Below are positions 1 through 64,000 of a DNA stretch of 64,000 nt, in pieces. A model generated the notes under the pieces. The model was not told the origin of the DNA, did no database searches, and was given only the letters and a program-made list of their open reading frames with translations. Location: assembly GCF_029688865.1 (NCBI RefSeq), contig NZ_JARUKV010000004.1, forward strand, positions 62,001-126,000. Reading direction: 5' to 3'. Made by a program: the position numbers and the translations under genes. The DNA is from Natronococcus sp. A-GB7 (GTDB lineage: Archaea > Halobacteriota > Halobacteria > Halobacteriales > Natrialbaceae). How positions within the stretch are numbered: position 1 is the first letter of the stretch; each line of letters begins with the position of its first letter.

Positions 1-56
1 GGCGTGGGCGCTCCTGTTTCGCGTTCGGCGGACGGACGGAACGCCGCGCTCGAGGG

Positions 57-494
57 CTACTCCTCGTCGCGCAGGCGCTCGAGGACCTCCTCGGCGTTGT
101 CGACGGCCTGGTCCTTCTTGGCGGGGTAGGCCTCGACCTTCGCCCGGAAGGTGATCCCCTCGCCGAGGCGGACCTCCTCGCCGAAGGCGGCCTGCTTGTC
201 CAGTCGCAGGAAGAGTTCGGTGTTCTCGGTGACGCGGTCGTCGAGCTCCCCGAGGAGACCGTCGAGATCCTCGAGGTCGGCGAGCCGCGAGAGGACGTGG
301 CGAACGTCGTCAGCGTTCTCGACGCGGGCCGACAGCACCAGAATGCGGTCGCCGTAGTGGCCCTCGCTCTCGACGCGTTCGATCTCGAACTCCTCGGGGA
401 GGAAGGTTCGAAGCGCCTGCTCGACGCGTTTCTCGTCCTCGGTGGCGTAGCAAAACGCCCGCAAGTCGACGTAGTGAAGGGGTATCTGTGGCAT
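57..494 (-). CDS. RNA-binding protein, predicted exosome-associated (COG1325-like)
   Basis: A 145-residue acidic protein. Overall pattern (short N-terminal strand ending in HYVDLRAFCYATED, then alternating strands and helices, and a C-terminal helix rich in Glu) matches the archaeal COG1325 family, small RNA-binding proteins predicted to work with the RNA exosome. No catalytic motif is visible, so it is probably a binding or accessory subunit. It is the last gene of a minus-strand group; the next gene upstream starts 66 bp away, so co-transcription is possible. The family assignment rests on recognition of the sequence pattern; the exosome link is known only as a prediction for the family. 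Confidence 0.7.
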   Translation of the reverse strand: MPQIPLHYVDLRAFCYATEDEKRVEQALRTFLPEEFEIERVESEGHYGDRILVLSARVENADDVRHVLSRLADLEDLDGLLGELDDRVTENTELFLRLDKQAAFGEEVRLGEGITFRAKVEAYPAKKDQAVDNAEEVLERLRDEE

Positions 495-559
495 CTGCGG
501 ATACAGTGCGGATCGCTGGTTCGGAACGGGCGGGCGAGCGTCGAGTCGCCCCGATCGGG

Positions 560-760
560 TTACTCCTCGTCTTCGTTGGCGCCGTCAGCCGCCTCGAGGG
601 AGTCCTCGGGGACGCCGGTCTCCTGACCGTCTTCGAAGCTGATCGTGTAGGTGACGTCGCCGAACATCGACTCCATCGTCTGGGTGACGGTGCCGGTCTC
701 GCCGTCGAACTCGCTGTGCTCGTCGTGCAGAACGACGTCGTCCTCTTTCTCGAAGCTCAT
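560..760 (-). CDS. Small acidic protein with possible KOW/SH3-like fold
   Basis: A 66-residue, strongly acidic protein. The N-terminal half (residues 5-50) has short strands with an FDGETGTV turn and a later FEDG turn, reminiscent of SH3-barrel/KOW proteins, followed by a disordered Glu/Asp-rich tail. Such mini-proteins are common and conserved in haloarchaea, usually without assigned function. It has its own start Met and codon use like its neighbours. I do not recognise a specific family; a nucleic-acid or ribosome-related role would be a guess from the fold alone. Confidence 0.6.
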   Translation of the reverse strand: MSFEKEDDVVLHDEHSEFDGETGTVTQTMESMFGDVTYTISFEDGQETGVPEDSLEAADGANEDEE

Positions 761-827
761 AGTGGCCGTTCCCCGGCGCGAGATAAAAAGGGACTGATTC
801 GCCGCGCGGAAGCCGGTGCCGAGCCGG

Positions 828-1016
828 CTACCGCATGCTCTCGAGGGCGTAGACGGTGTCGGACATGAGCCATGCCTCCTCGTTTTCGGCGTCTTCGATA
901 CTCAGGGCGAAAAACGAGTCCCGGCCGTCGTCGACGGTGATCCGGTAGCTCTCGCTCCGCAGCTCGGTCGTTCGCTCGGACGGCGTCGGGTCGGCGGTCA
1001 CACCCGAACTCGGCAA
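828..1016 (-). CDS. Small haloarchaeal protein of unknown function
   Basis: A 62-residue protein with a polar N-terminus (about 20 residues) and a compact C-terminal part predicted as two strands and a helix, ending in AWLMSDTVYALESMR. The AWL-SDT segment near the C-terminus looks like a conserved core of a small haloarchaeal family, but I cannot name it. It sits on the minus strand between the DJ-1 family gene and the small acidic protein, with gaps of 29 bp and 67 bp. No function is proposed. Confidence 0.5.
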   Translation of the reverse strand: MPSSGVTADPTPSERTTELRSESYRITVDDGRDSFFALSIEDAENEEAWLMSDTVYALESMR

Positions 1017-1045
1017 GCCGGAGGGATAACTGGCCCGGTTCGGAG

Positions 1046-1723
1046 TTACTCGAGTTCCTCGAGCAGCGCCTCGGCCGCGGCGCTCGAAGACTCGGGGCCG
1101 CGAGCCGTCAGCAGGTCGCCGTCGACGGTGACGCTCGTGTCAGCGTCGAGCTCGGGATCGAACTCGCCGCCCGCGGCCTCGACCTCGTCGGCGACCCAGT
1201 AGGGGAGCTTGCGGCCGTCGGGCATCACGTCGTTCTCGTCGACGATGTCTTCCTCCCACTCGTTGGGGAAGCCGGTGACCTCGCGGCCGTTGACGACAAA
1301 GGCGCCCTGGCTGTCGCGGGCGAACCCGAGCATGCCGACGGCGTGACAGACGACCAGCGCGGTCCCGTCCTCGCCCTCGACGGCCTCGCGGAGGAGCCGG
1401 CGGGCGTCGCTGTCCTGGTTGACGTCCCACTCGGTGCCGTGGCCGCCCGGGAAGACGACGGCGTCGTAGGCCTCGCCGTCGGCTCGCGCGACCGGCATCG
1501 GGTCGTTCAGTCGCTCGTCGCTCTCGTGGACCTCGCGGACGTGCTCGGCGGTCTCCTCGCCGACCTCGTCGGGATCGGCCGACGTCTCGTCGAGTTTGGG
1601 CGGCCCGCCAGACGGCGTCGCGACGGTGATCTCGACGCCGGCGTCGGAGAGCGTCTCGAGCGGCTCGATGCATTCCTCGCCCCAGTACCCTTCCTCGCTA
1701 ACGACGAACAGCGCTTTGGTCAT
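1046..1723 (-). CDS. DJ-1/PfpI family protein (type 1 glutamine amidotransferase-like)
   Basis: A 225-residue class I amidotransferase-fold protein. The start chosen (MTKALFVVSEEG) begins directly with the first strand of the Rossmann-like core; the open frame runs further upstream but that extension overlaps the divergent Hsp20 gene. The nucleophile elbow is visible as ALVVCHAVGML, giving Cys126-His127, preceded by the FPGGHGTEWD segment (residues 91-100) that forms the oxyanion side. Members act as glyoxalase III or protein/nucleic-acid deglycases, chaperones or stress proteins; which applies here is unknown. It is divergent from hsp20 with about 140 bp between, which fits a shared stress-related context. 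Confidence 0.85.
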   Translation of the reverse strand: MTKALFVVSEEGYWGEECIEPLETLSDAGVEITVATPSGGPPKLDETSADPDEVGEETAEHVREVHESDERLNDPMPVARADGEAYDAVVFPGGHGTEWDVNQDSDARRLLREAVEGEDGTALVVCHAVGMLGFARDSQGAFVVNGREVTGFPNEWEEDIVDENDVMPDGRKLPYWVADEVEAAGGEFDPELDADTSVTVDGDLLTARGPESSSAAAEALLEELE

Positions 1724-1861
1724 ACCCGAAGCGAGGGTCGGAAGACGGAAAACGACGAGCCTGGATGCTGCCGCGTTCGCGAACCGACACGTCCGAACCG
1801 GTGACAGTTCCGATACTCGTAAGTGGCTTTTTCGAGGACAGCGGTAGTGGGTCGAACTGCT

Positions 1862-2311
1862 ATGGCCGGCCGACGAAACCCCTTCGACAACCTCGAGGAA
1901 CTGTTCGACCGACTGAACCGCCAGTTCGAGGAGGCTACCAGAACCTGGGAGAGCGAGCAGGGCGAAGGGTTCCCCTTCGGCGCCGGAACGACCACGCTCG
2001 ACCTCGCCGACCACGACGACGAGTTCGTCGTCACCGTCGACGTTCCCGGCTACGAGTCCGAGGACCTCGACAGCCGCCTCTCGGGCGAGACCCTCTACAT
2101 CAGCGGCGAGCGCGAACACGGGACGACCGACGAGCGCGACGACAGCTACCTCCGCCGCGAGCGAGAGCTCGAGTCGTTCAGCCGCCAGCTTACCCTTCCA
2201 GAGCCCGTTGACGCCGACGGGATCGAGGCGAGGGTCAACAACGGCGTGTTGACGATCCGCCTTCTCAAGCTCGAGCCCGGCGAGGGATCGCACGCGATCG
2301 ACATCGACTGA
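1862..2311 (+). CDS. Hsp20/alpha-crystallin family small heat shock protein
   Basis: A 149-residue small heat shock protein. Residues 1-42 are a variable N-terminal arm rich in Phe, Glu and Arg; residues 45-140 form the alpha-crystallin domain, with VDVPGYESEDL in the early strands and the diagnostic VNNGVLTIRLLK segment (the A-x-x-N-G-V-L motif) at the end. The I-x-I-type tail is seen as AIDID. It binds unfolding proteins without ATP and would hand them to the DnaK system encoded at 24-29 kb. The start at 1862 is preferred because the upstream in-frame stretch encodes a non-homologous leader. Confidence 0.92.
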   Translation: MAGRRNPFDNLEELFDRLNRQFEEATRTWESEQGEGFPFGAGTTTLDLADHDDEFVVTVDVPGYESEDLDSRLSGETLYISGEREHGTTDERDDSYLRRERELESFSRQLTLPEPVDADGIEARVNNGVLTIRLLKLEPGEGSHAIDID

Positions 2312-2334
2312 GACGGACGGCGGCTCGCCCGCCC

Positions 2335-3336
2335 TCAGCTCTCGGCCTCGAGGGCCTCGAAGAACCGGTCCGGGAGCCGGCTCCCGACGACCGTCAGCAG
2401 CTCCCTGGCCTCGGGATCGACGTCGTCGGCGATCGCCGCCAGCTCGATCCGACCGCCGGCCATGTCGTGGTGACCGCCGGCGGAGCCGAGCTCGTCGAAC
2501 CCCGCCTCGAGCGCCTCGCCGATGTCGATATCGGGATCGATCGACCGGGCGCTCAGCCGGATCGCGTCGTCGACGACGCCGTAGACCAACACCGTGTCGA
2601 CGTCCTCGAGGTTGAGCAGGTAGTCCGCGGCCTGTGGCAGGGCGTCCGTTTCGGGGGTCCGACCGACGGTGGCGACCATCGACGACCCCTGGCGCTGGCG
2701 GGTCGCGATCGCTCGACCGATGGCGTCCAGCGTCGCCGCGGAGAAGGCGCTGCCGTACAGCTGGTCGAGCGCCTCGAGTTCGGCCTCGGGGTAGACCGCG
2801 AGCGCGGCCTCGTACTCGCGGCGGGTCGGACTGCGAACGAAGTCGAGCCGTTCCCGATGGAGCGCAAACAGCAACGCCGAGGCCAGCCGAGGGGTCGGCT
2901 CGATCCCGAGCTCCTCGAGATACTCGACGAAGATCGTCGTCGTCGCGCCGTAGTCGACGCGGACGTCGACGAACGCGGCCTCGATCGGATCGCCCGGGTG
3001 GTGGTCGACGACGATCTCCGGACGGAACGTCTCCGGAAGCTCGGTGTTGGCACCGGGTTGGGAGTGGTCGACGAACGCGACGGCGTCGTAGTCGTCGAGT
3101 TCGGTCTCGTCGAGGGTTCGCAGCGAGAGCTCGAGGACCGAGACGAACGCGCGGTTTTGCTGGTGGGAGATCTCGCCGCCGTAGGCGATCGCTACGTCGT
3201 CGACGCCCGCGTGATCGGCGATCGCCTCGAGGGCCAGCGCGCTGGCCAGACAGTCGGGATCGGGGTTGTCGTGGCAGACGATCGCAAGCGAGTCGCGGCT
3301 CTCGAGAACCGCGGCGAGCTCGACCGCGCGGGACAT
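2335..3336 (-). CDS. DHH/DHHA1 family phosphoesterase (NrnA/RecJ-like)
   Basis: A 333-residue DHH superfamily phosphoesterase. The metal-binding motifs are all present: motif I CHDNPDPDCLASA (about residues 20-32), motif II VDHSQPG (about 90-96), motif III VDHHPGD (about 111-117), and the C-terminal DHHA1 motif GGHHDMAGGR near residue 290. The length suits the short NrnA/RecJ-like branch, which degrades short oligonucleotides or phosphorylated nucleotides (nanoRNA, pAp), rather than the longer RecJ exonucleases. Convergent with hsp20 (23 bp between stops). Exact substrate cannot be read from the sequence. Confidence 0.88.
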   Translation of the reverse strand: MSRAVELAAVLESRDSLAIVCHDNPDPDCLASALALEAIADHAGVDDVAIAYGGEISHQQNRAFVSVLELSLRTLDETELDDYDAVAFVDHSQPGANTELPETFRPEIVVDHHPGDPIEAAFVDVRVDYGATTTIFVEYLEELGIEPTPRLASALLFALHRERLDFVRSPTRREYEAALAVYPEAELEALDQLYGSAFSAATLDAIGRAIATRQRQGSSMVATVGRTPETDALPQAADYLLNLEDVDTVLVYGVVDDAIRLSARSIDPDIDIGEALEAGFDELGSAGGHHDMAGGRIELAAIADDVDPEARELLTVVGSRLPDRFFEALEAES

Positions 3337-3514
3337 GGGGCGTCGTAGGGGGTCGACACGTTTGAACGCCCCTACGGTTTCACAGGAATTACACCGGCAA
3401 TTTAACGTTAGCTGGCGGTAGCAGCGCCATATATTGCAATCGCCGTCGGCAACCGATTCGTAACCGATCGATACCGACGGGTCTCACAACCGTCCGTCAC
3501 CGCTCGAGGCCGGA

Positions 3515-4513
3515 TCAGTTGCCCGTCAGCGCCTCGCTGGCCGGCGCGAACGGAATCTCGGTGCCGAGCCCCTCCTGGCGGGCGCGCTCGTAGAGCATGT
3601 GCGCCGCGGCGACCGTCTCGACACCGGTGCCGCCGCTGTCGAAGACGGTGATCTCCTCGTCGCTCGTTCGTCCGGGCGCGACGCCGGCGACGACCTCGCC
3701 GAGTTCGGCGTGGACGTCGGCCTCGCTGACGACACCGGCCTCCATCGCCGCGAGGAAGGCGCCGGCGTCGAACGTCGCCCGCTCCCGCAGGTCGGGAACG
3801 TACGTCGCCCGCTCGATCGTGGTCGTATCCAGCTCGCGGCTGTCGGTTCCGTACTGGCCCATCGCCGTGACGTGGGTCCCGGGTTCGAGGTCGTCCCCGT
3901 CGAACACCGGTTCGCTCGCTCGGGTCGCCGTGATCACGATATCCGCACCGGCGACCGCGTCGGCGCTCGAGGCGACGGCCCGGACGTCGGCCGCGAGGGC
4001 AGCGTCGAAGTCGGCGGCGAACGCCTCGCGGTTCTCGGCCGTCGGCGAGTAGACCCGTACGTCGGTGAGATCGCGGACGGTCGCCGTCGCCCGGAGCTGG
4101 CCACGGGCCTGCGCGCCGCTACCGATGATTCCGAGCGTGTCGGCGCCCTCGCGGGCGAGGGCATCGACCCCGACGGCGCCGGCCGCGCCGGTTTTGAACG
4201 GGTTCATGCTCGCGCCGTCGAACAGCGCGAGCGGCTCGCCGCTGTCGGCGTCGAACAGCGGCAATACGAACCAGGCGTCCTCGGCGCCGAACCCGGCGCT
4301 GTACGTGTATCCTCCCATGACGCCGCTCTCGGGGAGGATAGCGGTGTAGCCGGTGAGCATCCCCTTCGGCTCGTCGCGAAAGAGCTTCGATCTGGGCTGG
4401 GCGGGGGCGCCCTCGCCGCGCTGTCGGTACCCCTCGCGGACGGCGTCGACGTACTCGGCGGGAGTCGCGAGTCCGTCGACCTCCTCGCTCTTCAGAAACA
4501 GGGTGTCGGTCAC
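3515..4513 (-). CDS. Ornithine cyclodeaminase/mu-crystallin family (archaeal alanine dehydrogenase type)
   Basis: A 332-residue NAD-dependent enzyme. Residues 1-110 form the substrate and dimer part, including PRSKLF and the K-containing segment before ILPESGVMGGYTYSAGF; residues 130-300 are a Rossmann domain with the dinucleotide loop GIIGSGAQARGQL and later ITATRASEPVF. The family includes ornithine cyclodeaminase and archaeal alanine dehydrogenase; the two cannot be separated safely by eye. Alanine or another small amino acid is the likeliest substrate, because archaeal members of this length are mostly alanine dehydrogenases. It stands alone between larger intergenic gaps. Confidence 0.85.
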   Translation of the reverse strand: MTDTLFLKSEEVDGLATPAEYVDAVREGYRQRGEGAPAQPRSKLFRDEPKGMLTGYTAILPESGVMGGYTYSAGFGAEDAWFVLPLFDADSGEPLALFDGASMNPFKTGAAGAVGVDALAREGADTLGIIGSGAQARGQLRATATVRDLTDVRVYSPTAENREAFAADFDAALAADVRAVASSADAVAGADIVITATRASEPVFDGDDLEPGTHVTAMGQYGTDSRELDTTTIERATYVPDLRERATFDAGAFLAAMEAGVVSEADVHAELGEVVAGVAPGRTSDEEITVFDSGGTGVETVAAAHMLYERARQEGLGTEIPFAPASEALTGN

Positions 4514-4563
4514 ACCGGGGAAACAGCGGGAAAGGAGAAAGGGATACCGGCTCGAGATCGCGT

Positions 4564-4779
4564 TCAGTCCGCGTTGAGTGGCTGGGGCGTCGACTGGACG
4601 TCCTCGGTCGAATCGACCGGGGTATTGACGAACATTGCATGGCCCATGAGCACCATCGCGGCGAACGCTCCGGCCGGTATCGCCGTCGTCACTGACAGGC
4701 CGACGAACGTCAGTGCGGCGGTGATGCCGAGCAGTGCGACTGGGATGAGGCCGAGAACAATGTCGTAGTATCCAGTCAT
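4564..4779 (-). CDS. Small two-helix membrane protein
   Basis: A 71-residue membrane protein. Starting at MTGYYDIV gives two predicted transmembrane helices (about residues 6-28 and 31-51) and a polar C-terminal tail with TEDVQSTPQ. The longer reading from an upstream Met would add a 15-residue hydrophilic stretch covering an AT-rich region that looks like promoter DNA, so the shorter start is chosen. The arrangement resembles many small haloarchaeal membrane proteins of unknown function. It lies 50 bp downstream of the ornithine cyclodeaminase family gene on the same strand. Confidence 0.65.
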   Translation of the reverse strand: MTGYYDIVLGLIPVALLGITAALTFVGLSVTTAIPAGAFAAMVLMGHAMFVNTPVDSTEDVQSTPQPLNAD

Positions 4780-5155
4780 AATGTATTCTATACTATGCGG
4801 AATAGTGGCATAAGTGTTTCCCATAATTAGCTGATACTGGACCTATTTCTAACTCATATTAGCGAAGGGGGATTCTCATAACTTATGCGGCAATTATATT
4901 GTGACTTATACTGCCGTAATTATCGGCTCGAGGGGAAGCTATTCCCTGCGGTGTTCCGAACGTTCACCGATCGAATACGGAATAATCGCCAGACGGGGTC
5001 GGCCTGGGACCGTCAGTCGTCGGCTACGAAAAGTACACGGTCGATAATTATATTCTTTAGTAGGCGTATCAGGAAGAAAACATCCTGTCCGATTTCCGAG
5101 AGACCCGACGGACGGTCAGCGCTCGGAGTCGTCGGGCGGGCTCGTTCCGTTGCGC
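4780..5155. other. Intergenic region, AT-richer, no gene seen
   Basis: About 375 bp between a small membrane protein gene and the DUF3054 gene. It is clearly poorer in GC than its surroundings, with several TATA-like strings (around 4890-4910 and 5040-5055). Open frames here have haloarchaea-atypical composition (Arg/Ser-rich translations) and I take them as non-coding. It probably holds the promoter of the small membrane protein and little else I can identify. Confidence 0.6.
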
Positions 5156-5578
5156 TCAGTGCCGGGAGCGGGCGTAGACCGCGTAGGCCCCGCGCCAGCC
5201 GACGAGCGCGAGCAGGCCGAACCCGGTCATCACGAGCGGAAACGGCCAGACCGCGCCGCCGTCGAACAGCGACGACGCCCGGAGGATCAGGCCGACGTTC
5301 GCCGCCGCGACCCAGGCCACCGTCGTTACGCGGACGGTGCGGGCGAGCGATGCGGCGACCCCGGGCGCGTACAGCCCCGCCAGCGGGGCCATCGCGAGCC
5401 AGCCGACGGCGAAGGGGACGACCGTCTCGAGGGCGGTCAGCGGCTCCCCGACCGGGTCGATGCCGTGGCTCAGCTGGCCGACGACGATGATCGCGGCGAG
5501 CAAGGCGAGATCGATCGCGCCGAGTACGAGACCCTCCCGGTCGATCGAGAGCGCGGACGAGCGGGGTGGCGTATCCAT
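5156..5578 (-). CDS. DUF3054 family membrane protein
   Basis: A 140-residue integral membrane protein with four predicted transmembrane helices (about 17-36, 50-68, 82-101, 111-132). The N-terminal pattern (acidic start, LVLGAIDLALLAAIIVVGQ, then a GEPLTALETVVPFAVGWL loop and helix) matches DUF3054, a family of short bacterial and archaeal membrane proteins without known function. It is followed upstream by another minus-strand gene 65 bp away. Nothing in the sequence indicates a transported substrate or catalytic residue. Confidence 0.75.
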   Translation of the reverse strand: MDTPPRSSALSIDREGLVLGAIDLALLAAIIVVGQLSHGIDPVGEPLTALETVVPFAVGWLAMAPLAGLYAPGVAASLARTVRVTTVAWVAAANVGLILRASSLFDGGAVWPFPLVMTGFGLLALVGWRGAYAVYARSRH

Positions 5579-5643
5579 ACCCGACTCTCGCGACCGCGTC
5601 CATATCGGTGTCTCGGTTCGGCGTCACGGGAACCGGAGCGTGG

Positions 5644-6036
5644 TTACTCGGCCTCTGGCGGTCGACTGACCGTCCCAAGGACGCGCTGGGAGAACTCCAC
5701 CTCCGAAAGCTCGTCGTCGAGCGCTGCGAACCACTCCCCCTCGACGTGCCAGTGCCCCCGCGGGTCCCCGTCGGTCGAGCGCGAGGTCACCTCGAGCCGC
5801 CCTGGTGTCCAGTCGCGCTCCTCGGCGATCGCGAGCAGCATCCGAACCACCGAACTCACCTCGTCGGTCGTCACGAACGGCGCCTCGGCGACGGTTTCGT
5901 ACTCGAGATCGATCGCCGCGCCGTCGGCTGGCGCCTCGCCACCGCCGCCGTCGGGCCAGGAGACGTCCGTGACGTAGATCCCGTTGCTCATCAGCCGATT
6001 CTCGAGTGCGACAGCGACGGCGTGGTCCGGTGACAT
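5644..6036 (-). CDS. Conserved haloarchaeal protein of unknown function
   Basis: A 130-residue soluble acidic protein. Two starts are possible: MSPDHAVAV as given, or MSNGIYVTDVSWPD at residue 16, which is also a good beginning. The body alternates strands and helices: YVTDVSWPDG, IDLEYETVAEAP, a helix EVSSVVRMLLAIAEER, and strands LEVTSRST and HWHVEGEWFAAL. I do not recognise the family. The gene is 40 bp upstream of the end of tpiA in a minus-strand run, so they may be co-transcribed; that is the only functional hint. Confidence 0.6.
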   Translation of the reverse strand: MSPDHAVAVALENRLMSNGIYVTDVSWPDGGGGEAPADGAAIDLEYETVAEAPFVTTDEVSSVVRMLLAIAEERDWTPGRLEVTSRSTDGDPRGHWHVEGEWFAALDDELSEVEFSQRVLGTVSRPPEAE

Positions 6037-6076
6037 ACCACCGAGTTGGGCCGGTGTCCGTAAAAACGATTACCCG

Positions 6077-6721
6077 CTACAGCGGGTCGACGAGGTCCTC
6101 GAGCGCCGCGGCCGGATCGTCGGCCTTCGCGACGCCGCTGGCGAGCAGGACCCCTTCTGCGCCGAGGTCGCCCGCGGCGACGACGTCGTCACCGGTGCTG
6201 ATACCCGCGCCACAGAGCACGGAGACGTCCGAGTCGACGTTCGCTGCGGCGTCGACGGCGTCCTCGACGACGTCGGGGTCGGCCTGGCTGACGGGAGTGC
6301 CGGTGCCGATGAGCTCCGGGGGTTCGACGGCGACCGCGTCCGGGCCGAGCGCCGCCGCGGCGCCGATCTGGGCCGGGTTGTTCGCACAGACGACGGTCTC
6401 GAGGTCGGCGCGTTCGGCCGCGCGAACCGAGCCGTCGATATCGGCCAGTTTCAGGCGCTGCTCGGAGTGGTTGATCAGCGTGCCGTCGGCGCCCGCGTCG
6501 GCGACCGACTCGGCGAGCGTGTGTCCGGTGTTGCTGCCGTGGTCGATCGGATCGACGTGCTGGGCCCAGGTCTCGACGCCCGTCTCGGCGACGCGCTCGA
6601 GGTGGGCGGCCTGGGGTGCGACGGCCAGTCGGGCGTCGGTCCGATCGTCGACGTCGCGGACGGCCTCCGCGACCTCGATCGGATCGCATGGGTAGGTCTT
6701 GAGGTTGACGAGAACGAACAT
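6077..6721 (-). CDS. tpiA: Triosephosphate isomerase
   Basis: A 214-residue archaeal-type triosephosphate isomerase, which interconverts dihydroxyacetone phosphate and glyceraldehyde 3-phosphate in central carbon metabolism. Catalytic residues are visible: Asn6 and Lys8 in NLKTY, His85 in INHSEQR and the base Glu133 in [11 protein letters not shown]; the phosphate-binding CGAGIS lies near residue 180. The length is right for archaeal enzymes, which lack several helices of the roughly 250-residue bacterial form. It is the last gene of the hisC - kinase - phosphatidyltransferase - aMBF1 - tpiA run, with 49 bp between it and aMBF1. Confidence 0.95.
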
Positions 6722-6770
6722 ACCAGAGACGCCCGTCGCCGGAGAGAAATAGCTTGCGAGTCGGTCCCAA

Positions 6771-7313
6771 CTAGTCTTTGCGCTTGACGACGTCGCCGAG
6801 GGTGTAGCTACCCGACGCCGACCCGCCCGACCACTCCGAGTCCTCCGCCGAGCCGCCCTCGGCGTTCAGGTCGATCCCGAGGTGGCTCTCGAGTTTCGAC
6901 TGCACCTGATCGCTGGGGAGGGTGTCGCCCCGCTCGATCTTCCGAACGAGGCTTGCCTTCTCGTTGAGCTCGTTCGCCAGCTCGGACTGGCTCAGCCCCT
7001 TCTGCTCGCGAGCGTTGCGGACGCGGTCGTCGTAGTCGGTCGCCAGCTCGTCCATGTCGTCGAACATATCCTGGCGGCGTGAGCCACCGGAGCTCGAGGA
7101 CGTCGATCCGCCGCTCGTGGCGCCGCCGGAGCTCGAGGACGAACTCGAGGAACTCGAACCGGTCGAGTACTTCGTGGAGGAACTCGAGCTACTGGGCTGT
7201 TTCACCTCCGTCCCGAACTCCGTACAGTTCGAACACACGTCCAGCTTCGCACCCTCGACCTTGATCGTCTTCGGAGACGACGTCTCGGTGCCACACATCT
7301 CGCATTGAACCAT
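6771..7313 (-). CDS. Multiprotein bridging factor aMBF1
   Basis: A 180-residue archaeal multiprotein bridging factor. It starts at [10 protein letters not shown]: an N-terminal zinc ribbon with Cys pairs CEMCG and CSNC (residues 4-32), then a low-complexity linker of Ser and Gly (about 45-85), then a Cro/C1-type HTH domain (about 100-155) with [24 protein letters not shown] split as helices. Unlike the eukaryotic protein it is not clearly a TBP coactivator; in archaea it associates with translating ribosomes as well as DNA. The upstream in-frame MTRHD start is disfavoured because the zinc ribbon is normally at the very N-terminus. Confidence 0.93.
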
Positions 7314-7389
7314 GAGGGAGTCTATATCGTGACGCGTCATAAACCATGCGGCGCGGTCCCAGGCCCGCAGAAGCGGACGTGCGGGCCGG

Positions 7390-8001
7390 CTACTCGAGCG
7401 CGATCCAGGCGTAGTAAAAGCGCTGGAGCGCCGTGATGTGGCCGACGACCGCGAGGAAGACCAACAGCCAGCCGATCAGGGTCAGCCCGCCGTAGACTCC
7501 CGAGATGGGATAGGCGAGGAAGCCGACGAGCCCGATGAGCACCAGTCGGTCCGCGCGGCCGATGAGCCCGCCGTAGACTCGGTCGAGCCCGACCGCCTGA
7601 GCCTGCGTGCCGAGATAGGACGTCATCACGACACCGGTCACCGCCAGAAAACCCAGGAAGTAGCTCTCGATGCCGGCCGCCATCCCGCCAATGATGACGA
7701 TGTCGGCGTAGCGGTCGATGACGTGATCGAGCAGGTCCCCGCCCGCGGAGGCGACGTTCTGCTCGCGGGCGAGCGCCCCGTCGATGACGTCGAGCCAGCC
7801 GTTCAGAAAGACCAGTATCGCGGCCGCGACGAACCAGATCGGCGCTACCCGTCCACCTAGCAGGAAGGCAAGCGCCGCCAGCACCGCCATCCCGAACGCC
7901 AGCAGGCTCACGCCGTTGGGCGTCATCCCCAGGCGGTCGAACCCCTCGACGAACGGGTCCAGCACGCCCGAGACGTAGGGACGGAGCTGATCCAGCGTCA
8001 T
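7390..8001 (-). CDS. CDP-alcohol phosphatidyltransferase family protein
   Basis: A 203-residue membrane enzyme that joins a CDP-activated archaeal lipid to an alcohol head group. The family signature D-x2-DG-x2-AR-x8-G-x3-D-x3-D is complete (DVIDGALAREQNVASAGG then DLLDHVID, about residues 71-96). Around it are about six transmembrane helices. Archaetidylinositol-phosphate or archaetidylglycerol-phosphate synthesis are the likely activities; the sequence does not decide. The start overlaps the stop of the upstream kinase gene by 4 bp (ATGA), showing translational coupling in one operon. Confidence 0.88.
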   Translation of the reverse strand: MTLDQLRPYVSGVLDPFVEGFDRLGMTPNGVSLLAFGMAVLAALAFLLGGRVAPIWFVAAAILVFLNGWLDVIDGALAREQNVASAGGDLLDHVIDRYADIVIIGGMAAGIESYFLGFLAVTGVVMTSYLGTQAQAVGLDRVYGGLIGRADRLVLIGLVGFLAYPISGVYGGLTLIGWLLVFLAVVGHITALQRFYYAWIALE

Positions 8002-8543
8002 TCGAGGTACCCCACGAAGTCGACCTCGCCGGCGCTTGGCTCCCGGTCGCCCGCGACGACGGCCTCGAGGTCGGCCGCGACCGCCTCGGGATCGCGGTCG
8101 GTGGTGTCGATCTCGTAGACCGACTCGAGGCCGTGTTCCTCGACCGCCTCCGCGAGGACGACGTCCAGCGCCTCGCTATCAGCGTTTTCGGCCGCTTTGG
8201 CCTCGCTCTCGCCGCGCTCGAGCAGGCGCCCCTCGAGCCGTGCGGGCTCGCAGCGCAAAACGACGACGCGATCCACCTCGAAGTGGTGTGCCAGGTGGGA
8301 CTCGATCACCGCGCGCTCGTAGTCGGCGAGGCGGTCGGCCAGCGCGTCGAGGTCGGCGATCTTGCTCTCGCGGTCGGGGTCGATCGCGGTGTAGAGCTCC
8401 TCCTCCTCGAGGACCTCGTTGAGGTGGACGACCTCGAGGGCATCGCCCTCGATCGACGACTCGCCGTCCGCGAGCCGTTCCTCGAGCAGCGCCGTCGCGG
8501 TGGTCTTTCCGGTTCCCGGGGTGCCGGTGACGGCGATCCTCAC
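7998..8543 (-). CDS. Adenylate kinase family protein, Fap7-like (COG1936)
   Basis: A 181-residue P-loop nucleotide kinase. The Walker A GTPGTGKTT is at residues 7-15; the rest fits the COG1936/Fap7 branch, including the C-terminal GEVDFVGYLE ending in which the DFVGY part is characteristic. Eukaryotic Fap7 and archaeal homologues have adenylate kinase/ATPase activity and help the small ribosomal subunit mature with the S11 protein. The stop overlaps the downstream phosphatidyltransferase start by 4 bp and the start overlaps the hisC stop by 4 bp, so the three genes are tightly coupled. Confidence 0.88.
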   Translation of the reverse strand: MRIAVTGTPGTGKTTATALLEERLADGESSIEGDALEVVHLNEVLEEEELYTAIDPDRESKIADLDALADRLADYERAVIESHLAHHFEVDRVVVLRCEPARLEGRLLERGESEAKAAENADSEALDVVLAEAVEEHGLESVYEIDTTDRDPEAVAADLEAVVAGDREPSAGEVDFVGYLE

Positions 8544-9670
8544 GCGTCGGTCACCTCCCCGCGCTCTCGATCGAGGGCCAGATCCTCGAGGACGGCGTTT
8601 GCCGTCTCGACGGCGCGTTCGGTCTCCGCCTCGGTGCCACAGGTGATCCGGATACAGCCCGGCAGGCCAAAGCTCGAGCAGTCACGGACGATGATGCCCC
8701 GCTGCTGGAGCTCCTCGGTGACGGCCGTCGCGTCGCCGACCGCCGCGAGCGCGAAGTTCCCCTCGCTGGGCCAGACTCGCGCGTCGAGGTGCTCGCGCAT
8801 GTACTCGCGGGAGTCCCGGGCCGTCGCGACGGTTCGCTCGACGTGCTCGTCGTCGTCGATCGCGGCCAGCCCCGCGCGACAGGCGATCTCGCTGGCCGCG
8901 AACGGGGTGTTCACGCGGGCGTAGGCGTCGGCCCACTCGTCGGGGACGATCGCGTATCCAAGTCGAACCCCGGCGAGGCCGTAGGCCTTCGAGAACGTCC
9001 GCAGGACCGCGATATCGTCGCGGGCCTCGAACCCGTTCCGGCCCTCGAGCAGGGAAACGGCGCTGTCGACGTCGGCGAACTCGCCGTAGGCCTCGTCGAC
9101 GACGACGAGGGTGTCCTCGCCGGTCTTCTCGGCGATCTCCTCGACGGCCGCCAGTTCGATCGTCGAGCCCGAGGGGTTGTGCGGGCTCGTGAGGTAGACG
9201 ATCCGCTCGCCGTCGTAGGCCGAGAGTACGGTCTCGGGCGTCTGTGAGAAGTCCTCGTCGCGCTCGAGGGTGTACTCCCGGACGTCGCCGTGGTGGAAGC
9301 GGGCGCTCATCCCGTAGTAGACAAAGCCCGGCGCGGGGACGAGCACGTCGTCGCCCGGCTCGAGGACCGCCCGGGAGAGGTAGTCGATCGCGCCGTCGCC
9401 GCCGTTTGCGAGCCAGACCTGTGCGGAGTCGACGGTCCAGCGGTCGGCGACGGCGTCGGCGAGGTCGGTGTGGGCGGATTTGGGGTAGGAGCTCATGCTC
9501 CCGGCCGCCTCCCGGACGGCGTCGGCGGCCGCGGGGGAGGGACCGTGGGGGTTCTCGTTCGAGGCGAGCTTGATGAACTCCGAGGGGTCGCGCCCGAGTT
9601 CGCGGGCGACCTCCTCGATGCCTCGACCCGCCTCGTAGGCGACGTGGTCGGACAGGTCGCGCGGTTGCAT
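8540..9670 (-). CDS. hisC: Histidinol-phosphate aminotransferase
   Basis: A 376-residue fold type I PLP aminotransferase. The start MQPRDLSDHVAYEAGRG is typical of haloarchaeal HisC; the reading frame extends upstream but with no homology. Visible landmarks: KLASNENPHGPSPAA near residue 35 (substrate phosphate site), NGGDGAIDYL (cofactor phosphate), TSPHNPSGS (PLP ring), VVVDEAYGEF (Asp and Tyr to PLP) and TFSKAYGLAGVRLGY carrying the Schiff-base Lys. It transaminates imidazole acetol phosphate in histidine synthesis. It heads the operon hisC - Fap7-like kinase - phosphatidyltransferase, overlapping the kinase by 4 bp. Confidence 0.93.
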   Translation of the reverse strand: MQPRDLSDHVAYEAGRGIEEVARELGRDPSEFIKLASNENPHGPSPAAADAVREAAGSMSSYPKSAHTDLADAVADRWTVDSAQVWLANGGDGAIDYLSRAVLEPGDDVLVPAPGFVYYGMSARFHHGDVREYTLERDEDFSQTPETVLSAYDGERIVYLTSPHNPSGSTIELAAVEEIAEKTGEDTLVVVDEAYGEFADVDSAVSLLEGRNGFEARDDIAVLRTFSKAYGLAGVRLGYAIVPDEWADAYARVNTPFAASEIACRAGLAAIDDDEHVERTVATARDSREYMREHLDARVWPSEGNFALAAVGDATAVTEELQQRGIIVRDCSSFGLPGCIRITCGTEAETERAVETANAVLEDLALDRERGEVTDA

Positions 9671-9872
9671 ACGCGAACCCTGTTCCCGGCGGCTCTTAAG
9701 GGTGCTCACCTCGTCTCGTCGTTCTCCCGGATCCAACCAAGAATTATATCCGCACAGATAAATTTGGGCGGCCCGATATCGCTATTTCGACTTTCAGAGC
9801 TTCTACCCCATCAAGAGGGCTTTGGCATGAAGGCATAGAGATGTTGCATCACGGATAGTTTTGTGTGCCCGT

Positions 9873-11210
9873 ATGACTCAGGACGCGGAACATAGTGACG
9901 AGTACGATCTCTCCGGGAGCCCCAGACGGGGACTGGTGATGGCGACGCTATCGTTTTTCGCCGGCCTCACGACGATCGCCTTCTACGGCGTTGCGGGGCC
10001 GACGTTTCAGGAAGCGCTCGGTATCTCCGGAGCGTTGCTTGGACTGCTGCTCTCCTCGCCACACATCAGCAAGGTCGTGCTCCGGGTGCCCTTTGGCGCC
10101 TGGGTCGACGACATCGGCGCGCGAAAACCGATCCTCATCCTCCTGGGGATGACGCTCGTCGGGTTCGTCGGCCTGGTCGGGACCCTGTTCCTGTTCTATC
10201 CAGACAACTTCGGCGCCCATCTCTACGTCCCGCTGCTCGTGTTCGGGATCCTGGCGGGCGCCGGGAGCGCGACGTTCTCGGTCGGCATCGCCCAGACCTC
10301 CTACTGGTTCCCCGAGGACGAACAGGGGTTCGCGATGGGCTTTTTCGGCGGCGCCGGGAACATCGGGCCGGGGATCATCAACGCCGTCATCCCCTTCCTC
10401 ATCGGCGTCGCGGGACTGGCGCTCGCGTACTCGAGCTGGCTCGTCTTCATGCTCGCCGCGACCGCGCTGTACTTCGTCTACGGCGCCAACCCGTACTACT
10501 TTCAGCTCCTCGACAGGGGGCTCGACAGTGAGCGGGCACAGAGCGTCGCCGAGGACATGGGCCAGGAAGTGTTCCCGGGCGGCGGCACCTGGGACTCGCT
10601 GAAGGAGTCGTCGACGAACCGCTGGACCTGGGTGCTCGTCTTCCTCTACACCGTCTCCTACGGCGGCGGCTTCACCGCGCTGACGACGTGGTACCCGACC
10701 TACTGGAACCTCTTCCACGGGATGACGCTCTCGATGGCGGGGCTGTTCGCGGGGGTCTTCGTGGTCTACGGCTCGCTGGTCAGAATTCCCGGCGGCAGCC
10801 TGAGCGATCGGTTCGGCGGCGAGAACGTTGCCGCCGTCAGCTTCGCCGTGATGGTAGTCGGCGCGGGCATCGCCACCGTCTCCCAGGCCGTGATCCCCGC
10901 CTTCGTCGGGATGATGATACTGGGTACCGGGATGGGGGTCGCGAACGCCGCGGTGTTCGAACTCGTCCCGAAGTACGTGCCCGACGCCGTCGGCGGGGCC
11001 TCCGGCTGGATCGGCGGGATCGGCGGCGCCGGAACCCTCCTGGTGCTTCCGATCCTCGGCGTGTTCGTGGACGTCTACGGCGAGATCGGCTACGCTCGAG
11101 GGTTCGTCGTCATCGCGGGACTGAGTGCGATCTGCGTCGGCGTCTCGGTCCTGCTGAAGTTCTTCGGTCCCGAACCCGCCGAGGAGATCGACGAGTCCGC
11201 GATGCACTGA
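9873..11210 (+). CDS. MFS transporter, nitrate/nitrite porter-like
   Basis: A 445-residue major facilitator with twelve predicted helices. The loop 2-3 signature is present as GAWVDDIGARKP and a second-half version as GGSLSDRFGGE. The helix-5 motif GFFGGAGNIGPGI resembles the nitrate signature of NNP/NarK porters, so nitrate or nitrite transport is the best guess, but oxalate/formate-type and other anion porters share this look. The start at 9873 (MTQDAEHSDEYDLSG) is preferred to an upstream TTG. No nitrate or nitrite reductase gene is near; the context therefore does not confirm the substrate. Confidence 0.78.
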   Translation: MTQDAEHSDEYDLSGSPRRGLVMATLSFFAGLTTIAFYGVAGPTFQEALGISGALLGLLLSSPHISKVVLRVPFGAWVDDIGARKPILILLGMTLVGFVGLVGTLFLFYPDNFGAHLYVPLLVFGILAGAGSATFSVGIAQTSYWFPEDEQGFAMGFFGGAGNIGPGIINAVIPFLIGVAGLALAYSSWLVFMLAATALYFVYGANPYYFQLLDRGLDSERAQSVAEDMGQEVFPGGGTWDSLKESSTNRWTWVLVFLYTVSYGGGFTALTTWYPTYWNLFHGMTLSMAGLFAGVFVVYGSLVRIPGGSLSDRFGGENVAAVSFAVMVVGAGIATVSQAVIPAFVGMMILGTGMGVANAAVFELVPKYVPDAVGGASGWIGGIGGAGTLLVLPILGVFVDVYGEIGYARGFVVIAGLSAICVGVSVLLKFFGPEPAEEIDESAMH

Positions 11211-11316
11211 CCGACGGATCGTCGTTTCGGCTACGCCGGCCGATATCACTCGCTCGAACGGTTTCGGAAACGAACGGGTCGCCGCACGAACTCGAAAAGG
11301 AGGGCGCCGTCGGTCG

Positions 11317-11736
11317 CTACAGTCGCGAGATCGTCACCGAAACCGGCGAGTTCCCGATGACGTTCTTGGCGACGCTGCCGACCAGGATCCCGGAGAGTCC
11401 CGACCGTCCGTGACTTCCCATAACGACGTGATCCACGTTCGTGGACTCGGCGACGTCGACGATCACCGACGACGGATCGCCCGTCTCGAGCACCGTCTCG
11501 ACGGAGATGTCGTCGCCGAGCGTCCGTCGCGCGTCGTCGAACAGCTCTCGGGCCTCCTCCTCGCGCTCCTCTCGAATACCTTCCGCCGCGGCGCCGGCCG
11601 CGCCGTAGGTGACCTCGTCCATCTCGAGGACGTGCAACAACACGATCTCTCCCGGGTCGAACAGTTCCGTTGCCTCCTCGAGTGCCGCTCGAGCGGGGTC
11701 CGAGTCGTCGATCGGGACCAGCAGTCGTTCGTTCAC
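11317..11736 (-). CDS. Universal stress protein UspA family
   Basis: A 139-residue UspA-fold protein starting at a GTG codon (VNERLLVPIDDSD); the in-frame upstream extension has no similarity to the family. The ATP-binding signature is complete near the C-terminus: GSHGRSGLSGILVGSVAKNV (G-x2-G-x9-G-S). This suggests a nucleotide-binding, FtsJ-independent archaeal Usp of the MJ0577 type. Haloarchaea carry dozens of these; precise roles are unknown. It lies convergent to the MFS gene and divergent from the SPFH gene, with about 250 bp of promoter DNA on the latter side. Confidence 0.9.
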   Translation of the reverse strand: MNERLLVPIDDSDPARAALEEATELFDPGEIVLLHVLEMDEVTYGAAGAAAEGIREEREEEARELFDDARRTLGDDISVETVLETGDPSSVIVDVAESTNVDHVVMGSHGRSGLSGILVGSVAKNVIGNSPVSVTISRL

Positions 11737-11989
11737 GTGTCCGGCCACGCTAGCGCTACCGGAAAGGATTGTGCCTGCTTCCCAAAGCGCGGGGTCGGCT
11801 ACGGGTCGAGGCGAGCTCGGGGGATCGACCCGCGTGTGAGCGCGACGACCACCGAGGGGTGTCCGCGCCGGTTCGCGACTCGGATCCGTCGGTGGAAACC
11901 GGACGATACCGGCAAGCTCGACCGGAAAGTGGTACTCTCTCACATATTCCTGAACGAAGAGTTATTCGAACGGAACCCCTGACTCGAGT

Positions 11990-13144
11990 ATGAACGAACT
12001 GGTGGCAACAGTCCTCCAACTCGAGGACCCGGGGATCGATCCGATGCTGTTTATCGGTGCCCTCGTCCTCGCGGTCGCCGCGATCACGGTCTGGCAGATG
12101 GTCGAGATCGTCGACGCCTACAACCGGGGTGCACTGACGGTCTTCGGGGAGTACCGCAAGCTGCTTCAGCCGGGGTTGAACATCGTGCCGCCGTTCGTCT
12201 CGCGGGTCTACACCTTCGACATGCGGACCCAGACGATCGACGTGCCGACCCAGGAAGCGATCACGCGTGACAACTCGCCCGTCACGGCCGACGCCGTCGT
12301 CTACATCCGCGTGATGGACGCAAAGCGGGCGTTCCTCGAGGTCGACGACTACAAGAACGCCGTCTCGAACCTCGCCCAGACGACCCTCCGCGCCGTGCTG
12401 GGCGACATGGAGCTCGACGACACGCTCAGCCGCCGGGAGATGATCAACGAGCGGATCCGCCAGGAGCTCGACGAGCCCACCGACGAGTGGGGCATCCGCG
12501 TCGAGAGCGTCGAGGTCCGGGAGGTCACCCCGTCGCCGGACGTCAAGGGCGCGATGGAACAGCAGACCTCCGCCGAACGGAAACGCCGCGCGATGATCCT
12601 CGAGGCACAGGGTGAACGCCGCAGCGCCGTCGAGAAGGCGGAAGGTGAGAAGCAGTCGAACATCATCCGCGCCCAGGGTGAGAAGCAGAGCCAGATCCTC
12701 GAGGCGCAGGGTGACTCGATTTCGACGGTCCTGCGTGCGAAATCCGCCGAATCGATGGGCGAGCGTGCGGTCATCGACAAGGGGATGGACGCCCTCGAAA
12801 ACATCGGTCAGAGCGAGTCGACGACGTTCGTCATGCCCCAGGAGCTCACGTCGATGGTCGGGCGCTACGGCAAGCATCTCTCGGGGAGCGACGTCCAGCA
12901 ACAGGACGGCCGGCTCGAGAGTCTCGATTTCGACGACGAAACTCGCGAGCTGATCGGCCTCGACGACATCAGCAAGATCCTCGGCGAGATCGACGAGGAG
13001 CTCGAGATGGACGTCGAGGCGATGGAACAGGAGGCCCAGGCGATCCAGGAGGGCGAGGATATGGGCCAGAGCCCGGACAGCATCGACGTGCCGCGAGACG
13101 AAGTGGAGACGCCGGGCGAGGAGCCGGAAGCCGACAGTCAGTAA
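11990..13144 (+). CDS. SPFH/band 7 (stomatin-like) membrane protein
   Basis: A 384-residue SPFH protein. One N-terminal transmembrane helix (about residues 15-35) is followed by the band 7 domain (about 40-200: VFGEYRKLLQPGLNIVPPFV, then AITRDNSPVTADAVVYIRV), then a long charged coiled coil with repeated EAQGERRS/EKAEGEKQ/RAQGEKQ units (about 205-255) typical of stomatins, and an acidic tail. Stomatins form large membrane rings and organise membrane microdomains, often with an NfeD partner or protease; no NfeD gene is adjacent here. Upstream lies a promoter region with a 250-bp gap to the divergent UspA gene. Confidence 0.9.
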   Translation: MNELVATVLQLEDPGIDPMLFIGALVLAVAAITVWQMVEIVDAYNRGALTVFGEYRKLLQPGLNIVPPFVSRVYTFDMRTQTIDVPTQEAITRDNSPVTADAVVYIRVMDAKRAFLEVDDYKNAVSNLAQTTLRAVLGDMELDDTLSRREMINERIRQELDEPTDEWGIRVESVEVREVTPSPDVKGAMEQQTSAERKRRAMILEAQGERRSAVEKAEGEKQSNIIRAQGEKQSQILEAQGDSISTVLRAKSAESMGERAVIDKGMDALENIGQSESTTFVMPQELTSMVGRYGKHLSGSDVQQQDGRLESLDFDDETRELIGLDDISKILGEIDEELEMDVEAMEQEAQAIQEGEDMGQSPDSIDVPRDEVETPGEEPEADSQ

Positions 13145-13204
13145 GCTGGCTCGAGGCGGTCGGAGTTCACATCGTTTTTCTACCGCGCTCGCGGACGCTA
13201 CGGC

Positions 13205-16691
<3,487 letters not shown>

Positions 16692-16869
16692 CTACTCCCA
16701 ATGCGGCGTCGGACGCTAATAGGCGTGCCGACGTCGGGTCGGGGTCGGATCGGGGGCTCTCGGGCCGTCGGGCCCGGCAATATCGGCAGAATCGTCGCCC
16801 AGCTGACCGGTTTCCGCCTGGAGGTTCAGGGGCGTACTATTTCCTCGTGGCGCCCTTAGAACTGGTACG

Positions 16870-17082
16870 ATGTCCACCAGTACCAGCAACGGCGGTTTCG
16901 GCGGCTCGTCGGCGAACAGGCTCAGTATCGTTTCGACGGTGATCGACGCGGGTCTCGCGTTCGCCCGCGGGCGACCCAAGAGCGCGCTGCTGTTGCTCGC
17001 CGCGGCCGCGCTCTCGACGCGGATTCCCGGACTCGGGACGGCGACTTCGATCCTGCTGCGCGTGATCCACCGGCTCCGGTAG
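16870..17082 (+). CDS. Small membrane-associated protein of unknown function
   Basis: A 70-residue protein: a Ser/Gly/Asn-rich N-terminus (MSTSTSNGGFGGSSANR), then two moderately hydrophobic helices (about 20-32 and 38-50, SALLLLAAAALST), then a basic C-terminus IHRLR. Unusually for this organism it is basic rather than acidic. No family recognised. It lies alone between the GH32 gene start and a secreted-protein gene, with a separate TATA-like context. It could be a small membrane or cell-surface protein. Confidence 0.5.
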   Translation: MSTSTSNGGFGGSSANRLSIVSTVIDAGLAFARGRPKSALLLLAAAALSTRIPGLGTATSILLRVIHRLR

Positions 17083-17154
17083 CTCGAGAGCGATTCCGAG
17101 CGTGCCGTCCGGCAACGGCAAAGCAATTTGTTTCGTGCCGTGGGCGTATATCGT

Positions 17155-17568
17155 ATGCGACGGCGAACGCTGCTGGGCGGACTCGCCGGCGGCCTCGTCG
17201 GGTTCGCCGCCCCCGAAGACGACGCAACGGCGTCGCTCGAGCGCCGCGACCAGCGCTGTGCGAGCGACGAGGACGACGCGGCGACGGTTCGGATCGACGA
17301 GGGCGCGCTCGTCCTCGAGGGACTCATCCGAACGCCGACACCCTGTCACGCCCTCGTCCTCGAGTCGGTCTCCCGGGAGCGCGACGTACTCGAGGTGACT
17401 ATCGGCGTCGGCGACCCGGACGGCTTTTGCGTGCAGTGTCTCGGCGTCGTCGAGTACCTCTTCGAGATCGAACTCGACGGCCGAGAGCCCGACTGCGTCG
17501 CGGTCTTCCACGAGCGACGCGACGAGACGGTTCGGGTCGCTCGAGGCGAGCCCCAGCGGGCGAACTAA
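17155..17568 (+). CDS. Tat-exported small protein of unknown function
   Basis: A 137-residue protein starting MRRRTLLGGLAGGLVGFAA, a twin-arginine signal of the haloarchaeal type (RRxxLLGGL followed by a hydrophobic segment). The mature part is acidic, with beta-rich segments (VRIDEGALVLEGL, DVLEVTIGVGD, YLFEIELDG) and five Cys, including an FCVQCLG pair. The overall look is a short immunoglobulin-like or beta-sandwich extracellular protein. No family name recognised. The start at 17155 is preferred because the 9 residues upstream do not belong to a signal peptide. Confidence 0.65.
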   Translation: MRRRTLLGGLAGGLVGFAAPEDDATASLERRDQRCASDEDDAATVRIDEGALVLEGLIRTPTPCHALVLESVSRERDVLEVTIGVGDPDGFCVQCLGVVEYLFEIELDGREPDCVAVFHERRDETVRVARGEPQRAN

Positions 17569-17635
17569 ACGAGGGGTAAAATAGCGGTTTCACCGTGAAG
17601 AAGAGTTTTTGACAGAAACTGCGAACTGCTCCCTT

Positions 17636-17749
17636 ATGAATCGACGAACGGTTCTCGCCGGCGTCGGCACCGCGGTCGGGCCGTCCAGACGGCGTCCACC
17701 GTCAGTAACTTCGGACGGAAAGTATTTATTGCAGCATGCTTTTTTATGA
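17636..17749 (+). pseudogene. Remnant of a Tat-signal protein gene (5' end only)
   Basis: The frame begins MNRRTVLAGVGTAVG, a textbook haloarchaeal twin-arginine signal start, but departs after about 15 residues into an unrelated reading that stops at a TGA (37 residues in all). The rest of the gene is missing: the following 600 bp holds no continuation. I take it as the surviving 5' end of a deleted secreted-protein gene. Confidence 0.5.
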
Positions 17750-18377
17750 AACGGCCGGCGAAATACTGCCTTCGACAGGCATCGCTCGTGAGTTTCCCCG
17801 GCCACTCCCCTCCCCCCATCGCTGCTCTTTCGGGAGCGTCCGACCTCACACAGCGAGCGACTGGAGCGTCGGTTCATCGGACCGTTCGTGTCGATCCGTG
17901 ATTCGGATGCACGACGCATCGGTCCGCAGTTGAACTGCGATCCCTCCAGTATGTTTAGCCGCACCTCGGAACTTCTTATTATACCTGACTAATAAAAAGA
18001 TTATTGTAACCACCCTAAGTAGAACCACGTGGTCGGTGGGGGAGTTATTCGGACTGCCCTAACGGTCAGAGGTCATGCCTTCACCCTCGATCCCACCGAC
18101 CTCGCACCACGAACCAGATACGAACCACACGGAGCGAGCTGAAGCGGGACTTCACCTCGCGCGGTTTCTCGGAACGTTCGATCGCCAGTCGTGACTGAAC
18201 CGACTCGGCCTCCCCACCGCCCGCCCCCGCTCGAGTGGGGCCCGACGACGGCGAGGACCGGACACGGTTGCGCCAGTCGTCCGTCGAACAGCGTAGTTGT
18301 TACACCCGTAGTGACAGCTCGAGTACTACGTTCGTATTCACGGACGGCTTATACCGATCGATGGTGATAGGACGCGT
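17750..18377. other. Intergenic region with no secure gene
   Basis: About 630 bp with lower GC in places (17970-18020). The only short frame with possible coding character is 18075-18194 on the plus strand (39 codons, starting MPSPSIPPTSHHEP), which I do not regard as supported. The region follows the broken Tat-protein remnant and may be scar DNA. At its right end a TATA-like string (GCTTATACC, about 18345-18353) lies at the right distance for a leaderless transcript of the next small gene. Confidence 0.5.
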
Positions 18378-18554
18378 ATGGCGTCCAAAACCAGGGCTGC
18401 CGGGACGTGTACGAAGTGTGGAAACGTATTCGCAGTCCGGCAGTCGGACGGCGGAGCGATCGAGCCGATCGGCGTCCGCCAGTGTTCCTGCGGAGGCACG
18501 TCGTTCGAGGTGCTGGAGAGCGGGCCGACCGATCCATACGCGACCTCCGAGTAA
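18378..18554 (+). CDS. Small zinc-ribbon protein
   Basis: A 58-residue protein found by reading the sequence directly: MASKTRAAGTCTKCGNVFAV at the N-terminus, then a short loop and QCSCGGTSFEVLESG. Two Cys pairs (CTKC at 11-14 and CSC at 36-38) can bind one zinc. A TATA-like GCTTATACC is about 25-33 bp upstream of the ATG, as expected for a leaderless haloarchaeal gene. Haloarchaea carry many zinc-ribbon mini-proteins of this size; some influence motility, biofilm or stress, but none of that can be transferred by sequence alone. Confidence 0.65.
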   Translation: MASKTRAAGTCTKCGNVFAVRQSDGGAIEPIGVRQCSCGGTSFEVLESGPTDPYATSE

Positions 18555-18775
18555 GCGGATCTCGACACCGGACCGTCCCGTCCGACCGCAACGCTACCGC
18601 GAGACATCGTCGTTGATTCGTCCGTTTCGTCCGTTCGCCGTGTGTGCGTTCGCTCGAGCGTGCTTGTCGCCGTGAGAGCCATCCCTCGAGCGCGTCCCCC
18701 CGGTTCGTGTCGGTCCGACTACCGGTTCGCTACCGTGTAAAAAGAGGTATCGTCCCACACGGTGTACCGAAGACG

Positions 18776-18916
18776 ATGCGATCCGAGTGTCGAACCTGTC
18801 GCTGGAGCGGGGACGCGAACGAACTCAACTGGCGGGTTCGCGACGGGGATCCGAGCGTCGGGGGCGAACGAATCTGTCCCGAGTGTCGTGGTACCGACGT
18901 GGGCCTCTCGGGGTGA
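18776..18916 (+). CDS. Very small zinc-ribbon protein
   Basis: A 46-residue protein: MRSECRTCRWSGDANELNW, a middle loop RVRDGDPSVGGE and RICPECRGTDVGLSG. The Cys pairs CRTC (5-8) and CPEC (34-37) form a plausible zinc knuckle pair. The longer in-frame start upstream adds a non-homologous basic stretch, so the ATG at 18776 is chosen. No family or function recognised; it lies in the same orientation as the preceding zinc-ribbon gene and 96 bp before the PadR regulator. Confidence 0.6.
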   Translation: MRSECRTCRWSGDANELNWRVRDGDPSVGGERICPECRGTDVGLSG

Positions 18917-19012
18917 TCGTCGTTCGAGACCGTCCAGTCGAGACGCGCGGATCGGATGCGGGAATCGGTCGATTCCGATATCGTATTATATCAATAGCTC
19001 AATCGAGAAAAC

Positions 19013-19303
19013 ATGTATGATCTAACCGGCTTTCAGCGGGACCTCCTGTACGTCATCGAGGGGGAAGACGAGCCCCACGGGCTGGCGATCCAGGAGGAAC
19101 TCGAGGAGTACTACGAGAAGGACATCCACCACGGGCGGCTGTACCCGAACCTCGACACGCTCGTCGACAAGGGACTCGTCGAGAAGGGGCAGGTCGACCG
19201 ACGGACGAACTTCTACACCGTTACGCGACGAGGTAAGCGCGAACTCGAGGCGCGCCGGGAGTGGGAACAGCAGTACGTCGACGAACTACTCTCGGAGTCG
19301 TAG
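19013..19303 (+). CDS. PadR family transcriptional regulator
   Basis: A 96-residue winged-helix protein of the PadR family: FQRDLLYVIEGEDEPHGLAI leads into the HTH, with the typical EELEEYYEKDIHHGRLYPNL recognition region and the wing VDRRTNFYTVTRRGKRELEA. It is short, with no C-terminal dimerisation domain, as in many archaeal PadR proteins. These regulators often repress transporters, stress or metabolic genes next to them; the gene immediately downstream encodes a formyltransferase-fold protein 200 bp away. A TATA-like TATTATATCAA lies about 30 bp upstream of the ATG. Confidence 0.9.
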   Translation: MYDLTGFQRDLLYVIEGEDEPHGLAIQEELEEYYEKDIHHGRLYPNLDTLVDKGLVEKGQVDRRTNFYTVTRRGKRELEARREWEQQYVDELLSES

Positions 19304-19506
19304 TCGGCGTCCTCGGTTATTCTCTTCGGGCGGTCGACAGCGAGTCCGCACCGGGCCGAGCGCTCTCGCCTACCGCCGAACTGCGTCCGACAGCTTCGAC
19401 GAGCGGGTCCGCCCTCGCTCGAGCCGGTTTCCGTCCCTGTTCGGAGCCCGTAACCGAACGCACGGAGACTGTAACTAAGGGGGAAACGGGCGGACGAACG
19501 TACACC

Positions 19507-20451
19507 ATGACACGATCCGGACCGGAGACGATCGGGATCCTGGCCGATCCGTATCTCAACGAGTGGCAGGTCCGCGCCCTCGAACGGCTACAGGCCGACC
19601 ACGACGTGACGGTGTCGCTGGTCGTTACGAACGAGGAGAAAGCCGACGACGACCCCGAGGCGTGGAACACGCGAAACCGGATCGGACTGGCGGACGCCCG
19701 ACAGTTCGTCGACCTCCTCGAACGTCAGCGGGCGTGGGCGCTCGTGCTCGCGGAGCGAAACGTCGCGAAGCTGATCGGCGAGGAGCGACCGCTCTGGCGG
19801 CGTCGATCGATCGAGAACGTCGCCGCCCTCGCCGAGGCCGACCACGTCCGGTGTGAACCGGAGACGGACGGCGCCTGGTACGAGTTTCCCGACGACGTCG
19901 TCGATCGCGTCGCCGAAGAGTGTGACGCCCTGGTGCTCTTCGGCTTCGGACTCGTCCGCGGGCCGATCCTCGAAGCGACCGAGTTCGGCGTGCTAAGCTT
20001 CCACCCCGCCGACATTCGGTCGTACCGTGGGATGGGGCCGCCGGCGGTGTTTCACGACGGGCAGGACCGGTGTGGCGCCACGCTCCAGCGGCTCAACGAG
20101 TCGATCGACGGGGGCGAGATCGTCGCCTACGACGACGTCCCGATCGACGACTGCCCGACGCTGTGGGACGTCTTCGATCGCGTCGTGGACCGACAGACCT
20201 CGCTGCTGAGCGAGGGCGTCGCCAACCTTCGGGATCCGACGTTCGAGCCGACGACCGTCCCCGAGGCCGAGCTGGGCGAGGTGTACTACCGGAAACTGCG
20301 CCACAGCCTCTCGTTTTCGGGACGCATCCTGCTGAAGAACCTCGCCGGACGCGCCGAGCGACGGCTTCGGCGAGGGAGCGGGGCCGTCGAATCGCCGACC
20401 GGTTCGACCCCGCCCGCCTCGAGGCCGGGTCGCCCGCGCTCCGGTGATTAG
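19507..20451 (+). CDS. Formyltransferase-fold protein (methionyl-tRNA formyltransferase-like)
   Basis: A 314-residue protein with an N-terminal Rossmann-type formyltransferase domain. The first strand is IGILADPYLNEWQVRALERL; the key region is FGFGLVRGPILEATEFGVLSFHPADIRSYRGMGPP, in which the His of FHPADI and the RG-xGP segment match the active-site Asn-His-Asp area of 10-formyltetrahydrofolate-dependent enzymes. Archaea do not formylate initiator tRNA, so the substrate is more likely an amino sugar or another amine. Start at 19507 is the first Met with homology. It lies just upstream (77 bp) of the PhaC-like gene in the same direction. Confidence 0.7.
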   Translation: MTRSGPETIGILADPYLNEWQVRALERLQADHDVTVSLVVTNEEKADDDPEAWNTRNRIGLADARQFVDLLERQRAWALVLAERNVAKLIGEERPLWRRRSIENVAALAEADHVRCEPETDGAWYEFPDDVVDRVAEECDALVLFGFGLVRGPILEATEFGVLSFHPADIRSYRGMGPPAVFHDGQDRCGATLQRLNESIDGGEIVAYDDVPIDDCPTLWDVFDRVVDRQTSLLSEGVANLRDPTFEPTTVPEAELGEVYYRKLRHSLSFSGRILLKNLAGRAERRLRRGSGAVESPTGSTPPASRPGRPRSGD

Positions 20452-20528
20452 CCACGACGCGACTCCGCAGCGTTGAACTCTGCAAGGATGCGGTTCAACC
20501 GTATGGCCCGTTCGACTACGGACGACAG

Positions 20529-21593
20529 ATGGATCCCCTCGAGCTCTCGCGTCAGCTCACGGACCGGGCCGTCCGAGCCCCCCGAAAGCTCGGGCAGGCG
20601 CCGTATCGAACGCTCCAGCTCGCCGCGGTCGAGCCGGGTGAAACGCCGTACGACGTGGTCTACGAGGAGCACCCGGTTCGGCTCCGGCGGTACGACCCGG
20701 AGCAGGCGACCGACGCGACGCCGGTAGTGATCGCCTACGCGTTCATCAACGATCCCTCAATCCTCGATTTCTCGCCGGATCGAAGCGTCTTCGGACGGTT
20801 CCTCGATCGAGGAATCCCCGTCTACGTCGTCGACTGGGGAGATCCGTCGCCGATCGATCGCTCGCTCGGGCTCGAGGATTACGTGACGCGATTCCTCGCG
20901 AACTGCGTCGACGCCGTCCGCGAGCGGGAGGGGACCGAGGCGGTACACCTGCTTGGCTACTCGACGTCCGTCCCGCTCGTCGTCGCCTACGCCGCCCTGT
21001 TTCCGGATCGCGTCCGGACGCTCGTCCTTCAGGGACCGCCGATCGACTTTCGTGCCGGAGACGACATGGAGCTGTTTCGGACGCTCGCCACCGGACACGA
21101 CCACGATCGGGTCTCGAGGGCGTTCGACGCCGTTCCGACGCCGCTGCTCGAGATCGGCCTCGCGTGTCGCAGACCGGTCGAGTACACCGTCACCGCGCCG
21201 CTTTGGCTCTGGGATCGACTGGACGATCCCGCGTTCGTCGAGCAACAGGGGCGGAAACTCGAGTGGGTCCAGGGTGGCCCCGACATTCCGGCGCGGCTCT
21301 ACCGCGAGTTCGTCGAGGATCTGCTCCTCGAGAACCGGCTGATCGAGAACGACCTCGAACTCGGCGGTCGACGGGTCGACTTGTCGGCGATCGACGCCCC
21401 GACTCTGCTGGTCCTCGGTGAGGACGACAGGTTCGTGCCTCGGGCAGCGAGCGTCCCGATCCTCGAGGAGATCGGAAGCGACGAGGCCGAGATCGTCGAG
21501 CTCCCGACCGGCCACGTCGGACTCTCCGTGGCGGAAGTGGCCCACGAACGGGGGTGGCCGCGGATCGTCGACTGGCTCGCAGAGCGGGGCTGA
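20529..21593 (+). CDS. PhaC-like alpha/beta hydrolase with Ser nucleophile
   Basis: A 354-residue alpha/beta hydrolase similar in layout to the class III poly(3-hydroxyalkanoate) synthase subunit PhaC: N-terminal helix, the VVIAYAFINDPSILDF strand region that normally precedes the oxyanion site, VYVVDWGDPSPIDR, and LEDYVTRFL. The elbow reads HLLGYSTSVPL, so the nucleophile position (residue 145) is Ser where PHA synthases have Cys. The Asp of LVLGEDDRFVP and His of TGHVGLSV complete a triad. It may therefore be a hydrolase or a divergent synthase. No phaE partner is adjacent. Confidence 0.75.
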   Translation: MDPLELSRQLTDRAVRAPRKLGQAPYRTLQLAAVEPGETPYDVVYEEHPVRLRRYDPEQATDATPVVIAYAFINDPSILDFSPDRSVFGRFLDRGIPVYVVDWGDPSPIDRSLGLEDYVTRFLANCVDAVREREGTEAVHLLGYSTSVPLVVAYAALFPDRVRTLVLQGPPIDFRAGDDMELFRTLATGHDHDRVSRAFDAVPTPLLEIGLACRRPVEYTVTAPLWLWDRLDDPAFVEQQGRKLEWVQGGPDIPARLYREFVEDLLLENRLIENDLELGGRRVDLSAIDAPTLLVLGEDDRFVPRAASVPILEEIGSDEAEIVELPTGHVGLSVAEVAHERGWPRIVDWLAERG

Positions 21594-21611
21594 GTTGGCC
21601 GCCGAGACCCC

Positions 21612-22121
21612 CTACGTCGGCGTCAGTCGATCCCACAGCGACTTCATCTCGGCGGCGGCCGCCAGCGTGTCGAGTTCGCCGTGGGCCGACTGCTCCTCGT
21701 CGTAGTTCGCCTCGAGGGGCTCTCTGACCGTCTCGTCGAGCCCGAGTTCGGTCGCGAGCATCGATAGCCCCTCGTAAGTCGTCATCTCGACCCGTTCGGT
21801 CATCAATCCCGCGTTGAGGTAGACGGTGTCGAGCAGATCCTCGTCGTCGATCTGGGCCTCGAAGCCGCGCCGCTGGGCGTCGATCGCGTCGAGGATCGGC
21901 GCCTCGCGGGTCTCCGCCCGAACGTCGAGGGCCTCGAAGACGGCCTCGAGTCGCTCGATCTGGGCTCGCGTCTCGTCGCGGTGGTCGGCGAAGCTCTGGG
22001 TTAATCGCCCGTTGTTCGCGTTCGTCGCCAGCTCGTCGAGAGTCTCGACGAGTTCCCGCTCGACGTAGTACTGCTGGCGGAGTTTGTAGACGAACAGTCC
22101 CTCGAGTGTGTCGATGCTCAT
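21612..22121 (-). CDS. YciE/YciF ferritin-like family protein (DUF892)
   Basis: A 169-residue all-helical protein of the DUF892 (YciE/YciF) ferritin-like family. Four helices are predictable: LEGLFVYKLRQQYYVERELVETLDEL at the N-terminus, a second with SFADHRDETRAQIERLEAVFEAL, a third around TVYLNAGLMTERVEMTTYEGL and a fourth with YDEEQSAHGELDTLAAAAE. The Glu and His of H-x2-E motifs on helices can form a di-iron site. The family is linked to stress survival; function is poorly defined. It is convergent with the PhaC-like gene (18 bp apart). Confidence 0.82.
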   Translation of the reverse strand: MSIDTLEGLFVYKLRQQYYVERELVETLDELATNANNGRLTQSFADHRDETRAQIERLEAVFEALDVRAETREAPILDAIDAQRRGFEAQIDDEDLLDTVYLNAGLMTERVEMTTYEGLSMLATELGLDETVREPLEANYDEEQSAHGELDTLAAAAEMKSLWDRLTPT

Positions 22122-22176
22122 CCTACGCTAACAAGCGCCCGCCGCACGAATAGTCGCCGACCACGAACACGCAGGG

Positions 22177-22749
22177 CTACTCCGACTCGAACGTCGGGAC
22201 GTCGGCCGGCGTATCGAAGTCGTGGTAGTGTTCGCCCTTCTCGGCGCTGAGGATGTCGAGTGCCGCCGCGCCGCCGTCGCCGGCGGCGATGACCGCCTGC
22301 CACTCCTCGGCGCGAACCATCGCGCCCGTCGCGTAGCAGTTCTCGACGCTCGTCTCCATGCTGAGGTTCACGTCGACGGTATCGTCGTCGTCGAACTCAC
22401 AACCGATCTCCTCGGCGATCGATCGGTTGGCGCCGGTCGCGAGGACGACGTAACTCGCATCGTACTCGCTGTCCGCGGTCTCGATCCGGAACCCGTCGTC
22501 GGTCTCCTCGACGTCGGTTACCTTCTCGGTCATGTGGAGGTCGGCCCCCCGGTCCTGGACCTGACCCCGGGTAACCGACATGAACTCGCTGCCGCTGATG
22601 CTGCGAATCCCCGGGTAGTTGAACAGGTGGGCCTTGTGCATCCACGTCTCGTCAGTGTCGAAGACGGCCGTCTCGAGGCCGTTCTTCGCGGTGAACAGCG
22701 CCGCGCTCAGTCCGGCCGCGCCGCCGCCGACGATGGCTACTTCTGGCAT
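22177..22749 (-). CDS. FAD-dependent pyridine nucleotide-disulphide oxidoreductase family, short form
   Basis: A 190-residue FAD-binding protein. VAIVGGGAAGLSAALFTAKNG (residues 3-23) is the FAD dinucleotide motif, ATGANRS marks the second strand-loop, and YATGAMVRAEEWQAVIAAGDG near residue 145 matches the thioredoxin-reductase C-terminal FAD motif. The NAD(P)-binding domain and redox-active CxxC are missing, so this is the short haloarchaeal form, about 60 percent of a normal thioredoxin reductase. The substrate is unknown. The start MPEVAIVGG is preferred over the upstream MVCHF. Confidence 0.85.
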   Translation of the reverse strand: MPEVAIVGGGAAGLSAALFTAKNGLETAVFDTDETWMHKAHLFNYPGIRSISGSEFMSVTRGQVQDRGADLHMTEKVTDVEETDDGFRIETADSEYDASYVVLATGANRSIAEEIGCEFDDDDTVDVNLSMETSVENCYATGAMVRAEEWQAVIAAGDGGAAALDILSAEKGEHYHDFDTPADVPTFESE

Positions 22750-22808
22750 GAAGTGGCATACCACGGAGAGGCAGTAAACGGTTGTGAAAGGGGGCGTGCG
22801 TTCCGGTA

Positions 22809-23546
22809 TCAGTAGTCGACCTCTTCGACGTCGATCCGCGCGGGCTCGGGGGCGGGATCGCTCGAGACGGCGACGTCCCCGCGTTTCTCGTGGGCGCCCC
22901 CGTCACCGTCGGCGAGAACGATCGTCGCCTCCGCGAGCAGCGGCGCGATCAGGCCCGCAATCACGGTTCCGAGAGTCGACAGCGGCGCCCGGACGACGAC
23001 CCGATCGTCGGCCTCGAGGCCGCGATCGTCGACGACTCCGCGGGCCGCCTCGAGCGCCTCGCCGTGGGTGAGCGTCCGCTCGCCGTCGGTCACCAGCGCC
23101 GTCTCGGGATCGATCGAAAGCGGGGGGAAGGAGGGGTTCTCGCTCCAGAGCCCGGCGTCGAAGTGGTGGACGCCCGGCTGGTCGGGCTTGTCGCCGTAGT
23201 AGACTCGCTGGGCCCCCGGGGGGAGCTCGTAGGCGCTTCCCTCGTCGGTCGGCGCGACGAGGGTTCGGAACCGCTCGTCGTCGGCGAGGTCGGTCGGCGG
23301 ATCGAACCGCGTGGTCCCCTCGAGCAGGGTCGTCCCGAAGAAGGCGAGCAGCGAGAGAGGTCCCTCGCCGACGACGCCGACGGTGACGCCCTCGCGCACG
23401 CCCGAGTGGCGGAGGAAGTTGCCGGCCTTCCAGGAGGAGGTACAGAGCCAGTGGTGGTCGTACTCGCGCCCGGTCGCGTCGACCAGCGTCGTCCGGTCGC
23501 CGCGTCGCTCCCGCGCGAGCAGGTCGTCGACTGTCGCGGCGTTCAT
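22809..23546 (-). CDS. Acyl-CoA synthetase-like protein, short form (AMP-binding N-terminal region only)
   Basis: A 245-residue protein similar to the N-terminal part of acetyl/acyl-CoA synthetases: TTLVDATGREYDHHWLCTSS, then KAGNFLRHSGVREGVTVGVV and a later helix GEALEAARGVVDDRGLEADDRVVV. It lacks the T/S-G-T-T-G phosphate loop and the whole C-terminal adenylating domain, so it is not expected to activate acids on its own. Similar short proteins recur in haloarchaea; their function is unknown. The start at 23546 avoids the overlap with the PfpI remnant. Confidence 0.65.
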   Translation of the reverse strand: MNAATVDDLLARERRGDRTTLVDATGREYDHHWLCTSSWKAGNFLRHSGVREGVTVGVVGEGPLSLLAFFGTTLLEGTTRFDPPTDLADDERFRTLVAPTDEGSAYELPPGAQRVYYGDKPDQPGVHHFDAGLWSENPSFPPLSIDPETALVTDGERTLTHGEALEAARGVVDDRGLEADDRVVVRAPLSTLGTVIAGLIAPLLAEATIVLADGDGGAHEKRGDVAVSSDPAPEPARIDVEEVDY

Positions 23547-23601
23547 ACGAGCCACTGGGAACCGATCCCAAAAAAGCGCGCCGACTCGCGGGCGTCGGTC
23601 G

Positions 23602-23840
23602 TCAGTCATCGGCCGCCTCCGCCGGCTGCTCGAGGTCGGTCCCCAGTGGATCGAGAACCGCCGCGAGCCACTCGGGGTGGTCGGCCCAGACCTGGGCGGT
23701 CACGAGGGTGCCGTCCCGCGCGACGCCCTCTTCGAACTCCGCGCCAGCCTGGCGCACATCGCCCTCGAGCGCGGGATAGGTCTACAGGCCCGTCCCTCGA
23801 GGACGTCCGCGGCCGCGAGGCTCACCACGGTCAGGAACAC
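23602..23840 (-). pseudogene. 5'-truncated, frameshifted DJ-1/PfpI family gene
   Basis: Reading the minus strand, residues LAAADVLEGRAC and, after a one-base frame change near 23782, TYPALEGDVRQAGAEFEEG followed by VARDGTLVTAQVWADHPEWL and a tail to a TGA at 23602-23604 match the C-terminal third of a PfpI/DJ-1 family protein (typical text: LAAADVLEGR, then a Tyr-Pro and GD--AGAEF, then DGNLVT). The N-terminal part, with the catalytic Cys, is absent; a TGA precedes the remnant. It is thus a decayed gene piece between the synthetase-like gene and dnaJ. Confidence 0.7.
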
Positions 23841-23890
23841 TCACACGGAGCTATAGGTCGTTATCGCGTATCGAAACCGGACCGCGCCGC

Positions 23891-25048
23891 TCAGAACGCC
23901 CGCTTGATCTTCTCGAAGAAGCCCTCGTTGACCTCGATCTCGTCACCGCCGGCCTCGGCGAACGCCTCGAGGGCGTCGCGCTGTTCCTCGTTGAGCGAGT
24001 CGGGCGTGACGATCTGGACCTTGACGTAGAGGTCGCCCTGGCCGCGGCCGCGCAGTCGGGGCATCCCCTTCCCCTGCAGGCGGAACGTCTCCCCGCTCTG
24101 GGTCCCTTCGGGGACGTCGAACTCGACGCTGCCGTCCAGCGTCGGCACCTGAACCGTGTCGCCGAACGTCGCCTGCGGGAACGAGATCGGGAGCCGGTGG
24201 CGCAGGTCGTCGCCCTCGCGCTCGAACTCGTCGTGCTCGGCGACCGCAACGTCGATCAGCAGGTCGCCGCGGGGGCCGCCCTCGGGGCTCGGCGATCCCT
24301 CCCGTTCCATCCGGAGGGTCTGGCCGCTCTGGATCCCAGCAGGCACTTCGACGGTCAGCGTCGCCTCGCCGCGGACGTATCCCTCGCCGCGGCAGTCGCC
24401 GCAGGTCTCCGAGTACAGCGTTCCCTCGCCCTCACAGCGCGGACAGGCGGTCGTCTGCTGAACGCGACCCAGCGGCGTCTGTTGGACCTGGGTCACCTGG
24501 CCCCGCCCCTGACACTCGGGGCAGGTCTGGGCGTCGGCACTCGGCGGGTGACCCTCGCCGTCACAGGTGTCACAGGCCTCGGGTCGCTCGACCGTGAACT
24601 GCTTCTCGACGCCCTCGTAGGCCTCCTCGAGCGTGATCTCGAGTTCGGTTCGCAGATCGCGTCCCTTGCGCGGGCGCTGGCGACCGCGACCGCCGCCGCC
24701 CCCGAAGACCTGCTCGAAGATGTCGCCGAGACCGCCGCCACCCATGCCACCGCCCATACCGCCGAACGGGTCCCCGCCCATCCCGCCGGCACCGCCGCCG
24801 CCGGCGTCGTAGCCGTGCTTTTCGGCCTGCTCGTAGCGGTCGTGGCCCATCCGATCGTAGGCCTCGCGCTTCTCCTCGTCGGTCAACACCTGCTTTGCCT
24901 TCTGGATCTTCTTGAACTTCTCCTCGGCGTCGGGGTCGTCGCTGACGTCCGGGTGGTACTCCGTGGCCTTCTCCCGGTAGGCGCTTTTGATCTCGTCGGC
25001 CGAGGCGTCGCGACTCACGCCGAGAACGTCGTAGAAATCCTCACTCAT
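23891..25048 (-). CDS. dnaJ: Chaperone protein DnaJ (Hsp40)
   Basis: A 385-residue type I DnaJ. Residues 1-70 are the J domain with the HPD motif (TEYHPDVSDDP); a Gly-rich region (about 82-115, GGGGAGGMGG) follows; four CxxCxGxG-type zinc repeats lie at about residues 158-222 (CDTCDGEG, CPECQGRG, CPRCEGEG, CGDCRGEG); the C-terminal peptide-binding domains end with FEKIKRAF. It delivers unfolded proteins to DnaK (encoded 860 bp upstream) and stimulates its ATPase. Order dnaJ, dnaK, grpE with a foreign membrane gene between dnaJ and dnaK. Confidence 0.97.
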   Translation of the reverse strand: MSEDFYDVLGVSRDASADEIKSAYREKATEYHPDVSDDPDAEEKFKKIQKAKQVLTDEEKREAYDRMGHDRYEQAEKHGYDAGGGGAGGMGGDPFGGMGGGMGGGGLGDIFEQVFGGGGGRGRQRPRKGRDLRTELEITLEEAYEGVEKQFTVERPEACDTCDGEGHPPSADAQTCPECQGRGQVTQVQQTPLGRVQQTTACPRCEGEGTLYSETCGDCRGEGYVRGEATLTVEVPAGIQSGQTLRMEREGSPSPEGGPRGDLLIDVAVAEHDEFEREGDDLRHRLPISFPQATFGDTVQVPTLDGSVEFDVPEGTQSGETFRLQGKGMPRLRGRGQGDLYVKVQIVTPDSLNEEQRDALEAFAEAGGDEIEVNEGFFEKIKRAF

Positions 25049-25214
25049 TCGTTGTGGGCGTTACTCGGTTGAGACACTTGAAACGACCGTTCCCCCGCAG
25101 CGGACTTCGTTCCGAACGACGGCGTCGTGCTCGGACGGCGCGTTGCCGTCAGTGACGGACCGTCCCCCCCGAACGGGCCGGACAGTTATTTCGACGGCGA
25201 TCGTACCGACGCGT

Positions 25215-25598
25215 ATGCTCCGTGCGATAGTCGGCGTCCTCGGCGTTGTGGCAGCGCTGGTTCCCGAAAAGACGATCCAACTTTTCGAACGCTTCGCCCT
25301 CGAGGAGCCGGGTGACCGTCCTCTCGAGCCGCGAGCGCGAACGGTAATTCGGGCGGAGGGGGTCCTCACGATGGGAGCGACCCTCCTCGGTGGAGCCGCG
25401 TACGCACGACTGTTGAAACTCACCGGTGCGTTCGGCGCTGTTCTGCTCCTGTTTCCGGGGGTATACCAACGGTTTGCAGCCCGACTCCTGTACGGGGACC
25501 CGGAGGCCGTCGAGTGGAACGAGGCGTTTGCCGACCGTGCCCGACTCATTGGGGTGAGCTACCTGCTGCTGGGCGCGAGAGCGCTCCAAAAGGGCTGA
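25215..25598 (+). CDS. Small membrane protein of unknown function
   Basis: A 127-residue membrane protein inserted on the opposite strand between dnaJ and dnaK. The start MLRAIVGVLGVVAALVPEK opens a first helix; further helices at about 58-72 and 75-92 and a final helix around IGVSYLLLGARAL. Loops are rich in Arg and Glu. The open frame upstream of 25215 is rejected as it gives a polar Arg/Thr-rich leader. Unknown family; it separates the two chaperone genes and converges with dnaK over a hairpin-rich spacer. Confidence 0.65.
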   Translation: MLRAIVGVLGVVAALVPEKTIQLFERFALEEPGDRPLEPRARTVIRAEGVLTMGATLLGGAAYARLLKLTGAFGAVLLLFPGVYQRFAARLLYGDPEAVEWNEAFADRARLIGVSYLLLGARALQKG

Positions 25599-25695
25599 AA
25601 AAGCGATCTGCAGTAATCGGGCCGCGAACCCGTCGACCACGAGGACGCCGTTTCGATTCGGGATAGTAACAACTGAAACTGTTCACACCCAGATT

Positions 25696-25722
25696 CGAAA
25701 AGCTCGCTCCGCTCACTTTTCG
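25696..25722. terminator. Stem-loop 1 between a membrane-protein gene and dnaK
   Basis: Perfect 7-bp inverted repeat CGAAAAG (25696-25702) and CTTTTCG (25716-25722) with a 13-nt loop. It is the first of five stem-loops within about 230 bp of converging gene ends. Confidence 0.55.
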
Positions 25723-25758
25723 ACACTACGATTGACTCGTTTCACTCGTCCATCGAGC

Positions 25759-25804
25759 CCAAGAGGACGCCGCCTCGTGTTACTCGTTGTCGTCGTCCTC
25801 TTGG
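25759..25804. terminator. Stem-loop 2 between a membrane-protein gene and dnaK
   Basis: Perfect 11-bp arms CCAAGAGGACG (25759-25769) and CGTCCTCTTGG (25794-25804) with a 24-nt loop. Downstream of both converging genes. Confidence 0.6.
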
Positions 25805-25830
25805 ACGTCGCCAGACTACGTCTGACGGGC

Positions 25831-25865
25831 TGACGAAAACGACGAAGACTGAGTCGTTTTCGTCA
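25831..25865. terminator. Stem-loop 3, strongest, behind dnaK
   Basis: Perfect 13-bp arms TGACGAAAACGAC (25831-25843) and GTCGTTTTCGTCA (25853-25865) around a 9-nt loop. The strongest of the set; it lies 45 bp past the dnaK stop and probably marks the 3' end or stabilises the transcript. Confidence 0.65.
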
Positions 25866-25870
25866 ACAGT

Positions 25871-25887
25871 GCGAATCGAAGATTCGC
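25871..25887. terminator. Stem-loop 4 behind dnaK
   Basis: Perfect 7-bp arms GCGAATC (25871-25877) and GATTCGC (25881-25887) around a 3-nt loop GAA. Confidence 0.5.
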
Positions 25888-25891
25888 TGGC

Positions 25892-25927
25892 AGACGAAGA
25901 CTCGTCCTTTCAGTCCTCGTCTTCGTC
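25892..25927. repeat. Stem-loop 5 enclosing the dnaK stop codon
   Basis: Perfect 9-bp arms GACGAAGAC (25892-25900) and GTCTTCGTC (25919-25927). The dnaK stop (minus strand, 25910-25912) lies within the loop, so the structure could influence termination of translation or 3'-end stability. Confidence 0.5.
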
Positions 25928-27838
25928 AACGTCCTCGAAGTCGGCGTCGACGTACTCCTCGTCGTCGTCACCGCCGGCTGCGCCGCCGGGACCGGCAGCG
26001 CCGCCCATATCGCCCATACCGCCGGGTCCGGCACCGGCTGCACCGCCGGCAGCGCCGCCAGCTGCACCGCCTGCACCGGCGCCCGCCGCGCCGGCCTGCT
26101 GCTGGTACATCTGCTTACCGATCTCCTGCAGTTCGGTGCTGAGCTCCTGGGTCGCGTCCTCGAGGTCCTCGGCGTCGGCATCGTCGTCGTCGACGGTCTC
26201 CTCTAAGTCCTCGATCGCCGCCTCGATGTCGGCGCGGACGTCGTCGTCGATCTGGTCGTCGTTCTCCTCGAGAAGCTTCTCGGCGCGCTGGATCGTCGCC
26301 TCGGCCTCGTTACGGGCCTCGATGCGCTGGCGCTTCTTCTCGTCCTCCTCGGCGTGTTGCTCGGCTTCTTCCTGCATCTCCTCGATCTCGTCGTCGGAGA
26401 GACCGACGCCGCCCTCGATGGTGATCTCCTCGCTCTCGCCGGAGCCCTGGTCCTCGGCGGAGACGTTGACGATCCCGTTCTCGTCGAGCGAGAAGGTGAC
26501 CTCGATCTGGGGCGTCCCCGCGGGAGCCGGCGGGATCCCGGTGAGGTGGAACTCGCCGAGCAGTTCGTTCTCCTCGGCGATCTCGCGTTCGCCCTGGAAG
26601 ACCCGGACCTGGACGGAGGTCTGGTTGTCCGCCGCGGTGGTGAACACCTTCGACTCCTCGGTCGGAATGGTCGTGTTCTTCTCGATCAGACGCTCGAAGA
26701 GGCCGCCCTTGACCTCGATCCCCAGCGACAGCGGGGTGACGTCCAGCAGCACGATGTCGTCGACGTCGCCCGAGAGCACGCCGCCCTGGATCGCCGCGCC
26801 CAGCGCGACGGCCTCGTCGGGGTTGACGTTCTTCTGGGGCTCCTGGCCGGTGAGGGCCTCGACCTTCTCGCTGACCTGGGGCATCCGGGTCGAACCGCCG
26901 ACGAGCAGCACCTCGTCGATGTCGCCCTTGTCGTAGCCGGCGTCCTCGAGAGCCTGCTCGGTCGGCTCGACGGTACGCTCGATGAGGTCCTCCGTAAGCG
27001 ACTCGAACTTCGCGCGGGTCAGGGAGTCCTCGAGGTGGACCGGGCCGTCGTCGGTCGCGGTGACAAAGGGCAGGTTGATGTCGGTCTCCTTGCGCGAGGA
27101 GAGTTCGATCTTGGCCTCCTCGGCGGCGTCCTTGAGCCGCTGGAGGGCCTGTCGGTCCTCGCGGAGGTCGATTCCGTGTTCGGCCTCGAACTCCTCGGCG
27201 AGGTAGTCGATGATCGCCTCGTCCCAGTCGTCGCCACCGAGGTCGTTGTCCCCGTTGGTCGCGACGACCTCGTAGACGCCGCCGCCGAGATCGAGGATGG
27301 AGACGTCGAACGTGCCGCCACCGAGGTCGTAGACGAGGACGGTCTGGTCGGACTCGTCGTCGAGCCCGTAGGCCATCGACGCTGCGGTCGGCTCGTTGAC
27401 GATGCGCTCGACCTCGAAGCCGGCGATCTCGCCGGCGTCCTTGGTCGCCTGGCGCTGCTTGTCGTTAAAGTAGGCCGGTACCGTGATCACGGCCTTCGCG
27501 ACGTCGTCGCCGAGGTACTCCTCGGCGTCGCGTTTGATCTTCTGGAGGATCATCGCCGAGATCTCCTCGGGCGTGTACTCCTCGTCGTCTACCTCGACGG
27601 TGTAACCCTCCTCGCCCATGTGGCGCTTGATCGACTGGATCGTCCGATCGGGGTTCTGGACGGCCTGGTTCTTCGCCGGCTTGCCGACGAGTCGCTCGTC
27701 GTCGTTGAACGCGACGACCGACGGCGTCGTCCGCTCACCTTCGCCGTTGGCGATGATCTCCGGATCGCCTCCCTCCATGACCGCGAACGCGCTGTTCGTG
27801 GTACCGAGGTCGATACCGAGAATCTTGTTGCTCGTCAT
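25910..27838 (-). CDS. dnaK: Chaperone protein DnaK (Hsp70)
   Basis: A 642-residue Hsp70. N-terminal ATPase domain: [15 protein letters not shown] (residues 6-20), [14 protein letters not shown] (phosphate loop 2), [12 protein letters not shown] (adenosine site). The substrate-binding domain follows from about residue 365 ([16 protein letters not shown]), then a helical lid and a Gly/Ala-rich then acidic tail ending in DEDED-type residues. The start [10 protein letters not shown] is chosen; the 7 residues upstream overlap promoter DNA. It works with DnaJ and GrpE in protein folding and heat tolerance. Hsp70 genes in Archaea are thought to come from bacteria. Confidence 0.97.
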
Positions 27839-27862
27839 TACGAGACGGGTAATGCTCACTTT

Positions 27863-27872
27863 GGTTTAAAGC
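27863..27872 (-). promoter_or_regulatory. TATA-like element of dnaK
   Basis: On the minus strand the string GCTTTAAACC includes TTTAAA (27865-27870), about 27 bp upstream of the dnaK ATG (27838). This is the usual spacing for a TATA box of a leaderless or nearly leaderless archaeal transcript. Confidence 0.5.
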
Positions 27873-28187
27873 TTATCACAGCGAGCGACCGCACTTTGGA
27901 TTATAACGGACAGGGTATCTGAAGGACTCTCGAGCAGAATATCGGCCCTCGCCGGCTACCGTCCGGTTCACGGAACGAGTCTTCTCGACGGATTCGAGAG
28001 AAAACTAATAGGCCGGAGGCTTACAGCGCTGTGACTGCACTCTCGTCTCGCTCGAGTGAGTCGCCTCGAGTGCCGTAGCTCGCCGTCCTCGGCTCAACTG
28101 TCTCCAGCTACAAGATAGAACTCTGACGGGTGGTGCTGCACCCGGTTTCGCAGACAGAACGGGTACGCTGCTTCGCGCCTCGAGGAA
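27873..28187. other. dnaK upstream region / grpE downstream region
   Basis: About 315 bp between the dnaK promoter and the grpE stop. I see no gene here. Sequence composition is mixed, with CTCGAG-type strings and a tract TTATAACGGA near 27902. It probably carries the dnaK heat-shock control elements (beyond the TATA box) and the 3' end of grpE; I cannot point to a specific operator. Confidence 0.5.
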
Positions 28188-28841
28188 CTACTCCGCAGCG
28201 TCTCCGTCTTCGCCGTCCTCGAGTTCGCCGTTCGACACCGTCACCTGCGCGTTCTGGATAACCTTCTCGCCCATCTCGTAGCCCGGCGTGTAGACGTCGG
28301 CGACGGTCCCCTCGGGCTGGTCGCTGTCGACCTGCATCATGACCTCGTGGCGCTGGGGGTCGGTCTCGGTTCCGGGCTCGGGGTCGATCTCGGAGACGTC
28401 CTCGTCGGCGAGCACGCGATCGAACTCCCGCATCGTCATCTCGACGCCCTCGCGCAGGCTCTCGACGTCGTCGCTGTCCTCCTCGAGCGCGCGCTTGAGG
28501 TTGTCCCGGACGCCGACGAGTCGCTCGACCAGGTCCTCCGTCGCGCGGTCTTTCATCTGCTCCTGGCGCTTCTTCGCGCGCTTCTTGTAGTTCTGGAAGT
28601 CGGCCTGCTTGCGCTTGAGCCGGCTCTCGAGGTCCGCGATCTCGGCTTCGGCCTCCTCGAGCTCGGCGCGGAGCTGCTCGACGGTCTCGGCCTCCGCGTC
28701 GGTCGATTCCGGTTCTGCCTCCGACTCGGCCGTTTCCACGTCCGATTCGTCCCCTGCGTCGGTATCGACGCCGTCGTCGTCGGGTCGATCCTCGGACGGG
28801 ACACCCTGGGCTGACGCGTTCGTGCCCTCGTCTTCGCTCAT
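28188..28841 (-). CDS. grpE: Nucleotide exchange factor GrpE
   Basis: A 217-residue GrpE. Residues 1-55 are a very acidic disordered leader; a long coiled coil (about 55-105, EQLRAELEEAEAEIADLESR) leads to the QADFQNYKKRAKKRQE part typical of GrpE, followed by the four-helix bundle (EDLVERLVGVRDNLKRAL) and the beta-wing domain with EVMMQVDSDQPEGTVADVY and GEKVIQNAQVTVS. It releases ADP from DnaK. The start at 28841 (MSEDEGTNAS) avoids a long non-acidic upstream extension. Divergent from the XPB-like helicase with about 70 bp between. Confidence 0.95.
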   Translation of the reverse strand: MSEDEGTNASAQGVPSEDRPDDDGVDTDAGDESDVETAESEAEPESTDAEAETVEQLRAELEEAEAEIADLESRLKRKQADFQNYKKRAKKRQEQMKDRATEDLVERLVGVRDNLKRALEEDSDDVESLREGVEMTMREFDRVLADEDVSEIDPEPGTETDPQRHEVMMQVDSDQPEGTVADVYTPGYEMGEKVIQNAQVTVSNGELEDGEDGDAAE

Positions 28842-28911
28842 GATCGGGTCAACGACCAGCGGCGGTAAAAGGGTTGAGATCCGGACTCGACGGGGCGCGA
28901 TCCGACGATAT

Positions 28912-30375
28912 ATGTGCCCGCCGACCGCAGTGTTCGGCGTGACACCGACGCTCGAGGAGGACGCCATCGAGCTGCGATACGAGGACGGCACCGTCCGCCT
29001 CGAGGGACTGACCCCGGAACTCGCGTCGGCGCTGCGAGACCGCGTTCCCGAACTCGAGGCGGATCCCAGATCGGGCGGTCGACGGGTTCCCGCCCTGCGG
29101 TACGCGCCGCTTCGGGCGGCGCTGGCCCTCGAGGACGTCGCCGTTCGGGATCGGGTGCTCGAGGCCGAACCCCTCTCCGAACTCCGCTCTACGTACGAGC
29201 TCCGCGACTACCAGCAGGATGCGCTGTCGGCCTGGCTCGAGACCGACCGCTGGGCGGGGTCGACCCTCGAGGACGCCGACTTGCCCGTCGACCGCGCCCC
29301 TGCGGGCGTCCTCGAGTTGCCCACCGGCAGCGGGAAGACCGTCATCGCGCTGAAGGCGATCGAACGCCTCGCGGTCCCGACACTCGTCGTCGTCCCGACG
29401 ATCGACTTACTCGAGCAGTGGCAGCGCGAACTCGAGCGCGAGTTCGACTGCGAGATCGGGCGCTTCGGCGGGGGCGAGCAGCGAATCGGGCCGATCACCG
29501 TCTCGACGTACGACTCGGCCTACCTCAAGGCCGACTCCGTCGGCGACCGGTTCGGCCTGGTCGTCTTCGACGAGGTCCACCACCTCGGGGGCGAGGGCTA
29601 CCGCGAGATCGCCCGCCTGCTCGCTGCGCCCGCCCGACTGGGGCTGACCGCGACGTTCGAACGGCCCGACGGCGCCCACGAGGTCATCGAGGACGTCGTC
29701 GGCCCGCTGGTCTATCGAATCGAACCCGACGAACTGGCCGGCGACCACCTCGCGCCGTACGACGTGAAGCGACTCGAGGTGTCGCTCACCACCGAGGAGC
29801 GCGAGGCGTACGACCGCAACCAGGAGATCTTCGCGAACTATCTCGCGAAGTCGAACATCCAGTTTTCGAGCGGCTCGGACTACCAGGAGCTCGTCAAGCG
29901 CTCGGGCTCGGACCCCGAAGCCCGCGAGGCCCTGCTCGCGCGCCAGCGCGCCCGCGAGATCACGTACGGCAGTCGGGCGAAGATCGACGCGCTCGAGGGG
30001 ATCCTCGACGACCACCGCGGCGAGCGGATCATCGTCTTCACGGCGTTCAACGACCTCGCGTACGACGTCAGCGAGCGGTTCCTGATCCCGACGATCACCC
30101 ACCAGACGGGGGCCGCCGAACGGCGAGAGATCTTGGAGCGCTTTCGCGAGGGAACCTACTCGCGGATCGCGACCTCGAACGTGCTCGACGAGGGCGTCGA
30201 CGTCCCCGACGCCAACGTCGCGGTCGTACTCTCGGGCAGCGGCAGCGAGCGGGAGTTCACCCAGCGGCTGGGCCGGATCCTGCGCCCGAAGGACGACGGC
30301 GGACGGGCGCTGCTGTACGAGGTCGTCGCGGGCGAAACCGCCGAGGAGCGGACCTCCCGAAGGCGCCGGAACTGA
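28912..30375 (+). CDS. XPB/Rad25-like DNA helicase (superfamily 2)
   Basis: A 487-residue SF2 helicase. A short N-terminal damage-recognition-like part (to about residue 90) precedes ELRDYQQDALSAWLE and the helicase core: Walker A ELPTGSGKT (Lys142), Walker B VFDEVHHLGG, motif III LGLTATFERPDG; the second RecA domain carries RIIVFTAFNDLAYDV, TSNVLDEGVDVPDAN and the QRLGRILRP arginine-finger motif. Archaeal XPB unwinds DNA with Bax1, whose gene is 3.4 kb downstream (33801). A GTG at 28939 (VTPTLEED) is an alternative start giving 478 residues. Confidence 0.9.
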   Translation: MCPPTAVFGVTPTLEEDAIELRYEDGTVRLEGLTPELASALRDRVPELEADPRSGGRRVPALRYAPLRAALALEDVAVRDRVLEAEPLSELRSTYELRDYQQDALSAWLETDRWAGSTLEDADLPVDRAPAGVLELPTGSGKTVIALKAIERLAVPTLVVVPTIDLLEQWQRELEREFDCEIGRFGGGEQRIGPITVSTYDSAYLKADSVGDRFGLVVFDEVHHLGGEGYREIARLLAAPARLGLTATFERPDGAHEVIEDVVGPLVYRIEPDELAGDHLAPYDVKRLEVSLTTEEREAYDRNQEIFANYLAKSNIQFSSGSDYQELVKRSGSDPEAREALLARQRAREITYGSRAKIDALEGILDDHRGERIIVFTAFNDLAYDVSERFLIPTITHQTGAAERREILERFREGTYSRIATSNVLDEGVDVPDANVAVVLSGSGSEREFTQRLGRILRPKDDGGRALLYEVVAGETAEERTSRRRRN

Positions 30376-30495
30376 TCGCGCTTCGAACGCGGTTCGATCC
30401 CGGCGCGATCCGGCAACGTATAACACCGATCCCGCCGAACGTCGAACGATGAGAGACGACGAAACGCTCGAGCGTCGGCAGGGGGTTGGTCTCGC

Positions 30496-31425
30496 GTGAA
30501 GATCGCGGTCTACGGCGCGGGCGGCGTCGGTGCGTACTTCGGTGGTCGCCTCGCCCGGGCGGGTGCGAACGTCCACCTCGTCGCCCGCGGAACCCACCTC
30601 GAGGCACTCCAGCGGGACGGGCTCCGCGTCGACAGCGTTCGCGGCGACTTCGAGGTCGAGCTACCGGCGACCGACGATCCCGCGTCGATCGGGGTCTGCG
30701 ACTACGTCCTGTTCGCCGTGAAGTCCTTCGACACGATCGCGGCCGCCCGGGAGCTCGAGCCGTTGCTCGGCGAGGAGACGGCCGTCATCTCGCTCCAGAA
30801 CGGGGTCGACAACGAGGAACGACTCGCCGAGGAGATCGGTGCCGACCGCGTCATGGGTGGCGTCGCGTACGTGTTCTCGACGATCGCCGAGCCCGGCGTG
30901 ATCGAACAGACGGGCGGCCCGGCCAGCATCACCTTCGGGGAGCTCGACGGGACGCGAAGCGAGCGGGCCGAACGGTTGCTCGAGCTGTGCGAGCGTGCTG
31001 ACGGCATGAACGCCGAGCTCTCGACGACGATCCGAACGGCCCTCTGGGAGAAGGCCGCGTTCATCTGCGCCCAGGCGGGGATGACGGCGGCGGTCCGACT
31101 GCCACTGGGCGAGATTCGGGAGACGCCGGAGTCGTGGGACGCCTATCGACGGATCGTCGAGGAGGCGTGTAGCGTCGGGCGGGCGGCCGGCGTCGACCTT
31201 CCCGATGACGCGGTCTCGCGCTGGATGGCGTTCGCGGCGGAGCTCAACGACGACTCGTACTCGTCGTTACACTACGATATGACCCGCGAGAAGCCGATGG
31301 AGCTCGAGGCGCTTCACGGCGCGGTCGTCCGGAAGGGACGGGAGCACGGGGTCGCGGTTCCGACGACCGAAACCGTCTACGCGATCCTCCGCCCGTGGGC
31401 GGCGCGCAATCGGCGCGACGGGTGA
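30496..31425 (+). CDS. 2-dehydropantoate 2-reductase
   Basis: A 309-residue ketopantoate reductase with GTG start. N-terminal NADPH motif: IAVYGAGGVGAYFGGRLARAGA (residues 3-24). The AVKSFDT segment (about 75-81), LQNGVDNEERL, ALWEKAAFICAQAGM with catalytic Lys, and the C-terminal DDSYSSLHYDMTREKPMELE with the conserved Ser/Met/Asp cluster all fit the PanE family. Reduces 2-dehydropantoate to pantoate for pantothenate/CoA synthesis. In haloarchaea several paralogues exist, so the specific role could differ. It sits between the XPB-like and Bax1 genes. Confidence 0.88.
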   Translation: MKIAVYGAGGVGAYFGGRLARAGANVHLVARGTHLEALQRDGLRVDSVRGDFEVELPATDDPASIGVCDYVLFAVKSFDTIAAARELEPLLGEETAVISLQNGVDNEERLAEEIGADRVMGGVAYVFSTIAEPGVIEQTGGPASITFGELDGTRSERAERLLELCERADGMNAELSTTIRTALWEKAAFICAQAGMTAAVRLPLGEIRETPESWDAYRRIVEEACSVGRAAGVDLPDDAVSRWMAFAAELNDDSYSSLHYDMTREKPMELEALHGAVVRKGREHGVAVPTTETVYAILRPWAARNRRDG

Positions 31426-31491
31426 CGCCGCCGCGGCGCCGCCCGTCGGGTGAGATGGCGAGTCGATCGCGTCTCGAGATCGGGACCGGGG

Positions 31492-31860
31492 TCACTCCCC
31501 GGGGTGTGCGATCGTCGTCAGCAGGGCGTTCTCGGCCTGACGCGAGTCGAGGCGAGTGTGCTGACAGACCACCGGCACGTCGGACTCGAGCACGCTCGCG
31601 AAGTCCTCGCCCTTCGGCACCGGTTCGGGATCCTCGAGGTCGTTGAACCGGAAGTGGCGGGTGCGTTCGGCGGGGACGGTCAGCTCGTAGGGACCGACTG
31701 GCTCGCGGTCGGTGAAGTACAGCGTGAGTTCGATCGTCGCCTCCTCGTCGGTCGTGTTCAGGACGCAGACCGTCTCGTGGCTCTCCATCTCGGGCTCCGG
31801 GCCGGTGCTCTCCGCGGGGATGTACCCCTCCGGAATCGCCCACGTGTGCTTTCCGGTCAT
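31492..31860 (-). CDS. Sensory rhodopsin transducer family protein (ASRT-like, PF07100)
   Basis: A 122-residue soluble protein closely similar in pattern to Anabaena sensory rhodopsin transducer: N-terminal TWAIPEGYIPAESTGPEPE then SHETVCVLNTTDEEATIELT, LYFTDREPVGPYELTVPA, RTRHFRFNDLEDPEPVP and QHTRLDSRQAENALLTTIAH at the end. ASRT is a beta-sandwich tetramer that binds the cyanobacterial rhodopsin and can bind DNA; homologues are often found near sugar-related genes without a rhodopsin. The start MTGKHTWAIPEG is chosen; the upstream frame is Ala-rich and unrelated. It is divergent from the symporter pair below; no rhodopsin gene is in the window. Confidence 0.9.
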   Translation of the reverse strand: MTGKHTWAIPEGYIPAESTGPEPEMESHETVCVLNTTDEEATIELTLYFTDREPVGPYELTVPAERTRHFRFNDLEDPEPVPKGEDFASVLESDVPVVCQHTRLDSRQAENALLTTIAHPGE

Positions 31861-32082
31861 CGAGTTTATCGACGGTAGAGCGGCAGATAACGCCCAGGCT
31901 TGTACGGGCATGCGGCCCCGGAGGGGCGTCGACGCTCGAGCGAGAGCGATGCTCGTCACCGGCTATTGACAATTCACCATCCGTTACCCGCGAAGTGGTT
32001 CACAACCCACGGAAATATGTTATAGGTTTGAACACACGTCTCCGAAACCGACCACAATTCGGTAGCTATATCATATATCGAT

Positions 32083-32232
32083 ATGCCACTACTACCCATG
32101 GTGCTCGATCTTCCACCGGGGAGTACCGTCGCGATCCTCCTGATGGTACTGCTTCCGGTTCTAACGCTCGTGTTGTACTGGATCGACCTGACTACCAACG
32201 ACGGCTACGTCTCGGTGCTGGGGAGGCGATAG
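32083..32232 (+). CDS. Tiny single-helix membrane protein coupled to a symporter
   Basis: A 49-residue protein read directly from the sequence: MPLLPMVLDLPPGS, then one hydrophobic helix TVAILLMVLLPVLTLVLYWI, then DLTTNDGYVSVLGRR. Its stop (TAG 32230-32232) is 1 bp before the symporter ATG (32234), implying translational coupling. A second Met at 32098 gives a 44-residue version. Several prokaryotic sodium:solute symporters have such small partners that help membrane insertion or activity; here the pairing is an inference from the coupling. Confidence 0.75.
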   Translation: MPLLPMVLDLPPGSTVAILLMVLLPVLTLVLYWIDLTTNDGYVSVLGRR

Positions 32233-32233
32233 G

Positions 32234-33709
32234 ATGCTCTCGACCATCCAACTCACGTTCGGCGCCTATCTCCTCATCCTGCTGGCGATCGGGGCGTACT
32301 TCTTCGTGACGACGGAGACGAACCGCCTCTCGGATTACCTGCTCGCCGGCCGAGACGTCGGCGCGTGGCCGGTCGCCATCTCCGAGGTCTCCTCGGTTGC
32401 CAGCGGCTGGACCTTCTTCGCCTGGGTCAGCGTCGGTTTCGCGACCGGTATCAACGGGTTGTGGTTCTCGATTACGATGATTCTGCTCGTCATCTTCATG
32501 TACCGGTACGTGGGCTCGCGCTTCCGCCGTCAGTCCGAGGCGCTCGGCTCCATTACGATCGCCGATCACCTCTCGTTGGCCGTCACGAACGACCGACTCA
32601 GCACGCAGATCAGGGTCGTTGCGACGCTCTCGATCCTCGTGTTCATGGGCGCATACGTTGGTGCGCAGATCATCGCGGTCGGCGAGGCCATGGACACCGG
32701 AATCGGGATCGACTACGGCATCGCCATCGCGATCGGCGGCGTCGTCGTCGGACTCTACACGATGCTCGGTGGGTTTAACGCCTCGATCTGGACCGATGTT
32801 TTCCAGGGCATTTTGATCTTCATCGCTGCGGTCACCCTGCCGATCCTGATGATCGGCGAGGTCGGCGGCTGGTCGGCGTTCGTCGCCGAAGCCGGTGCGG
32901 TCGAGGACGCGGCGCTGCTCGATATTACCGGCGGGCTCGCCGGCCAGGCCTTGCTCATCGGTACGCTCGCGTGGGTGACGTTCGCGTTCGGAACCATCGG
33001 TCAGCCCCACTCGCTGATGCGGCTGCAGGCGATCCGTTCGGAACGGCTGCTCAGTCCGGCCGCGGTCATCGCCGTCGCATTCCAGTCGCTGCGACTCACG
33101 GTTCCCCTGCTCATCGGGGCCGCCGGTCGCGTCCTCTACGGCTCGGTCGACAACCCCGAGAACGTCGCGATGATGGCGATCGTCGACTTCTTCCCCGCTA
33201 TCGTCGCCGGCATCTTGCTCGCGGCGATCGTATCGGCGATCCTCTCGACGTCGGACTCGATGCTGCTGGTTGCGTCTTCCGATTTCACGCGATTCTACGA
33301 GGCGCGGATCGACCCGGACGCGAGCCAAGGGACGCTCATCCTCCTCGGCCGAGCGACCGTCGGCGTCCTGGCGCTCGGCGGTATCGCACTCGCGTTCGTC
33401 CGTCCCGGTACGATCTTCGAGATCATCGAGTTCGCGTACGTCGGACTGGGCGCGACGTTCGGGCTGCCCCTGCTGTTCATGCTGTTCTGGGAACGAACGA
33501 CGGGAGAGGCGATCCTGGCGGGTATCGTCGTCGGCCTCGGTTCGTCGATCGGCAATCTCTACCTGCTGCCGGAGTACTTCCCGATTCTTGTCTGGCCCGT
33601 CTGCATCGCGACGATCGTCGGCGTCACGCTCGCGACCGCCGACACCGGTGCTGACGTCGCCGGCGTCCCGGAGCCGACGACGGGCGCCACCTCGCCCGCC
33701 GACGACTGA
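32234..33709 (+). CDS. Sodium:solute symporter (SSS family)
   Basis: A 491-residue member of the SSS/LeuT-fold symporters with about 13 predicted helices. The family's N-terminal SDYLLAGRDVGAWP (residues 35-48) and the SSVASGWTFFAWV unwound helix-1 region are clear; the internal FGTIGQPHSLMRLQAIRS and SAILSTSDSMLLVASSDF (Na-binding helix 8 with the paired Ser residues) match the proline/pantothenate-type branch (PutP/PanF). The second helix-1 Ala-Ser Na site is present. Substrate unknown: an organic acid, proline or osmolyte. Forms a unit with the 49-residue protein upstream. Confidence 0.9.
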   Translation: MLSTIQLTFGAYLLILLAIGAYFFVTTETNRLSDYLLAGRDVGAWPVAISEVSSVASGWTFFAWVSVGFATGINGLWFSITMILLVIFMYRYVGSRFRRQSEALGSITIADHLSLAVTNDRLSTQIRVVATLSILVFMGAYVGAQIIAVGEAMDTGIGIDYGIAIAIGGVVVGLYTMLGGFNASIWTDVFQGILIFIAAVTLPILMIGEVGGWSAFVAEAGAVEDAALLDITGGLAGQALLIGTLAWVTFAFGTIGQPHSLMRLQAIRSERLLSPAAVIAVAFQSLRLTVPLLIGAAGRVLYGSVDNPENVAMMAIVDFFPAIVAGILLAAIVSAILSTSDSMLLVASSDFTRFYEARIDPDASQGTLILLGRATVGVLALGGIALAFVRPGTIFEIIEFAYVGLGATFGLPLLFMLFWERTTGEAILAGIVVGLGSSIGNLYLLPEYFPILVWPVCIATIVGVTLATADTGADVAGVPEPTTGATSPADD

Positions 33710-33800
33710 CCTCTTGACCGCCGTTTCCTTGCATCGACCGCTCGAATCCCAGTCCCAGGGTGCGGGCCACTTTTGCGTTCGGCGTGCCGACTCGAGATAG

Positions 33801-35324
33801 ATGCTGACGAAGGACCTGCTGCGCGTCTCGAGAGCAGGCGGCGGCTACCACCCGCAGTTCGCGAGCCGCGAGCACCGTCCGCTGGCCGCCCGCGTCATCG
33901 GGACCTACCAGGGCCACGTCGGCGAGTCCCGCGGGGAGCTCGAGAGCGCCCTGACCGATCTCGAGCGCGATGCCGACCACTTCAAGCTCGTCCGGGGGTT
34001 TTCGGCCCTGCTCGAGCGCGACGCGAGCTTCGAGACCGACGCGGCGATCGATCCCGAACGCGCCCGGAAGGTGGCCTTCGAGGCGGCCGAGGCCGTCGGC
34101 GTCGTCACCGGCGAGGACCGCGAGGCGGCGCTCGCCCGCGCGGCCGACGGGCTCGGGCTCTCGCCGGACGCCCTCGAGTCGGCGCTGTACGCCGATCTCG
34201 AGGAACGACAGGTCCTCGGGGCGATCGAATCGCGGTGGGATCCCGCCGACCTCGTGGCCCAGTACAACCTCTCGCTGGCACAGACGGCGCTGTTCGACGC
34301 CACCGAACTCCGCGTCAGGTCGAGCGATCCGAAGGCGCTGGTGTCGGCGATCAAGCGGCTTCGACTGATGTACGAGATTCACAAGACGGACGACGCGAAC
34401 GAAACCGACCTGAGCGACCGCGAGGTCGTCGTCACCGGTCCAACTCACCTCTTTCGCGCGACCCGTCGGTACGGCACCAGGTTCGCCCGCCTTCTGCGGA
34501 CGGTCGCGAAAGCCGACGAGTGGCACCTCGAGGCGACGATCGACGACCGGGGCACCGAACGTGTCCTCGAGCTCTCCGACGCCGATCCCGTGCGGGTGCC
34601 CGACGCCGAGCCCGTCGCCGACGTCTCCTTCGACAGCGGCGTCGAGGCCGACTTCGCCGGGCGCTTCTCGAGTCTCGAGCTCGACTGGGAGCTCGTGCGC
34701 GAGCCCGAGCCCCTCGAGACCGGGACCCGGGTGATGATCCCCGACTTCGCGTTCGACTACTCGCATAGCGACTTTCGGGTCTTCTTCGAGATCATGGGCT
34801 TCTGGACGCCCGAGTACGTCGAGAAGAAACTCGCCCAGCTCGCCGATCTCGAGGACGTCGAGCTGGTCGTCGCCGTCGACGAGTCGCTCGGCGTCGGCGA
34901 GGAGATCGCGGCACGGGACTTCCGGGCGATCCCCTACTCCGGTAACGTTCGGCTGAAGGACGTCCGCGATGTCCTCCGGGAGTACGAGCGCCAGCTCGTC
35001 GCCGACAGCGCGGCCGCACTGCCCGAGGAGCTGCGACCAGACGCCGACGTCCACACGCTCGAGGAGCTGGCCGCCGACCGCGGCGTGAGCGAGGACGCGC
35101 TGGCCGACGTCGCCTTCCCCGAGCACGAACTGGTCGGCCGAACGCTGGTTCGACCGTCGGTGCTCGAGGAACTCGGCGAGGCGCTCGAGGCCGGCTCGTC
35201 GCTGTCCGAAGCGGAGGCGATCCTCGAGTCCTACGGAATCGGGGACTCGAGTGCGGTGCTCTCGAAACTCGGCTATCGCGTCGAGTGGGAGGGGCTGGCG
35301 GGTGGGACACTCGTCGAACGCTGA
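33801..35324 (+). CDS. Bax1, XPB-binding nuclease (DUF790)
   Basis: A 507-residue DUF790 protein. The N-terminal start MLTKDLLRVSRAGGGYHPQF is characteristic, and the central helical region YNLSLAQTALFDATELRVR follows. The nuclease part near residues 315-345 holds the motif PDF (Asp315) and FFEIMGFWTPEYVEKKLAQL (Glu330, Lys342-343), as in PD-(D/E)xK-type enzymes. Bax1 binds archaeal XPB and acts as a structure-specific nuclease in nucleotide excision repair; elsewhere xpb and bax1 are direct neighbours. Here 3.4 kb with panE, ASRT and the symporter separates them. Confidence 0.9.
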   Translation: MLTKDLLRVSRAGGGYHPQFASREHRPLAARVIGTYQGHVGESRGELESALTDLERDADHFKLVRGFSALLERDASFETDAAIDPERARKVAFEAAEAVGVVTGEDREAALARAADGLGLSPDALESALYADLEERQVLGAIESRWDPADLVAQYNLSLAQTALFDATELRVRSSDPKALVSAIKRLRLMYEIHKTDDANETDLSDREVVVTGPTHLFRATRRYGTRFARLLRTVAKADEWHLEATIDDRGTERVLELSDADPVRVPDAEPVADVSFDSGVEADFAGRFSSLELDWELVREPEPLETGTRVMIPDFAFDYSHSDFRVFFEIMGFWTPEYVEKKLAQLADLEDVELVVAVDESLGVGEEIAARDFRAIPYSGNVRLKDVRDVLREYERQLVADSAAALPEELRPDADVHTLEELAADRGVSEDALADVAFPEHELVGRTLVRPSVLEELGEALEAGSSLSEAEAILESYGIGDSSAVLSKLGYRVEWEGLAGGTLVER

Positions 35325-35407
35325 CGTTCGTCTACAGACTCTCGCTGGAGCGGACGGCTGCTCTCTCCGATCCAACGGCAGTATACAACCAATATCGATT
35401 GTATTCA

Positions 35408-35451
35408 CTATAACAATCTTTTTCACTTGTGTAGTTGTGAAACAGACACGA
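35408..35451 (+). promoter_or_regulatory. Promoter region and inverted repeat of the SatD-like gene
   Basis: A TATA-like CACTATAACA (about 35406-35415) is followed by the inverted repeat TTTCAC (35421-35426) - 10 bp - GTGAAA (35437-35442), ending 9 bp before the ATG. The repeat lies where transcription should start for a leaderless gene. It is a plausible operator, possibly for the HTH of the protein itself. Confidence 0.55.
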
Positions 35452-36108
35452 ATGGAACCCGGCAACTCCAAAACGCCTTCCTCACGATACGTCCTGCTCG
35501 GGGACGTAGTCGGTTCGAGGGAGATTACCGATCGAGACGGATTTCGAAAGCAACTCAGGGACACTCGGCAGACGGTCACGGAGTCGTACGAGGACTCTTT
35601 CGCTACGCCGCTTTCCGCTCTAAAAGGTATCGACGAAATAGGCGCTGTGTTGACATCGGTCGAACACCTCTACAACATCGTCGTCGCGCTCACCGATCGC
35701 CTCCGTCCACACTCCATTCGGCTTGCGGTCGCTTTCGGGGAGATCGAGTTCGGAGTCGACGACCAGGATGTCTCGCAGATGGACGGGGAGGCGTTCCACC
35801 GGGCGACAGAACTCCTGAAATCCATCGAACGGACCGGTCTTCGGTTCGACCTCGATACCGGGACAGCCCCGCTCGATACCGCAGTTGCAGACGAGATCAA
35901 CCTGCTGCTACATCTTCGCGAATCGTGGACCGACCGTCAACGCGACGTAGTCGAACTGTACGAGCGAACCGGCAATCAGCAAGCGGTTGCCGACGATCTG
36001 GACGTGAGCCAGCAAGCCGTTTCGAACGCACTCCGGGGCGCATCGTGGCCACTCGCCGAGACGATCGAGACCCGATTACGGCGAACGCTCGAGGCGTACG
36101 GCCGATGA
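35452..36108 (+). CDS. SatD family protein: cyclase-like domain plus HTH
   Basis: A 218-residue protein of the SatD family. Residues 12-150 resemble a class III nucleotidyl-cyclase/palm fold: VLLGDVVGSREIT (Asp18; compare the cyclase D-I/V-V-G-S/F-T), LKGIDEIGAVL (Asp61; compare K-x-G-D-E), IRLAVAFGEIEFG (compare R-x-G-I-x-x-G-E), then QMDGEAFHRATELL (compare G-x-x-V-N-x-A-x-R-L). Residues 158-200 form an HTH (DRQRDVVELYERTGNQQAVA, then SQQAVSNALRG), sigma-4-like. The stop overlaps the ATG of the following membrane protein by 4 bp. Whether it makes a cyclic nucleotide is untested; several residues may be degenerate. Confidence 0.8.
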   Translation: MEPGNSKTPSSRYVLLGDVVGSREITDRDGFRKQLRDTRQTVTESYEDSFATPLSALKGIDEIGAVLTSVEHLYNIVVALTDRLRPHSIRLAVAFGEIEFGVDDQDVSQMDGEAFHRATELLKSIERTGLRFDLDTGTAPLDTAVADEINLLLHLRESWTDRQRDVVELYERTGNQQAVADDLDVSQQAVSNALRGASWPLAETIETRLRRTLEAYGR

Positions 36109-36497
36109 CTGGGATCGGTATCGCCCCGGCGGTGACCGATGCTGCGATCATCGTCGCTGCCTACCTCGGAGTAGTCGTGACCAGTGGTTCGGTAGTAACG
36201 AGGACACTTTCGTGGGCTGACTCGGAGTATGCCGATACCGTTACCGACACTGATCGCGATATTGGAGTCGTCGTCGGGAAGACCGAGAACGTTCTCCTGT
36301 TGACGCTGGTTCTCGTCGGTGCGTACACGGCGATCGCGGTCATTTTCGCAGCAAAAAGTATCGTCCGGAGCGACGACATGAAAAATAACAGTCTGTTCTA
36401 TCTCGCCGGAACACTGGTCAACGTCACGTACTCCGTGATGGTTGGGATCGTTGCACGGATTCTCGTCGGTGCGAGCGGAACGACACCGGTGTTTTGA
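36105..36497 (+). CDS. SatD-associated three-helix membrane protein (DUF3307-like C-terminal region)
   Basis: A 130-residue membrane protein with three predicted helices (about 9-27, 60-82, 98-122). The segment GVVVGKTENVLLLTLVLVGA followed by TAIAVIFAAKSIVRSDDM, then YLAGTLVNVTYSVMVGI, matches the C-terminal region of bacterial DUF3307 proteins (family look: iGxLERlLil, AAKSIxR, GTLxS--xAl--G), which are typically paired with SatD genes. It overlaps the SatD-like gene by 4 bp (ATGA). Only about half the usual DUF3307 length; the HD-like N-terminal helices are missing. Confidence 0.7.
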   Translation: MTGIGIAPAVTDAAIIVAAYLGVVVTSGSVVTRTLSWADSEYADTVTDTDRDIGVVVGKTENVLLLTLVLVGAYTAIAVIFAAKSIVRSDDMKNNSLFYLAGTLVNVTYSVMVGIVARILVGASGTTPVF

Positions 36498-36502
36498 CCG
36501 TT

Positions 36503-37048
36503 TCACAGCTCCCGCTGGCGTCCCTTCGGCACCATCGAGCGCAACTCGCCGTGGACGTACAGTCCGACGCCGATCGGCTCGAGCTCGCCGGCGATATCGT
36601 GGGCGGCGATCAGATACCCCCAGTCGCCCTCCCAGCGCTCGAGCTCTTGGTCCTCGCCCGCGGCGAACGCCCGGCCCTCCTCGGGCTCGAGTTCGATCAC
36701 GCACTCCTCGGCCTCCCGGCCGAACCGCTGGACGAAGTCGGTCGTCGGCTTCCAGTGTTCCTGGCGCGTCCGGAGACAGGTCATCCCGATCGCCTCGATC
36801 GCGATCGGCGAGGGGGCCGATCCAGCGTAGATCCAGATTTTTCCGGCCCCTTTCTCCCAGAAGGTGTACTCGTCGAACGTCTCGGGAGGGATGCCGAATC
36901 GGTCCGCAAAGTAGTCCACGACCGCCTCGCGACTGACTCGGCCCTCGACGGTTCGTTCGTCGGCCGTCGCGGGAAGGCGGCCAAAGCGCTGACCGTCGTT
37001 CTGTGTGAGATCCGCGTCGGATTCGCCTCCGGAGGCGTCGTTACCCAT
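36503..37048 (-). CDS. PUA-like domain protein coupled to an RNA methyltransferase
   Basis: A 181-residue acidic protein starting MGNDASGGES. The C-terminal part (TFWEKGAGKIWIYAGSA, later ELERWEGDWGYLIAAHD and VGLYVHGELRSMVPKGR) resembles the RNA-binding PUA-like region that accompanies Nol1/Nop2/Sun methyltransferases in haloarchaea as a separate gene. It overlaps the methyltransferase stop by a shared ATGA (37046-37050), so the two proteins are probably made together and may act as one RNA-modifying complex. The N-terminal 35 residues are disordered. Confidence 0.75.
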   Translation of the reverse strand: MGNDASGGESDADLTQNDGQRFGRLPATADERTVEGRVSREAVVDYFADRFGIPPETFDEYTFWEKGAGKIWIYAGSAPSPIAIEAIGMTCLRTRQEHWKPTTDFVQRFGREAEECVIELEPEEGRAFAAGEDQELERWEGDWGYLIAAHDIAGELEPIGVGLYVHGELRSMVPKGRQREL

Positions 37049-37956
37049 CAGGCCGTCACCTCCAGTTTCGCGACGAAGAAGCCGCCGGTGTCGTTCTGGT
37101 GGGGGTAGATCCGCGCGGCTCGCTCGAGACGCTCGTCGTACTCCTGGCCGTCCCACTCGGTGAGTCCCGGGGAGTGCTCGAGGTCGAGGTCGAAGTCGAC
37201 GACCCGGCAATCCTCCTTGTTGAGCGCGTGCTGGACGACGGCCTCGTTTTCCTCGGGCGCGAACGTACACGTCGAGTAGACGACGGTGCCGCCCTCCCGC
37301 GTCGCCTGCACGGCGCGCCCGAGAATTCCCTTCTGGATCCCCGAGACCTCGTCGAGGTAGCCCTCCGACCAGCCGTCGAGCGCGTCGGGGTTCTTCCGGA
37401 TCGTCCCCTCGCAGGAGCAGGGCGCGTCGACGAGACTGCGATCGAACTCGTCGAAGTCGAACCGCTCGAGGGAGTAGTTGCGGGCGTCGTCGTTCGTGAC
37501 GGCGAGACTAGTCGCACCGAGTCGTTCGGCGTTGAAACGCAGCGCGGAGATCCGCCCGAGGTTGCTGTCGTTGGCGACGACGGTGCCCCGGTCGTCCATT
37601 AACGCCGCGAGCTGGGTCGCCTTCCCGCCGGGGGCCGCACAGCAGTCCCAGACCCGTTCGCCGGGTTCGGGATCGAGCACGGTCGCGGGAACCGCGGAGA
37701 CCTCCTCCTGGCCGTGGGTGAATCCGTGAAACGACGCCCAGGTCGAGCCCGGCGAGTCGGTCTCGAGTCGCAGCACCCGAGGGTTCCAGTCGGCCTCCTC
37801 GTAGCCGACGCCGTCGGCCTTGAGGGCCGCCGTCGCCCGGTCGACGGAGGCCTTGATCGTGTTCACGCGAACCGCATTGCCGAGGGATCGCTCGCAGGCG
37901 GCCAGAAACGCCTCGAAGTCGTCGACGATTGGCCGATACCGCTCGAGTGGCTCCAT
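37048..37956 (-). CDS. RsmB/NOP family class I SAM-dependent RNA methyltransferase
   Basis: A 302-residue m5C methyltransferase of the Nol1/Nop2/Sun family. Motif I DCCAAPGGKATQL binds SAM, motif IV DAPCSCEGTIRK carries a catalytic Cys, and motif VI is STCTFAPEENEAVV with the second Cys. The start MEPLERYRPIV is preferred over the Met 31 codons upstream. It methylates cytosine in rRNA or tRNA; the exact base cannot be read. The stop overlaps the start of the PUA-like gene (ATGA), so the pair is coupled; in many organisms both regions are in one protein. Confidence 0.93.
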   Translation of the reverse strand: MEPLERYRPIVDDFEAFLAACERSLGNAVRVNTIKASVDRATAALKADGVGYEEADWNPRVLRLETDSPGSTWASFHGFTHGQEEVSAVPATVLDPEPGERVWDCCAAPGGKATQLAALMDDRGTVVANDSNLGRISALRFNAERLGATSLAVTNDDARNYSLERFDFDEFDRSLVDAPCSCEGTIRKNPDALDGWSEGYLDEVSGIQKGILGRAVQATREGGTVVYSTCTFAPEENEAVVQHALNKEDCRVVDFDLDLEHSPGLTEWDGQEYDERLERAARIYPHQNDTGGFFVAKLEVTA

Positions 37957-38049
37957 TGCTCGCGGATTCGTGAGCCCGTCGCTTGTGGGTTTCGAACCGC
38001 CGCGCACGTCGGCACCGTCTTTATGCCGCTCACCAACGATTGTCAGCAC

Positions 38050-38790
38050 ATGGCAGGGATCCAGCTACAGGCACCCGACGTATCGCTCGAGGAGCCGACG
38101 TTCGTCGAGGGGTTTCCCGGCGTCGGCCTCGTCGGCAAGATCGCGACCGACCACCTGATCAGGGAACTCGAGATGGAGTACTACGCCAGCGTCGACTGCG
38201 AGGGGTTGCCCCGCGTGGGAACGTACCGAGCCGGTGAGGGGCGAGTACGCCCGCCCGTTCGGCTCTACGCCAGCGAGGCCCACGACCTGATCGCACTACA
38301 GAGCGACGTGCCGATCGGTTCGCCGGCCGTCGGCAGCGTCGCCAACTGCGTCTCGAGCTGGATCGCCGCCCAGGAGGCGCGACCGATCTACCTCAGCGGA
38401 CTCCCCGCCGAGCGCGAGGAGCCCCCCTCGCTGTACGGGATCGCGACCGGAAGCCAACTCGAGACGCTCGAGGACCACGGGATCGCGACGCCGCCGGAGG
38501 ACGGCGTCGTCAGCGGACCCACGGGGGCGTTGCTCGACCGCGCCGCACAGCGCGGCGACGATAGTCTGGGACTGATCGTCGACTCGAGCCCGCAGTTTCC
38601 CGATCCCGAGGCGGCGAGCGTCCTGCTCGAGGAAGGGATCGCACCGATCACGGACGTCTCGATCGATGTCGAGGAGCTCGTCGGTCGGGCCGAGGAGATC
38701 CGGGAGAAACGCGAACAGTTCGCCCGCCAGATGCAGCAGTTGAGCCAGGAGGAGAGCTCCCAGGCTCAGCCGCTGCGGATGTACCAGTAG
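38050..38790 (+). CDS. PAC2 family protein (proteasome assembly chaperone-like)
   Basis: A 246-residue PAC2 protein. The family core reads PTFVEGFPGVGLVGKIATDHLI at residues 15-36, followed by PIYLSGLPAEREEPPSLYGI and PTGALLDRAAQRG, then SSPQFPDPEAASVLLEEGI. A C-terminal helix with EEIREKREQFARQMQQL forms a coil. Eukaryotic PAC2 helps proteasome assembly; archaeal members are of unsettled function though often linked to proteasome biology. Start MAGIQLQ at 38050; it is divergent from the methyltransferase gene with about 90 bp between. Confidence 0.88.
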   Translation: MAGIQLQAPDVSLEEPTFVEGFPGVGLVGKIATDHLIRELEMEYYASVDCEGLPRVGTYRAGEGRVRPPVRLYASEAHDLIALQSDVPIGSPAVGSVANCVSSWIAAQEARPIYLSGLPAEREEPPSLYGIATGSQLETLEDHGIATPPEDGVVSGPTGALLDRAAQRGDDSLGLIVDSSPQFPDPEAASVLLEEGIAPITDVSIDVEELVGRAEEIREKREQFARQMQQLSQEESSQAQPLRMYQ

Positions 38791-39364
38791 CGGGCGACTC
38801 GAGAGCCAGAAGCGGGTGTCAGTGGCCGTATCGTAGCTTCCGTATTCGGTCCGGACCGCGAATTTGGATCGATCGAATTGTTACGTAGAGCGTACGTATG
38901 GAGCATCCGGCCTCGAGTCTACAGTGGGGATCAGACGTTATCGGCTAAGGCTTTCGGGGTAGTATCTACGGAAACAGCTCCTGCCAACACGAACACAGGG
39001 GATTGCCACGCCCTCCCCAGCCGATTCGCTCGGTCGTGTCGCTCCCTCGCTCATCCACTGTCAGAGCGCGCTCTGACAAGCCTTCGTTCACGCTGTTCAC
39101 GAAGACCTCGCGCAGTATCGTCGACCGCCCTCACTTGCGCTCGAACGGTCGACAGCGCACGCCACCGCAGAAAGAATGATCGGTGCGAGTTCGGTCCGTC
39201 AATTGACACACGGTTCGCCCGTGCGGAACGGCTGTTTCGCGGTTCCCCTCTGAACACAGAACCCGTGCTACGATCTACTACTGTGCGTCGAGTTAACGCG
39301 CCGAACCGCGGATCTTGCTCACGCAATCACAACCCCTTTTCGGGTCCTGACGCATCCTTCGAAC
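38791..39364. other. Intergenic region with a dispersed-repeat copy, no gene
   Basis: About 570 bp between the PAC2 gene and the aldo/keto reductase gene. No acceptable gene is seen; a long plus-strand open frame that begins here is a shadow of the aldo/keto reductase gene. The left part (38821-38900) carries a motif also found at 55861-55940 (see findings). The rest is of mixed composition with low-complexity TCGCTC strings at 39027-39055, common in haloarchaeal spacers, and an inverted repeat GTCAGAGCGCGCTCTGAC (39060-39077). Confidence 0.55.
38836..38892 (+). repeat. Dispersed repeat, copy A
   Basis: A segment CTTCCGTATTCGGTCCGGAC then a spacer, TTTGGATCG and TTGTTACGTAGAG. It resembles the segment at 55878-55928 (17-18 of the first 20 bases identical, then TGGATCG and GTTAC-TA-AG in the same order). 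Confidence 0.5.
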
Positions 39365-40198
39365 ATGGCAGACCAAATCGCCCCCGACTTCTGTCCGACG
39401 ACGTCTCACGGGATGCCGATGCTCGGCCTCGGCACCTGGCAGAACGACGATCCGGAACAGTGCGCCGAGAGCGTCCGGAACGCCCTCGAGCAGGGGTACC
39501 GACACATCGACACGGCACAGGCCTACGACAACGAGGAAGCCGTCGGCGAGGGGATCGCCAGCGCCGATGTCGACCGCGAGGAGGTCTTCCTCGCGACGAA
39601 GATCTGGACCGACAACCTCGGCTACGAGGACGTCAAGGAGACCGCTCGGGCGAGCATGGACCGCCTCGGCGTCGACTCCCTCGACATGCTGTATGTCCAC
39701 TGGCCCGCCGGGGCGTACGAGCCCGAGGAGACCCTCTCCGCGTTCGCAGAGCTGTACGACGAGGGCCTGATCGAGAACGTCGGCGTCAGCAACTTCATGG
39801 CCGAGGAGCTCGAGACGGCGATCGACGTCTGCGACGCGCCGATCGCGGCCAACCAGGTCGAGCTCCACCCGCTGCTCCAGCAGGACGACCTGCGCGAGCG
39901 CTGCGAGAGCTACGACGTCGACGTCGTCGCCTACTCGCCGCTGGCCCGCGGACAGGTGTTCAACCACGAGGGGATCCAGAACGTCGCGGCCCGCCACGGC
40001 GTCAGCGAGGCCCAGGTCAGCCTCGCCTGGCTGCGCGAGAAGGGCATCACCGCGATCCCGAAGGCGACCGGTGAGGACCACATCGAGGGCAACTGGGAGT
40101 CGCTGCTGGTCGAACTCGACCGCTCCGACATCGACACGATCGACAACGTCGACGACGTCAGCCGCGAGGTCGATCCCGACTTCGCTCCCTGGAACTGA
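39365..40198 (+). CDS. Aldo/keto reductase
   Basis: A 277-residue NADPH-dependent (beta/alpha)8 oxidoreductase. The catalytic tetrad is visible: Asp and Tyr in HIDTAQAYDNEEAVGEGI, Lys in ATKIW and His in YVHWPAGAYEPEE. The GVSNFMAEEL segment, NQVELHPLLQQ and the C-terminal coenzyme-binding IPKATGEDHI follow the standard order. The start MADQIAPDFCPTTS is chosen; a large upstream frame is spurious. It reduces aldehydes or ketones, perhaps methylglyoxal or 2,5-diketogluconate-type substrates; the sequence does not define it. Confidence 0.93.
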   Translation: MADQIAPDFCPTTSHGMPMLGLGTWQNDDPEQCAESVRNALEQGYRHIDTAQAYDNEEAVGEGIASADVDREEVFLATKIWTDNLGYEDVKETARASMDRLGVDSLDMLYVHWPAGAYEPEETLSAFAELYDEGLIENVGVSNFMAEELETAIDVCDAPIAANQVELHPLLQQDDLRERCESYDVDVVAYSPLARGQVFNHEGIQNVAARHGVSEAQVSLAWLREKGITAIPKATGEDHIEGNWESLLVELDRSDIDTIDNVDDVSREVDPDFAPWN

Positions 40199-40276
40199 CT
40201 CGAGCCGCAGCGCTCGAGCAGTTCGAACTCCTGAATAGCAAGAAAGCTTACCACTTTTCGAGCCGTCGCAGGCGCT

Positions 40277-41023
40277 ATGGCAACCCGCACACGGAGGGGT
40301 AACGCCGGCGTCGTCGGGGAGGTCGCGACCGATCTCCGGCGGCTCCACGGCGGCTGGATGGCGCTCGCCTTTCCCAGACAGCGCGGCCACGGCCACGCCG
40401 TCATGGGCCGGTGGAGCCCCGAGACGACACCCCAGCAGGTCGGCTACTACGGCTGGGGGATCGTCGGCGCGCTCGGCCTGCTGGCGCTGTACCCCCTCAC
40501 CGTCCTCGGCTTCGCGACCCGCTACTACGCGGCGAAACTCGACTCGACCCGAACCCGGTTTGGCGTCGTCGGCGTCACCGCCCTCGCCGTCCTCGCGTGG
40601 GGGACGCTGACGGCCGTCGCCCACTTCCAGCTCGAGCCCGACGCCGTCCTCGCGGTCGCCGCAGCCAGCGCAGTCGCAACGGGGGCGACGGCGCTTTCGG
40701 CCGGCTGCTCGCGAGTCGGCGGCCGACCCGCCTCCGTGCTGCTCGCGTACCCGTTCGCGCTGACCGCCCTCCTTTTGCCCCCGGTCGTCGCCGCGCTCGT
40801 GACACCCTCGCTCGAGGGGGTCGTCCTCGAGCCCAGCTACGCGTTCGCGGTTCAGTTGCTCGAGGGGCCGCTGGCTGTCGGCGGGATCAACGAACTGCTC
40901 CGGGCGAACTTCGAACTCGCGGGCGCGGCCTACGCGGCGATGTGGACCGCGATCGCGTTCCCGATGGGGTGGCTGCTGGGACTTGCAGTTGCGCTGGCGA
41001 ACCTGGTGCGTCCCTCGAGCTGA
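40277..41023 (+). CDS. Hypothetical membrane protein
   Basis: A 248-residue membrane protein. A 50-residue soluble start (with RRLHGGWMALAFPRQRGHGH) precedes about five predicted helices (57-79, 95-113, 122-138, 150-170, 215-240) joined by short loops. Several GxxxG and Ala-rich stretches. I do not recognise a family; the Gly-Trp-containing start could be an amphipathic membrane anchor. It is 78 bp after the aldo/keto reductase gene and 47 bp before the E2-like gene in the same direction, so the three may form an operon. Confidence 0.65.
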   Translation: MATRTRRGNAGVVGEVATDLRRLHGGWMALAFPRQRGHGHAVMGRWSPETTPQQVGYYGWGIVGALGLLALYPLTVLGFATRYYAAKLDSTRTRFGVVGVTALAVLAWGTLTAVAHFQLEPDAVLAVAAASAVATGATALSAGCSRVGGRPASVLLAYPFALTALLLPPVVAALVTPSLEGVVLEPSYAFAVQLLEGPLAVGGINELLRANFELAGAAYAAMWTAIAFPMGWLLGLAVALANLVRPSS

Positions 41024-41070
41024 ACTGGGGTCGCGGCAAGCGGTATACTCCTCCTCGTGGTCCGACGACT

Positions 41071-41862
41071 ATGACCGAGCGCGGCGAAACGATCGAACCC
41101 TTCCCCTTGCAGCGACGCGGCACCGTCGACTACATGCGGACAGCCGGCCGACGGAGCGTCGTCCACGGGCTCGTCGAACTCGACGTGACCGAGGCCCGAC
41201 GGTACATTCACGACTACGAGGAGCGCACCGGAACGCGACGGTCGTTCACCGCGTTTCTCGTCTTCTGTCTCGCTCGAGCGATCGACGACCACCCTCGCGT
41301 CCAGACCTACCGCGACTGGCGGGGCCGACTCGTCCGGTTCGAGGACGTCGACGTGAACGTCCTGATCGAGCGGGAGATCGACGGCGAGCGGATCGGCGTC
41401 CCGCACGTCCTCAGAGCGGCGAACCGACGGTCGCTCGAGTCGATCCACGACGAGATCCGAGCGGCCCAGACGGATCCGAACGCGGGACGACAGCGCGGGC
41501 TGTCGGTCGCGGGACTGCGACTCCCCGGTCCCGTCCGACGGCTGTTCTGGCGGCTGCCTCGGACCTTTCCCCGACGCTGGAAACGCGTCGCCGGCACCGT
41601 CGCGGTGACCTCGATCGGCATGTTCGGCCCCGGCGGCGGGTGGGGGATCAGTCCGACGAACTACGCGCTCCAGCTCACGGTCGGCGGCATCGAGCGCAAG
41701 CCGAGGCTCGTCGAGGGAGAGGTCGTGGCTCGAGAGTTCCTCAGCCTCACGGTCACGGTCGACCACGACGTCGTCGACGGCGCGCCCGCCGCCCGGTTCG
41801 TCGGACGTCTACGGGAACTCGTCGAATCGGCGCACGGGCTGGAAAGCGACCTCGAGACCTAG
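41071..41862 (+). CDS. 2-oxo acid dehydrogenase E2-type acyltransferase domain protein
   Basis: A 263-residue protein of the chloramphenicol acetyltransferase-like fold shared by E2 acyltransferases. The C-terminal catalytic motif is intact: VTVDHDVVDGAPAARFV (His-x3-Asp-Gly), and upstream is VAVTSIGMFGPGGGWGISPT, the E2-type central strand. There is no N-terminal lipoyl domain or E1/E3-binding domain, so it is not a full E2; such free-standing catalytic domains are widespread in haloarchaea and their acyl acceptor is unknown. The start MTERGETIEPFPLQRR is chosen. Confidence 0.82.
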   Translation: MTERGETIEPFPLQRRGTVDYMRTAGRRSVVHGLVELDVTEARRYIHDYEERTGTRRSFTAFLVFCLARAIDDHPRVQTYRDWRGRLVRFEDVDVNVLIEREIDGERIGVPHVLRAANRRSLESIHDEIRAAQTDPNAGRQRGLSVAGLRLPGPVRRLFWRLPRTFPRRWKRVAGTVAVTSIGMFGPGGGWGISPTNYALQLTVGGIERKPRLVEGEVVAREFLSLTVTVDHDVVDGAPAARFVGRLRELVESAHGLESDLET

Positions 41863-42012
41863 GGGTTTCGAAACCGAGAGCGTCCGATCTCCGAAACCCT
41901 GCTGCTCGGCGGAGCTGTCGGATCCGAATACGTTCGGCCCAGCCCGAACATCAGGTCGAGCGCACTGCCGGTTTCCGATACCCTTTGGGGGTTCGCCGTC
42001 CCACGATTACGT

Positions 42013-42204
42013 ATGGAGTTCGACCTGCCAACCACGGCGGCGACGTTTATCGCGCTGATCACGCTCGGCGCGGTCGGGATGATCGCCTCGGACATGATGA
42101 CGACCGACAGTATCCTGATGATGGTCGTCCCGTCGATGGTGATCTTCGGCGGAATCATGCTGCTGATCGGGATCAAACACGGTCAGTACCGGGCGTTGAA
42201 GTAG
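42013..42204 (+). CDS. Small membrane protein (DUF7333-like)
   Basis: A 63-residue protein with two predicted transmembrane helices (about 8-27 and 33-53), connected by a Met-rich loop SDMMTTDSILMM, and a short basic end KHGQYRALK. Tiny proteins of this layout are common in haloarchaea, often placed in a DUF without function. It stands alone, convergent with the flavin-binding PPOX gene. No function is proposed. Confidence 0.6.
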   Translation: MEFDLPTTAATFIALITLGAVGMIASDMMTTDSILMMVVPSMVIFGGIMLLIGIKHGQYRALK

Positions 42205-42232
42205 CCGGCTTCCTCGAGTCCGATCAGCTCTC

Positions 42233-42742
42233 CTATCGTCCGTCGGTGAACGTCCAGCGAGTCGCATCGGTCGGAAACTCCGACCACGCGAACGCGACGT
42301 TCGGATGGACCCGAAAGAACGGCGTTCCGTGCCGAACGTCGTACTTCTCCTCGTAGGCCCCGTCGAGTTCCTCGAGGAGGTCGGCGTCGGCCGTCTCCTC
42401 GTCGAGTCGTTCGGCCCGGCCCTCGAGGATGACCACCTCCGCGGCGTCCTCGCGGTGGACGACGATGTCGGGATTTCGCTCGAGGTTGCGGACCCACCGC
42501 GTCCGCTCCCCACCCCCGCAGTGGAAGGCCCCGTCGACCCAGACGCCCCAGGTCGGCCTGACGTGCGGGAATCCGTCCGGACGAACGGTCGTGATCCAGT
42601 ACGATCGGTCGCCGGCTAGCTTCTCGCCGACGAACGCCCAGGAGAGCAGGCCCTCGCTGTCGTCGGGGATTCCGTAGCTCGCCTCGGTCGCGGGACGGGA
42701 TCGGTGCGCGTCGTCGATGGGTCTCGAGTCCTCGTCGGTCAT
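42233..42742 (-). CDS. Pyridoxamine 5'-phosphate oxidase family flavoprotein
   Basis: A 169-residue split-barrel flavin-binding protein. The core strands read SYWITTVRPDGFPHVRPTWG and the AFHCGGGERTRWVRNLERNP segment; VVILEGRAERLD and the C-terminal HPNVAFAWSEFP follow. This pattern fits the general PPOX/F420-binding class of haloarchaeal proteins; FMN or F420 could be the cofactor, and the substrate is not visible. Start MTDEDSRPIDD chosen over an upstream MRFIRL. Confidence 0.85.
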   Translation of the reverse strand: MTDEDSRPIDDAHRSRPATEASYGIPDDSEGLLSWAFVGEKLAGDRSYWITTVRPDGFPHVRPTWGVWVDGAFHCGGGERTRWVRNLERNPDIVVHREDAAEVVILEGRAERLDEETADADLLEELDGAYEEKYDVRHGTPFFRVHPNVAFAWSEFPTDATRWTFTDGR

Positions 42743-42889
42743 CGAACGACACACGCGAGGGAGCCGTATGAAACGCACCGTCGGTTGCTCGAGAGACGGC
42801 GAAAATGTAATTGCTATCGTTCGCTGTACAGGTCAAACAGTTATACGCGGAACAGGCGCAATACCACGGCCTTCAGGCGGAGGAGGATG

Positions 42890-43702
42890 TCAAGAGGTGA
42901 CTTCGGATAGTCTACGAAGGTAGGCTCCGGCGAAGAGTAACCCGAGGAGCGGGGGAACGATCGTCCCGACGAGAATCGGAGCCGAGATCTCGATGCCCTC
43001 CCCCATATCCACGACTGTAATTGCGGTCAGTGTCGGCGCGATCAACGCTGCAAAGACGAGCAACACACCGGCACAGACGTATCCCCACGGCCGGGAACGG
43101 TGTAGCCAGATGGCGGTAATGGCGAGTGACGGAACCAGAATGCCGAGATCGATAACGTAGGTGTGGGCCGCCTCCGGCCCGAACTGCGCAATGGCGGACG
43201 GGGGTTCACCCACAAGCAGGGCAGGAACGATGTCGAATAGCCACATGAACGTGAGGCCGACTGCTGCTACCGCGAGGAACACGACGTACAACCGCGTCGA
43301 GATTTCGTCGTGGAGTGCGTCGTATACCTGGATCGAATTCGTTGTTGCAATACCACTGAGGAGTGTGAACACAGCGAGGGCGAACAGCGCAACGTAGCCG
43401 AGGAAAAAGTCGTTGTAGGAGACGACGAACGCGTAGTGGGTCCACATGTAGGCCATAAACGCGAGAGAACCCAGCCAGATGAGACGTCCACGAAGTGAGC
43501 CCCGGACAGCCAGCCAGAGACCGACTGCGAGTGCGGGAACGCCGAGGAAAAGGACGACCGCGTCTTGGGCTTGCAAGCGGAGGAGTTCGAACCCGGACTC
43601 GACGTAGTGTCCGTCTCGAAGGAGACCGAGCGCACTCGCAACCACCGCCAGAAGCAGGAGGGCCACCGTCGCGGCGGTCTCGTACCGACTTGGTTGTGTC
43701 AT
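42890..43702 (-). CDS. Hypothetical polytopic membrane protein
   Basis: A 270-residue integral membrane protein with seven to eight predicted helices (first ones about 10-28, 47-66, 75-93, 102-121, with more to the C-terminus). A YVVFLAVAAVGLTFMWLFD helix and HTYVIDLGILVPSLAITAIWL are clear. Loop HDEISTRLY is charged. The layout resembles haloarchaeal membrane proteins of unknown function found singly. No active-site or carrier motif is seen. Upstream lies 150 bp before the LiaF-like gene, in the same direction. Confidence 0.6.
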   Translation of the reverse strand: MTQPSRYETAATVALLLLAVVASALGLLRDGHYVESGFELLRLQAQDAVVLFLGVPALAVGLWLAVRGSLRGRLIWLGSLAFMAYMWTHYAFVVSYNDFFLGYVALFALAVFTLLSGIATTNSIQVYDALHDEISTRLYVVFLAVAAVGLTFMWLFDIVPALLVGEPPSAIAQFGPEAAHTYVIDLGILVPSLAITAIWLHRSRPWGYVCAGVLLVFAALIAPTLTAITVVDMGEGIEISAPILVGTIVPPLLGLLFAGAYLRRLSEVTS

Positions 43703-43851
43703 GCTGTGTCACCTCTCTCGGTTCGTTAGAAAAAGATTCGCCACGGGTATCTGCGAATGGCTCTGTAGTCCGCTCTCGAGTCGTCGCCCGTTCCCCACCT
43801 ACTGTCTGAGAGTGTACGCAGTTTTCGATTCCCAGTACACAGCATGTACAA

Positions 43852-44544
43852 TCAGTCCCGAACCTCGATATCCCCGAACATGGAGATGCCTGTCACGATC
43901 AATTCAGGGTCGTCCGTCGCGTTTCGTTTACCCGAATCCCGCCGACGATCGGTCGTCTCTCCGAAGATGTTCACTGTTTCTAACGCCACGTTCCAGTCTG
44001 CTGGAACCCGAATCTCGCTATCGCCGAACACCGTAATCGTCTCGACGATCGCTGGGCGCGCCCGGACGCCGGCATCGCCGAGGTCCACTCGTGCGTCTCC
44101 GAAAACGGAGACGAGTTCACCACCGGAGAACTGTTCCGTGACGGGGCGGCGTTCGTCGCTTCCGAACACCGCAACAACAGTAACTTCCTCCGCGGTATGA
44201 CTCTCGAGTCGAATTCGCTGACGACGCCGCGAGCGATTGATCATGATTAGCAACCCGAAGAGGACGACGAACAGCGGCCACCAGGTCCCGATTACGCCGT
44301 CTGCGATGAGTCCCACGTTCCTGAGCAAGAACGTACCAGCGATCGCAATGATCATGACCGGACCGACGAGGTTACGGAACTCGCTACGGACCAGTGCCCA
44401 CACGCCCACGAGTACGAACAGTGCCGGGATCCATCCCCAGACCGATCGCATCTCGATAAAGCCAGTCGTCGAGAGCAGCAGGATGATCCCGATAAGGACG
44501 AATACCGTACCGGTCGTAAACCGTTCCGAGATATTTCGTGTCAC
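43852..44544 (-). CDS. LiaF-like transmembrane/cell-wall-stress type protein
   Basis: A 230-residue protein. The N-terminal region has about four predicted helices (10-30, 37-50, 60-75, 84-100: FVLIGIILLLSTTGFIEM, WIPALFVLVGVWALV and so on), and the C-terminal half (about 112-230) holds a repeated beta pattern with VVAVFGSDERR, SVFGDARVD, ITVFGDSEIRVP and SMFGDIEVRD - the FG-D repeats seen in LiaF C-terminal domains. In bacteria LiaF holds a cell-envelope stress kinase inactive; archaeal equivalents are unstudied. The four FG-D repeats are spaced roughly 25-35 residues apart. Confidence 0.72.
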   Translation of the reverse strand: MTRNISERFTTGTVFVLIGIILLLSTTGFIEMRSVWGWIPALFVLVGVWALVRSEFRNLVGPVMIIAIAGTFLLRNVGLIADGVIGTWWPLFVVLFGLLIMINRSRRRQRIRLESHTAEEVTVVAVFGSDERRPVTEQFSGGELVSVFGDARVDLGDAGVRARPAIVETITVFGDSEIRVPADWNVALETVNIFGETTDRRRDSGKRNATDDPELIVTGISMFGDIEVRD

Positions 44545-44713
44545 TGTTCCGCAACTATTGACTCTTAAGAATATATATCAATCGTCTCTCTACCGCATAC
44601 ACGATGCGCTCTATTCACCGCGGGCCTCAAAACTATGGTCTGTTCTCAATTCCTGTTTTGGACAGCCTCGCCGCTACGCCGTCGTGTCCGAGTATAGGCG
44701 TACACTAATCCGA

Positions 44714-45010
44714 CTACCACGCCGACGACGAAAACTCTCGGGCCAGCGGTGAACTGAAGGAGGACACACCCAGGCCGTACCGCGGTTCGCCACCGAACGC
44801 CTGGATGGCGATACTGTGACAGAGCTCGTGTGGAAGGACGACCAACGCCATCAGCGCCATCAGCGCCAGAAACGACAGCGCTAGGCTTTACCACCACGCC
44901 CCATCGGCTGCCAGCCCCAATGCCAGCTCGGCAGCGGTCTCACCACCCGTTGTCGCATAATACAGGACGAGAAAGCCGGCGAAAGCGATCACGAAGCCGA
45001 GTGTACTCAC
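44714..45010 (-). pseudogene. Decayed DUF3267-type zinc metalloprotease gene
   Basis: On the minus strand from a GTG at 45010: VSTLGFVIAFAGFLVLYYAT, a loop, then an in-frame TAA (44888-44890), then SLALSFLALMALMALVVLPH and ELCHSIAIQAFGGEPRYGLG ending at a TAG. The zinc motif HELCH is intact and the flanking text matches DUF3267 (typical: LPHELxHxLA...GGxPxYG). The 3' part of the gene is missing. So the gene carries a premature stop and a truncation. Confidence 0.75.
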
Positions 45011-45025
45011 ACGTATTCGAGGCGG

Positions 45026-45051
45026 AAGCACGACTAAAGTCGTGGGAGGAA
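45026..45051. mobile_element. IS200/IS605-type (IS1341 group) right-end remnant
   Basis: CACGAC (45029-45034) TAAA GTCGTG (45039-45044) forms a hairpin followed by GGAGGAAG; this matches the terminal hairpin of haloarchaeal IS1341/IS605-group elements (ends of the form CACGACTTTAGTCGTGGGAGGAAG). No transposase is present in the window, so only a terminal scar remains next to the broken metalloprotease gene. Confidence 0.55.
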
Positions 45052-45066
45052 GCTGACCGACTACCG

Positions 45067-46038
45067 CTACATGTAGCCGAGATCGCGAAGACGCTCCATC
45101 AGGTCCTCCTTGTCCTGGGCGCGGCCCGCGCGCTCGGTCGTCCCCTCGAGGTCCTGGAGCCAGGCGGGGTCGTCCTCGGTCTTCTCGGTGCTGATCTCGC
45201 TACCCAGCGATCGGAACCCTTCCCAGTACTTCGGCGAGACGGGCGTGTCGCGGGGCTCGAGGCCCTCGGGCAGGTCGTCCTTGCCCTCGGGGACGTAGCC
45301 CTCGTCGGGGAACTCCGACACGGTGTCGGGGACGACGAAGTCCCAGAACGCCTCCCAGACGGCGGCCTCCTCGAACTGCAGGATGGGCTGGACGCGGTCG
45401 TGGGGCGGGTAGATGTCGGGGTCATGGCGCGGCGAGAAGAACGTCTCGTCGGCGCGGGCCTCCTGTTCGTCCCAGCGGACGCCCGAGAGGATGCCGTCGA
45501 TGTCGTGTTCCTCTAAGGCGTTGTTCAGCGCGACCGTCTTCAGCAGGTGGTTGCCGACGTAGGTGTCGAGCAGGAACGGGAAGGTGTCCTCCTCGTACTC
45601 GAGCAGATCCCGGACGTGGTGGCGGTTCTGCTCGGAGAGCTCCTCGATCTCGATCTCGTCGCCGGGTTCGAGGCCGTGCTCGTCGACGTACTCGCCGACG
45701 TCCTCGTTGCGCGCGTAGATAACCTCGAGATCCCACCGGTCGGCCCAGTCGTCGACGAAGTCGTGGATCTCGTCGAAGTGCTGGTAGTGGTCGATGAAGA
45801 TCGCGGGGGGGACCTCGAGGTCGTACCGCTCGGCGACCTCCTTGACGAAGTACAGCACGAGCGTCGAGTCCTTGCCGCCGGTCCACATCACCGCAGGGTT
45901 CTCGTACTGCTCGAGACCCTGTCGGGTGACCTCGACGGCCTTCTCGATCTTGTCGTTGATGTGCGGGTAGTCCTCGGGATCCTGGCCCTCGCCGTCGTCG
46001 TAGTTTACGTCGACGTAGTCGGGGAAGTTCTCGGTCAT
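45067..46038 (-). CDS. PAPS-reductase family PP-loop protein (sulfate adenylyltransferase CysD-like)
   Basis: A 323-residue protein of the phosphoadenosine phosphosulfate reductase superfamily. The PP-loop reads PAVMWTGGKDSTLVLYFVKE, as in CysD and PAPS reductases. Further anchor segments: FIDHYQHFDEIHDFVDDWAD, LKTVALNNALEEHDIDGILSG followed by VRWDEQEARADETFFSPRHD, and a C-terminal helical tail. It may adenylate sulfate or work in thiouridine or other sulfur chemistry; no CysN, sulfite reductase or PAPS kinase gene is adjacent. A TTTAA-type TATA-like box is at about 46068-46072. Confidence 0.82.
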   Translation of the reverse strand: MTENFPDYVDVNYDDGEGQDPEDYPHINDKIEKAVEVTRQGLEQYENPAVMWTGGKDSTLVLYFVKEVAERYDLEVPPAIFIDHYQHFDEIHDFVDDWADRWDLEVIYARNEDVGEYVDEHGLEPGDEIEIEELSEQNRHHVRDLLEYEEDTFPFLLDTYVGNHLLKTVALNNALEEHDIDGILSGVRWDEQEARADETFFSPRHDPDIYPPHDRVQPILQFEEAAVWEAFWDFVVPDTVSEFPDEGYVPEGKDDLPEGLEPRDTPVSPKYWEGFRSLGSEISTEKTEDDPAWLQDLEGTTERAGRAQDKEDLMERLRDLGYM

Positions 46039-46187
46039 CGTACTGTAATTAGATATAATTAGGAGCGTTAAACCGTTTGTGGGACCGGAAACCTCTGACG
46101 GAACTCCGGACGCTAGAGGCTACCGGACAGGTCGGCTGTCGGCGAGTGAACAAATCGTTTATTTATCCTGGCTCGAGAATACTCACC

Positions 46188-46850
46188 ATGATCGATGCGG
46201 TCGCCGCCGCGTTCGTCCTCGCCGGGATCGCCCTCCTGCTCTCCGGCACCGCCCTCTCGGTGTACGGCGTCGTCGCCACGGGTCTCGCGGCGGGCGCCGG
46301 TGGCGGGTATCTGGTCGGCCCCGCGGTCGGAGCCGCGCTGGGACTCGAGGGCGCCGCGGCCGCGGGAACGGCCGCCGCACTCGGCGCGGTCGTCGGCGGT
46401 CTCGGGAGCTATCTGCTCCTGTCCGTCGCCGTCTCGCTACTGGGATTCGTCGTCGGGACCGTCCTCGCAACGGCCGCGCTCTCCTCGAGCGCCGCCGTGG
46501 ACGGCTGGCTCGCCGAGTGGGGCGGCGCCGTCGCCGTCGGCCTCGTCGCCGCCGTCCTCGGGCTGGTACTCACGCGGTGGGTGACCGCCGCGATCACGGC
46601 GGTCGTCGGCGCTGCGCTCGCTTCCCGATCGCTCACCCCGGAGGGGATCGTCGCGGGTTACGAGTCGCTAACTCTCGAACCACTGCTGTTCGAGGTCGCG
46701 TCGCCGGCGTTCCTGGCGCTGGTCGCGGTCGGCCTCCTCTCGCAGTTCGGTCTCTTCTCGCTTGGGACGCTCCGGCGGCTGGTCCGGGCCGTTCCGGGAC
46801 TCGTGCTTCCGTCGAGTCGCCGTCACGAGGACCCAGACGCGACGAGATGA
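46188..46850 (+). CDS. Hypothetical membrane protein, Ala/Gly-rich
   Basis: A 220-residue membrane protein with about six helices. The N-terminal part (IDAVAAAFVLAGIALLLSGT, then GLAAGAGGGYLVGPAVGAAL) has repeated GxxxG- and Ala-rich segments, similar to DUF4203/TMEM198-type haloarchaeal proteins, followed by a helix WGGAVAVGLVAAVLGLVLTRW and a C-terminal pair ending in a basic tail. No catalytic or transport motif is visible. It lies divergent from the PAPS-reductase-like gene. Confidence 0.65.
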   Translation: MIDAVAAAFVLAGIALLLSGTALSVYGVVATGLAAGAGGGYLVGPAVGAALGLEGAAAAGTAAALGAVVGGLGSYLLLSVAVSLLGFVVGTVLATAALSSSAAVDGWLAEWGGAVAVGLVAAVLGLVLTRWVTAAITAVVGAALASRSLTPEGIVAGYESLTLEPLLFEVASPAFLALVAVGLLSQFGLFSLGTLRRLVRAVPGLVLPSSRRHEDPDATR

Positions 46851-46888
46851 CGAGATAGCGGGAGCGAAGCCGACTCGTCCACGAAGTT

Positions 46889-48268
46889 CTACTCGTCGGT
46901 CAACGCTGCCTCGAGGTCGTAGTAGTTCCCGGGGCCGCCGCCGTCTCTCCCTCGGGCCGGTTTCGCGGACGGCCGGAAGGTGAACGCGCCGGTCACGCTG
47001 TCACTGACGAACACGAAGTCCCGCGCCTCATTGTAGACCGCGCCCCAGGCAAACGGCGGCGTCGAGGGGACAACCCCGACGTCGTCGTGGTCGGTCGCGA
47101 TCTCCGCGCCGTCGGTCGTCCCGTACCGTTCGGTCGGGACCGGGTTCCGCGGATCCGTGATGTTGGCCATCCAGGCGCCATTGCGGTAGCCGCCGTCGAC
47201 GAGCAGCGTCTCGTCGCCGTCCCGGAGGATGTCGTGGAAATGAGTCGTCCACCAGAAGGTCTGGCCAGCACCCATCTCCCTGGCGTCCGGCGAGGTGGTG
47301 AAGCCGATCGGCTGTGGGTCCTCGAGGCTCCCCTCGTCCCAGCCGATGTCGAAGACGTGTTTCCCACCCGGGACGCCGGAGCCGATCTCGTCGCCGACGA
47401 CCGCGATATCCCGTTCGGGGTCGAAGTGGGCGTGGTGGCAGCTCTCGAAGCCGGGTTCGCCGACCTCGGTGTAGTCGGGCGCCTGGGTGTAGTCGAAACG
47501 GCCGATCTCGGTCGGCTGCATCGGCTCGTCGAGATCGAGGATCGCGTACCCCTGGAATTGGCCGGCAATGTACGCACAGTGGAGGACGTTCCGCACGGGA
47601 TCGACCTCCGTCGCGTGACAGTAGCCGTTCGGCCCGGCCAACTCGCCGAGTTCGGGGTCGGCGGGATCGCTGACGTCGAGCGGGATGACGCCCGGCTGAC
47701 TGCCGGTCTTGTCGATCAGATACATGATCTCCTCGTCAGGATGCTCGCTCAGGGTGTGAACGCCCGTGTTCGGCGTCTCGACCTGCGCGAGTACGACGGG
47801 ATCGTCCGGCGTCCCTTCTTCCCAGCCGAAGTCGACGACTTCGATCCCTTTCTCACCGACGTCATCGTCGTCGATCTCCTGGGAACGATAGTACAGCCCG
47901 TCGCGGGTGCCGTCGAACCGGACGTGGTTCGACCTGGTGCCCTCGGCCGACTCGACGCGGTGTACCTCGGTCGGATCCGCCAGATCGTCGAGGTCGTACA
48001 GCGTGCTCGCGGTCTCGATCCCGGTTCGGGGCCAGCTGCTGACGACGCCCCAGCGTCCGTCCTCGCTGACGTCTCCGAACGTGTACATCGGGGAATCCTC
48101 GGTGAGTTCGTGGCCGAGGAACTCGAGCCGTCCGCGGGTGCGGGCGTTCGCGTGATCCGGCGGCCCGCCTCGAGCGTCGCCCCGAGTCGCCGTCCCGGTA
48201 CCGATCGCTCCTGCAAGGCCTGTCGTAGCGATACCTGCAACGAACCGTCGGCGGGAGTGATCTGTCAT
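46889..48268 (-). CDS. Tat-exported LVIVD-type beta-propeller protein
   Basis: A 459-residue exported protein. It starts MTDHSRRRFVAGIATTGLAG, a twin-arginine signal. The mature part is made of repeated blades: WGVVSSWPRTGIETASTLYD, GTRSNHVRFDGT, EKGIEVVDFGWEEG, NTGVHTLSEHP, GVIPLDVSDPADPELGEL, YAILDLDEPMQPTEIGRF, GFESCHHAHFDPERDIAVVG. The sets of (L/I)-x-V-D and DP/D-blade turns are the LVIVD repeat. Extracellular scaffold or binding protein; partners unknown. It is encoded on the minus strand with its own upstream region. Confidence 0.82.
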   Translation of the reverse strand: MTDHSRRRFVAGIATTGLAGAIGTGTATRGDARGGPPDHANARTRGRLEFLGHELTEDSPMYTFGDVSEDGRWGVVSSWPRTGIETASTLYDLDDLADPTEVHRVESAEGTRSNHVRFDGTRDGLYYRSQEIDDDDVGEKGIEVVDFGWEEGTPDDPVVLAQVETPNTGVHTLSEHPDEEIMYLIDKTGSQPGVIPLDVSDPADPELGELAGPNGYCHATEVDPVRNVLHCAYIAGQFQGYAILDLDEPMQPTEIGRFDYTQAPDYTEVGEPGFESCHHAHFDPERDIAVVGDEIGSGVPGGKHVFDIGWDEGSLEDPQPIGFTTSPDAREMGAGQTFWWTTHFHDILRDGDETLLVDGGYRNGAWMANITDPRNPVPTERYGTTDGAEIATDHDDVGVVPSTPPFAWGAVYNEARDFVFVSDSVTGAFTFRPSAKPARGRDGGGPGNYYDLEAALTDE

Positions 48269-48531
48269 AGTAAGTTAAACTGGCTGAACGATATTTCAAG
48301 CGATACTGTATTGTATCTAGCTAAGATACTACAGAATTGAATTAGAGAGAAACCATTATATAATTCTTTTTCGTGACTGCGAATTTCGGTAGGGTGGCCG
48401 TTCCGTTCGACCGCCCTGCTGGGACGGTCTCGCGGGAGCGCGTCTCGAGCCGACCGTGTCGGCGCGTTCACCGGACGATGCCGGCGGAATGCGGTGGTTT
48501 ACTTTGTACACCGTCGGTCCAGACCCGTGCG

Positions 48532-49323
48532 ATGACGTTCCCCGAAGACCGACTCGCGAGACACCTCGTCGACGACGAATCGGTTCGCGTTCTCGAGACC
48601 GGTTCGTTCCTCGGAGAGCCCGGATTGGGGTCGGTGACCGTCGGCCTCACCGATCGGCGCGTGCTCTGCGTCTCGGAGGGAGGTGCGTTCGCGAGCGTCG
48701 AACACGAACACGTTAGCTCGGTTCGGAGCCGACCCCGTACCCGGTTGGAGTATCGGTTCCGAACCGACGACGCGCTCCTGGTCGGAGCCGCCGGAGCGCT
48801 GCTGGCGGCGATCTGGGTCCTTGTCGCGGTCGGCGCCGATGCCGGCGTGGGACCGATCGGCGGCGCGCTCACGACTACGCTCGCGGCGGTCGCCGCGACG
48901 GCTCTCGCGGCGACCCACCGCATCCGAGCGGCAACCGGGCTCGAGCGGCCGGTTCGGCGGCTCCTGGTCGGCGCTGGCTGCTTCCTCCTCCTGTCGATCG
49001 CCGCGCTCGCGACCGTCTTCTCGGCGATCTCCCCGTCGCTGCTGGCGCTCGCAACGGTCGTCGGGCTGGCGAACCTCGCCTGCACACCCCGGTTCGTCGC
49101 CGCGTTCGACGGCGTCGGACTCTCGCGAACGCGCGCGACCGAGCTGACGATCGCTACGGCCGACGGCGGGACGCTGCGACTCCTGCTCGAGGCCGACTCC
49201 GAACTCGGTCGAGAGGTCGGCGCCTCGATCGCTCGAGGCGACTCGCCCTCGTCGAACGGTTCCGCCGACGACAACGGACCGACGCTCCTCGCTCGAGATC
49301 CCGTCGAGGACGACGGGCGATAA
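48532..49323 (+). CDS. Membrane protein with PH-like N-terminal domain
   Basis: A 263-residue protein. Start MTFPEDRLARHLVDDESVRVLE opens a soluble part with VTVGLTDRRVLCVSEGG (about 35-50), resembling bacterial-PH (bPH) domain strands, followed by four predicted helices (about 83-100, 108-122, 142-158, 162-178), then a second short strand-rich part with ELTIATADGGTLRLLLEAD and a disordered acidic tail. Its architecture suggests a membrane-bound protein with PH-like sensing; unknown function. Confidence 0.65.
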   Translation: MTFPEDRLARHLVDDESVRVLETGSFLGEPGLGSVTVGLTDRRVLCVSEGGAFASVEHEHVSSVRSRPRTRLEYRFRTDDALLVGAAGALLAAIWVLVAVGADAGVGPIGGALTTTLAAVAATALAATHRIRAATGLERPVRRLLVGAGCFLLLSIAALATVFSAISPSLLALATVVGLANLACTPRFVAAFDGVGLSRTRATELTIATADGGTLRLLLEADSELGREVGASIARGDSPSSNGSADDNGPTLLARDPVEDDGR

Positions 49324-49362
49324 CGCACAACTGCTAACCACCCCCGCTGTGAACGTCTTGAT

Positions 49363-50580
49363 ATGCGAGTTATCGACGCCGACGTGGTCGTGACGGGCCG
49401 TGACGAATCGCCGCTGTCGGACGGCCGGCTCGTCGTCGACGACGAGGGGCGGATCGACGCCGTCGGGACGCAGGAGGACGTCGCCGCACCGTCGGGGGCC
49501 GCCCACGACAGCTACCCCGTAATCACGCCGGGCCTGATCGACGCCCACGTTCACCTGCAAGGGACCCGGGAGATGAACCCGCTCGTCTGGGCCACCGAGT
49601 CCTCGGAACTCGGCGCCGCACGAGCGACCGCGGATCTTCGATCGCTTCTCGAAGCGGGCTTTACCGCCGTCCGGGACGTCGGCTCCTCGACGGGACTGGG
49701 GCTTCGCGGGGCCGTCGCCGAGGGCGCGATTCCGGGGCCGAGGGTGTTCACGAGTGGTCGGAGTATCAGTCAGACGGGGGGCCACGGCGACTCACACTTC
49801 CTCCCCTACGAGTGGGCCGCGGACGGCGACGACGCGCTCGCGACGCTGGCCGACGGCGCCGACGAGTGTCGCAAGGAGGCCCGCAAGCGGATCCGTGACG
49901 GCGTCGACGTCCTCAAGATCATGACGACCGGCGGGGTGTTGAGCGAGAAGGACGCCCCCGACCAGAGCCAGTTCACCGACGCCGAGATCCGGGCGTTCGT
50001 CGAGGAGGCCCACCGGGTCGGGATTCCGGTCGCCTCCCACGCCCAGGGCGCGCCGGGAATCAAGGCGGCGCTCCGCAACGGCGTCGACACCATCGAACAC
50101 GGGTTCTGGGTCGACGAGGAGTGTCTCGAGCTGTTCGCCGAGACGGGAGCGAGCTTCGTCCCCACGCTGTCGATCATGGATCGCCTACTCGAGCACGGGG
50201 CCGACCACGGCGTTCCCGACTACGGCCTCGAGAAGGCCCGCGAGGCCAGCGAAGCCCACTTCGACTCCGTCCGGCGCGCCTACGAGGCCGGCGTTCCGAT
50301 CGCGACCGGGACGGACTTCCTCGGCCCCGAGCTGGTCCCCCACGGCGAGAACGCCCTCGAACTCGAGCTGTTCGTCGAGGAGATCGGCATGAGCGAACAC
50401 GAGGCGCTCCAGGCCGCGACCCGGGTCGCCGCCGAGACCGTTCCCGCCGACGATATCGGCACGCTCGAGGTCGGCAACCGCGGCGACGTCCTCGCGCTCG
50501 TCGGCGATCCCTGCGAGGAGATCGGCGCCGTCAGGAGCCCGGAGACGGTGTACGTCGACGGCGAACCGGTCGGTCTGTAG
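49363..50580 (+). CDS. Metal-dependent amidohydrolase (prolidase/imidazolonepropionase-like)
   Basis: A 405-residue amidohydrolase superfamily protein. The metal sites are intact: DAHVHL (residues 64-69), the bridging Lys in DVLKIMTTGG, His in ASHAQG and EHGFW, and the final Asp in ATGTDFLG. The SQTGGHGD loop near residue 140 fits Xaa-Pro dipeptidase-type (Sgx9260-like) members. It cleaves a C-N bond in a cyclic amide, peptide or amine; substrate undefined. Start MRVIDADVVVTG at 49363, in the same direction as the PH-like protein 40 bp upstream. Confidence 0.86.
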   Translation: MRVIDADVVVTGRDESPLSDGRLVVDDEGRIDAVGTQEDVAAPSGAAHDSYPVITPGLIDAHVHLQGTREMNPLVWATESSELGAARATADLRSLLEAGFTAVRDVGSSTGLGLRGAVAEGAIPGPRVFTSGRSISQTGGHGDSHFLPYEWAADGDDALATLADGADECRKEARKRIRDGVDVLKIMTTGGVLSEKDAPDQSQFTDAEIRAFVEEAHRVGIPVASHAQGAPGIKAALRNGVDTIEHGFWVDEECLELFAETGASFVPTLSIMDRLLEHGADHGVPDYGLEKAREASEAHFDSVRRAYEAGVPIATGTDFLGPELVPHGENALELELFVEEIGMSEHEALQAATRVAAETVPADDIGTLEVGNRGDVLALVGDPCEEIGAVRSPETVYVDGEPVGL

Positions 50581-50630
50581 AGCACTCGAGTCACCGATAG
50601 TACTATTCCTCAGCGACCGAAGGTCCGGCC

Positions 50631-50942
50631 ATGGGAACGATCGACGCAAGCGACCTCCTGCCCGCCGAACGGCTTCGAACGAGTGCGCTCGAGGGCGAAA
50701 TCACCCAGCTCCACCGGGGAGACAGACACGCTGCGGAGGGCGACACCTTCGAGATCGAGGGGACGACGTTCGAACTCGTCGAGGTGACCGAACGTCGACT
50801 CGGGGATCTGACCGACGAGGACGCACGCGCCGAGGGGTCGTCGGATCTCGAGGCCTACAAGCGACGGATCGAGCGCACTCACGGTACCGAGTGGGACGAC
50901 GAGAACACTGCCGTCCTCCACCGGTTCGAACCGGTTTCCTGA
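50631..50942 (+). CDS. ASCH-domain protein (PUA-like)
   Basis: A 103-residue small protein. The segment GDTFEIEGTTFELVEVTERR and the following LGDLTDEDARAEGSSDLEAY form the conserved ASCH core: a strand, E-V-x-E, then DEDARAEGxxDLEAY. ASCH domains resemble PUA folds and are thought to bind RNA or act in translation/coactivation. The N-terminal part has an LHRGDRHAAEGD turn. Encoded 50 bp after the amidohydrolase, same orientation, so they may be co-transcribed. Confidence 0.78.
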   Translation: MGTIDASDLLPAERLRTSALEGEITQLHRGDRHAAEGDTFEIEGTTFELVEVTERRLGDLTDEDARAEGSSDLEAYKRRIERTHGTEWDDENTAVLHRFEPVS

Positions 50943-50951
50943 TCCCGATCG

Positions 50952-51266
50952 TCAGGGTTCCGAGAACCGGGCCAGACACTCCCGACAGCACTGTTCGTCG
51001 ACGTCGCTCGAGTCTCCACAGGTCGGACATCGCGACCCCGAGCCGTCGGCGCGGTCGAACTCGAGCCCGTTTGCTAGCACGGCGAGGACGTCGTCGTCCG
51101 GCGACGGCTCGAGGGCACCCTGCTGGCGTAGCTCGAGGACGAGCGCGTCGTTTTGCAGTCGTTCTAACCCCCGAACGAGACCCAGAAAGAGGAGCGTTGG
51201 CGCGACCGTGACGAACGCCGCGAGCGCGAGTCGGCCGACGATCCCGTAGCTGCTCGGATCGTCCAT
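50952..51266 (-). CDS. Membrane protein with C-terminal zinc ribbon
   Basis: A 104-residue protein. An N-terminal helix (LALAAFVTVAPTLLFLGLVR, residues 13-32) is followed by a helical linker and a C-terminal zinc ribbon CPTCGDSSDVDEQCCREC (residues 80-97) with CxxC ... CxxC ligands. The layout - one membrane anchor plus a zinc ribbon - recalls small regulatory or assembly proteins of haloarchaea. No family name is given. Convergent with the ASCH gene, 9 bp apart. Confidence 0.65.
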   Translation of the reverse strand: MDDPSSYGIVGRLALAAFVTVAPTLLFLGLVRGLERLQNDALVLELRQQGALEPSPDDDVLAVLANGLEFDRADGSGSRCPTCGDSSDVDEQCCRECLARFSEP

Positions 51267-51339
51267 ACGAGGAGTACGGGAACGGAACGGAAATCGCTAC
51301 CGTCGGTCGGATTTCGAGACGCTCGCGGGGCGAGACCGA

Positions 51340-51921
51340 TCAGTCGCTGATGAACTTGTTGTCCCGCCAGTTGACGCCGCCCTGGCTCGAGCTGTGGTCC
51401 CGCGGACCTTCGACGACCTCGATGTCGGCGGGTCGGGGCTCGCCCTCGACGATCCGGGTCGCCTCGAGTTCGCCGTCGAACTCGGCGATCGCCGTCAGAG
51501 TGCCTTTCTCGGCGGCCTCGGCGATCTCACAGAGGACGAGGAACATCTCGTACTGCAGCAGTGAGTTCTGGAGGACGGTCTCGCGGTCGCCCTTGAACGC
51601 GGCGAACTCGACGAGTTCGGACTCGATCTCGTCCTCCTCGTCCTCGTCCCAGCGAAAGGAGTTGTGTCGCTCGTCGGGGTCTTCCTCGTAGACCCGGTTC
51701 TCGGTGACGCTGGCCTTGAGCTGGGCGGTCGGCGTGTACTTGCTTACCGTCTCGTCCTCGGCGACGGCTTTCAGGATGAGCGTGTTGTTTCGCCGCGTGA
51801 TCTCGACGTCCGAGACCCCGTCGGGGTACGTCGCCTCGTCGATGTGGTCGTGGAGGTCTTCGAGGGGCAGTTCGAGGGTCGAATGCAGCCGATATACGTG
51901 TCTGGATTCCTCTGTGGACAT
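51340..51921 (-). CDS. Conserved haloarchaeal acidic protein of unknown function
   Basis: A 193-residue very acidic soluble protein. The first 80 residues form strands (HVYRLHSTLELP, VEITRRNNTLILKAVAED, YTPTAQLKASVTENRVY), then an acidic stretch, then a helix LVEFAAFKGDRETVLQNSLL and a strand-turn LTAIAEFDGELEATRIVE; the end is disordered. Conserved in many haloarchaea as a DUF without function; I cannot place it further. The codon use agrees with the surroundings. Confidence 0.65.
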   Translation of the reverse strand: MSTEESRHVYRLHSTLELPLEDLHDHIDEATYPDGVSDVEITRRNNTLILKAVAEDETVSKYTPTAQLKASVTENRVYEEDPDERHNSFRWDEDEEDEIESELVEFAAFKGDRETVLQNSLLQYEMFLVLCEIAEAAEKGTLTAIAEFDGELEATRIVEGEPRPADIEVVEGPRDHSSSQGGVNWRDNKFISD

Positions 51922-52036
51922 AGTGGGAAGGTGTGGGACGGTCGCTGGTTCCTAGTACGGTCGCGTGGCTTATATGACCTGCTATTAAATTCGAGCGCTT
52001 CCAAGAGGAATAAATTCAATTCGGTCTTGCCGCTAG

Positions 52037-52384
52037 TTATTCGTCGGCCTCGAGCGTCTCGGCCAGCTCGCCGCGCTCCTCGAGTTCGGCGAGGATGTCC
52101 GAGCCGCCGACGAACTCGCCATCGACGAACGTCTGCGGGATCGTCTCCCAGCCGCTGTGGTCCTCGAGGGCCGCGCGGTACTCGTCGAGCGAGTCGAGGA
52201 CGTCGACGGTCTCGTAGTCGTCGCGATACTGGTCGATCAGCCCGAGCGCGCGGCGGGAGTAGCCACACTGCGGCATCAGTTCCGTCCCCTTCATGAAGAG
52301 GACAACGTCGTTGTCCTCGAGCACGTCGGCGACCTGTTCGTCGACTTCGTCCTGATCGAGCCCCTGGTTCGGTGGAAAGTCCAT
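52037..52384 (-). CDS. Monothiol glutaredoxin family protein
   Basis: A 115-residue glutaredoxin of the monothiol type: the site MPQCGYSRRALGLI places Cys40 in CGYS (the CGFS-type motif), with GWETIPQTFVDGEFVGGSDI being the cis-Pro and glutathione/ligand-binding loop. CGFS-type proteins carry iron-sulfur clusters and serve assembly or delivery; haloarchaea use other thiols than glutathione. It is followed by two YeeE-type permease halves in the same direction (72 bp spacing), a typical neighbourhood for sulfur handling. Confidence 0.88.
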   Translation of the reverse strand: MDFPPNQGLDQDEVDEQVADVLEDNDVVLFMKGTELMPQCGYSRRALGLIDQYRDDYETVDVLDSLDEYRAALEDHSGWETIPQTFVDGEFVGGSDILAELEERGELAETLEADE

Positions 52385-52455
52385 ACAGCGGGTACGGTCG
52401 TGACGCGGATAGACCTTACGTCCCCGGTTATCGCGCCGCGGTTCGATCGGCGTCG

Positions 52456-52923
52456 TCAGTCAGCCGTCGACGCCGGGGCGTCGCCCTCGGCCCGGGCCGA
52501 CCGCCAGTAGCCCTGAACGTAGGCGCCGAGGAACATGCCGACGATCCCGTAGAGGATCGCCACGTTCCCGATCCCGAGGCTGGCGTAGGCCGCGCCGGGG
52601 CAGATTCCGGAAAGTCCCCAGCCGACGCCGAAGATGCCGCCACCGAGGACGACGTTTCGGTCGAGGGTCTTCAGCCGGCGGGCGTAGGGAGTGCCGGTAA
52701 ACGGCGCCGTGCTTCGGACCAGTTTGATGCCGAAGAACGTGATCCCCGTCACGACCGCGGCGCCGAACATGACAAAGAGCAGCCCGAAGTCCTCGAACTG
52801 CAGGAAGTTCAGGACGATCTCGGGCTGGGCCATGTGGCTAAAGCCGAGCCCGAAGCCGAAGATCAGCCCGCCGACGAACACCAGCGGCATGAACAGCGGG
52901 TGTTGCTCGTGATCGGCGCTCAT
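52456..52923 (-). CDS. YeeE/YedE family permease, C-terminal-type half
   Basis: A 155-residue membrane protein with about four helices. The signature GWGLSGICPGAAYASLGIG (Cys in GxCPG) is the C-terminal-type motif of YeeE/YedE transporters, which import thiosulfate or other sulfur compounds; the N-terminal start HPLFMPLVFVGGLIFGFGLG contains the paired GFGLG region. It works with the other half encoded next upstream; in many organisms the halves are joined in one protein. Confidence 0.85.
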   Translation of the reverse strand: MSADHEQHPLFMPLVFVGGLIFGFGLGFSHMAQPEIVLNFLQFEDFGLLFVMFGAAVVTGITFFGIKLVRSTAPFTGTPYARRLKTLDRNVVLGGGIFGVGWGLSGICPGAAYASLGIGNVAILYGIVGMFLGAYVQGYWRSARAEGDAPASTAD

Positions 52924-53008
52924 CGCTTACACCTCCGTTCGTGGCTCGCGGTTCGCTTCGCTCGCCGCTGGCGTCTCCGGGATTCTCGCACAGCTCGAAT
53001 CCCGCGCA

Positions 53009-53566
53009 TCAGGGACTCACCCCCAGGGCCTGCACCAGCTGGGCGACCCCGATCGCGATCAGCAGGAAGGTCGCCACGCCGACGAGGGACGCGCTCGAGG
53101 CCGAGCCCACGCCACAGACCCCGTGGCCCGACGTGCAGCCCTTCCCGACCCGGGTGCCGATCCCGATCAGGATCCCGCCGAGGAACAGCCGCCAGGGCTG
53201 GACCTCGGTCATCCACAGCGTCAGCCCGCCGACGTCGTAGAGCTGCCCGGTCGTCGCGGGCTGGTGGAGCGAACTCGAGACCAGCCCGGACTGGAAGGTG
53301 ACCGCGTAGACGGCTGCGCCGGCGACGATCCCGAGCGTGAAAACGACCCGCCAGTCCCGCGAGGAGACGTACCGCTGGAACCGCGAGAGGTTCGAGACGT
53401 ACGAGAGGGTCGATTCGAGGAACGTGCTTGCACCAGCGGCGATGCCGGTGCCCAGATAGATAACGACGGTGCCGAGCCCGACGAGGAGCCCGCCGATCGC
53501 GTAGTGGCTGATCCCGTTCGGGAACAGCTCCCCGAACGCGACCGCGAGGAGTGCTGTGGCTGTCAT
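53009..53566 (-). CDS. YeeE/YedE family permease, N-terminal-type half
   Basis: A 185-residue membrane protein with about five helices. The motif RVGKGCTSGHGVCGVGSASS (Cys residues in GKGCTSGHGVCG) is the other conserved YeeE/YedE substrate-relay site. Together with the downstream 155-residue half it should form a full sulfur-compound permease. Only 85 bp separates the two. Start MTATALLAVAFGEL at 53566. Confidence 0.86.
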   Translation of the reverse strand: MTATALLAVAFGELFPNGISHYAIGGLLVGLGTVVIYLGTGIAAGASTFLESTLSYVSNLSRFQRYVSSRDWRVVFTLGIVAGAAVYAVTFQSGLVSSSLHQPATTGQLYDVGGLTLWMTEVQPWRLFLGGILIGIGTRVGKGCTSGHGVCGVGSASSASLVGVATFLLIAIGVAQLVQALGVSP

Positions 53567-53706
53567 TGTACGATCGATGGGGACGGCGAGGCATCAATCC
53601 TCCTCACTCGGGGAAACTTGTGCGTATCTCGGAGCCGTCAGGACCGGCTCGAGCCGGAAGCCGGGAAGGGAACGACCTTCCGCGTGTACGCGTGGCGATC
53701 GGTCGG

Positions 53707-54504
53707 TCAGTCGGCCGCGCTCGAGGTCGACAGCACGTCGAGCTTCTCGGCGGCGTAGCCGAAGACGTCGCGGTAGCCGTAGGAGGACATGAGCACCGGG
53801 TAGAACGACTCGTTTGCGACCTGCATGTCCCCGTCCGCGGCGGCGAACGGGTCGCCCGGCTCGATCTGGGTGAAGTTGTCGACGAACACCTCGTAGCTGT
53901 CGGCCTCTCCCTTCGGGATGGCGTCGACGAGCCGGTAGACTGGAAGGTCGCGCCCGACCGTATCACCCGGCAGCGCGTCGACGGCGGTCAGGAACGATCG
54001 GGTGAGCCGAAGCGCGTTCTGGGCCGCCGTCTCCGAGCCCTGGAGCCCACACTCGACCTCGACGGTTTCGATCTCGGAGAACAGTCGTCCCTCGGCGAAC
54101 TCGCTGGTCTCGACTATCGCCTGGACGGGCAGCTGCGGACAGACCGACTTCGCCTGTTCGTCGACCTGGTTGACGATCGCGAACGGTTCGGCGTGACTCT
54201 GCGTGGAGTGCATCGAGAAGGCGAAACAGCCAGACAGTTCGTCGACGAGCTCGTCGGCGAGCTGTCCCTCGTGGGTCTTCGCGTTCGGGGCACCCGGAAA
54301 CGCCCGGTTGAGATCCTCGTCGACGAACCGAACCTGCCGCTCGAGGGCTTTCTCGTTGGCGACCACGAGCTTGACCGGACGCTCGACGGTCGGGTTCTCG
54401 TCGAGCAACTGCTCGACGGCGCGAACTCCGCAGGGTTCGTCGCCGTGGATTCCCGCAACGACCGCTATCTCGGGCGTTCCTGTCCCGAGCTGTGCAACTT
54501 TCAT
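53707..54504 (-). CDS. Succinylglutamate desuccinylase/aspartoacylase family zinc carboxypeptidase
   Basis: A 265-residue protein of the AstE/AspA family (M14-like). Zinc ligands: VAGIHGDEPCG (His and Glu), a third His in FSMHSTQSHAEPF; arginine-type substrate contact VDEDLNRAFPG. The family deacylates N-acyl amino acids. Start MKVAQLGTGTPEI is chosen; the 9 residues upstream are not conserved. In haloarchaea such proteins can participate in compatible-solute or amino-acid metabolism; no neighbour confirms it. Confidence 0.83.
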   Translation of the reverse strand: MKVAQLGTGTPEIAVVAGIHGDEPCGVRAVEQLLDENPTVERPVKLVVANEKALERQVRFVDEDLNRAFPGAPNAKTHEGQLADELVDELSGCFAFSMHSTQSHAEPFAIVNQVDEQAKSVCPQLPVQAIVETSEFAEGRLFSEIETVEVECGLQGSETAAQNALRLTRSFLTAVDALPGDTVGRDLPVYRLVDAIPKGEADSYEVFVDNFTQIEPGDPFAAADGDMQVANESFYPVLMSSYGYRDVFGYAAEKLDVLSTSSAAD

Positions 54505-54583
54505 TACCAGTCGTACGAACTTCGGCTTCAAATGTGATTCGGTCCGATAGCGCTCGCGCCGTCTCGGGCTATCGACGCGGCCC

Positions 54584-55087
54584 TCAGGGCCCGTTCTCGA
54601 GGTCGGCCGCGTACTCTCGATCGATCGCCCGCGCGGTCGGTCGCTCGCCGTCCAGCGGGATCCGCCAGCCGTCGATCGCGGCGGGCTCCTCGAGAGCCGT
54701 CTCCATGATCTCCCGTACCTCGCGGACGTCGACGCCGTAGTAGTCGTCGGGAACGTCCTCGAGGTACTGCAGCGCCGTCCGGAACAGGCTGCGCATCCCG
54801 CCGTCGTCCTCGAAGTCGGCGCGCTTGTAGGCGCCGGCGGCGACCTGGACCATCCCGTGGAGGAAGGCGCTCTCGGCCGTCCCGCGGCCGTAGTTGTACC
54901 ACTCGAGCTCGAAACAGTCGTGTGACTCGTGGAACTCGCCGTCGTTGAACAGGCGCACGCCGTGGACGACGGCCCGCCGGAGCGTGCCGTGCTCCCAGCC
55001 GTTTGACTCCCCGCGGCCGGGATCCCAGCCCGTCGGCGAGCCCGAGATCGGCGGCGCGACGGCGTAATCCCGCGTGTGGTCGGTCAT
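54584..55087 (-). CDS. DUF309 family protein
   Basis: A 167-residue protein with the DUF309 motif [20 protein letters not shown] continuing EWYN (residues 42-64), a helix-rich domain in which the conserved F-x-x-x-F-H/F-E-S/A-H-E/D-x-x-E text is clear. Helices [17 protein letters not shown] and [16 protein letters not shown] follow. The family is widespread and functionally unknown. Encoded divergently from a small zinc-ribbon gene, separated by about 170 bp. Confidence 0.85.
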
Positions 55088-55254
55088 CGCTGCTCGGTCG
55101 TCGGTCGGGTGCGGTCCGCGAGCGATTCGACTCCCATCGCCTGACCGTTCGGGCTCGAGGGTCCCGTACGTTTCGCTCGACGGCTGTTCGCTTCCGCCAG
55201 AACCGCAACCCGCTGTCGGAATGCTTATCTTCCGAGAGGAAGACTGTCACGCCA

Positions 55255-55416
55255 ATGAAGCACTCGGACGGACGCTGTCTGAGCTGTGGCGAGCGCCTCT
55301 TCGCCCACGTCGACGGGGGATACGCGTGTCACAACTGCGGTGCGCGACACCTCCTCGAGCCTCTCGCCGGGCGATCAGCCGAGCGGAGCGGCCTCGAGTG
55401 CCACCCCTCGGTGTAG
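55255..55416 (+). CDS. Small zinc-ribbon protein
   Basis: A 53-residue protein: MKHSDGRCLSCGERLFAHVD then GGYACHNCGARHLLEPL and a short tail. Two CxxCG knuckles (8-12, 25-29) bind one zinc. The longer reading from upstream would be a non-homologous Arg-rich leader. Unknown function; just upstream of tRNA-Leu. Confidence 0.62.
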   Translation: MKHSDGRCLSCGERLFAHVDGGYACHNCGARHLLEPLAGRSAERSGLECHPSV

Positions 55417-55464
55417 GCGAAACCGCAGGGTATTCATACGACAGCTACGAACCGTCGACTGCGT

Positions 55465-55547
55465 GCGAGGGTAGCCAAGCGGTCAACGGCGGCGGACTCA
55501 AGATCCGCTCGTGTAGACGTTCGTGGGTTCGATTCCCTCCCCTCGCA
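55465..55547 (+). tRNA. tRNA-Leu (anticodon CAA)
   Basis: A 7-bp acceptor stem GCGAGGG/CCCTCGC (55465-55471 with 55540-55546) plus discriminator A; D-arm GCC-AAGCGGTCAAC-GGC; anticodon stem GCGGA/TCCGC with loop CTCAAGA, anticodon CAA (Leu, UUG); long variable arm CGTGTAGACG, as in class II tRNAs; T-loop TTCGATT. The T-stem has one unusual pair (T-T at 55524/55538) that would be a mismatch. No CCA is encoded. Confidence 0.92.
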
Positions 55548-55561
55548 CTGGCAACCAGTGC

Positions 55562-55582
55562 GGCAAGAGCGAGCCTCTTGCC
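55562..55582 (+). terminator. Stem-loop downstream of tRNA-Leu
   Basis: Arms GGCAAGAG (55562-55569) and CTCTTGCC (55575-55582), 8 bp, loop 5 nt. A second short hairpin CACTGG-CAA-CCAGTG (55546-55560) overlaps the last base of the tRNA. Confidence 0.5.
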
Positions 55583-55654
55583 CTCGCAAACTTCTACGCA
55601 ACACGACCGACGAGTAGCCACTGTACATCAGTACACAGTATCGCACGACTGGAA

Positions 55655-55782
55655 CGCGGTTCGGGACGGGCGCGGTTCGGAGCGAGCGCGGTTCGGAGCG
55701 AGCGCGGTTCGGAGCGAGCGCGGTTCGGAGCGAGCGCGGTTCGGAGCGAGCGCGGTTCGGAGCGAGCGCGGTTCGGAGCGAA
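55655..55782 (+). repeat. 16-bp tandem repeat, 8 units
   Basis: Unit CGCGGTTCGGAGCGAG repeated with exact 16-bp period: one diverged unit (55655-55670, 3 mismatches), six perfect units from 55671, and a seventh with one difference in its final base (55767-55782). Inverted copies of the core (GAACCGCG) follow at about 55795-55818. Since 16 is not a multiple of 3, translations give changing text, so it is not coding. Confidence 0.9.
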
Positions 55783-55877
55783 CGGAGTGAGTGAGAACCG
55801 CGGATGCGAGAACCGCGAACTAGACGATCGGTGTGCAAAACAGTTCCAGCTAGCATTCTTAGTGGTTGGCAGTACGA

Positions 55878-55928
55878 CTTCCGTATTCAGTCTGGACTGT
55901 ACATCTGGATCGGTTTGTTACCTACAGA
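55878..55928 (+). repeat. Dispersed repeat, copy B
   Basis: CTTCCGTATTCAGTCTGGAC followed by ATCTGGATCGG and TTTGTTACCTACAGA, resembling the copy at 38836-38892 (two mismatches in the first 20 bases, then the same motif order with small differences). Confidence 0.5.
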
Positions 55929-56141
55929 TGCGAACCTAACGCCGTCCCTCTATCAGATAATATAGATGTTTGAGGAACCGTGCTGAATCCACAGCGCATA
56001 TCGGTCACGTCTCGTTCGTCACTCGTTGCGTCTCCTTCAACGTCTACAGATCTCGCAGTAGTTGAAAATACTTTACCAAATAGCCATTTCCCTCGTCAAA
56101 TCGTTGGGTGAGGGGACAGCGAATCACCCGTAAGGGCCGGA

Positions 56142-56159
56142 CGCACGACACGTCGTGCG
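56142..56159. promoter_or_regulatory. Near-perfect palindrome upstream of the OsmC-like gene
   Basis: CGCACGACACGTCGTGCG: 8-bp arms with a 2-nt centre, 30 bp before the ATG of the OsmC-like gene. It could be an operator for a regulator of this operon or a hairpin in the RNA. An outer pair ACAGCG...CGCTGT flanks it at about 56116 and 56166. Confidence 0.4.
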
Positions 56160-56189
56160 ATCAAACGCTGTCCACAGGAGGGACACACT

Positions 56190-56711
56190 ATGACAACGAC
56201 GAACGGCGTAAACGTAGGTCAGCTTACTGAAACGATCGATGCAATTTCAGATGACCCGGATGCCGGTCAATTCCGGTTCTACGCTGAAACAGAGTGGGAA
56301 GATGCGCTGAAATGCGTGACGTCGATAGATGAATTTGATCAGGCCGGCGAACGAGTTCGAACGCAGGAGCTTCACGTCGAGGGTGACGAACCGGAACAGA
56401 TTCTTGGCGAGCGCACGGCACCGAACGCCGTCGAGTTGCTGCTCGCGGCGCTTGGGTCCTGTCTGAACGTCGGCTACGCGGCCAACGCCGCGGCGATGGG
56501 AGTAATGAGCGAATCACTCGACACGGAGAAACCCGAACGCGAGATCAAGTCGATGTACCGGGACATCGCGGAGTCAGCCGCCGCGGAGTTCCACTTCGAG
56601 ACGGGTCGTGAACTCGCCGATCGGCTCGGCTACGATCCGGACACCCTCACTTACGTCCCCGATGGGGTGGAACTCTCCGACGTCCATTCCATCCTCGCGG
56701 AGGACTGGTGA
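56190..56711 (+). CDS. Chimeric protein: OsmC-like N-terminus fused to the leader of a SAM methyltransferase (probably degraded)
   Basis: A 173-residue frame. Residues 1-115 resemble the first half of OsmC/Ohr proteins (YAETEWEDAL ... VEGDEPEQILGERTAPNAVE, then LLLAALGSCLNVGYAANAAA with the catalytic Cys). The second half (115-155, KSMYRDIAESAAAEFHFETG continuing RELADRLGYDP) is not OsmC: it matches the N-terminal leader of arsenite-methyltransferase-like SAM proteins (typical: MYxxVAExPxxEFHFExGRxLAxxLGY). The C-terminal half of OsmC and the methyltransferase core are both absent. Most simply an in-frame deletion joined two neighbouring genes; the product would lack the second catalytic Cys. 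Confidence 0.65.
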   Translation: MTTTNGVNVGQLTETIDAISDDPDAGQFRFYAETEWEDALKCVTSIDEFDQAGERVRTQELHVEGDEPEQILGERTAPNAVELLLAALGSCLNVGYAANAAAMGVMSESLDTEKPEREIKSMYRDIAESAAAEFHFETGRELADRLGYDPDTLTYVPDGVELSDVHSILAEDW

Positions 56712-56720
56712 ACGACAGAG

Positions 56721-58101
56721 ATGACGTTAGCAACCATCCCCCAATACGACCGCGAACAGATTCCCGAGCAGAGAGGGCGGGCGGTAGTTGTCGGGGCGGG
56801 CATGGCTGGATTGGTGACAGCCCGGGTACTCGCAGATGCGTTCAGTGAAGTCACCGTAATCGATCGTGATTCGTTCCCCACGGAACCCATCCCACGACGT
56901 GGGGTGCCCCAGGGACCTCAGCCACATGCTCTCTGGGAGAGCGGTCGAGCCACGCTGGAGGATCTGTTCCCGGGTTTCAGTGAGGAACTACTCGCAGCTG
57001 GTGCGGTGACGAGCGAACTCGGAAACGACTTCAAAATTCATTCCCAGGGTGACTTCTTGGCACCTGGAACGGAGCGCCATTCAATGTATTTCGCTACGAG
57101 ACCGGTGTTCGAGCATCTGGTTCGCCAGCGCGTCTCCACGCTCGATCACGTCGATATACGAGCACAGTGTCAGTTCATCGAGTACCTCGTCGATGACGAT
57201 GCAACGAGCATCGAGGGGATAGCGATTCGAAATCGAGCAACTCACTGCCGAGCTAGTCGTTGACGCCACCGGTCGAACGAGTCGGACGCCAGCGTGGCTG
57301 GAAGATCACGGATACACGCCACCACCGCTTGAAGAGATCCATATCGACCTTGGCTACACGTCGACCTTTATCGAGCGCCCCCCAACCGATAACCGGGCAT
57401 TCGCAGTTATGGCGGACGCGCCTCACACACGCGGAGCACATGTTCATCCCGTTGAGGGGAACCGATGGCTCATCTGCCTCTATGGTATGCACGGTGATCA
57501 TGCGCCAGACGATACCACGGGTTTCAAAGAGTTCGCTGCGCGCTTGCGCACCCCCGTCGTGAAAGAACTCCTCGACGAGCACCCGCTGATCACCGGGGAC
57601 ATCAGACACTATCCGTTTCCAGCCAACCGTCGATACAGGTACGAAGACCTCGATCGATTGCCTACCGGGTTGATCGTTATTGGCGATGCCATCGCCAGTT
57701 ATAATCCGGTCAACGGGCAAGGCATGTCGGTAGCGGTCCTCCAGGCGCTGGCGCTCCATCATGTGCTTGCGACGAGTGACCGGACGGGGATGGAATCCCA
57801 GTTTTTCGACGATGCCACAGAGATTACCGATGTCGCGTGGGACCTGACAATCGGCGGTGACTTGGAGTTTCCGCAGACCGAAGGCCCCAGACCGCGTGGA
57901 ACGGGCGTTCTTAACTGGTATCTCAATCGCTTGTTCCGCCGTACCCAAACGGATAGAAGGTTATCAGAAGCCGCAATTCAGGTCTTCTCATTACAGCAAC
58001 CGCCGGCTAAACTGTTCCGTCCACACATCATCTGGCGTGTGGTTGGCCCGAGTCGCCTCGTAACGGTACCAAGCGCAAAAGGGTCTAGTCAAGGCACGTA
58101 A
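56721..58101 (+). pseudogene. FAD-dependent monooxygenase, frameshifted
   Basis: Two parts in different frames. Part 1 (56721-57260) begins MTLATIPQYDREQIPEQ and has the FAD motif AVVVGAGMAGLVTARVLADA; then PRRGVPQGPQPHALWESGRA as in squalene-epoxidase-type and salicylate-type hydroxylases. Part 2 (from about 57235 to 58101) continues EQLTAELVVDATGRTSRTPA, later FPANRRYRYEDLDRLPTGLI followed by VIGDAIASYNPVNGQG (second FAD motif). The frame change falls at about 57220-57235. Unless a sequencing error, the protein is broken. Sits 9 bp after the chimeric OsmC gene. Confidence 0.75.
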
Positions 58102-58418
58102 TGAGGACGTCTTATTCGATTTGAATCCGATACGTAGATATAATTAACACATCTGAAATTATACTTTCTGCATACATTCTCTATATTCAGCAGGGTGGTC
58201 TTGACAGCTATCGTATAAATTGATTGCTGTGTCGTTACCTGCTTCGCCTATACCTAACGCGACTTTCACGTAATTTCTGAGTAGCGAACTTGTGCGACAT
58301 CTACTGCGATAGTTGCCGTCAGTTTCCCTCGAGAACCGCCACTCCACGGACGCCGACTCGAGCCGAGAGGCGTGTCGAAACGTGATCCCTTTTTGACGTC
58401 GAGCACGGAGACTGAGCA
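58102..58418. other. AT-rich spacer, possible gene remnant on minus strand
   Basis: About 315 bp of low-GC DNA between the frameshifted monooxygenase and the inositol-monophosphatase gene. A minus-strand frame ending at 58159 has a C-terminal part LRNYVKVALGIGEAGNDTAI followed by NLYDSCQDHPAEYRECMQKV that looks protein-like, but its beginning is not convincing. It may be the 3' end of a lost gene. I see no promoter or RNA here that I can support. Confidence 0.35.
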
Positions 58419-59222
58419 ATGAGTGACTCCGACGAACTCGACCGACGAGCCGACACCGCCGTACGTGCGGCTCGAGCGGGCGCCGCGATCGCCGGCGACG
58501 CGTTTCGCACGAGCCTGGACGTCGAGACGAAAAACGGCAAGACCGACGTCGTCACGCGAGCCGACCGCGAGGCACAGGTCGCGGTAATCGAGGCGATCCG
58601 CGAGACCTACCCCGACGACCCCGTCGTCGGCGAGGAGGACGACGAGCTAAAGGCGGTTCCGAAGTCGGGGCCGGCCTGGATCGTCGACCCCATCGACGGG
58701 ACGAACAACTTCGTCCGGGGGATCCGGGCGTTCGGCACCGCCGTCGCGGCGGTCGTCGACGGCGAACCCGTCGGCGCGGCGATCGTCTGTCCGGCGCTGG
58801 ACGACGAGTACCGAAGCGGTCCCGAGGGGGCGTTCCGGAACGACGAGCCGATCGTCGTCAGCGACTGCGCCGACCCCGAGGCCGCGACGGTCTCGCCGAC
58901 GTTCTGGTGGGACTTCGACCACCGCGACCAGTACGCCGCGGCGAACCGCGAGATCGTCACCCGCTTCGGCGACATGCGCCGCTTTGGCTGCGCCCAGCTC
59001 GGGCTCGCGATGGTCGCGTCGGGCGCCCTCGAGGGGATCACGACGAACCTGCGGGCGAACCCGTGGGACACCGTCGCCGGTGTTCACATGATCCGCCAGG
59101 CCGGCGGGCAGGTGACCGATCTCGAGGGCGAGCGCTGGCGCCACGACAGCGAGGGACTGGTCGCCTCGAACGGCGCAGTTCACGACGAGCTGCTCGAGGC
59201 CGCCCGCGGGATCGACGCGTAG
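58419..59222 (+). CDS. Inositol monophosphatase family protein
   Basis: A 267-residue Mg-dependent sugar/inositol phosphatase. Metal sites: Glu in VVGEEDDELK, DPIDGTNNF (residues 91-99) and, near the C-terminus, NPWDTVAGVHMIRQAGG. Archaeal members act on inositol phosphate, fructose 1,6-bisphosphate or other sugar phosphates; the sequence does not choose. The start MSDSDELDRRADTAV is standard. It leads a plus-strand series toward DUF63 (62 bp). Confidence 0.9.
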   Translation: MSDSDELDRRADTAVRAARAGAAIAGDAFRTSLDVETKNGKTDVVTRADREAQVAVIEAIRETYPDDPVVGEEDDELKAVPKSGPAWIVDPIDGTNNFVRGIRAFGTAVAAVVDGEPVGAAIVCPALDDEYRSGPEGAFRNDEPIVVSDCADPEAATVSPTFWWDFDHRDQYAAANREIVTRFGDMRRFGCAQLGLAMVASGALEGITTNLRANPWDTVAGVHMIRQAGGQVTDLEGERWRHDSEGLVASNGAVHDELLEAARGIDA

Positions 59223-59284
59223 GCTTGCGTTTTTCTCGGAGTGCAAACCGGAAACGGTAAGCGGTCGCTCCCACGGTATCGGGT

Positions 59285-60403
59285 ATGGACGAGTACATCG
59301 AACGGTTCGGCCCCGCCAGAATCTGGGCCGCGACCGTCGTCGTGCTCGCTGTCGCCGTCGTCGCCCTCGCGGTGGCGTTTCCACAGCGAGTGTACGTCGA
59401 TCTCATCTGGCAGTACTACTGGGGGCCCGTCGTCGCCGACGCCCACGGCTGGAACTGCGTCGCGTGGGCTGGCGGCGACGAGCTACCCTGCAACGAGGCC
59501 GGTGCCGACGCCGGACCGACCGCCGAGCCCGGCTACACGGCGATCTCGTACGCCGGCTACATCCCGACGCTCCTGCTGTTGTTGATCGGGATCTACTTCA
59601 TTATCGACTGGCTCGAGATCGAGCGCTACCGGGCGGGCTTTTTCGCGCTGTTCCCGTTCATGCTGTTCGGCGGCGCCCTGCGAACCGTCGAGGACGCGAA
59701 CGTCGCGGCCTACCGCGAAACCGGCGAGCTGGCGATCGAGCTGCCGTGGTCGGGCTTTCTGATCAGCCCGCTGATCTACGTCACCGTCTTCCTGGTCGCA
59801 CTGGTCGCGATCGTCGCCGGGGTCTGGCTCGAGCGAAAGGAGTACGTCTCGGGGTACGAGTACCCGCTGTTCGGGGTCGGCGCCGTCGCGCTCGCGGCGA
59901 CGCTCGGCTTCCTGGGGTACACTGCCGCGACCGAGACGTACTCGACGTTCTACTGGACGATTCCAGCGATCGTGCTCACGGCCGCGACCGTCTCGACGGC
60001 TATCGTCTGGCTCGCGATCGAGCGGTTCGCGCCCGGGCTGAACGCGGGCACCCGGTATATGGGGATCGTCATCATCTGGGCCCACGCCGTCGACGGCTTC
60101 GCGAACCAGCTGATGCTCGACTGGTCGCACGTCTGGGGGATGACCTACACGCCGAAACACCCCGTCAACGACGCGATCGTCACGTACACGAGTGCGCTTC
60201 TGCCTCAGAGCGCGGAGGTCATCGGCAGCGCGTGGCCGTTTGCCCTCCTGAAACTCGCCGCGCCCGTGTTCATCATCTGGCTGTTCAACGAGGAGATCTT
60301 CGAGGAGAGCCCGCAGTTCGCGTACCTCCTGTTGGTCGCCGTCGTCGCGGTCGGTCTCGGACCCGGAACCCGGGATATGCTCCGGGCGACGTTCGGCGTC
60401 TAA
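59285..60403 (+). CDS. DUF63 family membrane protein
   Basis: A 372-residue membrane protein of DUF63. It has about eight helices; conserved text includes [54 protein letters not shown] and [19 protein letters not shown]. The family is archaeal and functionally unknown. Good start [13 protein letters not shown]. Confidence 0.88.
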
Positions 60404-60475
60404 CGCGGCGGATCCCTCGTCGCGTCCGCCTCGAGTCGACGCGCTTTTGCGCTCGCCCTCGGATATCCGTCTCGA

Positions 60476-61153
60476 ATGAGCGAGCGAGAGCCACAACCCG
60501 GTTCGGAGCCCTCGTCGGGTAGGGATCCGTCGTCCGAGGCCGATCTCGAGCGGCTCGTCGAGGAGCTCGAGGAGCTCGAGGAGCTCGTCGACCACCCCGC
60601 CGAGCGCGAGCAGGTGCGGCGGGCGATCCACACGGCCCACCACGTCCCGGGACTCCACGCGGTCGAGAACGGGATCAAGCGCTACACCACCCGCGACATG
60701 GCCGAGGCGTTCGTCGGCAGCATCCTCCTCTCGCTTCCCCTGCTCGTCGAGGACGGCGTCTTCGAGATCGCCGAACACTTCGTCGAGTTCGCGGTCGCGG
60801 GGATGCCGGTCTTCCTGATCGCGAACGTGCTGTTCATCGGGCTGTTCACGACCGCGTTGCTCTACTGGACCGACATCCGCGATGTCGGCGTGACCGACCC
60901 GCTGTTCGGGTTCGTTCCCCGTCGCCTGGTCGGCGTGCTGGGAATCTCGCTGCTGACGGCGACGGGACTGATGATCATGTGGGGACGGATCTTCGAGGCG
61001 GAGCCGACGACCGTGGAGGCGTTCGGGCGGATCACCGTCATCTGGACGGCAGGCGCGTTCGGTGCCGCCCTGGGCGACATCCTGCCCGGCGAGAGCGAGG
61101 GCGTCGACGTGACGAGAGCGGGCCTCGAGGGGCTCCGGGATGACGAACGGTAG
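60476..61153 (+). CDS. DUF2391 family membrane protein
   Basis: A 225-residue protein: an acidic coiled leader (LERLVEELEELEELVDHPAE), then HAVENGIKRYTTRDMAEAFV entering four to five helices (SILLSLPLLVEDGVFEIAEH, FVEFAVAGMPVFLIANVLF and others) and a loop FGFVPRRLVGVLGI. The order and motifs fit DUF2391, a haloarchaeal and bacterial membrane family of unknown function. Confidence 0.83.
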   Translation: MSEREPQPGSEPSSGRDPSSEADLERLVEELEELEELVDHPAEREQVRRAIHTAHHVPGLHAVENGIKRYTTRDMAEAFVGSILLSLPLLVEDGVFEIAEHFVEFAVAGMPVFLIANVLFIGLFTTALLYWTDIRDVGVTDPLFGFVPRRLVGVLGISLLTATGLMIMWGRIFEAEPTTVEAFGRITVIWTAGAFGAALGDILPGESEGVDVTRAGLEGLRDDER

Positions 61154-61210
61154 CCGAGTCACGCCGCCGGATCGGGAACGACTTACCGCCCCGAGATACA
61201 AGGGTCGGGT

Positions 61211-62095
61211 ATGACAGCAGATTCGCCCGCTGAGACGGGCTGGTTCGCGGAGCTCGAGCCCGACGACAGCGAGGGCGCGGCCGCCGCGATCACCGAGGGA
61301 ACGGCCGCCGAGCCCGCCGACTGGCCGAAACTGGCCGTCGAAGCGGGTTTTGCGAGCGACGCGGAGGAGTACTACGATCGCCTCAAGGAGGCGACGACGG
61401 CAGCGACTCGCGACGCCGTCGAACGGGCCGAGCGGGCCGACGACCGCCAGCTCGTCCACGCGGTGCGGACGATGGACGACTGCACGCGCACGGCGAACGA
61501 ACTCGCCGAACGCCTCGCTGAGTGGGCGGGAACGATCGATCCCGACGCGGGTGCGGGCGTCGAGTACGCTCGAGCGATCGCCGGCGAGGACGCCGAGCGC
61601 GACGTCGGCCACGAGCGCGTTCGCTCGCTGGCCGAGCGCGTCGTCTCGCTGGCCGACGAGGCCGAGGACCTGCGGGAGTACGTCGAGCGCGAGACGCCGA
61701 CAGTCGCGCCGAACCTCGCGGCGCTCGCCGACCCCGTGCTGGCGGCCCGGCTGATCTCGCTGGCCGGGGGTCTCGAGCCCCTCGCGAAGAAACCCAGCGG
61801 AACCGTCCAGGTGCTGGGCGCCGAGGACGCGCTGTTCGCCCACCTCCGGGGACACGCCTCCTCGCCGAAACACGGGATCATCTACACCCACGACGCGGTG
61901 CGGGGGACCCACCCCGACGAGCGGGGCTCCGCGGCGCGGGCGGTCGCAGGCAAACTGGCTATCGCCGCCCGCGTCGATCACTACTCGGGCGAGCGCAAGC
62001 CCGAACTCGAGGCCGAACTCGCAGAGCGCATCGAGACGATCCAGTCCCGAACCGCAGACGGTGAGGGCGACGAGAACGGGGGTGGCGGCGAGTGA
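61211..62095 (+). CDS. Nop5/Nop56-like protein of box C/D sRNP
   Basis: A 294-residue NOP family protein. N-terminal fibrillarin-binding part with GWFAELEPDDSEGAAAAITE, a central coiled coil, and the C-terminal Nop domain with the RNA/L7Ae-binding text LISLAGGLEPLAKKPSGTVQ, VLGAEDALFAHLRGHASSPK and HGIIYTHDAV. It assembles with fibrillarin and L7Ae into the methylation sRNP that guides 2'-O-methylation. Its stop overlaps the fibrillarin GTG start by 4 bp (GTGA). Confidence 0.95.
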   Translation: MTADSPAETGWFAELEPDDSEGAAAAITEGTAAEPADWPKLAVEAGFASDAEEYYDRLKEATTAATRDAVERAERADDRQLVHAVRTMDDCTRTANELAERLAEWAGTIDPDAGAGVEYARAIAGEDAERDVGHERVRSLAERVVSLADEAEDLREYVERETPTVAPNLAALADPVLAARLISLAGGLEPLAKKPSGTVQVLGAEDALFAHLRGHASSPKHGIIYTHDAVRGTHPDERGSAARAVAGKLAIAARVDHYSGERKPELEAELAERIETIQSRTADGEGDENGGGGE

Positions 62096-62733
62096 GCGAC
62101 GAGCTACCCGTAGGCGTCGAACGCCATCAGTTCGACGGCGAGGAACGCCTCGCTACGCAGGGCGAGCCCGTCTACGGCGAGCCCACCGACGGCGAGTGGC
62201 GCGCCTGGAACCCGAACCGATCGAAGCTCGGCGCGATGCTCGCCCTCGGTATGGAGACGGGGCTCGAGGGCGGGGACGAGGAAACGGTGCTCTATCTCGG
62301 CGCCGCCAGCGGGACGACGGTCAGCCACGTCGCCGACGTCGCCGGCCCGACCTACGCCGTCGAGTTCGCCCCGCGTCCGGCACGAGATCTCCTCGAGGCG
62401 GCCGACTCCCGCCCCCGACTCTTTCCGCTCCTTGCGGACGCCCGGAAACCCGAGACGTACGCCCACGTCGTCGAGCGCGACGTCGACGCGATCGTCCAGG
62501 ACGTGGCGACGCGGGGACAGGCCCGGGTCGCACTCGAGAACGCGCGCTTTCTCGCCGACGACGGCCGACTGGTGCTCGCGGTCAAGGCCCGAAGCGAGGA
62601 TGTGACTCGCGAGCCCGCGGCCGTCTTCGAGGACGTTCGCGACGAGCTGACCGAGGGGTACGAGGTTCTCGAGTACCGTCGGCTCGACGACTACCACGCG
62701 GACCACCTCGGGATCGTCGCGCGCCCGCGGTAG
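62092..62733 (+). CDS. flpA: Fibrillarin-like rRNA/tRNA 2'-O-methyltransferase
   Basis: A 213-residue fibrillarin with GTG start. The N-terminal LPVGVERHQFDGEERLATQG and WRAWNPNRSKLGAMLALGM are typical; the SAM site is VLYLGAASGTTVSHVADVAG; later DVDAIVQDVATRGQARVALE and the catalytic Lys in LAVKARSEDVTR. It is the catalytic subunit of the box C/D sRNP, with Nop5 encoded directly upstream and overlapping. Confidence 0.96.
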   Translation: MSDELPVGVERHQFDGEERLATQGEPVYGEPTDGEWRAWNPNRSKLGAMLALGMETGLEGGDEETVLYLGAASGTTVSHVADVAGPTYAVEFAPRPARDLLEAADSRPRLFPLLADARKPETYAHVVERDVDAIVQDVATRGQARVALENARFLADDGRLVLAVKARSEDVTREPAAVFEDVRDELTEGYEVLEYRRLDDYHADHLGIVARPR

Positions 62734-62898
62734 CCGGGCGAGGTCGCGTCGCGTGAACGTGTCCGCGCCGGACTGGTCCGTCGAACGGACCGTCATAACA
62801 GGGGAACATAAACCCCAGCCCGAACCCGTTTTGCGGGTATTGCGAGCCCGCGGGAATTGCGCTCGGCTGTTATGTGGTCGCCGTGTTGTAACTCGAGT

Positions 62899-64000
62899 AT
62901 GGATTGCAACCAGTGCGAGCAAACGCCCGAGGGTGGCTGTACGGTTCGGGGCGTCTGTGGCAAGGAACCCGACATCAACGGGCTACAGGAGCTCGTCGTC
63001 TACGGACTCAAGGGGATCTCGGCGTACGCGACCCACGCTCGCGACATGGGCTACCGCGACCCAGACGTCGACGCCCTCGTCCACGAGGCGCTGTACTCGA
63101 CGCTGACCAACGTTAACTTCAGCACCGAGGACCACGTCGACCTCGCGATGCGGTCCGGGAAGGCCGCCGTCGACGTAATGGAGCTGCTCGACGAGGCCCA
63201 CACGACCGAACTCGGCGTTCCGGAGCCGACGGAGGTCCCCCAGAACGCCGTCGAAGGGAAGTCGATCCTCGTCACGGGTCACGACCTCTACGGGCTCAAG
63301 CAGTTGCTCGAGCAGACCGAGGACGAACCGATCAACGTCTACACCCACTCGGAGATGCTGCCGGCCCACGGCTACCCCGAACTCGCGACGTTCGACCACC
63401 TGAAGGGGAACGTCGGCGGCGCCTGGCACGATCAGCGACTCCTCTTCCGGGACTTCCCCGGCGCCATCGTCGGCACGACCAACTGCGTCCAGCCGCCGAC
63501 GGAGGAGTACCGCGACCGCTTCTTCACGACAGGACTGACCGGACTCGAGGGCGTCGAGTCGATCGACGACTACGCGTTCGGTCCCGTCATCGAGAGGGCC
63601 ACCGAGCTGCCGGCGGTCGACTGGGAGAGCAACGAGACCGTCGCGACCGGGTTCCACCACGAGCCCGTCCTCGACCAGCTAGACGAGATCGTCGAGGCCG
63701 TCGAGTCGGGCAAGCTCCGGCGCTTCTTCGTCGTCGCGGGCTGTGACGGACCGACACCCGGCCGTGATTACTACCGCGAGCTCGTCAAGACGATCCCCGA
63801 CGACTGCGTCGTGCTGACGACCTCGTGTGGCAAGTTCCGGTTCAACGACCTCGAGATGGGGACCGTTCCCGGCACCGAGATTCCTCGCTACGTCGATCTC
63901 GGCCAGTGTAACAACTCGATCTCGACGGTCAAGATCGCGGGCGCGCTCGCCGAGGCGTTCGACTGCGGCGTCAACGACCTCCCGCTGTCGGTGGTGCTGT
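62899..64000 (+). CDS. hcp: Hybrid-cluster protein (hydroxylamine reductase), 3'-truncated by window end
   Basis: Read directly from the sequence and cut by the window end after about 367 codons. It starts MDCNQCEQTPEGGCTVRGVC: the N-terminal Cys cluster motif C-x2-C-x7-C-x5-C (Cys3, Cys6, Cys14, Cys20). Following text VNVYTHSEMLPAHGYPE-type (seen as INVYTHSEMLPAHGYPELAT), then GTTNCVQPPTEEYRDRFFTT and VVLTTSCGKFRFNDLEMGTV, ending with DLGQCNNSIS, fits Hcp. It reduces hydroxylamine or nitric oxide under nitrosative stress. The upstream 165 bp is its promoter region. Confidence 0.93.
   Translation, partial: MDCNQCEQTPEGGCTVRGVCGKEPDINGLQELVVYGLKGISAYATHARDMGYRDPDVDALVHEALYSTLTNVNFSTEDHVDLAMRSGKAAVDVMELLDEAHTTELGVPEPTEVPQNAVEGKSILVTGHDLYGLKQLLEQTEDEPINVYTHSEMLPAHGYPELATFDHLKGNVGGAWHDQRLLFRDFPGAIVGTTNCVQPPTEEYRDRFFTTGLTGLEGVESIDDYAFGPVIERATELPAVDWESNETVATGFHHEPVLDQLDEIVEAVESGKLRRFFVVAGCDGPTPGRDYYRELVKTIPDDCVVLTTSCGKFRFNDLEMGTVPGTEIPRYVDLGQCNNSISTVKIAGALAEAFDCGVNDLPLSVVL

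Follow-up and report, generated by a model that had tools for sequence, protein, structure and literature searches.

SatD of Natronococcus sp. A-GB7 is probably a one-component autoregulator of its own operon, with a class III cyclase-like domain as putative sensor and a small membrane protein as the only other product. The evidence from sequences and models comprises the fold class of SatD, an invariant pair of Asp residues, the obligatory pairing of the two genes, operator arrays tied to this pair, half-sites which track the recognition helix, and the lack of other perfect sites. The window, i.e., the whole stretch of 64,000 nucleotides that was analysed, contains satD and the gene of the membrane partner, which overlap by 4 bp (ATGA; Table 1).

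Table 1. Genes and predicted operators of the satD unit (positions in the window).
Feature	Position	Strand	Details
SatD-family protein, 218 aa	35452..36108	+	ATG 35452, stop 36108; class III cyclase-like domain (residues ~10-135; Asp18, Asp61), C-terminal HTH (~159-197, recognition helix SQQAVSNAL)
Small membrane partner, 130 aa	36105..36497	+	ATG 36105, stop 36497; three hydrophobic segments; homologous to DUF3307 C-terminal half; conserved D52, G54, G58, K59, E61, N62, K84, R88, D91, N106
Distal operator (predicted) TACAACcaatatcgATTGTA	35384..35403	none	core ACAACC-N6-GATTGT at 35385-35402 = ACAACCAATATCGATTGT
Proximal operator (predicted) AACAATctttttcaCTTGTG	35412..35431	none	core 35413-35430 = ACAATCTTTTTCACTTGT; 28 bp from distal operator; spacer CTTTTTCA at -34..-27 from ATG

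The gene pair, its distribution and the membrane partner

A two-gene unit at 35421-36497 had been predicted from the sequence alone. Both genes were found as described, but position 35421 falls inside the proximal operator, and the functional unit begins at about 35384 with the distal operator. satD is present in one copy in the genome. It is preceded on the same strand by a DUF790 (Bax1-like) gene (window 33801-35324), and a DUF7122 gene lies downstream of the pair on the opposite strand. DUF7122 adjoins the pair in Natronococcus, in a second genus of the family, in another family and in several uncultured haloarchaea, often with DUF790 ahead; the DUF790 gene precedes the satD pair in several haloarchaeal lineages. 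In a relative without the pair (L205), the DUF790 and DUF7122 genes are 76 bp apart. The pair is patchy within the family, and one relative carries it on a 417-kb plasmid. In several haloarchaeal families the pair occupies one shared chromosomal site, flanked by the DUF790 and DUF7122 genes, which suggests vertical inheritance. A search of plasmids and phages gave three plasmid matches and no phage match, and an origin of the pair from a mobile element or phage was rejected on these numbers.

Of 284 haloarchaeal genomes, 35 contain satD and exactly these 35 contain the partner, at 36 places each, which is the co-occurrence expected in the original prediction; the pair is real and not a chance arrangement, since 35 genomes of the class carry it. 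Both genes are neighbours in 35 of the 36 loci, commonly with the 4-bp overlap, and no partner without satD was found in the 284 genomes. Three genomes matching only the HTH part of the SatD model (G069, G178 and G273) were not counted. In locus L039, a TnpB/OrfB-like transposon gene separates satD, which is intact, from a partner gene that appears intact, and two perfect operators are retained. The partner also adjoins satD in most loci outside the haloarchaea, bacteria included. The pairing thus extends beyond archaea, and bacteria have the same short version. SatD without an intact partner was found as well: the partner is reduced to a remnant in L098 and L100, in which satD is whole and the operators are kept, satD is without partner in L106, and this is common in Calditrichota, where a six-helix membrane gene converges on satD. 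Convergent membrane genes with three to seven hydrophobic segments, overlapping the 3' end of satD by a few to about 55 bases and looking CPBP-protease-like, were observed in the Calditrichota loci L137, L138, L147, L149, L151, L155, L156, L162, L164-L166 and L170-L172. In a Limnochordaceae locus (L154), the gene after the pair looks, by eye, like one with a CHASE2 domain, which is a sensor domain found with cyclases.

The partner has the three hydrophobic segments and the resemblance to the end of DUF3307 which had been predicted. It is homologous to residues ~154-252 of the long DUF3307 proteins. This region lies outside the Pfam DUF3307 model PF11750, which covers residues ~11-115 of the long proteins and matches neither the window partner nor any of 29 short relatives. 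In 31 long partners, nearly all highly conserved residues are in the C-terminal half (G182, G186, E189, R190, K212, R216, Y228, G232 and S236, each 31/31), and the short partners keep the corresponding G-E, K-x3-R and G positions. The C-terminal half is therefore the common core, and the protein in the window has the core alone. The N-terminal half of DUF3307 (L080, 1459-2211) has relatives in the phage family PHROG 2470 (‘membrane protein’, 119 positions) and shows few conserved residues, one Asp and one His, in satD-linked proteins. A model of the partner (pLDDT 85) gave no fold match in the PDB, and the searches recognised no nucleotide-binding domain in it. Pfam matches obtained with the partner and related proteins (TraP and others, E ≥ 0.007) were rejected as chance.

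Nearly all loci fit one of two SatD types. Type A has the motif x-G-D-[ES] and a long partner or no partner, whereas type B has [KR]-G-x-D-E, which is one residue more, and a short partner. Loci of type B never carry the N-terminal half of DUF3307. The window protein belongs to type B: it reads KGxDE in place of GDEF, with an additional residue ahead of the second Asp. In a tree calculated without the insertion column, type B groups on a single branch (SH-aLRT 97); the KGxDE insertion and the short partner therefore count as one event, and a repeated origin, which would have been evidence for repeated coevolution, was discarded. One haloarchaeal genome (G050; loci L056 and L059) contains both types, each with its own form of the partner and its own operator sequence.

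Operator arrays and probable control of the operon

The sigma-4-like HTH predicted to follow the cyclase-like part was recovered as a Sigma70_r4-like match (E 9e-4, under the Pfam cut-off) and corresponds to helices 161-216 of the predicted SatD model. It had been treated as incidental; the operator arrays, however, make transcriptional autoregulation the best-supported function. The palindromes ahead of satD have arms of six and a spacer of eight and are repeated every 28 or 29 bp. Halobacterial, Methanoperedens, Methanomassiliicoccales, Hydrothermarchaeota, Acidobacteria and Planctomycetota loci of type B share ACAACC-N6-GGTTGT or close forms, and haloarchaea with type A have GTTCGC-N8-GCGAAC at the same 29-bp period. 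A score of at least 18 was reached in 61 of 99 distinct paired loci, whereas among 799 control windows, taken upstream of the other ORFs of these loci, 14 did so. The only peaks of the period are at 28 bp (19 loci) and 29 bp (44 loci), other periods being found in 0 to 3 loci. In type B loci, the density of sites upstream of satD exceeds that in the remainder of the loci 868-fold for exact sites and 130-fold when one mismatch is allowed. All 14 exact ACAACC-N6-GGTTGT sites, found in 8 of the 11 genomes searched, are directly before satD. The distal operator of the window is one of only three sites with at most one mismatch in the genome (4.88 Mb) and the sole one before satD; the reversed control pattern occurs four times. 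The proximal operator is degenerate in the window (three mismatches), intact in a sister species (L093) and has one mismatch in L031. Some paired loci (e.g., L038, L043, L061 and L111) show no recognisable array by the same score, and the array is absent in Calditrichota having satD without partner. Sites with one mismatch elsewhere are about as numerous as those of the reversed control pattern, and no wider regulon is claimed.

The half-site tracks the recognition helix of SatD among these loci, which are related and were compared without correction for kinship: [STR]QQAVS is found with ACAAC (most loci), [AS]KSTVS with GTTCG, SQ[AS]AVS with ATAAC, S[IV]Q[AS]VS with T[CA]AA[CA] and QNVE with TCACC. 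Together with the missing arrays in Calditrichota, where satD stands alone, this points to SatD as the probable binder, which is a strong indication and not a formal test. In the literature searched, no DNA-binding or operator role was found for the SatD family.

The spacer of the proximal operator is located at -34 to -24 from the ATG in most Halobacteria and has an AT content of 0.68, compared with 0.45 upstream. The TATA box of archaeal leaderless transcripts is expected at about this position. The last palindrome abuts the start codon in bacterial loci such as L131, L124 and L129 and covers a -35-like TTGACG in L158. Sites at the TATA position, the start codon or the -35 element favour repression over activation as the sign of regulation.

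Two rival arrangements concern the membrane partner; together with the enzymatic reading discussed below, they are compatible with autoregulation and with one another. A rather doubtful one is that the partner tethers SatD at the membrane and sets it free when a membrane or envelope signal arrives, the array serving for feedback. LytTR regulatory systems, known from bacteria and some archaea, provide the analogy: a regulator and a small membrane inhibitor are encoded in one operon, repeats are located ahead of the promoter, and the system is autoregulated (PMC6193735). The two-gene operon and the repeats of this plan are present in the satD unit, the charged residues E, K and R of the partner are invariant in long and short forms as may be expected of a contact surface, and the SatD insertion at Asp61 goes with the form of the partner, though in a single event. 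In contrast to the LytTR systems, SatD has only HTH-type matches and no LytTR domain, and its palindromes, spaced 28-29 bp, lie over the predicted promoter instead of being direct repeats upstream of the -35 element; in haloarchaea they overlap the TATA position. Moreover, SatD persists where the partner is absent (Calditrichota and L106) or decayed (L098 and L100).

The second arrangement, with a similarly small chance of being correct, resembles a toxin-antitoxin system: SatD would hold in check a membrane protein whose overproduction is harmful, through repression and perhaps also through binding. The architecture fits type II systems, with the regulator first, a 4-bp overlap, autoregulatory palindromes, no other perfect site and a patchy occurrence (35 of 284 genomes). 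So does the one-sided dependence, in that no partner was found without SatD and SatD also occurs where the partner is broken or missing. The satD gene is accessory in Streptococcus pyogenes, being present in ~71% of the genomes, but transposon screens identify it as essential (PMC11323703), which would be expected of the restrainer of a harmful neighbour. This one-sided dependence and the analogy to S. pyogenes encourage the toxin-like reading. Against it stand the shared synteny between DUF790 and DUF7122, which points to vertical keeping, the few matches in mobile DNA (three in plasmids, none in phages), and the PADLOC search with SatD, in which no defence system was matched except for a hit of the HTH region to a CARF protein (E 0.003).

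The cyclase-like domain of SatD

The four segments quoted for the 218-aa protein in the original prediction, including Asp18 and Asp61, are present. The protein matches the Pfam family SatD (PF16264) with an E-value of 2.7e-14 and 53.8 bits, which is above the gathering cut-off of 29, over model positions 4-195 of 211 and is, judged by this profile, a SatD-family member. It shares the domain order and the DUF3307-type pairing in archaea and bacteria with the known family (PF16264, with satD of the Streptococcus mutans sat operon; PF11750) and differs by the extra residue of KGxDE and by a partner without the whole PF11750 part.

An AlphaFold2 model of SatD, calculated with 27 homologues, reached pLDDT 94.1 and pTM 0.89. 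The order of elements is b1 (10-19), a (28-45), b2 (50-56), b3 (62-67), a (73-83), b4 (89-99), a (113-128) and b5 (132-135), followed by five helices with the HTH. A Foldseek search of the PDB placed class III cyclases in the first eight ranks with probability 1.00, among them Rv1900c, OaPAC, Ma1120 and guanylate cyclases; for the CHD of Rv1900c, E was 5e-5 and TM 0.52 by target. GGDEF domains, GTP cyclohydrolase III and Cas10/Cmr2, all of the palm class, rank thereafter, and a viral fold library returned cyclases and GGDEF again and no nearer relative. A sequence search of the PDB with the single protein gave no match, and the SatD profile matches Rv1900c (1ybt) weakly (E 0.13) through the cyclase part. 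According to the model, the domain has the class III cyclase homology fold in a distant relation (TM about 0.5), and cyclase ancestry, as predicted, is well supported. GGDEF domains as nearest relatives in place of class III were considered and rejected: the profile E-values (7.5e-4 versus 6.9e-4) are inseparable, only the class III alignment spans both Asp residues, and the fold search ranks class III first. With TM about 0.5 and profile-profile E ~1e-3 to class III and GGDEF alike, the exact palm subclass is left open.

Asp18 at the end of b1 and Asp61 at the start of b3 occupy the two metal positions of class III, as had been proposed. In 63 homologues from haloarchaea, methanogens, Methanoperedens and many bacterial phyla (mean column identity 30%), Asp18 is present in 62 (one gap), Asp61 and G59 in all 63 and R90 in 60; G112 and F115 are essentially invariant, too. 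The Asn/Arg pair which stabilises the transition state in class III, on the helix after the fourth strand, is not found in SatD, where His takes the Asn position in 54 of 63 homologues and the Arg position is variable (D, E, A and others); the motif here is G-[PE]-[AC]-F-H-x-A-x-x. The register of the Asp residues was taken from the profile alignment, while that of Asn/Arg is by motif alignment, as hhalign ends at residue 116. Compared with the class III cyclases (Rv1900c CHD, 1ybt/1ybu), SatD thus shares the fold, the order of elements, both metal Asp residues and the G-x-x-F/V...A motif of the following helix, and differs in lacking the Asn/Arg pair, in being shorter, in the fused HTH and in the weak sequence similarity (TM about 0.5). 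Regulators of the PucR/CdaR type have a cyclase-related domain within a DNA-binding regulator. Two of them, a fragment of Rv2242 (9f80) and a polyketide synthase regulator (3onq), appeared in the fold search and ranked below class III, with poor superposition (rmsd over 14 A).

That SatD is an active nucleotidyl cyclase or related enzyme, converting an NTP to a cyclic or linear nucleotide that targets the partner or SatD itself, with the HTH only setting the dose, is unlikely. The fold and the strict conservation of the metal Asp pair, G59, R90, G112 and F115 across many phyla, which is unusual for a purely degenerate domain, speak for an enzyme, but the Asn and Arg positions are replaced, so cyclisation by class III chemistry is unsupported; the Lys close to the second Asp, conserved as Lys or Arg in all of type B, is not kept in type A; and the partner has no recognised nucleotide-binding domain. 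Of the nucleotide sensor or cyclase originally suggested, the ancestry is well supported and a cyclase activity is not, and that interpretation as a whole is partly supported.

Proposed mechanism and significance

In the autoregulator model, the N-terminal cyclase-like domain would be the sensor and is probably a metal-NTP-binding dimer, and the C-terminal HTH would bind the tandem palindromes, one every 28-29 bp, over the promoter of its own operon. SatD would thereby keep the operon low by repression. It may be released by a change of its nucleotide state as the signal (binding of a ligand, or formation of a product, at Asp18/Asp61) or by contact with the partner, and the membrane protein as output would be made only on demand. 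A bolder version is quite improbable: SatD would be a minimal cyclase-type enzyme that is active and has its DNA binding switched by its own product or substrate, and the pair would be a separate signalling class, present across archaea and many bacterial phyla, with a single polypeptide acting as nucleotide enzyme, as sensor and as repressor of its membrane effector.

In very many genomes, SatD and DUF3307 are names to which no function is attached. The operator arrays are a first, direct and cheap handle on what SatD binds, and they point to a probable control of its own operon alone and hence to the membrane partner as the purpose of the system. It would be unusual for the class III cyclase fold to serve as the sensor in a one-component regulator, and little is known of cyclic-nucleotide signalling in archaea (PMC6741144). 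Should SatD restrain a harmful membrane protein, the absence of satD from some lineages of Streptococcus pyogenes and its essentiality in the tested carriers would be explained as well (PMC11323703).
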